Below are positions 1-27,209 of a stretch of DNA of 27,209 bases, in pieces; position 1 is the first letter of the stretch, and each line of letters begins with the position of its first letter. Below the pieces are notes generated by a model. It saw nothing but the letters and a program-made list of their open reading frames with translations, had not been told where the DNA came from and searched no databases. The translations under genes were made by a program, and so were the position numbers. The stretch is from a virus. Where the stretch lies: IMG/VR virus record IMGVR_UViG_3300022602_000341, positions 1 to 27,209 of that record, one strand, 5' to 3'.

Positions 1-1
1 A

Positions 2-26
2 GGGCCGAGGGACTAGCCCCCGGCCC
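2..26 (-). terminator. GC-rich hairpin, possible end of virion operon
   Basis: On the minus strand a 10-bp stem (one G-T wobble) closes a 5-nt CTAGT loop: the 5' arm is at 17-26 and the 3' arm at 2-11. It lies 8 bases past the stop codon of the last leftward virion gene, where an intrinsic terminator would be expected. The T-tract that would prove it lies beyond the window edge, so this could also be a structured intergenic spacer. Confidence 0.4.
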
Positions 27-34
27 CAACCATA

Positions 35-544
35 TTAGATTTCCTCGAAATAGACTTCCGTGGAGCAACTATAGGCTGCACCCGGAGCGGTCGCCAACCA
101 GAGGCCAAGGTAAGAACCCGAGGCCGCCGCCGGAAGAACAATGCGCTGATCCGGCGTGTAGATGCGTTCGTAAGGAACGATGACCGACACGTTGTCCGAG
201 GTCAGCGTGTTACCTACGCCGTTGATGGTTGTGACTTGGCGAGTCCACGTTGAAACCGGGGCCGTGCTGTTGCGCTTGTTGACCGGAGCCAACTGCGTAC
301 CGCCCGTGGTGGTCGTGGTCGCGGCAGTACCGCCCGATCCGGCAGCGGTTCGCAGCGCCCAACCGATGGTGAAACGAGCGTCCTGCGCCACACCCGAGGT
401 GATGGTCGGGGTGAACGTGACGCGCACCGAGTGAATCAATACCGAGGCGGTCGTTGCCGCCGTCACCTGCCAAAGATCTTGCGCGGCGTTGGTCACTGAC
501 AAGTTATTGAACGAAGCGATATACATTAAACCGTTGCCAGCCAT
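35..544 (-). CDS. Hypothetical beta-rich virion protein (169 aa)
   Basis: Not recognised. The protein is rich in Thr, Ala, Ser and Val, with almost no Lys and no catalytic-looking motif. This is the composition of phage capsid-decoration or fibre-associated beta-sandwich proteins. The start is ATG, preceded by a strong AGGAGA Shine-Dalgarno site about 5 bases upstream. It is the last leftward gene seen and lies 9 bases after the Gly-rich tip protein, so it is probably a tail appendage component or a fibre-associated protein. The position supports a virion role; the exact function is unknown. Confidence 0.75.
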   Translation of the reverse strand: MAGNGLMYIASFNNLSVTNAAQDLWQVTAATTASVLIHSVRVTFTPTITSGVAQDARFTIGWALRTAAGSGGTAATTTTTGGTQLAPVNKRNSTAPVSTWTRQVTTINGVGNTLTSDNVSVIVPYERIYTPDQRIVLPAAASGSYLGLWLATAPGAAYSCSTEVYFEEI

Positions 545-553
545 GTCATTCTC

Positions 554-1204
554 CTAGATTGCAATGAGTCGATTGGATTGATAGTACATCAGAGCGGTCG
601 TGCCGCCGCTTGTGGTGTAAGTGTACGTCACCTGCCCCGGAGCGCCGTTACCGCCGTTGCCTGCGGAGGTGTTCTGCCACGCCGCGCCGCCACCGCCGGG
701 GGTTGTACCCACGCCGCCTGCGGTTGTCTGGTCGCCGCCGCCATTGGGAGCGCCGGGGCCGTTGGAATTAACCGTACCCGCATAGACGTTGCCGATTGTG
801 GCGACCGCAGCGGGGGTTGCTGTTCCGGTACTTGTGGCGACCGCCGCAGTCGGCGCTGTTCCCAGAATCGGGCCACCTGGCCCTGCCGCACAACTGAGGG
901 CGATTGTTCCGCTTGTGACTGTGCCAGTACAGGTTGTTGCGGCAAGAGCGGGAGCGCCGGGGCCGTCAGTACCCGTTCGCCCGAGGCCACCCACGACAAT
1001 GGTGTGAGTGAACACCGTACCGGGGGTACACGCAACCGTCTGGGTGATGTACGGGCCAGAGCCACCGGAAGAGCCGACGTTACCTGCCGTGTCACGCGCA
1101 CCGCCGCCGCCTGCACCCCACAACTGAATGGTGACGGCAGTGGTGTTGGCCGGTGCCGTGTCCGTACCGGATGTGTTGAACGGGCCGTGAACGACGGTAG
1201 GCAT
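554..1204 (-). CDS. Glycine-rich tail appendage/tip protein
   Basis: A 216-aa protein dominated by Gly, Thr, Ala and Ser. Around residues 26-75 it has the pattern of the phage glycine-rich domain family: a hydrophobic strand then WGAGGGG, a GSSGGSGPY segment, and TIVVGGLGRTG. Several further Gly-rich loops follow (NGGGD, PGGGGAAW). Related polyglycine domains sit at fibre tips and make the receptor contact in some phages, for example S16 gp38. Its stop-start junction with the upstream 760-aa fibre gene is TAATG, suggesting translational coupling and joint assembly. The role is inferred from composition and position; the family call is fairly good. Confidence 0.75.
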   Translation of the reverse strand: MPTVVHGPFNTSGTDTAPANTTAVTIQLWGAGGGGARDTAGNVGSSGGSGPYITQTVACTPGTVFTHTIVVGGLGRTGTDGPGAPALAATTCTGTVTSGTIALSCAAGPGGPILGTAPTAAVATSTGTATPAAVATIGNVYAGTVNSNGPGAPNGGGDQTTAGGVGTTPGGGGAAWQNTSAGNGGNGAPGQVTYTYTTSGGTTALMYYQSNRLIAI

Positions 1205-3486
1205 TACGTCGTGACCTGCTGCAACTGCGTGTTAGTCAGCGCGTAGTTGAAGTAACTGAACGAGCGGATGTGACCGTTCAACGGGTTGTCAAACTGCCCC
1301 AAATACAACTGCGTTGCCGCCGGGAGTGATGCGTTAGCCACCGAGTAAACAGTCCCTGCGCTGACGCATAGAGACTGATTGCCCACCGTCCATGTGGATG
1401 CGGTTTTGTAGACGGTGTTGTCCAAAAGCGTATTGCCAATCGCCGCAACGGACGGCCCTGCCGTACCCTGCTGGAGCGTTGAGATGCCGTTGTTGTAGGC
1501 AACGAATTGCCCGATGCGAACGGTTGACGTGCCGTTGTTGAACGAAAAGATGCCCGGGTAAATGGTTTCTGTTGATTGGATTCCGTTGGTATCAAACTGA
1601 ATAACGACGCTACCCGCCGTTGAACTGTACCAAGGGATGCTCGCTATCGTCAGAGACTCATTGTTCCTAGTCACCGCCGTCGTGGTGGTTGGGATGTAGG
1701 AGGTGGCAAAACCGCCTGCCTCGCATTGAGCGCCCCAAACATAAATTGCCGCCGCACCCGATCCTGTAAAAAGACGTTGCACTCCGTCTGGTGACGACCC
1801 TATGTAAAATGTGCCGTTGGCTACGGTGTTTGTAGTCAACGTAAAAATTACGCGGAACCATCCGTTGCCGACGTTGACGGCACTAGACGCCATATTTGTA
1901 AACGTGCCGCCCAAAATTGTTGGAGCCGTGACAACAGCGCCCGTAGTCAGGTTGAACGATGTCCACGCATCGTTTGCGCTTGTGTTGTCGTTATACTGAA
2001 TGTAGGCGTAACTTCTACCCGATGCTTTGATATAGCAAGTCAAAGCAATTGCTGTAGACGCAGAAACAGTTGTCGCCCCGTACACCGCGTGTTGCGCGTT
2101 AACCGATGTATCTTCCGAAATCAACGATGCAGTTGTTGTGCCGTCTGGTGCTGTACTTGAATTTACAGCGGTTGTTGCGCCGGTTTGTGTCCAACCGTTT
2201 GTGCCGCCAACTGCGGTTGACCAAAGAACCGTGTTCGTCCTTCCTTCCTCAATCAGCAAGCCCTTGGGGGCGCAGACGGTTTGCGGAGTTGAGGTGGTGG
2301 CGAGGTAGGGCAACTGAGCCGATGACACGCTAACTTGTGCGCCCCAAACACCCACGCTTTGTGCCGACGTTGAAGCGCCGTAGAAGTTCATGTACATCAC
2401 AAAATGCGGGTTCGGACTGGAAGCAGTTGTTGTGGTAGGCCATGAGGCCAAATACCATCCATTCCCAACGGGCGTAAGCGTTCCGGTGGAAATAGTCCCC
2501 GCCAACAAATTGACAGTAACAGGGGATATTCCAACAGCGCCAATGTTTTCAAGATAAAGAAGTCCGTTGCCCACTAATTGCTGAAGGTATACAGACATCA
2601 CATACGCAGTTCCTACGGGAACAGAAACGGGTGTTCCTTGCACTATGTAAGAATTTTGTCCAACAGTATTCGTAATTGTTGACGCGGTGTACGTTCCATC
2701 CGGCGCTTGCAGCGTATTTGGATAAACCGTTGTATGGGAGTTACTCCACGCTGCATTGTTAAATTGTTGCGAATACGACAACCAATTCTGCTGCAACACG
2801 TTGCCCGGATCGTAGTCGAACCGAGGGCCGTAGACGGCAGCAGAGGTCGTGGGCGTGTAGGTGGTGGCGGTGGGGCTTTGTTCTAACTGAGCGCCCCAAA
2901 TGTACAAAGATGCGCCGATTGGCAGCGTTCCATTGCCACCCAAGGTAAACCAAAGCGGCGCAGTTGTCGTAACAACCGTAAATGTCAGGGTGACGCGCTG
3001 CCATGTGTTTGACGTGGTAAACGTCTTTACCGCATCGTAGCCAGAACCGGCGTTATAGTAAATCGACAACTGCGACGTGATTGGCGTGCCCGAAGAAAGA
3101 ACATACAACGACAACGTGTAAGTCTGACCAACCGTCAGCAGTCCTGTCACAACCTGAAACAAAACGGCGTTGGCGTTTGATGAGACAAATATGTAAGACA
3201 ACGTGCCGTCAGGAGCAACGACGTTAGTTGTTAACGCTGCGACGCCGCCAGACGCAACCCACGCCGCATTATTGAACGTGTTGCTGTACGTCAGCAAATT
3301 GCTCGGCGCATACGCCACCAACCCCTGCGAGTTGTACAGCGTGCCAATAGTACCCCGACTGAACGTCGATCCGGGCGGCAGAGCGCCTCCACCACCCGTG
3401 GTGAAGTCCTGCGTAAACACAGGAGCAGGCTGCGAGTTATACCGCCGCCGACGCTCTGCCTTGTAGCCCAGATAACGTACCGTCAC
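1204..3486 (-). CDS. Tail fibre/spike with three carbohydrate-binding-like modules and a C-terminal LamG-like domain
   Basis: A 760-aa protein with a GTG start that overlaps the previous stop as GTGA, preceded by GGGAG/AAGG. A short N-terminal section (1-60) includes a Gly/Pro stretch. Three related modules follow at about 63-210, 235-395 and 418-600. Each opens with an S/T..FNNAAW- or NGW-type strand, has a 'APDGT' turn, and ends with a [IV]WGAQ strand followed by a Y.PTT-like segment. A 'GLLIEEGRTN' linker near 409-418 is typical of phage fibres. Residues 608-760 look like a concanavalin/LamG fold (SVVIQF, GHIRSFSYFNYALTNTQL). The protein probably binds host surface glycans. No hydrolase motif is recognised, so depolymerase activity is not claimed. 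Confidence 0.85.
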   Translation of the reverse strand: MTVRYLGYKAERRRRYNSQPAPVFTQDFTTGGGGALPPGSTFSRGTIGTLYNSQGLVAYAPSNLLTYSNTFNNAAWVASGGVAALTTNVVAPDGTLSYIFVSSNANAVLFQVVTGLLTVGQTYTLSLYVLSSGTPITSQLSIYYNAGSGYDAVKTFTTSNTWQRVTLTFTVVTTTAPLWFTLGGNGTLPIGASLYIWGAQLEQSPTATTYTPTTSAAVYGPRFDYDPGNVLQQNWLSYSQQFNNAAWSNSHTTVYPNTLQAPDGTYTASTITNTVGQNSYIVQGTPVSVPVGTAYVMSVYLQQLVGNGLLYLENIGAVGISPVTVNLLAGTISTGTLTPVGNGWYLASWPTTTTASSPNPHFVMYMNFYGASTSAQSVGVWGAQVSVSSAQLPYLATTSTPQTVCAPKGLLIEEGRTNTVLWSTAVGGTNGWTQTGATTAVNSSTAPDGTTTASLISEDTSVNAQHAVYGATTVSASTAIALTCYIKASGRSYAYIQYNDNTSANDAWTSFNLTTGAVVTAPTILGGTFTNMASSAVNVGNGWFRVIFTLTTNTVANGTFYIGSSPDGVQRLFTGSGAAAIYVWGAQCEAGGFATSYIPTTTTAVTRNNESLTIASIPWYSSTAGSVVIQFDTNGIQSTETIYPGIFSFNNGTSTVRIGQFVAYNNGISTLQQGTAGPSVAAIGNTLLDNTVYKTASTWTVGNQSLCVSAGTVYSVANASLPAATQLYLGQFDNPLNGHIRSFSYFNYALTNTQLQQVTT

Positions 3487-3797
3487 ACGCCTTCTCCCAA
3501 GGTGGCGTAGAGAGTGCCGCCAGCAGCGGCTGCGATCACGGCGATGTACGTCGTGCCCTGCGGCGTCGTGAACACTTCAACGTCGCCGGGAGGCAGCGGC
3601 AAACTGGTTGAGACCGAAGCCGTCACCGTGTTGTTACCGCCAAACGCAACAAACACCGTGCTGGACGATGAGTTATGCACGCGCACCTGGTTGCCCGTCG
3701 TGCCAAACACCGCGCCCAACGCGACGTTGGCACTCGTGTTGCTGATCGCCACGTTGACCGTGTTGGCCTGTGGCAAAAACGCGCCTGTCAGAGCCAT
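3483..3797 (-). CDS. Small beta-sandwich virion protein (104 aa)
   Basis: Not recognised at family level. It is a short beta-rich protein, with alternating Val/Thr/Ser strands, an 'NQVRVHNSSSSTVFVAFGG' pattern and 'LPPGDVEVF' in the second half. Small proteins of this kind recur beside phage fibre and capsid genes and often behave as decoration or fibre-anchor subunits. The start is ATG at a TAATG junction with the upstream gene, with AAGGGGA about 8 bases before it. It overlaps the fibre gene downstream by 4 bases (GTGA), so it is translated in the same unit as the fibre. Confidence 0.7.
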   Translation of the reverse strand: MALTGAFLPQANTVNVAISNTSANVALGAVFGTTGNQVRVHNSSSSTVFVAFGGNNTVTASVSTSLPLPPGDVEVFTTPQGTTYIAVIAAAAGGTLYATLGEGV

Positions 3798-4147
3798 TAG
3801 TAATTCCCCTTCTGATCGCTGGACGAACCTAAGAACACGCCCTTCATCGAGCCGAACACCTGCGAGCGGTTGCAGGACGGGTTGATCGACTGGCGGTTGT
3901 CATCCGAACGAGTCTTACTCTTTTTCGGGCCGCTGCTGGCTTCAATCAGGATGCCCTTACGAATGTCGGGCGTCAGTTTCTGAAACTGACTGTAGTCGTG
4001 AACGAACTGCGTGTTGAACAGAGCGCGATTGCTCGTCGGCTCCTTCCACCGCAGCACCGTGCCGCCGCTGACGCGCAGAGCCTGCTTCCGGCTCATCTCG
4101 CCAATAGCGCCTTCCATCGACTCCGTAGACTTAACTTTCCGTACCAT
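3797..4147 (-). CDS. Hypothetical basic protein (116 aa)
   Basis: Not recognised. The frame is open from 4204, but the ATG at 4147 is chosen: GGAGG lies 5 bases upstream, and the longer version would start deep inside the preceding membrane-protein gene without a comparable site. The product starts MVRKVKSTESMEG, is Lys/Arg/Ser-rich and soluble, and has a central 'TVLRWKEPTSNRALFNTQFVHDYSQF' type section. It overlaps the holin-like gene by 17 bases and the next gene by one base (TAATG). It may be a minor virion or lysis-timing protein; no function is claimed. Confidence 0.65.
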   Translation of the reverse strand: MVRKVKSTESMEGAIGEMSRKQALRVSGGTVLRWKEPTSNRALFNTQFVHDYSQFQKLTPDIRKGILIEASSGPKKSKTRSDDNRQSINPSCNRSQVFGSMKGVFLGSSSDQKGNY

Positions 4148-4358
4148 TGCCGCCTCCAGTCCTGCGGTCTGTGGCAAGCACAGGCAGGAAAATGATGAGT
4201 CCAAACCCCGCCGCCGTGGCTACCGCAACAGGCGTACCGAGGTACATTGCCCAGCAGAATAGCCCGAAAACCATGACGAGGCATACCATAGTCATCACAC
4301 GAACCGCAAGGATGCGGGTCGCCGCGTGAATCACCGTCAACAGTTCAACACCGTCCAT
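4131..4358 (-). CDS. Small two-helix membrane protein, holin-like
   Basis: A 75-aa protein. Two hydrophobic helices are visible at about residues 20-40 (VMTMVCLVMVFGLFCWAMYL) and 44-61 (VAVATAAGFGLIIFLPVL), followed by a short polar tail (TDRRTGGGNGTES). Size, two-helix topology and position after the virion genes fit a holin, but no endolysin or spanin is nearby in the window, so it could be another small membrane protein. The frame extends to a GTG at 4364. The ATG at 4358 is preferred because AAGGGG then stands about 6 bases upstream rather than touching the start codon. Confidence 0.65.
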   Translation of the reverse strand: MDGVELLTVIHAATRILAVRVMTMVCLVMVFGLFCWAMYLGTPVAVATAAGFGLIIFLPVLATDRRTGGGNGTES

Positions 4359-4367
4359 AAACACCCC

Positions 4368-4559
4368 TTATATATCGCTTACCGACTCGTTCAGATCCTC
4401 AAAACCTGAACCCATAGCGCCCGACTTGCGGCGCTGCATCAAATCCTGGAACTTGACCCAGCGATCAAACGCCTTCAGTTTGTCCTCAAAGTTGTCAGCC
4501 GACTTCATCAGCGTCTGAATCAACTTCCGGCCTTCTTCCAGATCGTCTTGCTTAGCCAT
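4368..4559 (-). CDS. Small helical protein (63 aa)
   Basis: Not recognised. The protein is highly charged and predicted helical (DDLEEGRKLIQTLMKSADNFEDKLKAFDRWVKFQDLMQRR), with a flexible acidic C-terminus. The start ATG overlaps the stop of the 676-aa gene as TAATG, so translation is probably coupled. Similar short helical proteins sit between ejection-protein and lysis genes in many podoviruses, where they may be chaperones or minor virion parts. That comparison is positional only. Confidence 0.65.
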   Translation of the reverse strand: MAKQDDLEEGRKLIQTLMKSADNFEDKLKAFDRWVKFQDLMQRRKSGAMGSGFEDLNESVSDI

Positions 4560-6589
4560 TAGAACATCCCAAAGAGTTTTTCGGCACCGAACGCGCCTGC
4601 GCCCATGCCTGAATACTTGGCGGCAAGTTTGACCAAGTTCTTGTTCCGCTCCGATGCGTCTTGGATCTTAGCGATCTGCTGCAACTCGCGCGTCATTTGT
4701 TGGATTTGTTCATCCTTCATAGCGCCGCTTTTGCTTACGTTAGGCACGAGGTCGTACCAATCCTGAAGCATCGCCTGCCCAGTCTTGCCCGACAGCGCTT
4801 GTTGAACTTTCCGCAAAACACCGACGCGATCTTCGCCCATCTTCTTGATTTGAGTGCCAAACCGCTTGACCGCTTCGTGGCTTGCCTTGGCAATAGCAAC
4901 TTGGGTCTTGATGTCATTGGCATTGATGGCAAGACCGTCAACATACGTCAGCGCCTTTTCAAACGCTTGTGGCGACGCTTGTCCAAGCCAGTTCTGTTCG
5001 GTCAGCCATTTTACGGCTTGTTCCGGGCCTTTGCCTTTGAGCGAGTTCGATATGTACCGCTCAGCCAGGGTATTGGCGGTCTGTTCGCCAACAACCTCAA
5101 CTAACGCTTGATACGATTCCTGGCTCGCAAACAATTTTTTGGGGTCGCTGTTGAACTTCCACCGAGCAGGACCGCCCGGTTCAAGCGCAGGAAGTTTCTT
5201 CGCTCCAATGGTGTCCATGACGCGGCGCATATCCCGAGCGGCCTCTTTGTAAGGCGCACGGGGGTATGTCTTGCCTGTGTACTTCTCAATCGCTTCGATC
5301 AGACTTTCGCGGTAGTCGATGATTTCTTGGATCTTGTTCTTGCTGCCAGAACTCTTTCTGATCCGTTCGATCTCAGCGCCCGCTTCTTCGATCTCATTTT
5401 GCAGCGTCTTTGCCGTCACCGGGATTCTTCGACCGATGCCGGGAATCTCTCGACCGCGAATACGCTCGTAACTGGATTCAATAAACGACTTTTCGCTCTG
5501 AGACGGCGCAAACTTAGGGACAGGCTCGCCCGGACGAGGTTCTCGTCTCAACAAACGCACATCAAGTTTGCGACGCCACTCTCTGCCGACCGTCGATCCC
5601 CAGAAACCGCCGGGATTCTGCTGCTGACGGGAGTCCAGTTCGGTCTCCCAGTCCTGAATTAACGATCCGGCTTCCGCTCTGGCCTTGTCGGTCGTTGCCA
5701 GCGCTTCTGTGATGACCCTGTTTGCTGTTGCCGGAAGCGTCTCGCCCGCAGGCGTCGAAATGTTGTCGGCAACAGGGAATCCTTCGCCATGCTTTTTGGC
5801 GACCAGATCGTGAGCGTATTGCTCTGCTTGTTGCTTCAGCGCTTCCGCTTTTGCTTCAGCCTTAGAAGCCTGCGTAAAGTAAACGCCCTGAGCCTGCTTA
5901 GCGCCTTCTTGAGCGGTCGTGACTTCAGATTCGGCTTTGCGAACCGCCCCGCGCGTCGATTCGATCAGGCCCGATAACTTCGACGGCGCTTTCAGTACCT
6001 GAGAGCCTTTTTTCAACAAACTTGGGGTCATAAACGATGCGCCGATTTCAGCGCCCGTTTCGGTAAACAACTGACCCTTTTGAAACGACGATTTGTCGTT
6101 GTATTGCTGCTTTAGATGATTGATGATTTCTTCGCGCTGAGACGCAGGCATCGCCATGAAGTTGCGAACGCCTTCATACGCTTCTTTACCGCCTTCGTAG
6201 AACTTCTTCATGCCAAACCAATCGTCCAGATACTTCTGGGCGTCTGGATTTAGCGTTCCGTCAGGCAAAACAGAGTCGGTTCCAAGGAACTTAACGACCT
6301 CCCAAGCATCTTGGGGGATCTCTTTGACCGCGCCCCAGACGCCTTTGGCCCCGCCTTTGACCGCGCCATAAGCCATGCCCGCGCCGAACTCAGCAACATC
6401 TTCTGCTCTGTCTAAAGTGCTGGGCTTGCCTGCGTCTATTGGCGGCAATTCCGGCAATCGCGCGTTGTCCTCCCACTCGCCAGTAGCCGTCGCCGCTGGA
6501 GGGGGCGGCAAGTCGCTAATATCGACGCTCGGCGCACCTGTCCGGTTCCGGCTAGAGGGAGGAGGCGGGAGATCGCTAATGTCGATCAT
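4559..6589 (-). CDS. Large internal virion/ejection-type protein (676 aa)
   Basis: No named family is recognised. The N-terminus carries two copies of a DISDLPPPP motif (residues about 3-11 and 23-31) in a Pro-rich, probably unfolded region. A Gly/Ala amphipathic segment follows (about 69-92, FGAGMAYGAVKGGAKGVWG). The rest is mostly alpha-helical, with coiled-coil-like stretches around 215-275 (AESEVTTAQEGAKQ...) and 400-450, and a C-terminal Gly/Ala tail. It is last in a run of four large helical or low-complexity genes placed after the tail hub, the usual site of podovirus internal proteins ejected with DNA. The ATG start has AAAAGG about 8 bases upstream. The role is inferred. Confidence 0.75.
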   Translation of the reverse strand: MIDISDLPPPPSSRNRTGAPSVDISDLPPPPAATATGEWEDNARLPELPPIDAGKPSTLDRAEDVAEFGAGMAYGAVKGGAKGVWGAVKEIPQDAWEVVKFLGTDSVLPDGTLNPDAQKYLDDWFGMKKFYEGGKEAYEGVRNFMAMPASQREEIINHLKQQYNDKSSFQKGQLFTETGAEIGASFMTPSLLKKGSQVLKAPSKLSGLIESTRGAVRKAESEVTTAQEGAKQAQGVYFTQASKAEAKAEALKQQAEQYAHDLVAKKHGEGFPVADNISTPAGETLPATANRVITEALATTDKARAEAGSLIQDWETELDSRQQQNPGGFWGSTVGREWRRKLDVRLLRREPRPGEPVPKFAPSQSEKSFIESSYERIRGREIPGIGRRIPVTAKTLQNEIEEAGAEIERIRKSSGSKNKIQEIIDYRESLIEAIEKYTGKTYPRAPYKEAARDMRRVMDTIGAKKLPALEPGGPARWKFNSDPKKLFASQESYQALVEVVGEQTANTLAERYISNSLKGKGPEQAVKWLTEQNWLGQASPQAFEKALTYVDGLAINANDIKTQVAIAKASHEAVKRFGTQIKKMGEDRVGVLRKVQQALSGKTGQAMLQDWYDLVPNVSKSGAMKDEQIQQMTRELQQIAKIQDASERNKNLVKLAAKYSGMGAGAFGAEKLFGMF

Positions 6590-6590
6590 T

Positions 6591-7928
6591 TCAGTTGCCT
6601 TTTACGTAACCCTGGCTTTGTAGGTAACTTTCGGCTGCTTGCACAGTCATGTTATGAGCATCTGCATACGCTTGAAGTTTTTCTTGGGTGTATGTTTTTC
6701 CCCCAGACGGTTGCTGACCGCCGCCGCTGCCGCCGCGTCTGCTCAAGCCGTATTGATCGCCAAACTCTTGCCAATACTGCGTTTTGTGATCTGCAATTTG
6801 TTGCGCGTATTCGGTCTTTTTGATCATGTGTTCAAGGGATTCTTCAATCTGAGCAATAGTTTTGCCCTGAAGTCCCGGCAACGATGCCAACTCGGCAACT
6901 TCGACCTTCTGAATACGCTGAGCGCCCGAAGTCAGACCTGCGTTTTGCGTCGCAAGGTTCTGACCCGTCATGTCCATCAAGCGCTGAGACATTTTCGCGT
7001 AATCTTGATTGAACGTCGCGCTGATCTTGTTGATGATGTCTGGCGCAAGCGGCGCAGAATCTTGCAGCCCAAGTTTGTTTTTGATGTTGTCCCAAAGCGC
7101 CTTGGCGTCTCGCAAGTCTTGCAGGTTGTTGGAAACAGAAGATGAGAACGCCTGATTATCGCTGTCTGTTTTTGCCCAACGCAGCGCCGTATTCGCTGTG
7201 CCAAGTTTGTTTCGCAGTTCCAGCGCTTCCCGACGCAGGCCAATGGTCGCTTCTTTCTCCTGCCTGTCCCGCAGTTGCTTGACAATATTTTGGTACATCG
7301 ACTCGTATTGCTTCATCAGCGTTGTCTGAGTCTTACGCTCAGCGCCGATGGCAGTCATGGCGGCATCCATCGCCGTCCGTTCAGAGTCGATGTTGTCCTT
7401 GAGCGCGTCGCGGGTGGTCTTGTAGACATCCATCGCGATCTTATGCTCGTCCATGATCTTAGAAACAGCGTTGTCGTGGGCCTCTTTGGCCTGCTGATAA
7501 CGCTTTTCGTTGCCCTGCTGGAGTGCTTCAAGGACTGAACCCTGGGCTTCAAGGGCAACATACGCATTTTTGCGGCCCAAAAAACCGCCCAAAACCGAAA
7601 CAAGCATCAGGCTGGGCGTCGCACTTTGTGCGTAGGCCGACTCATCCTTAATTGCGGGGATGTTCTGGAGTTGTTTCGTCGGATCTTCCGGCGGCTTCGG
7701 CATTTTGCCGTAAAACCCCTGAATGTTTTCCGAGGACTGATTGACAATTTTTTGTTCCCGAGCCTCTCTGGCAACCGACGTTTGATAGTCCGGCTGAGCG
7801 GCGGCGAACTGCTGTGACCCCTGCATTTCCTTCTTCGCCATGACCTCAAACGGGTCGCCGCTGCTCATCAGCGCATCGGGCAAATTCGGGTCTACGGTCG
7901 GAACTGCATCTTCTGCGTTGGTAGCCAT
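6591..7928 (-). CDS. Coiled-coil internal virion-type protein (445 aa)
   Basis: Family not recognised. An N-terminal polar segment (1-105) precedes a short hydrophobic patch (about 107-118, LMLVSVLGGFLG). A long helical coiled-coil region follows from about 120 to 260 (EALQQGNEKRYQQAKEAHDNAVSKIMDEHKI and onward), then a Gly-rich linker (GGSGGGQQPSGG). The last 35 residues form a compact helical domain (YTQEKLQAYADAHNMTVQAAESYLQSQ). Length, helical content and its place among the internal-protein genes suggest an ejection or core protein. The ATG is preceded by a G-rich Shine-Dalgarno site, 2 bases after the upstream stop. Confidence 0.75.
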   Translation of the reverse strand: MATNAEDAVPTVDPNLPDALMSSGDPFEVMAKKEMQGSQQFAAAQPDYQTSVAREAREQKIVNQSSENIQGFYGKMPKPPEDPTKQLQNIPAIKDESAYAQSATPSLMLVSVLGGFLGRKNAYVALEAQGSVLEALQQGNEKRYQQAKEAHDNAVSKIMDEHKIAMDVYKTTRDALKDNIDSERTAMDAAMTAIGAERKTQTTLMKQYESMYQNIVKQLRDRQEKEATIGLRREALELRNKLGTANTALRWAKTDSDNQAFSSSVSNNLQDLRDAKALWDNIKNKLGLQDSAPLAPDIINKISATFNQDYAKMSQRLMDMTGQNLATQNAGLTSGAQRIQKVEVAELASLPGLQGKTIAQIEESLEHMIKKTEYAQQIADHKTQYWQEFGDQYGLSRRGGSGGGQQPSGGKTYTQEKLQAYADAHNMTVQAAESYLQSQGYVKGN

Positions 7929-7930
7929 GA

Positions 7931-8995
7931 TTAGCCCCCCGAGGAATCGTAAGTAACGGAATCAACCGTTCCGTAATCGGTCGGCGCGAAAGAAGCCACC
8001 CAATCAGCCGGAGCCATCGTCGACGTACCCTGAAGCGGGTTAGACGCCAGATACTGCGACACATCGGTCTGATACTGACCGGAAGTGACGTAACTTGGGG
8101 TGCCGTCACCCATGCCCATCAGGTTCTTGAGCGCGCCCATCACGCTGCCGTTTGAGCCTGACAGCGACGTGATAGCGCCCGAACTCGACAAACCCTTGAT
8201 CAATTTGTCCAAGGCCGAACTGAGCCGCTGGTCGTTCTGCAATTGCGTGTTGATCATGTTGGCAGTCGCGGAATCACCCTGCGTAAATGCCGCCATCGCG
8301 TTGGAGAAGTCCTGCTGCAAGTTGGTAATGACCGACTGATTGGCGGCGTTCATCAGCGCAAACGACTCGTTTTGGGTCGTAGCGCCGAGGTTGTACAGCG
8401 TCTCGCTGGTTTGCAGGTTCTGCTGGAGCAACTGGCCCTGCGTGATCGACGCCTGACTTCTGATCTGCGACTCAATCATCGCCATCGTGCTGCTGTCGAC
8501 GTTTGCACCCATTGACGCCCGTGCCTGAGCAATGGCGGCGGCGGTCTGATTGTCCAACTGCTGCTGTTGCCAAGCCGGGAGTTGACCAGCCTGATACTGC
8601 TGAAGTCCCTGATTGGCGGCGTTCAGGTACGGGCTGGCTTGATTCGCCAGCGTCGCTGCCTGATTGGCTTGCGTGTTGTACTGAGCGGATTGTGCCGGGG
8701 TTAACGTGCCAGAAGTGGCATTGTTAAGGTAATTTGTTCCCGCGTTAACCGACGGTTGTCGGATCGCGTTGAACATATTTGACTGAGCGTTGTTCTGACT
8801 CATCGCGTTATAGACGCTGTATCCCGCGCCCAGAGTCCCTAAGAGGCTCGCCCCAGGGTCTGCCGGGCCAGATGCGCCTGATCCTGCCGATGAGGAGCCG
8901 CCGCCACCGCCTGAACCGCCTAAATTGATGGTCACGCCACCGCCCGTGCTAGAGGGAGCGGTAACTGCTGCGCCGAGAGCGTTGGGATCAGCCAT
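7931..8995 (-). CDS. Gln/Asn/Ala-rich internal virion-type protein (354 aa)
   Basis: Not recognised at family level. The N-terminus is Gly/Ser-rich and flexible (VTINLGGSGGGGGSSS), followed by long Gln/Asn/Ala-rich helices (about 75-250, e.g. QANQAATLANQASPYLNAANQGLQQ and ARASMGANVDSSTMAMIESQIRSQ). This composition resembles podovirus internal/ejection proteins that cross the envelope unfolded. The frame opens at a GTG at 9004, but the ATG at 8995 is preferred since AAGGTGA sits about 5 bases before it. The start overlaps the end of the 459-aa gene by 8 bases. Confidence 0.75.
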   Translation of the reverse strand: MADPNALGAAVTAPSSTGGGVTINLGGSGGGGGSSSAGSGASGPADPGASLLGTLGAGYSVYNAMSQNNAQSNMFNAIRQPSVNAGTNYLNNATSGTLTPAQSAQYNTQANQAATLANQASPYLNAANQGLQQYQAGQLPAWQQQQLDNQTAAAIAQARASMGANVDSSTMAMIESQIRSQASITQGQLLQQNLQTSETLYNLGATTQNESFALMNAANQSVITNLQQDFSNAMAAFTQGDSATANMINTQLQNDQRLSSALDKLIKGLSSSGAITSLSGSNGSVMGALKNLMGMGDGTPSYVTSGQYQTDVSQYLASNPLQGTSTMAPADWVASFAPTDYGTVDSVTYDSSGG

Positions 8996-10367
8996 AACTT
9001 TCACCTTGTTGCTGCAACGCAGCCATCAGTTGCTTCATTTTCTTCTGATCGTCACCCCAATAGGAGTAATCGTCACCGGATGGTTCTTGACCACCGCCTC
9101 CTCCACCGCCGTATCCTACTCCATAGAACGGGACGCTAGGATATGTGATGTTTCCGGGGTTCACCGTCTGCGGAGCGGTGTAACCGATGGGCGATGCTGG
9201 GGTCGTACCCGTCGCGCCTGTGCCTCCGGTAGCCCCAGGGGTCGTTACATTGCCTGTCGCACCCGAGGTTCCAGCCGACCCGGTGGCTTTGTTGCCGCCC
9301 AATATGGAGTTGATGGCAGACGCCCCGGCAAACGAACCAATGGTTCCTGCAACGTCGAACTTGACGCCGCCACCAAGGTTGACCGTCGACGAATTACCCA
9401 TAATGTTGGACAGAGCGCTGCCAGCCAAAGACCCAGCGCCACCCGTCAAAGCCGATTTCAGCGGGTTGCCGCCGAGAATAGCCGCCGTAGCGCCGCCTGA
9501 GAGCGCCGCATTGACCGCCTTGACGCCCGTGTTCCCCAGAGCGTCCAGAGCGCCTGTGGAGGATTCTACAGCGTTCAAGCCAGCGCCTATAGCGCCGCCT
9601 ATGCCGCCCGAAAGCAAACCTTGCTCAAAGCCTTTGAGCGGATTGCCGCCTGTCACCGCCGAAATGACCGAGTTCATCACACCCTGTTTCAGGGCGCTGG
9701 TCGCCACGGTCTGAATGAACGACGGCGCGGCAGACGCCGCAACGCTGGGTATTGCCGTGCCAGCCGCCGCATCAGCAACAGACGCCGCAACGTCCGCAGA
9801 CGAAACGACGCCGCTCGACCCCAAGGTCGCGCCAATGTCAGACACGGCCCCGGCGGCAGTATTGGAAGCCAGCAGCGTGCCCGTGTTTGCCGCAAGACTC
9901 TCTGAAGTGACAGCCGCCGTCTCAGCCGCCGTTTCACCAGCCGTAGCCGTCGAAGCGGCAACGTCGGGAACGGTAGCAGCGGCGCTGCCTCCCGCTGCCC
10001 CTGCTGCTCCAAAAATGGCAGGCGCAAACGCCGCTCCAGCGCCTGCAAACGCAAGCGCCTCTAACGCTTTGTCCCAGCCGCTCTGGATCTGGTTGCCGTT
10101 CATGTCGTATTCGAGCCGAGGGCCGCCATCTTCAAGCCAGTTGAGGTACGCCCATTGATCCAGGGTCATGCCCATCTTCGACGGATCGACGGCGTTCGCG
10201 TCTCCGTGGCCTCGATCTCTGTCCAGTCCGCCGCCTGCTTGTTTGGTCGGCGTCGGGGTCGGATACGACGAACTGCTGACCCCTTGGACCGACGGAATCG
10301 TCGTGCCGGGATCTTTGATCCCAACCTGAGTCGTGGATTTTTGAAGAGCCGTTTCGTTAAGTGGCAT
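8988..10367 (-). CDS. Ala/Gly-rich protein with glycine-zipper segments, ejection-type (459 aa)
   Basis: Family not recognised. After a polar N-terminus (1-95) comes a very long Ala/Gly/Ser region. It contains glycine-zipper-like, membrane-active stretches: AFAGAGAAFAPAIFGAAGAAGG (about 105-126), and two related units each opening with GGNPLK followed by a G-rich helix (e.g. SGGIGGAIGAGL and TGGAGSLAGSAL). The C-terminus is Gly/Tyr-rich and then charged (DDQKKMKQLMAALQQQ). Gly-zipper proteins among internal virion genes are candidates for membrane penetration during DNA ejection. The ATG start has GGGGA 6 bases upstream and overlaps the preceding gene by 11 bases. Confidence 0.75.
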   Translation of the reverse strand: MPLNETALQKSTTQVGIKDPGTTIPSVQGVSSSSYPTPTPTKQAGGGLDRDRGHGDANAVDPSKMGMTLDQWAYLNWLEDGGPRLEYDMNGNQIQSGWDKALEALAFAGAGAAFAPAIFGAAGAAGGSAAATVPDVAASTATAGETAAETAAVTSESLAANTGTLLASNTAAGAVSDIGATLGSSGVVSSADVAASVADAAAGTAIPSVAASAAPSFIQTVATSALKQGVMNSVISAVTGGNPLKGFEQGLLSGGIGGAIGAGLNAVESSTGALDALGNTGVKAVNAALSGGATAAILGGNPLKSALTGGAGSLAGSALSNIMGNSSTVNLGGGVKFDVAGTIGSFAGASAINSILGGNKATGSAGTSGATGNVTTPGATGGTGATGTTPASPIGYTAPQTVNPGNITYPSVPFYGVGYGGGGGGGQEPSGDDYSYWGDDQKKMKQLMAALQQQGESYG

Positions 10368-10704
10368 TGCTGATCCCCAGGCTCTGATCTAGAACCGAGT
10401 GCAGGTCATTGTGCATTTGATGCCAAACCTGAAAGTTCTGTGGGTTATCCCACTCCATTTCCAGCAATTGCGCCGACACGGTGTCATCGTTGACGCCGAA
10501 TCGAAGCATCCCGATGTGGTACAGCATATGCCGACCAAACCAGTCCGAGTCGATCTTAGTATCAAGTCCAGCGTAAGTCAGCGCAGCGCCTTTCAGCGCA
10601 ATGACTTGCAACTCAAAACGGTGACGCTGATCGTGCGCGGCTAACCACGACTGTAAGCCGATGTCGTTGCCGTAGTTCAGATCACCGAACGGAGTGACGA
10701 TCAC
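10357..10704 (-). CDS. Hypothetical protein (115 aa)
   Basis: Not recognised. A soluble alpha/beta-like protein rich in His and Trp (QSWLAAHDQRHRFELQ, DWFGRHMLYHIGMLRF, WHQMHNDLH). Proteins of this kind occur among virion genes but no function can be read from it. The start is GTG, overlapping the stop of the preceding membrane/coiled-coil gene as GTGA, so the two are probably translationally coupled. It overlaps the 459-aa gene downstream by 11 bases. Confidence 0.65.
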   Translation of the reverse strand: MIVTPFGDLNYGNDIGLQSWLAAHDQRHRFELQVIALKGAALTYAGLDTKIDSDWFGRHMLYHIGMLRFGVNDDTVSAQLLEMEWDNPQNFQVWHQMHNDLHSVLDQSLGISNAT

Positions 10705-10940
10705 GTCTTGTCCACCTTGTCATCAAGGCGGTCGAAGATCTTGCCAAGCATAGCCTTTATTTCAGCAATGTCGGCGCGATAGTCCTCGCGCTGCACATAC
10801 CGCTGATAGACGCCGCTGCGGAAGTTGTTCATGTCATCTTCCAACTCGTCGATCTTCTGGAACAAACGCGACAAGCCCCAGCCCATGATAGCCATCACGA
10901 GCGTAATCGCGCCCATCGCTATTTCATGCCAGTCGATCAC
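10701..10940 (-). CDS. Small membrane-anchored coiled-coil protein (79 aa)
   Basis: One hydrophobic helix near the N-terminus (about residues 6-22, EIAMGAITLVMAIMGWGLS) is followed by a charged helical coiled coil (FQKIDELEDDMNNF... DIAEIKAMLGKIFDRLDDKVDK). Small proteins with this design are frequent near phage tail and lysis genes. They may assist lysis or anchor tail parts, but the function is not established here. The frame extends to 11015, but the GTG at 10940 is chosen: it has GAGGGT 2 bases upstream and forms a GTGA overlap with the upstream stop. Confidence 0.65.
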   Translation of the reverse strand: MIDWHEIAMGAITLVMAIMGWGLSRLFQKIDELEDDMNNFRSGVYQRYVQREDYRADIAEIKAMLGKIFDRLDDKVDKT

Positions 10941-11497
10941 AGCACCCTCGTTACCGAAAGGTAAGAGCCTGCGTAAAGAATGGTAGCGATTGCGTTTGAT
11001 TGAGCCTGCGCCCACGACAACCCTAGATTTCCCGCGCCCGTAGCAATCAACACACCGCTGAGAGTGAAAATTGAAGCGTACGATCCCAATGTCGTTAAGT
11101 TGTACGATGTAGCCGATGTGGTTTGCGAGTTTTGAATTAAAAACCCGTTACCTTGAATTTCTGATCCACCAGCCGACACAAAACTTGAACCACCAGCACC
11201 CGACGTAAATGCGCCGCTGTAATTCAGATTGAGCGAAAAGCCGCCATGGTCGGAATAACTGTAATACAGATAGGCATCAATTCTGTACGTGCCTGTTGTT
11301 GGAACGGCGTAAACAAGATCCGGGTCGTTAGCAAGAACGACATTGCTTGCCCGAGACGTATTAGCCGCTTTGGTGGCGGTCGATACGTAATTTATCGCCG
11401 TCTGAAGCGACGTAAAGTTTGCGTCCAACTGAGCCAATGGAATTGGCCCCGCCTGACTGGCAAACGTGTTTGGCACAAGCGCGTTAGGGAAAGTCAT
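10937..11497 (-). CDS. Tail appendage protein with C1q/TNF-like C-terminal domain (186 aa)
   Basis: The N-terminus (about residues 8-36) contains a 'PIPLAQLDANFTSLQTAIN' pattern common at the start of phage tail-fibre proteins, probably a virion-attachment segment. From about residue 60 on it is beta-rich, with strands resembling a C1q/TNF-type jelly roll: GTYRIDAYLYYSY, then GGFSLNLNYSG, ending YAGSYLSVTRVL. Such domains form trimeric tips in phage appendages. The frame opens at a GTG at 11506; the ATG at 11497 is preferred because GGTGG lies 4-5 bases upstream. It overlaps the 672-aa gene by a few bases around 11500. Confidence 0.7.
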   Translation of the reverse strand: MTFPNALVPNTFASQAGPIPLAQLDANFTSLQTAINYVSTATKAANTSRASNVVLANDPDLVYAVPTTGTYRIDAYLYYSYSDHGGFSLNLNYSGAFTSGAGGSSFVSAGGSEIQGNGFLIQNSQTTSATSYNLTTLGSYASIFTLSGVLIATGAGNLGLSWAQAQSNAIATILYAGSYLSVTRVL

Positions 11498-11499
11498 TG

Positions 11500-13518
11500 T
11501 TACCACCGCTTTCTGTAAGTGAAGTCCATAGAGACAGACGTAAGCGAGAACGGCGATCCAGCAGTCGACGTAAACGTCATGCCGACATACTTGCCATAGC
11601 CGCCCAAGCCGTCAGCAAAGTACAGCGCGTACGTCGCGTTGTACCAAGAAACCGTTGCTGAACTATTGTTAGTCCAAAGAACCGTGCTGCTGGAATTGTT
11701 TATCCAGGCAATGTTCTGCGTTCCGGTAGTCGGATTCAGGTTGGTCGATTGATTTGGCGTGTCGAGCGTCAACGTAAACGTCGAGCCGATACCAGATGGA
11801 GCCGACACTTCAAAACCAGCGCGGAACACTTCTTTGTCGGCAAGCGAGTTGTCCATTGACCACAGCGCCGTCTTGTAACTGGTCGCCGGACTAGAACTGG
11901 TGTTGGCAAACAAACGGTAAAGTTGATTGTTAATCAACGCAAACAAACTTGGCACGTTTGTGTTTGTTCCAGCCATGCCAGATCCGACAAACGTGCACCC
12001 AGTAGGTGGCTGATAGAACCACCATTTGTTATCAAAAAAACAGGCAAGCACGATCCTCGTTCCAAACACGGGATCGTTTGTTTGTTTCATCAAGAACGCG
12101 GCTTGCGCGATGTTCCAAACTTGAGTTGTTCCGCCTGAGACCGTGAAAGTAGGATCAAGGTATTGAATTGTTCCGTCGATGGATTCGCTGATTCTTTGGG
12201 CCGTGACACCTTGAAGAGCATAGAACCCATACGGGTTTGCGAAATAGAGTCGGCGGTCCAAAGCAAATACAGACATTTGCTGGTCAGAACCAATAAGCGC
12301 TTGTACGTTAACAATGCTGAACACAGGCGCGACAGAACCGCTTGGAACATAAACATCCGATATGACAAAGATGGATGACTTGCTGAACAGGTACAGATAC
12401 CCGTTTGCCGACAGCAAGCGCGTGACTTGACCTCGGTACTGAGGATCGGTCAGGTATTGAACGACGGAACCACCAGCAAGATCCCAGCCGCTGTCTACGG
12501 TGCTAAACGTGATGGTTTGGTAGTTTGAAAACACATACACAGACCCTGACTTGTTCGTTCCAGTCGTTTGGCCCGTGATCGGAACCGTTGTGCTGCCTGT
12601 GATGTAAGTCGACGCAACCTGGGCGTTTGGAGGCAAATTGGCAGATTGAGCCGTAGACGTGATGAATGACCCGGCTTGAATTCCCGTTGCAGATCCCACG
12701 ACCAATACGTTTTCGCCTGTTCCGAACGTAGCCGTTGTTGCGTATTGAGCGGGACTGCTGTTTGTCGTTGCCGCGCTTAAGCCAATCACGCCAGTTGTTA
12801 AGTTAACAGACGTAACCGTTGTGCCTGCTGCAATGCCTGTTCCAGTAACGGTTGATCCAACAACAATGTTTCCTAACGCGCTTGCCGCTTGGTTAACCGT
12901 GATAGTCGTAGATCCCGATGACCAAGTACCCGTTGTGCTTAACGGCGTTCCGGTCGATGTGCTGTACTGATTCGGGTTGCTGATGTACAAGAAACGGTTG
13001 GAATAGATCCAAACGTATCCGTTGTACACCGCAATGTCGGGGTTAACAAATGGATGCAACGGCAAAATACCGCCGCCAATTGATGACCACGTAGTTCCAT
13101 CCCAAGAGAAATACCCGTTGGTGTCCACAACGAGAACCGCTTGGTTCTTCCATTGATCCATCTTGCTGGCAGACCCAGACAAGGTTCCAGCCGCGGCAAT
13201 CGTGGCTTGCGTGTTGGCGGCAATGTTGTACGCAATCACCGACCCGTCCGTACCAAAACAGATCAGGTAGTCGGTGTTGTTGATGTTGGCGTACTGAAAC
13301 CGATAGATCGTCGGCGTGAACGACACAAGCGCCGTCGGGCTTGGAACCGAGTGAAGGTTCGACGCGCCAATCGGCATGAGATTGACGAGATCAAAGAACG
13401 TCTCAGCCGGAATCGCAGTACGGTCGTTCTTTGTGTTGATGCCATTGAATTCACGAAAAATCTTCGTGACCGGGTTTCTTTCGCCCTTTTGCGCGTTATC
13501 ACCTGCGGGTGGGGGCAT
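11500..13518 (-). CDS. Large beta-rich tail hub/nozzle candidate (672 aa)
   Basis: A 672-aa virion protein placed directly after the gp4-like adaptor, where podoviruses encode the tail hub or nozzle (P22 gp10, T7 gp12). The N-terminal part (20-130) reads FNGINTKNDRTAIP, FFDLVNLMP and repeated short beta blades (DYLICFGTDGSVIAYN; QAVLVVDTNGYFSWDGTTW), suggesting a propeller-like barrel. Residues about 195-310 look like an inserted domain with repeated 'GS.V.GTGI..GT.VTSV' turns. Further blades follow (GYLYLFSKSSIFVIS, RLYFANPYGFYAL). The assignment rests on position and beta-blade pattern, not on a recognised signature. The ATG has AGAGG 6 bases upstream. Confidence 0.7.
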   Translation of the reverse strand: MPPPAGDNAQKGERNPVTKIFREFNGINTKNDRTAIPAETFFDLVNLMPIGASNLHSVPSPTALVSFTPTIYRFQYANINNTDYLICFGTDGSVIAYNIAANTQATIAAAGTLSGSASKMDQWKNQAVLVVDTNGYFSWDGTTWSSIGGGILPLHPFVNPDIAVYNGYVWIYSNRFLYISNPNQYSTSTGTPLSTTGTWSSGSTTITVNQAASALGNIVVGSTVTGTGIAAGTTVTSVNLTTGVIGLSAATTNSSPAQYATTATFGTGENVLVVGSATGIQAGSFITSTAQSANLPPNAQVASTYITGSTTVPITGQTTGTNKSGSVYVFSNYQTITFSTVDSGWDLAGGSVVQYLTDPQYRGQVTRLLSANGYLYLFSKSSIFVISDVYVPSGSVAPVFSIVNVQALIGSDQQMSVFALDRRLYFANPYGFYALQGVTAQRISESIDGTIQYLDPTFTVSGGTTQVWNIAQAAFLMKQTNDPVFGTRIVLACFFDNKWWFYQPPTGCTFVGSGMAGTNTNVPSLFALINNQLYRLFANTSSSPATSYKTALWSMDNSLADKEVFRAGFEVSAPSGIGSTFTLTLDTPNQSTNLNPTTGTQNIAWINNSSSTVLWTNNSSATVSWYNATYALYFADGLGGYGKYVGMTFTSTAGSPFSLTSVSMDFTYRKRW

Positions 13519-13527
13519 AGAAACCTC

Positions 13528-14175
13528 TTATTTGACGTATGGATCAGGAATGACCCGATTTTGCCATGCTTTCGTCTCAACAAGAATGTGCTGCTTGTAC
13601 ATCTGCAAGAACGCTTCTGCTTCCTGCATCTGCTGCTCCCTAAACTTGGCAAGGTACGCAGCGTAATACTTGATGCCCGTTGTCCACGGCTCCGTGATCG
13701 GTTCCGGGGTGGAATCGGTGGTCAGCGGAGGGGGAATCAGGTTTACATCCCAATCGCTGACGTAGGCCTGATCCGGGATTGGGCCAACATACACGCTGGT
13801 AATGCCAAGCCTGCTGAAACAAACAGGCCGGGACTGCATGGTCTGCCAATACCGAAACTGAGCATCAAACCGAGTCCACGGAAGATACGCAAGTTTGATG
13901 CGCGTAGTCCCCCAGTAGATCGTGATGCCCATGATGTCGACGATGGTGTATCCCGTCAAACTAGACGGCAACAAACCTTGGATCGTCGACAGGGTGTACT
14001 GCTCAACCCCGCTGGTCAGGGTGATGCTTGTTGCTAACTGACGGAGGCAGCGGGTGTCTTTGCAGACTCGATTCCGTGCCTCATTGATGTAGTCAGTCAG
14101 TTCGGCAGTAGACCAATACTGAGCGGAAGTGTCATGCAGCAACCGCTGCACTTGCGTGATGTAGGTGGTCAGCAC
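13528..14175 (-). CDS. Head-to-tail adaptor, P22 gp4-like
   Basis: A 215-aa protein beginning TYITQVQRLLHDTSAQYWS.AELTDYINEARNRV.KDTRCLR. This is the typical start of podovirus adaptor proteins that bind under the portal ring (helix, then a 'Y/W...L..YINEARN' helix). The middle part is beta-rich (YTLSTIQGL, GITIYWGTTRIKLAYLPW), and the C-terminal helix (YYAAYLAKFREQQMQEAEAFLQMYKQHI) resembles the portal-binding end of the family. The GTG start has GGAG about 9 bases upstream and lies 17 bases after the preceding stop. The location between capsid-associated genes and the hub gene agrees with this role. Confidence 0.75.
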   Translation of the reverse strand: MLTTYITQVQRLLHDTSAQYWSTAELTDYINEARNRVCKDTRCLRQLATSITLTSGVEQYTLSTIQGLLPSSLTGYTIVDIMGITIYWGTTRIKLAYLPWTRFDAQFRYWQTMQSRPVCFSRLGITSVYVGPIPDQAYVSDWDVNLIPPPLTTDSTPEPITEPWTTGIKYYAAYLAKFREQQMQEAEAFLQMYKQHILVETKAWQNRVIPDPYVK

Positions 14176-14192
14176 CGCTCAGACTCCACACG

Positions 14193-14597
14193 TTACAGAT
14201 CCCCGAACGTCCCCGTGGCTTCAGAAGGGGAGGAGGACGAATCCTCCTCCCCGTCATCCACACCAGCATTTACCAGGGGTGTCGGTTTGCTGATCTTGGT
14301 TCGCTTTTTAGGCGAAATATCGGGGACAGGCAGCGTCACTTCTTCAAACGAGATGGCATTAAGCATATCCATTGCCTGATCGTACGTGCGGCCTTCCAGC
14401 CAACCCAAACGATGAAAGCAATTGGTCTTGTTATCAAGGCCAAAACAGAAAATGTGACGAGCCGCCATCACATGAAGATCGGTAGGGGCGCCAACCTTGA
14501 ACAAATAGACCTTTCCGTCGTACATCCCTTTGATGTCCACGCCCGTGTTGTTTACAACGCGCACGTAGTCAGACGTATCCAGAATTCCATCATTCAT
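14193..14597 (-). CDS. Hypothetical protein with acidic Ser-rich tail (134 aa)
   Basis: Not recognised. Residues 1-85 look globular (DYVRVVNNTGVDIKGMYDGKVYLF, then HIFCFGLDN). The C-terminal third is basic (SPKKRTKISKP) and then acidic and Ser-rich (DDGEEDSSSSPSEATG), probably unfolded. It sits between the capsid-proximal genes and the adaptor, so it may be a minor head or head-completion protein, but nothing in the sequence proves that. The ATG is preceded by AGGGG about 7 bases upstream. Confidence 0.65.
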   Translation of the reverse strand: MNDGILDTSDYVRVVNNTGVDIKGMYDGKVYLFKVGAPTDLHVMAARHIFCFGLDNKTNCFHRLGWLEGRTYDQAMDMLNAISFEEVTLPVPDISPKKRTKISKPTPLVNAGVDDGEEDSSSSPSEATGTFGDL

Positions 14598-14616
14598 GTC
14601 AGCACCCCTGCCTTAA

Positions 14617-15315
14617 TTACTCAACAATTGAAACGTAAGTCGTGCCTGCCGTCGTGGTCGACGCGACAAAATAGTCGCCAGGACCAAACCGCAACTGACC
14701 CGCCGTCGAAACCGAAACAAACGGTCGCACAGTCGGAACCGTCGACGGAGTGTTGCCGTACGAAGCGTCCAACGGAACCAGCGTGTTGTCTGGGTTGTAG
14801 AACCCGGTCACGTTGGTCGAAGCCGTAAAGTTGACGCATTGCGCCGAACCGTACAGAGGCCAGGTCGTGCCTGCCTGCAACTGCGGGTTGTACGTCGCAG
14901 CCGAGGACAAAAGCGAAGCCTGGAATACCGGGAAATACACAGGCGAACACGTGGCGCTGGTGAGCGATACGGTGGTCACGGTCGAGTAGATCACGATGTC
15001 CGTGGTCAGAAGCGTCGTGGTCGTACCGTTGATCGTGATTGAGTTGGAACCCGTGCCGATCACGAGGACGCGGAAAATCTGGCCCTGAGCCGTACCCGTA
15101 CCCGTGCTAGTCGTAATCGTGCCGCCCATTTTCACAAACAGAACGGGCGCTTCAGGCGCGGTCGGCGTCTGCGACCAACCATGAGCGGCCGACATCGTGA
15201 CCTTGATGATGTTTGCACCAAGCGAGGTCCACGACGAAATCGAACGCTGAATGGTCGAAATGGTCAATTCAGTCTGGTAGTCATTACCAGGGACTGCAAT
15301 CTTTAAGTCTGACAT
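14617..15315 (-). CDS. Capsid-adjacent beta-rich protein, possible decoration/head protein (232 aa)
   Basis: Not recognised by family. A Thr/Ser/Val-rich, beta-structured protein (GGTITTSTGTGTAQGQIFRVLVIG, DIVIYSTVTTVSLTSATC). It lies 22 bases after the major capsid gene stop and has a good GGAG site. Genes in this position often encode capsid decoration or head-stabilising proteins, and the composition agrees. It lacks lysine-rich or catalytic motifs. A fibre-type role is the main alternative. Confidence 0.7.
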   Translation of the reverse strand: MSDLKIAVPGNDYQTELTISTIQRSISSWTSLGANIIKVTMSAAHGWSQTPTAPEAPVLFVKMGGTITTSTGTGTAQGQIFRVLVIGTGSNSITINGTTTTLLTTDIVIYSTVTTVSLTSATCSPVYFPVFQASLLSSAATYNPQLQAGTTWPLYGSAQCVNFTASTNVTGFYNPDNTLVPLDASYGNTPSTVPTVRPFVSVSTAGQLRFGPGDYFVASTTTAGTTYVSIVE

Positions 15316-15337
15316 GGCTTTCTCCAGTCCAAGGTTA

Positions 15338-16348
15338 TTAGATGGGCAACGGCTGAGCGAGGCCCGATACCTTGACGCAGGTCTTGGGCTTCGTCAGCAC
15401 AAGTTCGCACAAGGTCAGAACAGCGCCGACATAGCCCAACTGGTAGTTGGACAGCAGCGACTCAAAGCCCGTGAACGCGAACGACGCTTGGTCGTGAACG
15501 TACAGGTTGAGGTAGTTGCTGTTGAGGAGGTACAGCGTACCTTCTGGGCAGTACGGATCGGCGTAGATTGGCACGCCAGCAATGTCGATGGCGCGGAACA
15601 GCGAGCGCGGACGGTCGCCGTCACTATCAAAGCCTTGACCCGGCTGGATCTGGTACGACTCAATCGCCTGAATGTCGTTGGCGAGACCAAGGTAGGTCGC
15701 AATACCAACAACGCCAAACGTCGGCATTTCCGAACCGTACTTCTGGGCGGCGGCAATGTACTGCATTGCCTTGATACGAGTCAGGTTGCCCGAGGTGGAA
15801 TAGGTCTTGGACTGCCACCACGAATTGGCTGCTCGGTTGATGTTGCCATAGGTAACTGTGTTCGTTCCGTCGTCAACTGCGGCGGGAAGTCCAAGTAACT
15901 GCTGCGTGGACGAGGTGTTGTTGTACAACGCGTTCGCCATCGCATCGACCATGCTGTTCGTGGCGTCGTTCATACGCGCTTCGATCAGCGGGATGATCGC
16001 GTGATCCATCTGCACCGCGCCTTCCATTCCGAGGAACGGGATCGGCGTGATCAGCGACTTGAGGTTGAATTCAGCCAAGAACGCGCCCTGCTGAGCCTGC
16101 GGCTGGTTGAACGAACCTGAATAGTCCGACCATTGCGTGTTAACAAACGGCTGGCCCTGAACCGGAACCGAGACGCTCGACACACCACCCGAGGCAGTCT
16201 GCGAGTTTGCCAGCAAAGCCGCGATGACCGGGCTTGACTGGTACAACTGCACAACCATCTTCGGGATAAACGCACGGCGGGTGACGTACGTAAGTTCGTT
16301 GGCAATCGGACCCGCTGCCGGGACGATGCCTTGTCCAAATACTGGCAT
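15338..16348 (-). CDS. Major capsid protein
   Basis: A 336-aa protein located directly after the scaffold-like gene. The N-terminus has ELTYVTRRAFIPKMVVQLYQSSPVIAALL, then SVPVQGQPFVNTQWSDY. A long helix follows in the middle (HAIIPLIEARMNDATNSMVDAMANALYNN). Later there is an ADPYCPEGTLYLLN strand-turn (about 275-288) and a C-terminal 'LVLTKPKTCVKVSGL' strand. The helix with 'N..M.D.....L' and the late P.C..G.LYLLN pattern match HK97-fold capsid proteins seen in phages with short scaffolds. The ATG has AGGAG about 8 bases upstream. Confidence comes from the pattern, size and neighbours together. Confidence 0.85.
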   Translation of the reverse strand: MPVFGQGIVPAAGPIANELTYVTRRAFIPKMVVQLYQSSPVIAALLANSQTASGGVSSVSVPVQGQPFVNTQWSDYSGSFNQPQAQQGAFLAEFNLKSLITPIPFLGMEGAVQMDHAIIPLIEARMNDATNSMVDAMANALYNNTSSTQQLLGLPAAVDDGTNTVTYGNINRAANSWWQSKTYSTSGNLTRIKAMQYIAAAQKYGSEMPTFGVVGIATYLGLANDIQAIESYQIQPGQGFDSDGDRPRSLFRAIDIAGVPIYADPYCPEGTLYLLNSNYLNLYVHDQASFAFTGFESLLSNYQLGYVGAVLTLCELVLTKPKTCVKVSGLAQPLPI

Positions 16349-16411
16349 TTTCGTTTACTCCTGAATCAAAGTTTACGCTGCCAGCACACCCCGCCGCAGC
16401 CAAGTGTTTTA

Positions 16412-16921
16412 TTACCTGACGCCCATCCGTTTCGCACGGAGTTCGTTGACCGCTTCAAATGCCTGACTCTTAGCCCATCGGTTCTTGTCGGACCAAAGTT
16501 CTTTGTTGTCAGGCATCGACATTGGCGTGACCGACTCCGGAGTCGCCGGAGCCAGTTCACGTTCTTGACGGAGGAACTTGACGGCAACGTCGTAATCGCC
16601 AATTTTGTTGGCGATCATTGCCTTCTCAACATCCTCTGGATCAAACCCCTGCGACCGAATCTTGGCGTGGGCTTCGGCACGGCGCTGCGATTGAAGATGC
16701 TCGGTAGCCTGCTCGTCTCGCTTCTTCAGTTCAGCGCGAAGTGCTTCCACTTCTGACTGGAACTTGTCTTCAAGAACGTCAGTATCAGGCACAGGCATAT
16801 TCGGGTTCTTTTCCCGAGCCAGTTTGCGGACAGTCTTAGCAACGTCCGGGTTGCCCTGCACAAAATTGTACAGCGCAAGCGCTTTGGCCTGATCGGCCTC
16901 CGACAAATCTTCTAGAGCCAT
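16412..16921 (-). CDS. Scaffold-like protein (169 aa)
   Basis: A highly charged, almost fully helical protein (169 aa) immediately upstream of the capsid gene. It contains a central coiled coil (about 50-90, VLEDKFQSEVEALRAELKKRDEQATEHLQSQRR) and a short basic C-terminus (NELRAKRMGVR), as in phage scaffolds whose C-terminal helix contacts the coat. It is shorter than P22 gp8 (303 aa), and there is no protease motif. AAGGGG lies about 8 bases before the ATG. The role is inferred from composition and gene order. Confidence 0.75.
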   Translation of the reverse strand: MALEDLSEADQAKALALYNFVQGNPDVAKTVRKLAREKNPNMPVPDTDVLEDKFQSEVEALRAELKKRDEQATEHLQSQRRAEAHAKIRSQGFDPEDVEKAMIANKIGDYDVAVKFLRQERELAPATPESVTPMSMPDNKELWSDKNRWAKSQAFEAVNELRAKRMGVR

Positions 16922-16943
16922 GTCAAATACCCCTTACTAACCT

Positions 16944-17174
16944 TTACCGACCCTTCGTGGTGCGCTTTTTATCAAAAGGCACGTTTGACTGAGTTTGCCC
17001 CGGCTTATGGATCTTGAAGCCGTTGAGCAAGAAGCCGCGAGCGCGACCGGACTCAAGACCGCCGTATTCCATGTAGCGCGGCGGGTTGCGGATCTGGTCG
17101 TTCGGGCTGGCGTTGTCCTGCGGATCACGGATCTTGAGCGAGGACGAAGGATCAAATAAACGATCACCTGGCAT
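16944..17174 (-). CDS. Hypothetical small basic protein (76 aa)
   Basis: Not recognised. The product begins MPGDRLFDPSSSLKIRDPQDNASP and ends in a Lys/Arg-rich tail (FDKKRTTKGR); it looks largely unfolded. The ATG has AAGGAAG about 8 bases upstream, 12 bases after the previous stop. This favours it over the other overlapping frame at 16937-17167, which has no comparable site. Its place between the promoter-proximal gene and the scaffold suggests a minor head-assembly protein. Confidence 0.6.
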   Translation of the reverse strand: MPGDRLFDPSSSLKIRDPQDNASPNDQIRNPPRYMEYGGLESGRARGFLLNGFKIHKPGQTQSNVPFDKKRTTKGR

Positions 17175-17186
17175 GGTGGCGCTTCC

Positions 17187-17576
17187 TTACATTGGTGTTG
17201 GGAGAGGGGCTGGACCAGCCGGAGCCGGGAGACCCGGAGGCGGCTTGCCGGGGCCTGCTAGCCCCGAAACAGCCTGCGCGATTTCCGCAGGCATGAGTTC
17301 TTTGTCCTTACCGGACGTTTCGCCAAACGCCTTCGTCAGGGTCGTTATGGCTTTCATAACGGCGTCGCCTTGTTCCGTTCCCGGTGGGAACGTCTGAAGC
17401 GTCATCGTCAGTTTTTTGATCATCACTTGAACATCGGCTCGACCACCCGCTTCGTTACCCTGCTTGGGTTGCGGAGTCATCATAGGGGCCGCTGACGGAC
17501 CCGGAGCCTTGGGAGCGCCGCCGGGAGCGCCGCCGCCGCCACTAAGTGCTTGTGCAATTTCAGGTGGTACGCTCAT
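17187..17576 (-). CDS. Pro/Gly-rich hypothetical protein, first gene of capsid module (129 aa)
   Basis: Not recognised. Low-complexity Pro/Gly/Ala ends (residues 12-36 and 106-129) flank a small helical core (about 47-100, DVQVMIKKLTMTLQTFPPG... AVMKAITTLTKAFGE). A short motif recurs near both ends, PPEIAQALSG at 4-13 and PAEIAQAVSG at 96-105, suggesting an internal duplication. It is the first gene after the terminator at 17621-17651. The sigma70-like promoter at 17586-17613 ends only about 9 bases before this ATG, leaving almost no leader. No clear Shine-Dalgarno site is present. Confidence 0.65.
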   Translation of the reverse strand: MSVPPEIAQALSGGGGAPGGAPKAPGPSAAPMMTPQPKQGNEAGGRADVQVMIKKLTMTLQTFPPGTEQGDAVMKAITTLTKAFGETSGKDKELMPAEIAQAVSGLAGPGKPPPGLPAPAGPAPLPTPM

Positions 17577-17585
17577 GGGAATCTT

Positions 17586-17613
17586 TCTATACCTCGCGAA
17601 ATTACAAAGTCAA
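17586..17613 (-). promoter_or_regulatory. Leftward sigma70-like promoter for capsid module
   Basis: On the minus strand TTGACT (17608-17613) and TATAGA (17586-17591) are separated by 16 bases. It lies directly after the intrinsic terminator and directly before the first capsid-module gene. The expected transcription start, about 7 bases past the -10, is only 2-4 bases before the ATG at 17576, so this transcript would be nearly leaderless. Confidence 0.6.
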
Positions 17614-17620
17614 CAGATAC

Positions 17621-17651
17621 AAAAAAGCCGCAGCGATTAGGGCGCTGCGGC
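17621..17651 (-). terminator. Intrinsic terminator after the packaging module
   Basis: On the minus strand GCCGCAGCG (17643-17651) pairs perfectly with CGCTGCGGC (17627-17635) across a 7-base CCCTAAT loop and is followed at once by six T residues (17621-17626). A 9-bp perfect stem plus T-tract is a textbook rho-independent terminator. It separates the portal/micro-ORF end of the packaging module from the capsid promoter. Confidence 0.85.
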
Positions 17652-17718
17652 CTGCACGACGGATATACCGGAGCGAGTCTAGGGATGATGGGGGGTTAGA
17701 CCGCTACGGCAGACCGCA

Positions 17719-17760
17719 TTACTTGCGCTTGTGCTTGCGACCACCACGACGCTTAGCCAT
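17719..17760 (-). CDS. Polybasic micro-ORF, 13 aa (MAKRRGGRKHKRK)
   Basis: A 13-codon frame of Lys, Arg, His and Gly after MA. Nine of 13 residues are K, R or H. The ATG is preceded by an excellent AGGAGA site 7 bases upstream, which is hard to explain in a non-coding gap. It is second of two such micro-ORFs between portal and terminator. A product this basic could bind nucleic acid or the portal or terminase complex, but there is no direct evidence. It could alternatively be a regulatory leader with no functional product. Confidence 0.55.
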   Translation of the reverse strand: MAKRRGGRKHKRK

Positions 17761-17810
17761 GTGCGTGTCTCCTGTGTTGCATAGCCAACCCCTTATGTCC
17801 TGAGTTCGAC

Positions 17811-17852
17811 TTAGCGCTTCATCTTGCGCTTATGGGACCGCTTGTGACGCAT
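17811..17852 (-). CDS. Polybasic micro-ORF, 13 aa (MRHKRSHKRKMKR)
   Basis: A 13-codon frame, ten residues of which are K, R or H, starting at an ATG that overlaps the portal stop by one base (TGATG). GAGGG stands about 8 bases upstream, inside the portal's last codons. It shares the -RKH/HKRK- character of the micro-ORF at 17719-17760, suggesting related or redundant peptides. Translational coupling to portal is likely if it is expressed. No function is claimed. Confidence 0.5.
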   Translation of the reverse strand: MRHKRSHKRKMKR

Positions 17853-19495
17853 CACTTAGACCCTCGTGGTTTAGCGCCTTGCGCTTCTGCTTGCTCTTTA
17901 GCCTGAGCAGCCTGCGCTTCAGCGGGTTCAATCTTGGTTCTCAGTCTCGTTTTTAGCAGTTCCTTCATAGGCACGTCAAGCAAATCTAAAAGCGATTCAC
18001 GATCAATGGCTTTGGCCTTGAACAACTCAAATGCCAGCGCCCGTTGATCCTCTTGGAAAATTGGGCTGTTGGAGTGAGCGTCCACCTTAACAATAAAATT
18101 GTTGCTGAACTGTTCCGCGATGAACTCAATCCCGTCATCTGCGCGAAGTGTTTCTGCGTCATAGGCTTGCATCAACTGGAGATAAAGGGTCGCGAGTTTT
18201 TCCAACTGATCTTCAACAATCAACGCACGCTTCTTGGCGCGGCTGCTGCCCAAGCGTGCGAGGTTCGCTGCGTGACCTTGCGAGCGTACACCCGACTCGC
18301 CCTTGCCCTGCATGACGTTTGTGATGCCCGAGATTTCCTCAAACATCGCGTCTATGTCCCGGATTTCTCGGAACAGATCGTCAGGAATTGTTGGCTGCAC
18401 GGTCTCAAGTTTTGCACCCGGCATATCGCCAACAACAAGACCGGACGGCGAATCCATCGTGTCCATGATTTCGCTGACATCGCCTTGGAAACCCGAGCCA
18501 AACTTAGGAGGCCGAGCCTGCAAGTTCATCATGTGCTGGATCTGTTCAAACCGCTCGTTACGCATACGCTGCAACGGGATCAGTTTGTCTACCTCCGAGT
18601 AACCCCAGAAGTAATCATGCGCTGGCGTCGGACAAACCTGAATGAACGGCGCTTCGTTCTTCAAGAACATACGATCAAGCGTGCGGTCAAAGATCACCAC
18701 GCCGGGATCAGCAATCGTCACAACCTGATAGTCGCCTTCTTCGGTGTTCCACACGTACAACTCAGTCATTTTGACGAGTTTTTCCGCAACGCGCGGCTTA
18801 TAGCGAACAGGCGTGTCAAGACTGAAATTGATGTTGCCGATGATGTTTGGCTGAGACGCGCTGGTCTCAATGCGATCCATCACCTGCTGCTGCGGCGTAC
18901 TTTCGCGCGGCCCCGGATTGATAACCTTCAGCAGGGACTCCAATCGCGGATGCTCAATCTCTTTGAGTTGAGTCTCCATCTGACTGACCGTCACGTAATA
19001 CGTGTGACTGAACGCTTCTTGTTTCCAGATTCCGCATACGTCTTCGCGCAACACGCCGATGTCGTGCGGCTCAACGACGTACGGCTCAAACTGTCCGTTG
19101 AGACCGATGCGGATCTTCACGAACATCGAACCGTAAACAAACGACCACAGCAACGCTTGCGAGAACACCAAATCAGAATTGGACAAATGCCAAGTGTCAT
19201 TCAACTTCTGCATCAACGGCGGGATCATGTTTTTGTTCAAGTCGGACACCGACGGCGGCAGGTCAATGCTGAACCGCGTAGTCTCCGACGAGTACATGAG
19301 TCCTGCCAACTGATCTATGTGCGGATAGATCTTGTTGACCACTTTGCCGTCAGCGCCTTCTGGTCCAGCGCCAAACAAAAAGAACATCCGCTGGTTCTGG
19401 TACGTCTTGCGACGATCCTCGCGGGTGTTATTGCACTTCTCCTGCAAGTCCATGTAGAAGTTGAAGCGCTCGACATCCTCTTTTGGAATCTTCAT
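17852..19495 (-). CDS. Portal protein
   Basis: A 547-aa protein, placed after the terminase and two small genes. The features fit podovirus-type portals. An N-terminal helix region includes 'NNTREDRRKTYQNQRMFFLFG' and 'VNKIYPHIDQLAGLMYSS'. A 'LLWSFVYGSMFVKIRI' segment occurs around 115-130, followed by a wing with 'YVVEPHDIGVLRED' and a late 'HDYFWGYSEVDKLIPLQRMRNERFEQIQHMMN' helix (about 297-328). Near 380-420 is 'EEISGITNVMQGKGESGVRS', the portal crown-proximal pattern. A C-terminal Ala/Gln/Glu tail (AEAQAAQAKEQAEAQ) may extend into the head barrel. The ATG start lies 3 bases after the upstream stop. Confidence 0.88.
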   Translation of the reverse strand: MKIPKEDVERFNFYMDLQEKCNNTREDRRKTYQNQRMFFLFGAGPEGADGKVVNKIYPHIDQLAGLMYSSETTRFSIDLPPSVSDLNKNMIPPLMQKLNDTWHLSNSDLVFSQALLWSFVYGSMFVKIRIGLNGQFEPYVVEPHDIGVLREDVCGIWKQEAFSHTYYVTVSQMETQLKEIEHPRLESLLKVINPGPRESTPQQQVMDRIETSASQPNIIGNINFSLDTPVRYKPRVAEKLVKMTELYVWNTEEGDYQVVTIADPGVVIFDRTLDRMFLKNEAPFIQVCPTPAHDYFWGYSEVDKLIPLQRMRNERFEQIQHMMNLQARPPKFGSGFQGDVSEIMDTMDSPSGLVVGDMPGAKLETVQPTIPDDLFREIRDIDAMFEEISGITNVMQGKGESGVRSQGHAANLARLGSSRAKKRALIVEDQLEKLATLYLQLMQAYDAETLRADDGIEFIAEQFSNNFIVKVDAHSNSPIFQEDQRALAFELFKAKAIDRESLLDLLDVPMKELLKTRLRTKIEPAEAQAAQAKEQAEAQGAKPRGSK

Positions 19496-19498
19496 ACG

Positions 19499-19915
19499 TT
19501 AAGCCTCCGGCAATGGACCCCTGAATCGACCATCAAGCATAGATGGTTTTGGTTGAGGCAGCGTACCCGCCATTTGCATAGCCTGGGTAGGCTTAAACTC
19601 GCTTAGATTGACCTTTTTACCCCAAGTGGCGGCGAAATCCTGCGGTTTTTCACCCTTTCGGAGTTCCTGCATCATGCTTGTGCCGCCCTCTTTGTCGGCC
19701 TTCAAATCGCGCAATTTGTAGGTATCGGCAAGGTCTCGCTGCATTTCATCCAGCCTTCCGGTCACCACACCGCGCATCGCAGGTGCTTGGCGTATCTCTC
19801 TGACCACAAACCGGGTCGAGCAGCCCTTGGGACACCGCGGTATATCGTCTCCCGATACCCATTCCTCAAACGGGCCGTGCGCTTTGCAGGCGAATTCTTT
19901 GAGTACAGCCATCAT
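19499..19915 (-). CDS. Small zinc-ribbon protein (138 aa)
   Basis: The N-terminus holds a metal-binding pattern, C10-x2-H13-G-P-F-E-E-W followed by C28-x3-C32. This is the usual shape of short phage zinc-ribbon proteins found near terminase and portal genes. The remainder is charged and helical (MQRDLADTYKLRDLKADKEGG) with a Pro-rich end. The start forms an ATGA overlap with the preceding gene. The function is unknown; a head-assembly or packaging accessory role is suggested only by location. Confidence 0.65.
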   Translation of the reverse strand: MMAVLKEFACKAHGPFEEWVSGDDIPRCPKGCSTRFVVREIRQAPAMRGVVTGRLDEMQRDLADTYKLRDLKADKEGGTSMMQELRKGEKPQDFAATWGKKVNLSEFKPTQAMQMAGTLPQPKPSMLDGRFRGPLPEA

Positions 19916-20403
19916 CTTGCTCCAAATGGGTTAACAATCCGCGATTTGTCTTTTGATACAAGAGCGGGCTGATGCGCGCTTTGAACAAACACCTTCAATC
20001 CCTTTGCCGTCATTTTGATTGTTCCTCTGTACCAATTAGGTATGGGAATCGGAACAGGGTTTGCGGCAGGCAGTATTGAGAACTTTCTGACGTTGCCGTT
20101 TTTGTCGCGTTTGTCGATCCTGGGAATCACACCGCCAGACAAAACAAATTTCATGCGAGCGGTCAGCCAAATGCGGGTGCTGTATCGCAACCACAAATCT
20201 CTTTTTCGCATTTGTTTTTTGTAGTCGCCCCAACTTTCTTTTCTGACATTGAGCGCCGACAACAACATAGACGGCGCACCTTTGTACGGACTCTCAGGAT
20301 TTTCTGTTAGCCAGAAATACACGTAACACAAATGCTCGTCGTTCCAAGCAAGATCTGTGTCGTACCCTATTTCGGTTTTTCTATCTTTGGACACGGGTTC
20401 CAC
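19912..20403 (-). CDS. Hypothetical protein between terminase and portal (163 aa)
   Basis: Not recognised. A basic, aromatic-rich protein (AWNDEHLCYVYFWLTENPESPYKGAP, WGDYKKQMRKRDLWLRYSTRIWLT) with a Pro-rich stretch (LPAANPVPIPIPNWYRG) before the C-terminal 'MTAKGLKVFVQSAHQ'. The start is GTG with GAGGA about 7 bases upstream, overlapping the terminase end by 23 bases. Such tight linkage suggests a packaging or head-assembly accessory, with no further evidence. Confidence 0.65.
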   Translation of the reverse strand: MEPVSKDRKTEIGYDTDLAWNDEHLCYVYFWLTENPESPYKGAPSMLLSALNVRKESWGDYKKQMRKRDLWLRYSTRIWLTARMKFVLSGGVIPRIDKRDKNGNVRKFSILPAANPVPIPIPNWYRGTIKMTAKGLKVFVQSAHQPALVSKDKSRIVNPFGAR

Positions 20404-22228
20404 GCGCTGTCCTCACGTTTGTTTTGAGAGCGTCTGTTTGATTGACGAGAAAGCCAATGTCTTTAAGGTAACTGCGAACGACCGCAGGCCCTCGCACTTC
20501 AACGCCTGTTTTATTAGCGTTTTCCTGTTGTTCTCTGTCCGACCTGCGCGTGAGGCCAACAGACATCAAGCGCGTACGCACCTGATCGTTCCACGCAAGA
20601 ATGGCAAGCGCTGCTGCAACCACGCGGTCATCGCGAGCGTTGCTTGATGCCGATGGCGCAGAGCCTGATTCGCGCACAATGGTTTTCATCTCATCAAGCA
20701 AGTCTTTGCTCGACACCAGCGCCATGCCGCGCTCAATGTAGTCGCGCATATTGTTCATCATGCGCTCTTTCATCTGAAACGTGGTCTGCGTATGCAACGC
20801 GCCTGCGCCGCCGTACATACTGTCGTACTTGCGGTACATGAACTCTCGCATATTCTTTAACACGTCTCGCAAAATTGGCTTTGAATCTGGAGAGCCGAAC
20901 ACTTTTTCTTTTTTCATGTTCTGCAACTCGTTCAACACCGCTTGGCCTGGGCCGTTGATTTCGAGGTTGTATGTACACGGCGCATAAGCGCCTGCGAGAT
21001 ATGCAATCACCCAGGCGAACTGCGCGGTCGTTAGTGTGTTGTCCGCAAACTCTGCGACTTGCTCACAGCCGTCCGACCAAACGCGCCAAACAGAGCAACA
21101 AAACGAGTCGGCTTCGTCCGACGATCCGTATGCAGGATCTGCCCCCAATACATAAAAAGCGTGTTTCTGAGGGTTCTGCCAAACCTTTAGCGTGCAGTTT
21201 TTGCTGTTCGCTTGATGCACTTCCGTGTTGAGAAAGTGATTGCCAAACCGGAGCCGATACATCTCGGGCCGCTCAAGGCGCGCAACTTCTTGATACAGAT
21301 TCGACATCGCTGATGCGTTGAAGAACTGAGACCCGGACGCTTGGAACGCCTGCGTCTCCGTCCACGGAAACTCTTGAAGCCGGATGCTTTCGTCCTGCTG
21401 CTGCTCAGCAGACAGCCATCGCCACCATGCGATTTGTTCGTCATCAATCTCAATGCCGTACAGCGCTTTGACTTCTTTTGCCCACTCACGTTCTTGCGTC
21501 GTGAGCCTGCCGTTTTTGCCGTAATACGAGTTGTAGACCTCTGTGCCGCGCGCGAATCTGTAAAACTCGTTCGCCCACCAACTCACAAAGATTGTTTGTT
21601 GAGAGACCGCGACCTGGGCTTCTTTCCATTGGTCGTAAAACATATTGAAGCCGCGAGCCGTTGATTCCCAATGGTAGAACCGATTGGGATTCTTCTGCGC
21701 CAACGACGCACGGAGCGAGGCAAAGCCTTCAGGGTCGCCCCACGATGACATCTCTGTCGCGTGAAGGAACGACGGCGCGGACGAACGTCCCAGCGAGCCG
21801 CCGCCCGATTTCTTTGTACCCGCCACTCGGTACAGCAACTTTGTACCTGTACTGAGGACTAATTGATTGCGGTTGTGATCCTTGATCGGACGTTTCCACT
21901 CGTCCGGGAGACCCGCGTAATACAACTCTAGGGTCGACCGGAACTGGTCGCGAGCCGTGTCCTCATGGACTGCCAGCATACCCGTCATGCCCTTGTGACG
22001 CTGCAACCAGAACAGGTCGAGCGCCAACGAAAGGGTACTGATACCCGCCTGTCGGCACTTGAGAGTCACAAACTCCCGCTTGCCGTCCTCAAACCCTTGC
22101 ACGATGTTTCGCAACAAATACCGCTGCGTACCCATCATGCTTTGACCCAATCGCACCATGCCCTTCTCTTTCGTGTCGATGAGAAGCGCGTTGGCGAACT
22201 GCATAAAATGCGTAAGCGGAAATGTCAT
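20381..22228 (-). CDS. terL: Terminase large subunit (ATPase plus RNase H-like nuclease)
   Basis: A 615-aa packaging motor. ATPase: the Walker A-like CRQAGIST at about 58-65 (classic terminase form, RQ.G.ST), the Walker B end SFLHATE with Glu at about 159, and a coupling motif HWESTA at 187-191. Nuclease: GADPAYG with Asp at about 364, LEINGPG with Glu at about 423, and NARDDR with Asp 533/534, the expected acidic triad of the RNase H-like fold. The frame extends to 22351, but the ATG at 22228 is chosen since GGAAG lies about 6 bases upstream and the longer form overlaps the previous gene by 62 bases. No small-terminase gene is recognised beside it. Confidence 0.92.
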   Translation of the reverse strand: MTFPLTHFMQFANALLIDTKEKGMVRLGQSMMGTQRYLLRNIVQGFEDGKREFVTLKCRQAGISTLSLALDLFWLQRHKGMTGMLAVHEDTARDQFRSTLELYYAGLPDEWKRPIKDHNRNQLVLSTGTKLLYRVAGTKKSGGGSLGRSSAPSFLHATEMSSWGDPEGFASLRASLAQKNPNRFYHWESTARGFNMFYDQWKEAQVAVSQQTIFVSWWANEFYRFARGTEVYNSYYGKNGRLTTQEREWAKEVKALYGIEIDDEQIAWWRWLSAEQQQDESIRLQEFPWTETQAFQASGSQFFNASAMSNLYQEVARLERPEMYRLRFGNHFLNTEVHQANSKNCTLKVWQNPQKHAFYVLGADPAYGSSDEADSFCCSVWRVWSDGCEQVAEFADNTLTTAQFAWVIAYLAGAYAPCTYNLEINGPGQAVLNELQNMKKEKVFGSPDSKPILRDVLKNMREFMYRKYDSMYGGAGALHTQTTFQMKERMMNNMRDYIERGMALVSSKDLLDEMKTIVRESGSAPSASSNARDDRVVAAALAILAWNDQVRTRLMSVGLTRRSDREQQENANKTGVEVRGPAVVRSYLKDIGFLVNQTDALKTNVRTARGTRVQR

Positions 22229-22289
22229 CGTTTCTTCCAACAAACGCACCACCGCCCCAGACACCCCCCAGGGCGGCGGCACGCTCGCA

Positions 22290-22430
22290 TTACTTGGACT
22301 TCCGAGCCTGCTCAGCAAACTGAGCCGCGTTCCACTCGTTACGCGACTCACCCTGGCCCTTGCCCATCGACTTCTTCGGCATCTTCGGCGTCGACTTCTT
22401 CTTTGCCGCTTTCTTCTTGGTCGTAGCCAT
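22290..22430 (-). CDS. Lys-rich small protein (46 aa)
   Basis: The frame extends to 22472, but the ATG at 22430 is used because AAGGGGAAG is 4-5 bases upstream, one base after the previous stop. The first half is a polybasic tract (ATTKKKAAKKKSTPKMPKKS), and the C-terminal half looks helical (SRNEWNAAQFAEQARKSK). The composition suggests nucleic-acid binding. It sits between the Tad2-like gene and the terminase; a small DNA-binding partner of packaging is possible but not shown. Confidence 0.6.
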   Translation of the reverse strand: MATTKKKAAKKKSTPKMPKKSMGKGQGESRNEWNAAQFAEQARKSK

Positions 22431-22431
22431 C

Positions 22432-22710
22432 TTACTTCCCCTTAGTGGTAGTAGTGGTCGGAGTCGGGTCAACCGGGGCCGGATCAGGCGTTACCGTCGG
22501 CGCTGGGGTCTGTGCAACCGCATCACCCGGCTGCCAATCCGTCGCCAACAGGTCGGGATTGGTCGGGACCCAAGTGGTCACGCCCGTTGATGCCGTTAAC
22601 AAAATGTTGGTGCTGTCGTTCGGGTCTGCCGAGATAGCACCATCTGTCCACGATTGCCGATTCGTTGAGTGTCCCCCGCGAAGCAGGGACAAAGCCGTTT
22701 CAAATAGCAT
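22432..22710 (-). CDS. DUF2829/Tad2-like protein, candidate anti-Thoeris
   Basis: A 92-aa protein whose first 62 residues follow the DUF2829 (Tad2) pattern: 'FETALSLLRGG' helix, an R..W strand (RQSW, W21), a middle strand, then 'WVPTNPDLLATDWQPGD' (W47, PDLLATDW 52-59). DUF2829 includes Tad2, which sequesters the glycocyclic ADPR signal of Thoeris. The binding pocket cannot be verified from here: the usual 'GW' after the first strand is SW. Residues about 68-92 are a Pro/Thr-rich tail, absent from the compact family members I recall. An ideal AGGAGG site is 6 bases before the ATG, which overlaps the upstream gene. Confidence 0.7.
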   Translation of the reverse strand: MLFETALSLLRGGHSTNRQSWTDGAISADPNDSTNILLTASTGVTTWVPTNPDLLATDWQPGDAVAQTPAPTVTPDPAPVDPTPTTTTTKGK

Positions 22711-22903
22711 TTTCAGCCTCCTGCGCCCTCTGGCGCTCTTTCATTGCCTTACGATTCCCGCCGCGGCGTCCCGCCTCACGGGCCAATTTAACGTCCTTAC
22801 TATACGCGCGAGACTCCGGTGGGACAGCCCGACCGCCCATCGACTGCACCTCGCGTCGACGCTCCGGCGTCATCGCCGCCAATCCACGCTTAGCCTTTTC
22901 CAT
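22700..22903 (-). CDS. KGG/Con-10-type small stress-protein-like gene (67 aa)
   Basis: The sequence shows the KGG pattern: RGLAAMTPERRREVQSMGGRA followed by a shifted second copy ending REAGRRGG. This is the signature of the YciG/Con-10-type 'general stress protein' family. The rest is very basic and helical (NRKAMKERQRAQEAENAI). Such proteins are common in phage genomes but their role there is not known. GAGGACGAGAG precedes the ATG. It overlaps the upstream coiled-coil gene by 14 bases and the Tad2-like gene by 11. Confidence 0.7.
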   Translation of the reverse strand: MEKAKRGLAAMTPERRREVQSMGGRAVPPESRAYSKDVKLAREAGRRGGNRKAMKERQRAQEAENAI

Positions 22904-23174
22904 CTCTCGTCCTCATGTGATTCACTATGACCTGCTCCAGGTCAGTCACCTTGTCCTGCTCGGCCTTCAGGGTCTTGAGCAGCCGATCCCGCTCCAAGCG
23001 GAACCGCTCAATGTCCCGGTTAGCCACCGCCAACGCCTCGCGCAACCGCATCAGATCCCCCATCGCCCGGATCTCCTGCCGCAACTCCTCTACCCACACA
23101 GGCGGCGGCAGCGACGGACGCTCCAAGTCCTGCATCTGACCTTGGGTCGAGCCTAAGCGGCTACGGGTAAACAT
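22890..23174 (-). CDS. Small coiled-coil protein (94 aa)
   Basis: After a Pro-rich N-terminus (RPSLPPPVWVEEL, about 19-31), residues 30-88 form one long charged helix with heptad spacing (LRQEIRAMGDLMRLREALAVANRDIERFRLERDRLLKTLKAEQDKVTDLEQVIV). The family is not recognised. GGAG lies about 7 bases before the ATG, inside the preceding mini membrane-protein gene. Its position right after two mini membrane proteins may mean a membrane-linked complex, but this is only a suggestion. Confidence 0.65.
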   Translation of the reverse strand: MFTRSRLGSTQGQMQDLERPSLPPPVWVEELRQEIRAMGDLMRLREALAVANRDIERFRLERDRLLKTLKAEQDKVTDLEQVIVNHMRTRDGKG

Positions 23175-23265
23175 GAAGGATCTCCATGATCGCCATCAGG
23201 CAAATCAGTATCAGCGCCGCGTACATACACAACACCGCTTTCTCAAAGTCATCAGGGTTTTTCAT
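23161..23265 (-). CDS. Mini membrane protein (34 aa)
   Basis: A 34-codon frame: charged start (MKNPDDFEKA), then one hydrophobic helix (VLCMYAALILICLMAIMEIL), then HVYP. It overlaps the preceding 39-aa gene by 14 bases and ends inside the next gene start. The single-helix topology, tight packing and consistent strand argue for a real gene. The function is unknown; small phage membrane proteins include lysis and superinfection factors. Confidence 0.5.
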   Translation of the reverse strand: MKNPDDFEKAVLCMYAALILICLMAIMEILHVYP

Positions 23266-23371
23266 CGGTTTTTTCCGCGTACCAAAGGTAAACCCCTAAT
23301 AGAAACACCCCTAATGCCCAATGTCCCGAAAGGAACGTCATCAGAAACAACGTAATGAGCGCGTAGACCAT
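23252..23371 (-). CDS. Mini membrane protein (39 aa)
   Basis: The frame (MVYALITLFLMTFLSG, then HWALGVFLLGVYLWYAEK) contains two short hydrophobic runs or one long hairpin-like membrane segment and a polar end (TDEKP). GAGG stands about 5 bases before the ATG. It fills the gap between the HTH gene and the coiled-coil gene. A competing 62-aa frame (23262-23450) in the same place has no ribosome site and overlaps the HTH gene by 55 bases. Function unknown. Confidence 0.5.
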   Translation of the reverse strand: MVYALITLFLMTFLSGHWALGVFLLGVYLWYAEKTDEKP

Positions 23372-23395
23372 AAACACCTCGGTCCCCCGGCGCTA

Positions 23396-23548
23396 TCAAG
23401 CATACCCATCCTCCTTTCTCCGTGCGCGTCGAATCGTCCTGATTGAACACCCAAACCGCCTCGCGAACGCCTTCATGTACCCGTACGTCCGCTCCGCACC
23501 CCGGATCTCCGCAACCTGATCAGCGTTCAACCGCTTACTCTGCGCCAT
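23396..23548 (-). CDS. Small helix-turn-helix protein (50 aa)
   Basis: The frame is open to 23692, but the ATG at 23548 is chosen: GGGG stands about 5 bases upstream. The protein is almost only a DNA-binding trihelical unit: 'LNADQVAEIRGAERTYGYMKAFARRFGCSIRTIRRARRKE' has a helix, a turn and a recognition helix with the 'A..FG.S..TI.R..R' pattern of the resolvase/transposase-type HTH. It may be a small regulator. A TerS-type DNA-binding role is possible but it is short for that. It overlaps the preceding small gene by 14 bases. Confidence 0.65.
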   Translation of the reverse strand: MAQSKRLNADQVAEIRGAERTYGYMKAFARRFGCSIRTIRRARRKEDGYA

Positions 23549-23780
23549 TGGAACCCCGCGCACGGATGGCTGCGGCGCACGCCTCATACGCCTTGTTGTA
23601 GTTACGTTGAGTCTTGTCAACGGGAGCGTAATCCACCATTTCTTCACACACCCTCGCACAAGCCTCTTGCTCCTCGGCCCTTGCCCGCGCATCGACTTTC
23701 GCCATCAGCGCGTGAAGCGCGTCGTAGAACGTTTGATGCAACTCGGCAAACGCATATCTGACTGCTTCATCGCGGGTCAT
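23535..23780 (-). CDS. EREACA/IRARG small modular protein (81 aa)
   Basis: Member of a local set of related small proteins: N-terminus MTRD, a central EQEACARVCEE motif (about 37-47), and a C-terminal AAAIRARG motif. The family is common in phages of Betaproteobacteria; its role is unknown. The start ATG overlaps the preceding gene as ATGA, with the Shine-Dalgarno site (GGGGTGA) made by the previous gene's last codons. The residues between the two motifs look like a helical hairpin (VDYAPVDKTQRNYNKAYEACAAAI). Confidence 0.65.
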   Translation of the reverse strand: MTRDEAVRYAFAELHQTFYDALHALMAKVDARARAEEQEACARVCEEMVDYAPVDKTQRNYNKAYEACAAAIRARGSNGAE

Positions 23781-24397
23781 GGTTCACCCCGCGCACGGAT
23801 AGCCTCACAACACTCCGTTTCTGTCACCGCACGCAAAAACTCTGCTGTTTGAGCAGACCACGCCGCATCAAACGCCGCACCACGCGCCGCAGACCACGCC
23901 GCATCCCACGCCGCATCACGCGCCGCAGACCACGCCGCATCCCACGCCGCATCACGCGCCGCATCACGCGCCGCAGCCAACGCCGCAGACCACGCCGCAT
24001 CCCACGCCGCACCACGCGCCGCAGACCACGCCGCATCCCACGCCGCAGACCACGCCGCATCAAACGCCGCACCACGCGCCGCATCCAATTCATTTTTTGT
24101 CGCTGCGCCCAAAGCAAAACGCTCTGCGACATTGATTGCGTCATGGCTTCGTTGATCGGTTATCAGATGCTGCACTTGTCTTGCACACCACACTGCAAAC
24201 AACCGCCACTCGCGGTCATGCTCAGGCACCGTGCGACACGCCCACAAAGCGTCTTTCATTCCGTTTGATTCCACAATGACGCTAAACGGCAGCGGCTCGT
24301 CATCGGCTTCTGTTTTGCCAAGATGCTGAAGAAGTTTTTTCCAACCTTCAACACACGGATCATGTTCGCGAATTCGATTCAATGTCGTGCAGATCAT
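23777..24397 (-). CDS. Imm5-like protein with XAAZ tetrapeptide repeats and IRARG end (206 aa)
   Basis: Residues 1-105 match by eye the putative-immunity (Imm5-like) family: LNRIREH..CVEGWKKLLQHLGKTEADDEPLP, then ALWACRTV..HDREWRLFAVWCARQVQHLITDQRS and VAERFALGAATKNELDAA. From about 107 to 183 about 19 tandem tetrapeptides (D/S/R/G)AA(W/R/F) form an Ala/Trp helix. The last 20 residues end in IRARGEP. Such proteins are annotated as 'putative immunity protein', but the function is unproven. The DNA of the repeats is a tandem 12-mer and so may vary in length. ATGA overlaps join both neighbours. Confidence 0.65.
   Translation of the reverse strand: MICTTLNRIREHDPCVEGWKKLLQHLGKTEADDEPLPFSVIVESNGMKDALWACRTVPEHDREWRLFAVWCARQVQHLITDQRSHDAINVAERFALGAATKNELDAARGAAFDAAWSAAWDAAWSAARGAAWDAAWSAALAAARDAARDAAWDAAWSAARDAAWDAAWSAARGAAFDAAWSAQTAEFLRAVTETECCEAIRARGEP
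23853..24093. repeat. Tandem 12-bp coding repeats in the Imm5-like gene
   Basis: A roughly 240-bp tract of imperfect 12-base units, e.g. CACGCCGCATCC and CACGCGCCGCAG on the plus strand. It encodes the (D/S/R/G)AA(W/R/F) tetrapeptides of the minus-strand gene. Units are in frame and similar at the base level, so recombination or slippage could add or remove units without frameshift. Confidence 0.8.
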
Positions 24398-24612
24398 GGT
24401 TTCACCCCCCGCGCACGGATCCGAGCCGCAAATATCTCACCGCCCTTAACCGCTGACTTTTGTTCACACAATCGCGCACACGCCTCGCGCTCGGCGGCGA
24501 CTGAGGCATCCCATGCAATCCGCGTGACGCGCTCGGAGAATTCTTCAAAATCTTCATTTGGAAGCGGCCTAATTCCACTTCCGACTTCGTACCACCATTT
24601 GTCGTGCGTCAT
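24394..24612 (-). CDS. EREACA/IRARG small modular protein (72 aa)
   Basis: Same pattern as its neighbours: start MTHD, then AAEREACARLCEQ (about 39-51), then AARIRARG near the C-terminus. The N-terminal half is Trp- and acidic-rich (KWWYEVGSGIRPLPNEDFEEFSERV). Function unknown. It starts with an ATGA overlap, and GAGGTGA six bases before the ATG is formed by the previous gene's C-terminal RARGE codons. It overlaps the Imm5-like gene by 4 bases. Confidence 0.65.
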   Translation of the reverse strand: MTHDKWWYEVGSGIRPLPNEDFEEFSERVTRIAWDASVAAEREACARLCEQKSAVKGGEIFAARIRARGVKP

Positions 24613-24851
24613 TTCTCACCTCGCGCACGGATGGCCATGGCGTTGCTCATGAGTACTTTGTACATCAGGGAATCCTTAACGCAAGCCTTAGCGTTTTCTT
24701 CTAACACCTTCGCACACGCCTCGCGCTCAACCGCAGCCACCATCTCCACAAACCGCATCAGGGATACCGCCATCGGCGCGGTATCGTAGATCGGAGTGCT
24801 CTGCCACAGCCCAGACGCTACCGCCATGTTGTAGTAGTCATCGCGGGTCAT
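24609..24851 (-). CDS. EREACA/IRARG small modular protein (80 aa)
   Basis: Third member of the set: starts MTRDDYYNMAV, has AVEREACAKVLEE (about 41-53) and ends AMAIRARGEK. The frame is open to a GTG one codon upstream (24854). The ATG is preferred because its first bases, ATGACCCGCGATGA, match the start of the 81-aa relative. Function unknown. It overlaps the stop of a possible 14-aa micro-ORF by one base (TGATG). Confidence 0.65.
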   Translation of the reverse strand: MTRDDYYNMAVASGLWQSTPIYDTAPMAVSLMRFVEMVAAVEREACAKVLEENAKACVKDSLMYKVLMSNAMAIRARGEK

Positions 24852-24895
24852 CACAGCATCTTCCGCGCAGCCAACTGCTCCTTTGTGGTCATCAT
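24851..24895 (-). CDS. Possible 14-aa micro-ORF (MMTTKEQLAARKML)
   Basis: A short frame from the ATG overlapping the HNH stop (AAATGATG) to a TGATG junction with the next gene. AAGGGG precedes it by about 5 bases. It bridges the gap between the two genes, so it may couple their translation. It could be a remnant of another modular gene (its end, AARKML, is not IRARG) or chance. Confidence 0.3.
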   Translation of the reverse strand: MMTTKEQLAARKML

Positions 24896-25263
24896 TTACA
24901 CCCCTTCTTCAAGTTACACCTCGGACACAACAACTGCAGATTCCCCACCACGTTCAACCCACCCCGCGCTATCGGCACGATGTGGTCCACGTGATACCCG
25001 GTCACCGCCAGCGACCGTAAACACTTCCGGCACTTCCCGCCCTGCGCCAACGCCAGGTTCTGCACGTCCCGAGCCGTGAAACTCCCCCGCGTCTTTGTCC
25101 TGCGTTTGTGAGCCGCCGCCGCTCGTTCCGGCTTTTCGCATCCACGACACCTCGGTCTCAGCACGGGCTTGCCACCACGCATCCGAACGCGAAAACGTCC
25201 CCGAGGAAGCATTTTTTTGCATCCACAACACTCCGACAACAAACCTTCGTGACGGCGTTTCAT
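24892..25263 (-). CDS. HNH endonuclease
   Basis: A 123-aa protein. A first zinc ribbon is made by C12/C15 and C39/C42. The HNH domain holds C78-x2-C81, the YHVDHIVPIARGG motif (His 91, Asp 93, His 94), a GNLQLLC segment (Asn 108) and C113-x2-C116-N-L-K-K. Phage HNH proteins encoded upstream of terminases can work with the terminase in DNA packaging; this position, three kilobases upstream, agrees but does not prove it. No Shine-Dalgarno site precedes the ATG; a TGGTATATC -10 ends 6 bases upstream, suggesting a leaderless mRNA. Confidence 0.85.
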   Translation of the reverse strand: MKRRHEGLLSECCGCKKMLPRGRFRVRMRGGKPVLRPRCRGCEKPERAAAAHKRRTKTRGSFTARDVQNLALAQGGKCRKCLRSLAVTGYHVDHIVPIARGGLNVVGNLQLLCPRCNLKKGCK

Positions 25264-25269
25264 TGTCTA

Positions 25270-25297
25270 GATATACCACGTTATTGCTAAGTTGTAA
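25270..25297 (-). promoter_or_regulatory. Leftward extended -10 promoter for HNH module
   Basis: On the minus strand an extended -10, TGGTATATC (the TATATC is at 25270-25275), has a weak -35, TTACAA (25292-25297), 16 bases upstream. The expected start point falls at or next to the ATG at 25263. The gene has no ribosome site, which agrees with a leaderless message. Confidence 0.45.
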
Positions 25298-25313
25298 GCG
25301 TTTTATTGCCAAG
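25281..25313. repeat. Paired TTATTGCYAAG sites, 22-bp phased
   Basis: TTATTGCTAAG (25281-25291) and TTATTGCCAAG (25303-25313) are 10/11 identical and start 22 bp apart (two helical turns). One lies in the -10/-35 spacer and the other upstream of the -35 of the HNH promoter. This is the arrangement of a repressor operator pair. Confidence 0.5.
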
Positions 25314-25328
25314 GTGCACGTTTTTTTA

Positions 25329-25351
25329 GGGTGGGGGGCAAGAAGGGGGGG
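25329..25351 (+). other. G-quadruplex-capable G-rich tract
   Basis: Plus-strand G runs of 3, 6 and 7 (25329-25331, 25333-25338, 25345-25351) allow four G3 tracts with short loops, so an intramolecular quadruplex could form. This is seen in the sequence; any role (regulation, replication block) is unknown. Confidence 0.45.
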
Positions 25352-25383
25352 ACCCCTACAGTAACTGCTGCGACCCATCGCCT

Positions 25384-25404
25384 CGGCGCGCCGGGGTCGC
25401 GCCG
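25384..25404. repeat. GC-rich inverted repeat
   Basis: CGGCGCG (25384-25390) and CGCGCCG (25398-25404) pair across a 7-base CCGGGGT loop. No T-tract follows on either strand, so it is probably a structured or protein-binding site, not an intrinsic terminator. Confidence 0.45.
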
Positions 25405-25429
25405 GTCAAAAACGCCGTGGATACAAACA

Positions 25430-25479
25430 CTTGCGCTTGTTTGTTGACAAGCGACGCAAGAATCAAGCGCAAGCGCTTG
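25430..25479. repeat. CAAGCG/CGCTTG dyad cluster
   Basis: Within 50 bases there is an inverted pair CTTGCGCTTG (25430-25439) / CAAGCGCAAG (25464-25473), a perfect 10-bp palindrome CAAGCGCTTG (25470-25479) and a further CAAGCG at 25448-25453. Another CGCTTGA lies near 25581. This looks like a multi-site binding region. Confidence 0.5.
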
Positions 25480-25520
25480 AAAACAAACAACAAACAAACG
25501 GCCCATGACCCACGTGACCC

Positions 25521-25561
25521 CACGTTTAGAAAACCTAAACATCACGTTTAGAAAACCTAAA
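25521..25561. repeat. Paired 19-bp dyad repeats, 22-bp phased
   Basis: CACGTTTAGAAAACCTAAA occurs exactly at 25521-25539 and 25543-25561. Each copy has TTTAG/CTAAA arms around an AAAAC loop; in the first copy the arms extend to GTTTAG/CTAAAC. The copies start 22 bp apart, so the sites face the same side of the helix. Typical of a dimeric repressor or replication-initiator site. Confidence 0.6.
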
Positions 25562-25675
25562 AAGTATTGAACCTGTAACGCGCTTGAAGGGGAGACAAGC
25601 ACCGTCAAAGGGGGGTCACAAGCCCCCTCAAAAGCCCTTTCCTTTTTGCGCTGCACAACGCGCCATTGCTTAGGC

Positions 25676-25936
25676 AGGGAGTCGCTTTTACCATCCCTCG
25701 ACCATCCCTACGGTGTTAACCGATTGTTTTTGCTTGTTTTTTTGTGCCTTCAGGGAACAAAAAAGCCTAGGGAGTCGCTTTTCAAACCAAATATATAACC
25801 AACTATATAACTATATGTTTTATATAGTGTTTATCACATATATTTACTCTATTAATTCCCTAGTACCCTAAAAGTCTAATATCCCTTATAAATCAAGCAC
25901 TTGCGATCCTAGGGAACGTCTAGGGAACTTCAGGGA
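25676..25936. repeat. AGGGA/TCCCT pentamer array around an AT-rich core
   Basis: Direct AGGGA at 25676, 25752, 25769, 25911, 25922 and 25932; inverted TCCCT at 25694, 25705, 25857 and 25882. The three at 25911-25936 are phased by 11 and 10 bp, the pair at 25694/25705 by 11 bp (ACCATCCCT). GGGAGTCGCTTTT is perfectly repeated at 25677 and 25770. The core between (25783-25860) is almost pure A+T, with an ACTATAT/ATATAGT dyad at 25810-25828. Confidence 0.55.
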
Positions 25937-26006
25937 GTCGAGTGGGAAATGCCAAACTATTTCACGTTTATTTTCAGTTACTTACGCTCAATGCGAAAAA
26001 AATAAC

Positions 26007-26034
26007 TTGACACATTGCCTAGCCACCCGATAAT
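26007..26034 (+). promoter_or_regulatory. Strong sigma70 promoter for rightward module
   Basis: A perfect -35, TTGACA (26007-26012), a 16-base spacer and the near-consensus -10, GATAAT (26029-26034). It reads toward the CobS-like gene, leaving a leader of about 50 bases. Confidence 0.75.
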
Positions 26035-26048
26035 CGGCTCCGCCGATT
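26032..26048 (+). promoter_or_regulatory. Operator-like dyad over the start point
   Basis: AATCGGC (26032-26038) and GCCGATT (26042-26048) pair across TCC, a perfect 7-bp dyad covering the end of the -10 and the expected start point. It could be a repressor site or a 5' hairpin. A second dyad GTCCT/AGGAC lies at 26059-26073 just before the ribosome site. Confidence 0.5.
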
Positions 26049-26090
26049 CACAAACAACGTCCTACGGCAGGACACAAGAGAGAGGCTCGA

Positions 26091-27209
26091 ATGATCACGT
26101 CTAAACTTGAAAATCTGTCGGCGCGTCATTTATGGCGCGTCGCTTCCCATATCGGGATGAAGGGAGACCCCGCGCGATTGCTGTCACCTAAGTCAGTCGG
26201 CGTTGAGCGGGTCGTGGAATACTGCGCGCGCTTCGGGATCACGGTCGAGGGGGTCGATGCCGCAATTGATGCGACCGCAGATGCGGTGAAAGCGCCCCCG
26301 GCGGCGTCGGTACAAAGCGCCGTCGGCGACGCTCTGGCGGCGCTTCAAGCGGCGTTGGCGAATCAGTCAGCGCACGGTGCGGGAATGAGCGAGGACGCCG
26401 TGACGGCGCTGGTCCTTGATCTACTCGACGAACGCAATGCGCGACCCATTGTTGTCGAAACGCCGCGCGCGACCGTGACCATGACGGAGCGCCTCCATCT
26501 GAAATTCGATACGGTCCTGAAAATTCTTACGACGCGCGACCCGTCGGGGCATCGCTTGAACGCATGGGTCTGGGGTCCGGCGGCGTCGGGTAAGTCGACG
26601 CTTGGAAAGCAAATTGCTAAAGCGCTCGACTTGCCGTTCCACGCAACGTCGGCGATTCAGAGCAAGTACGACTTGTTGGGTTTTGTTTCTCCATCGCTTG
26701 ACCGTTCAAGCCTGGAAACGCCATTCCGTCTTGCTTTTGAAAACGGCGGCGTGTTTCTCTTCGACGATATTGACCGGTCATCCCCTCAAGCGTTCGCGGC
26801 GTTTAATCTGGCGCTTGCGAACGGCGTATGCGCTTTCCCGGATCGCGTCGTGAAGCGCCATCCGGATTGCACAATTATCGCTGCAGCGAACACGAACGGT
26901 GGCGGCGCGACTTCCCAATACAACGCCGCGCAAAAGATCGACGCCGCGACGCTCGACCGATTCCAGCGTGTCTCGTTTGGGTATGACGAGGACCTAGAAT
27001 TGACTCTTGCCGGGTCGCATCGCGACTGGGGCTTATTTGTTCAGGCAGTGCGGCGCTCAGTCGCGGCGCAAGGGTTAAGCCTGCTAGTAACGCCGCGCGC
27101 AACGATTGCCGGTGCGGCGTTGCTCGACGCCGGAATGTCTCTCGACGAAGTAAAAGATTGCTGTTTGTTTAACGGATGCGACGCTTCCACGGTCGCGCGC
27201 ATTGTGGCG
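26091..27209 (+). CDS. CobS/MoxR-like AAA+ ATPase (partial, cut by window end)
   Basis: Open from the ATG to the window end (373 codons seen). Residues 1-115 are a charged, Ala-rich N-terminal region without a recognised domain. The AAA+ core has Walker A GPAASGKST (162-170), Walker B VFLFDDID (221-228), a sensor-1 AANTN (265-269) and LDRFQR (288-293, arginine-finger region). The DRFQ..F pattern and the insert before it are typical of the CobS/MoxR clade, known from cobaltochelatase and from many phages, where a CobT partner often sits beside it. Role in this phage unknown. AAGAGAGAGG stands about 5 bases before the ATG. The 3' end is missing. Confidence 0.85.
   Translation, partial: MITSKLENLSARHLWRVASHIGMKGDPARLLSPKSVGVERVVEYCARFGITVEGVDAAIDATADAVKAPPAASVQSAVGDALAALQAALANQSAHGAGMSEDAVTALVLDLLDERNARPIVVETPRATVTMTERLHLKFDTVLKILTTRDPSGHRLNAWVWGPAASGKSTLGKQIAKALDLPFHATSAIQSKYDLLGFVSPSLDRSSLETPFRLAFENGGVFLFDDIDRSSPQAFAAFNLALANGVCAFPDRVVKRHPDCTIIAAANTNGGGATSQYNAAQKIDAATLDRFQRVSFGYDEDLELTLAGSHRDWGLFVQAVRRSVAAQGLSLLVTPRATIAGAALLDAGMSLDEVKDCCLFNGCDASTVARIVA

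Follow-up and report, generated by a model that had tools for sequence, protein, structure and literature searches.

The virus record analysed here (27,209 bases, in the following called the window) carries a small Tad2-like gene on its minus strand. The gene lies between two small conserved neighbours, a basic KGG-like gene upstream and a Lys-rich ORF downstream (Table 1). The position of the terminase large subunit places it in the packaging module.

Table 1. Features at the Tad2-like locus of the window and the evidence for each
Feature	Position	Strand	Basis
Terminase large subunit	20381..22351	minus	phrog_2, E 6.6e-15
Downstream Lys-rich small ORF, 46 aa	22290..22430	minus	ORF list; conserved neighbour
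Tad2-like gene	22432..22710	minus	ORF 22710-22432, ATG start, 92 aa; PF11195 match
Pro/Thr-rich tail, residues 61-92	22435..22530	minus	pLDDT block means 61, 64, 55 and 49; DNA-level resemblance to the terminal part of the L004 downstream gene
Approximate exchanged segment (Tad2 body and tail) relative to L004	22443..22672	minus	windowed identity, alignment
Tad2-like domain, residues 1-60	22531..22710	minus	Pfam match, clade alignment, AlphaFold2 pLDDT >90, Z 10-11 to Tad2 structures
Upstream small basic gene, KGG-like	22700..22903	minus	PF10685 at 11.9 bits, below the cut-off of 20.4; conserved neighbour, overlaps the start of the Tad2-like gene
AGGAGG ribosome site	22717..22722 (22722-22717)	minus	sequence; within the 3' end of the upstream gene, six bases 5' of the ATG

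An earlier note on this DNA had described an ideal AGGAGG ribosome site ahead of the gene, by which the protein may be strongly made, and a clean site was found there. It is also kept in the four other relatives that were checked (L004, L008, L010 and L012). Its position inside the end of the upstream gene, together with this conservation, suggests that translation of the Tad2-like gene is coupled to that of the upstream gene. A scan for sigma-70 promoters was uninformative (2 found, 3.0 expected).

Several other small genes occur in this region. Shortly before the terminase, L004 (1869-2051), L010 (2437-2619) and relatives carry a conserved small gene without a Pfam family; its product has an H-x-A-x-L-x-A-R motif and is rich in Pro and Ala at its end. 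Further upstream in the window, four consecutive small ORFs on the minus strand (23535-23780, 23777-24397, 24394-24612 and 24609-24854) appear by eye to have the C-terminal I-R-A-R-G in common. Most of them carry an E-A-C-A stretch before it, as if one domain had been reused repeatedly. The second of these ORFs (206 aa) contains a long repeat of the AAWDAAWSAAR type and has no Pfam match. An HNH endonuclease (PF01844, 47 bits) is encoded at 24892-25263 on the minus strand, about 2 kb from the exchanged region.

Family and predicted fold

The gene product matches PF11195 (Tad2-like, formerly DUF2829) over residues 1-60 with 34.9 bits at a gathering cut-off of 25. NCBIfam and PADLOC returned no family for this protein (P0001). 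The profile match and the predicted fold bear out the assignment to DUF2829/Tad2 in the earlier note, which had relied on a PDLLATDW end, W47 and an N-terminal helix. All three are present, with PDLLATDW at residues 52-59 and the helix at residues 3-11 of the model. In the alignment of its own clade, R18, W21, W47, D53-L-L and D58-W59 are invariant. The closest Tad2 among solved structures is matched only weakly by the single sequence (phmmer E 0.054), because the protein is short and divergent. A profile of the protein and 37 relatives retrieved only Tad2/AcrIIA7 chains from the PDB (E 1e-21 to 5e-24), a signal that comes mostly from the relatives.

The structure was predicted with AlphaFold2 using an alignment (A4) of the window protein and the 37 relatives. 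The pLDDT block means are 92-97 over residues 1-60 and 49-64 over residues 61-92. Besides the first helix, the model consists of strands 16-18, 25-29, 32-40 and 43-46, a helix at 51-55 and a strand at 59-61. VIA-align scores the model against SPO1 Tad2, ModTad2, AcrIIA7/HgmTad2 and SptTad2 with Z 9.8-11.1 over 62-63 residues (rmsd 1.5-1.9), and all 63 ordered residues can be aligned to solved Tad2. The next row reaches only Z 5.5 and Foldseek agrees, with a probability of 1.00 to Tad2 chains, so the predicted fold is that of Tad2. The similarity is comparable for SPO1 Tad2 (gp34.65; PDB 8sme, 8smf, 8smg and 8wje; Z 10.1-11.1, up to 63 of 63 ordered residues), for ModTad2 (PDB 9eib and 8v3e; Z 10.3-11.0), and for AcrIIA7/HgmTad2 and SptTad2 (8kbi, 8kbk, 8kbj and 8wjd; Z 9.8-10.6). 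Family membership and predicted fold can be regarded as established, and it is from the family that we infer the function.

The closest match outside the Tad2 proteins is a neck chain of phage 812 (8qkh_s, Z 5.5, 63 residues). This may reflect only a common structural arrangement. Our guess is that the chain is gp164 of phage 812; gp164 gave no profile match, and the phage 812 record gave no match to PF11195.

Missing segments and the Pro/Thr tail

The window protein is unusually compact. From the conserved W to the final W it spans 38 residues, as do the proteins of L004 and L008, compared with 60 in SPO1 Tad2 and 43-83 in 78 measurable wider homologues, taken from the best 80 of 509 profile matches and therefore biased to typical members. 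About 20 residues are absent, and in a full-length comparator this stretch holds helix alpha2. In this comparator, the L074 protein, residues 47-53 form a helix and extra strands accompany it; the window model has no counterpart there, strands 25-29 and 32-40 being joined by a two-residue turn (30-31). Very short PF11195 proteins of 60-66 aa are also found among predicted viral structures, so compactness alone is not new. A literature search, with most subscription papers outside its range, found no Tad2 that is both compact and tailed.

The motif around the first tryptophan differs as well. The window protein and that of L008 have RQSW (residues 18-21 in the window protein) and L004 has RQEW, whereas R-x-G-W follows the first helix in 79 of 79 wider relatives from the same biased sample (80 fetched, one mis-framed row removed). 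R-x-G-W is the commonest form of the family and not an official criterion of PF11195. The earlier remark that SW in place of GW is atypical is correct in this respect, but the own clade is mixed, with SW, EW or GW, the last in L010 and L012. The NGKGM loop is also replaced. SPO1 Tad2 has the core W...W...D-x-L-A-x-D-W in common with the window protein, but carries GW-NGKNM and no tail. The best relatives in named phages, 76 aa PF11195 proteins of the Gajwadongvirus phages MR4 and PP99 (tblastn E 1e-4 and 6e-4, 32% identity), likewise differ from it in retaining GW-NGKG, in a W-to-W distance of 45 residues and in lacking a tail. ModTad2, solved with His-ADPR according to the entry title, is longer and tailless. 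The AcrIIA7/HgmTad2 and SptTad2 chains are longer too (99-104 residues).

A review (PMC12043709) locates the dimer contact of SPO1 Tad2 at alpha2/beta2. It assigns the gcADPR pocket to loops beta1-beta2, beta3-beta4 and beta4-alpha3, strand beta4 and alpha3, and the cyclic-dinucleotide site to a long insertion between beta2 and beta5. Mapping these element numbers onto the predicted models by our own reading, the window protein would retain counterparts of the gcADPR-pocket loops, and neither alpha2 nor the long beta2-beta5 insertion typical of HgmTad2 and SptTad2 is seen in its model. With SW for GW, a replaced NGKGM loop and about 20 residues including alpha2 missing, the dimer interface and the site for cyclic dinucleotides that the review describes may both be gone.

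The Pro/Thr tail is real and comprises residues 61-92. The earlier note suggested that it might change oligomer or ligand specificity, but it seems less special than that: the tail is absent from the L004 relative (75% identical, 64 aa, five residues after DW), it is predicted to be disordered, and it looks like the remnant of a downstream gene. We also considered the tail as a family feature and rejected this, since 75 of 78 wider homologues have at most 17 residues after DW; these again stem from the best 80 of 509 matches, less the mis-framed L084 and L145, which lacks DW. In L004 and L010/L011 the protein stops 5-6 residues past DW, and a distinct gene follows, about 60 residues long and Pro-rich at its end. 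In L001/L006/L007, which carry the allele of the window, and in L008 and L012, this downstream gene is absent and a tail of 30-33 residues is present. The pairing holds for 3 of 3 untailed and 5 of 5 tailed records, representing only five distinct alleles (L035 was left out owing to a wrong start).

At its end the window tail is similar, in the same frame, to the last part of the L004 downstream gene. In a local DNA comparison the two score 52, a value that 0 of 1000 shuffles attained; once the last 15 bases are trimmed, the score is 34, and 4 of 1000 shuffles attained it. The same comparison gave a signal for the tail of L012 (0 of 300 shuffles) and none for that of L008 (58 of 300). By these shuffles the case for an origin from the downstream gene is good for the window and L012 and unsupported for L008. 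The simplest account, for which the evidence is good but indirect, is that the tail is probably the leftover C-terminus of the neighbouring gene, fused by a deletion.

Selection and allele exchange

Identity to the gene of the window is 99% for L001-L003 and 75% for L004, and it drops to about 60% for L008 and to about 37-43% for L010 and L012. Between window and L004 we counted 23.7 synonymous differences over 43 sites and 20.3 non-synonymous differences over 137 sites. The resulting dN/dS of about 0.17 shows constraint, and on this substitution pattern the gene is under purifying selection. A chance ORF can be dismissed on the basis of this ratio and the PF11195 score.

A PF11195 match above cut-off is found in 9 of 28 related records. 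Sixteen of the 25 terminase-bearing loci extend 600 bases or more beyond the terminase on its upstream side and are informative (the other nine are too short), and half of these phages (8/16) carry the gene. All eight phages without it still have the conserved small gene that in some relatives lies after it. Upstream of the gene, window and L004 agree at 58-60 of 60 positions in each of nine blocks (22701-23240). Agreement falls to 41-48 of 60 per block in the Tad2 body and returns to 60 of 60 at 22340-22281. A body about 70% alike between flanks about 99% alike indicates exchange as a segment, and by this alignment the Tad2-like gene is an exchanged accessory allele. Accessory genes in arms races are often exchanged in this way. 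Amino-acid differences cluster in the presumed pocket loops in just one of three allele pairs.

A separate mosaic junction near 22220-22280 (region 20261-22280) is indicated by L001, whose terminase has only 81% protein identity, compared with 99% for the neighbouring Tad2-like gene. Named phages gave no match at the DNA level, and a terminase-based scan of genome contigs revealed neither a host nor a prophage.

Possible function and alternatives

We consider it about an even chance (0.5) that the protein is a compact small-molecule sponge of the Tad2 family, sequestering a nucleotide-derived immune signal. In favour of this reading are the profile match and predicted fold, the purifying selection, the exchange of the allele between near-identical flanks, the presence in only half of the informative phages and the varied neighbours of the wider homologues. 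The Tad2 domain, once folded, would assemble into an oligomer. The signal would be held in pockets formed by the W21 loop, the W47-V-P-T loop and the D53-L-L helix. An ADP-ribose derivative would be a likelier ligand than a cyclic dinucleotide. Trapping of the signal would leave the host effector inactive, and this would be the counter-defence role. The tail, as a disordered by-product of the deletion that fused the gene with its neighbour's end, would be dispensable for the sponge. The location in the packaging module counts against this reading, since expression may be late, after Thoeris or CBASS signalling. So do the weak single-sequence similarity to solved Tad2, the altered GW and NGKGM motifs, the missing residues and the clustering of differences in the presumed pocket loops in just one allele pair of three.

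A protein of the same fold that has drifted to another intracellular task, acting on a different nucleotide or a host protein and no longer as an immune-signal sponge, seems rather unlikely, though it has some weight. It would explain why GW, NGKGM and the alpha2 segment were lost while selection persists, and one Tad2-fold protein has been deposited under the name AcrIIA7, which designates it as inhibiting a type II CRISPR-Cas system. The residues that remain (W21, W47, D53-L-L and D58-W59) are, however, the conserved core of the family.

The place of the gene, with small conserved genes and the large subunit of the terminase as its neighbours, also permits a role in morphogenesis or the virion, for example as an accessory head or neck decoration protein, instead of counter-defence. 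The fold match to the phage 812 neck protein points the same way, and PF11195-type genes occur near packaging genes elsewhere, as in Curiosium (gp4), phage CBW1004C-Prop1 and L063, where by our reading the gene lies between terminase-like and portal-like ORFs. Its absence from half of the informative phages shows, however, that the gene is not generally needed for assembly, and with no profile match for gp164 and no PF11195 match in the phage 812 record, the likeness to the neck protein is one of fold only, if that chain is gp164. The neighbours in the wider family are mixed as well: the 125 large ORFs nearest to 66 non-redundant homologues give matches to terminase, portal and scaffold, but also to ribonucleotide reductase, RNA polymerase, DNA polymerase and many more, with no single family above 5 of 125. 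The wider homologues have no fixed context, as expected of an accessory gene, and we hold a virion role to be improbable.

A narrower form of the sponge, an anti-Thoeris protein sequestering gcADPR like SPO1 Tad2 with the tail tuning the oligomer, overlaps with the main reading and is to be judged as its special case. SPO1 Tad2 is the top fold match (Z 11.1), and the gcADPR-pocket loops named in PMC12043709 have counterparts in the model. On the other hand, alpha2 is missing, the W loop is altered and the tail is neither conserved nor ordered. ModTad2, the His-ADPR binder, is tied in fold score, so the fold cannot pick the ligand. In this specific form the proposal is as doubtful as the virion role; gcADPR and Thoeris in particular appear less likely than signal sequestering in general.

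More speculatively, and with only a slim chance of being right, a minimal Tad2 of about 60 residues, without the alpha2 interface and the cyclic-dinucleotide site, might assemble differently, near-identical phages might swap its alleles to change the trapped signal, and the neighbour-derived tail might add a function such as partner recruitment.

Apart from its function, the tail offers a clear case of an added stretch in a phage protein that is best explained by deletion of a neighbouring gene. Should signal trapping persist in the compact clade, its members would rank with the smallest working Tad2 proteins and would reveal what parts of the fold build the pocket. Should the clade trap no signal, this would warn against annotating a protein as anti-Thoeris from a PF11195 match alone.

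Follow-up and report, generated by a model that had tools for sequence, protein, structure and literature searches.

Organisation of the array

The window analysed here, a 27,209-base uncultured viral contig taken at its full length, gives PHROGs matches to terminase, portal, major head and tail proteins. It carries an array of four small genes, A to D, bordered on one side by an HNH endonuclease gene and on the other by the small genes E to I, a fixed series that precedes the terminase (Table 1). An earlier note on this DNA had described a 14-mer, ATCCGTGCGCG(G/A)GG, at the end of each of the four genes. This was borne out: the 14-mer is present exactly four times in the window, at the positions listed in Table 1 and always on the minus strand, and a reversed-pattern control gave 0 matches. 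When three mismatches were allowed there were 10 matches against 7.3 expected, which is no excess, so it is the exactness of the 14-mer and its placement at gene ends that count. The open reading frames terminate in IRARGEK, IRARGVKP, IRARGEP and IRARGSNGAE, and all four junctions read ATCCGTGCGCGRGG.

The A-B, B-C and C-D junctions are ATGA overlaps, in agreement with the earlier count of three, whereas at D-E the start of gene E lies inside the end of gene D without an ATGA. The short gap before each next start was also confirmed, but not its range of 5-9 bases, since the distance from the last codon of the motif to the next ATG is 5, 8, 5 and 4 nt; all four junctions have Arg-Gly codons compatible with a Shine-Dalgarno (SD) sequence and a start 4-8 nt downstream. 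The two starts that had been said to share a sequence are those of genes A and D (ATGACCCGCGATGA), the start of gene A being most likely ATG 24851. A second shared block, E(R/Q)EACA(K/R)(V/L), is found upstream of the variable part of genes A, B and D and is absent from the earlier note.

Elsewhere in the window, a small gene at 22432-22710 (minus strand) has a Tad2-like (Thoeris anti-defence 2-like) Pfam match of 34.9 bits against a cut-off of 25, which suggests an anti-defence neighbourhood near the array. The intergenic sequence at 25263-26000, upstream of the HNH gene, contains a perfect 19-bp direct repeat (25521 and 25543), a 14-bp repeat (25676 and 25769) and nested inverted repeats around 25424-25490, and is a possible regulatory or origin region. 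An Rfam search of the window gave no match.

Table 1. Genes, junctions and shared blocks of the array and its flanks (window coordinates)
Feature	Position	Strand	Description
HNH endonuclease gene	24892..25263	(-)	Constant upstream flank of array in close relatives
Gene A	24609..24851	(-)	N-module 'MTRDDYYNMAVASG...', EREACA block, middle module 'LEENAKACVKDSLMYKVLMSNAMA', IRARG, tail EK
Gene B	24394..24612	(-)	N-module 'MTHDKWWYEV...', EREACA block, middle module M1 'QKSAVKGGEIFAAR', IRARG, tail VKP
Gene C	23777..24397	(-)	phrog_18326 relative, variable Ala-rich repeat; C-terminus ECCEAIRARG, tail EP; without EREACA block
Gene D	23535..23780	(-)	N-module 'MTRDEAVRYAFAELHQTF...', EQEACA block, middle module M3 'EMVDYAPVDKTQRNYNKAYEACAAA', IRARG, tail SNGAE
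Gene E	23396..23548	(-)	50-aa protein, weak helix-turn-helix matches; fixed downstream neighbour, start within end of D
14-mer, junction A-B	24619..24632	(-)	IRARG codons; putative SD of gene B
14-mer, junction B-C	24407..24420	(-)	Putative SD of gene C
14-mer, junction C-D	23787..23800	(-)	Putative SD of gene D
14-mer, junction D-E	23554..23567	(-)	Weaker putative SD of gene E
EREACA block, gene A	24711..24728	(-)	Second module switch point
EREACA block, gene B	24475..24492	(-)	Second module switch point
EQEACA block, gene D	23655..23672	(-)	Second module switch point

A family of small phage proteins

Relatives were collected in two scans. One searched viral contigs for AAIRARG encoded by any codons, and many of the C-terminal cases also proved to have EREACA upstream. 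The other selected on EREACA only, and hence was blind to the IRARG codons; it returned 131 distinct ORFs, and in 122 of them the 25 C-terminal residues include an IRxR-type motif. A total of 208 family members was assembled, with widely divergent N-parts and middle parts. Most consist of an N-module, an EREACAKVCE block, a variable middle module and AxAIRARG, after which about two residues lead into an ATGA overlap. If an EREACA block and, close to the C-terminus, a subsequent IRxR(G/S) are taken as the defining features, genes A, B and D belong to the family (D with EQEACA), whereas gene C has only the IRARG end.

For 28 aligned members there was no fitting model in Pfam, PHROGs or NCBIfam, where matches were isolated and weak, and no match in the PDB. 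The AlphaFold2 model of gene D, built from the same 28-member alignment, is a confident helical hairpin (helices 3-47 and 56-78, mean pLDDT 93.7) in which IRARG closes the second helix. A fold search against viral models matched only unnamed phage proteins (best E 0.008) and no function was assigned. Among deposited phages, tblastn with gene D gave no match, and a search of the same type with another family member gave four records. The genome of phage DSL-LC05 (OR003940.1, deposited as complete; our locus L509) encodes a member at 2501-2719 that is annotated as a hypothetical protein, ends in IRARSNT and has AGGAG ahead of the next ATG. In genome contigs the EREACA pattern was found in 7 stretches only, all in metagenome-assembled genomes of mixed phyla, and family modules are also present in large contigs that have no recognisable relative of the window's terminase. 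The strings IRARG and EREACA gave irrelevant matches only in the literature, a weak negative that covers open papers. This is a family of small phage proteins that is abundant, without a database entry and undescribed.

The end of gene C looks acquired, because IRxR is present at only 9 of the 83 ends of ORFs homologous to it. Gene C also contains a 12-bp coding tandem repeat of about 19 copies (23858-24086; DAAWSAARGAAW), which is Ala-rich and differs in length among relatives. One homologue that lacks IRARG (L391) ends in ...SSARGEK with GCGCGGGGGGAGAAATGA; this end is unrelated in other respects but has the same SD tail.

Codon choice and the predicted ribosome site

The earlier note had proposed that the conserved C-terminus doubles as the SD site of the next gene, and both codon restriction and predicted pairing support such a role. 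Non-redundant members in which the fourth motif residue is Arg number 169. Of their codons for this last Arg, 168 end in a purine (AGG, AGA, CGG or CGA), compared with 101 for the first Arg, which lies only two codons earlier (p = 6e-23). Background Arg codons in the same contigs are CGC or CGT in 51% of cases, and for copies of AAIRARG separated from a stop by more than 20 aa these two codons specify the last Arg in 48 of 75. When another residue replaces the final Gly of the motif, the sequence in most cases remains SD-like; of 15 members with Ser there, 13 have AGGAGT or AGGAGC, so that the SD is retained though the amino acid has changed.

The position of the following start is similarly restricted. 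Across the 208 members the first ATG after the last motif codon stands at exactly +5 in 127 and at +8 in 30, and a stop two codons past the motif is combined with a start at +5 in 107 of the 169. The mean predicted energy of pairing between the SD and the 16S end is -8.3 kcal/mol, against -5.0 +/- 0.15 under synonymous recoding. In the window, the predicted duplexes with the 16S 3' end for genes B, C and D have energies of -11.8, -15.3 and -10.9 kcal/mol, and that at D-E is weaker at -6.2 kcal/mol, as computed with a start coordinate 3 nt off. In the members that have no start in the next 12 nt, the last Arg codon is likewise purine-ended (8 of 8), and inheritance through shared ancestry may therefore explain part of the codon restriction. 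The putative SD role of the IRARG codons nevertheless has strong sequence support, and we infer that ribosomes would use this SD in vivo, probably through translational coupling or reinitiation.

Exchange of modules at IRARG

To list the gene content between identical junctions in related phages had been suggested in the earlier note, and relatives with the same flanks do hold different modules, with breakpoints at the 14-mer. Arrays between these flanks contain four such genes in the window, two in each of the relatives L133 and L151, one in L361 and none in L357. In L133 the N-module of gene D is followed by the middle module of gene B and the SNGAE tail; L151 has the body of gene B with the SNGAE tail; and L018 has the body of gene D with the VKP tail of gene B, ahead of gene C. 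At the joints of these three, identity jumps at the 14-mer from 28-32% to 99-100%. Gene B of the window and gene D of L018 are 28% identical upstream, 14/14 at the 14-mer and 99% downstream, and gene D of the window and gene B of L151 are 28%, 14/14 and 100% identical over the same intervals. Gene A and L381 present the opposite arrangement (100% upstream, 29% downstream).

The contig L355 is 99.5% identical to the window over 3070 nt, with a terminase identity of 100%. Its 48 leading bases align with the end of gene B (M1) and the remainder with the SNGAE tail of gene D and gene E, the two alignments overlapping at exactly 35-48, which is the 14-mer. This arrangement is what would result if genes C and D had been deleted between direct copies of the 14-mer. 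This junction is near the contig end, and the same B/SNGAE joint occurs well inside L151. Tails travel with the gene that follows: VKP or ENP is found before C, EK before B and SNGAE before E, the last in all three relatives found (L133, L151 and L355), a search with gene E having given known relatives only. At 388-415 of L151, ahead of the first array gene, is a mini-ORF, MTTEEGEKP, with the usual SD tail, perhaps a remnant of a deleted module.

These mosaic joints support the proposal that modules may be added, lost or shuffled by recombination at the 14-mer while the site of the next gene is kept. With regard to the term 'cassette system', module exchange stands, but a dedicated recombinase should not be implied: none was found in a limited search, and no integrase match was obtained among about 19 window ORFs scanned. 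The 14-mer as a shared module site likewise holds within this phage group, while elsewhere I-R-A is spelled with other codons. Different codons for the motif had been named in advance as evidence against shuffling at the 14-mer, and between phages this is what is observed. We therefore reject the 14-mer as a universal site, the invariant being the protein motif with an SD-compatible Arg-Gly rather than one DNA site. As a word it is not diagnostic of the family either, as most exact matches in other viral contigs fall outside it. Within contigs, I-R-A codons agree at 0.76 compared with 0.32 expected from codon usage, favouring exchange or duplication in local pools via short homology.

A second switch point at EREACA

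L381 has the middle module of gene A under a different N-module, with identity across the 75 nt that precede the 14-mer, and the M1 cluster of gene B is paired with 8 N-module clusters. More generally, 16 of 19 multi-member N-clusters occur with several middle clusters, and the reverse is true of 30 of 33. The ends of HSPs of at least 100 nt fall at IRARG in 76 cases, at EREACA in 104 and inside a middle module in 0, the remaining ends being in gene C, adjacent genes or N-modules. Classified by which of their blocks are similar and which are not, 150 pairs were mosaic and 10 collinear; the pairs are non-independent, and most of the data come from uncultured contigs. As EREACA forms a second switch point, it appears that parts of proteins are exchanged as well as whole genes.

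Comparison with known systems

Three systems come closest to the present array: the lambda nin chain, lambdoid boundary sequences and the start-associated sequences of mycobacteriophages. The 'chain of interlinked genes' of the lambda nin region (Kroger and Hobom 1982, as described in PMC8022706) is a set of ATGA-linked accessory genes. It resembles the present array in its packed small accessory genes, its ATGA overlaps (here at three of four junctions) and a gene content that varies between related phages; however, the sections of PMC8022706 drawn on here describe no shared coding motif doubling as a ribosome site, and family members have no nin match in PHROGs or Pfam. Lambdoid boundary or linker sequences (Susskind and Botstein 1978; Clark et al. 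2001, cited in PMC3029335) are short, conserved and proposed recombination guides. As in the part of PMC3029335 that deals with them, related sequence here gives way to unrelated sequence at a short shared border. Unlike the boundaries outlined in that part, the border here forms both the coding end of a gene and the putative SD of the gene after it, it is repeated several times per array, and a second border lies inside genes.

Start-Associated Sequences of Cluster K mycobacteriophages are a fixed 13-mer, GGGATAGGAGCCC, at the ribosome-site position (PMC3203893). They too are short, recur, and have an AGGAG core immediately ahead of the starts of genes from different families, but in the present array a conserved protein terminus forms the element, its codons being free except at Arg-Gly, and the 13-mer itself is not present before the starts at the four window junctions. 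An SD within the 3' end of an upstream gene is known to aid translation of the downstream gene by termination-reinitiation at overlapping genes (Huber et al. 2019, PMC6728339). The location of the SD is the same as here, although in those gene pairs it is a general property of unrelated genes and not of one recurring protein module. Integron gene cassettes are also interchangeable small genes in a row; in contrast to these, there is no recombination site conserved across phages, I-R-A codons varying freely between them, and what the genes share is a coding end. In the open literature no description was found of a conserved protein terminus that both bears an SD and serves as a module border, which is a weak negative.

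Discussion

Taken from codon choice and alignment breakpoints, it is very probable that the locus represents a modular array in which the IRARG end of each protein would provide the SD of the next gene and modules would be swapped at IRARG and EREACA. The Arg-Gly codons are kept as AGG, AGA, CGG or CGA plus GGN, so that the coding end could act as both SD and spacer. Two copies, within or between genomes, could then recombine, and upstream content would be swapped, added or deleted while the downstream gene would lose neither its start, nor the ribosome site and spacer ahead of it, nor the tail residues leading into that start. Exchange at this adapter would be tolerated because the end of each protein is also the ribosome site of its neighbour. 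The EREACA homology block would allow the middle module to be swapped separately from the N-module. Short stretches of homology may guide the recombination, with general recombinases of the phage or the host carrying it out, and the proteins could be dispensable accessory helical hairpins. The D-E junction, lacking ATGA and having a weak predicted SD, counts against this scheme.

It could be argued that IRARG is conserved simply for the fold and that the genes show the usual ATGA packing, in which case an SD before an overlapping start must necessarily lie in the upstream gene. Conservation of Ile, the first Arg and Ala with free codon choice does indicate a protein-level constraint, the motif ends helix 2 in the gene D model, and overlapping gene pairs commonly have an SD motif within the upstream gene (PMC6728339). 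Such an account is improbable, however, as it leaves unexplained the one-sided codon restriction within a single motif, the last-residue changes that keep AGGAG, the near-fixed start at +5 or +8, and the breakpoints and downstream-linked tails. For the recombination step itself, a serious if somewhat unlikely alternative is random illegitimate joining followed by selection, with joints arising anywhere and the survivors keeping both frame and the next gene's ribosome site. Illegitimate recombination is a standard proposal for phage mosaicism (PMC3029335), no recombinase was found in the limited search, 14 nt alone is short for homologous recombination, and the element differs between phages, hence is no universal site. 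Random joining does not readily account for the within-contig agreement of I-R-A codons, for the lack of any long-alignment end inside middle modules, or for L355, which matches a simple deletion between direct 14-mer copies; but as a breakpoint within a conserved motif cannot be placed more finely, homology-guided exchange is not separable from random joining plus selection.

Chimeric assembly of metagenomes might also produce apparent module swaps, given that most of the sequences are uncultured contigs and the L355 junction is 35-48 nt from a contig end. Several joints, among them that between gene D of the window and gene B of L151, share the 14-mer alone. Assembler k-mers are normally longer than 14 nt, which disfavours chimerism at such joints. 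Moreover, the joint of the B body with SNGAE recurs well inside L151, the combinations N_D+M1+ENP and D+VKP are each found in more than one contig, and the genome of DSL-LC05, deposited as complete, has a member with AGGAG before the next start, so that we regard chimeras as a highly improbable source of the pattern. Exchange driven by conversion with a homing endonuclease was suggested by the HNH gene that lies directly before the array in the window and in close relatives. No HNH motif was found with a strict pattern in 117 family-selected loci (983 kb), and module exchange is already seen in relatives without HNH; HNH shows no general association with the family and this explanation, which has very little probability, was rejected.

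Whether the modular array represents a widespread scheme, in which a C-terminal motif would be kept partly as a portable adapter for ribosome site and start and proteins would be rebuilt combinatorially at two blocks without a dedicated recombinase, is in our judgement evenly balanced. Such a scheme would offer a DNA-level reason for the free exchange of some phage accessory genes, since the module itself would carry the adapter that keeps its neighbour translated. The old linker idea of phage mosaicism would also become directly testable, with joints that are predictable to the base.
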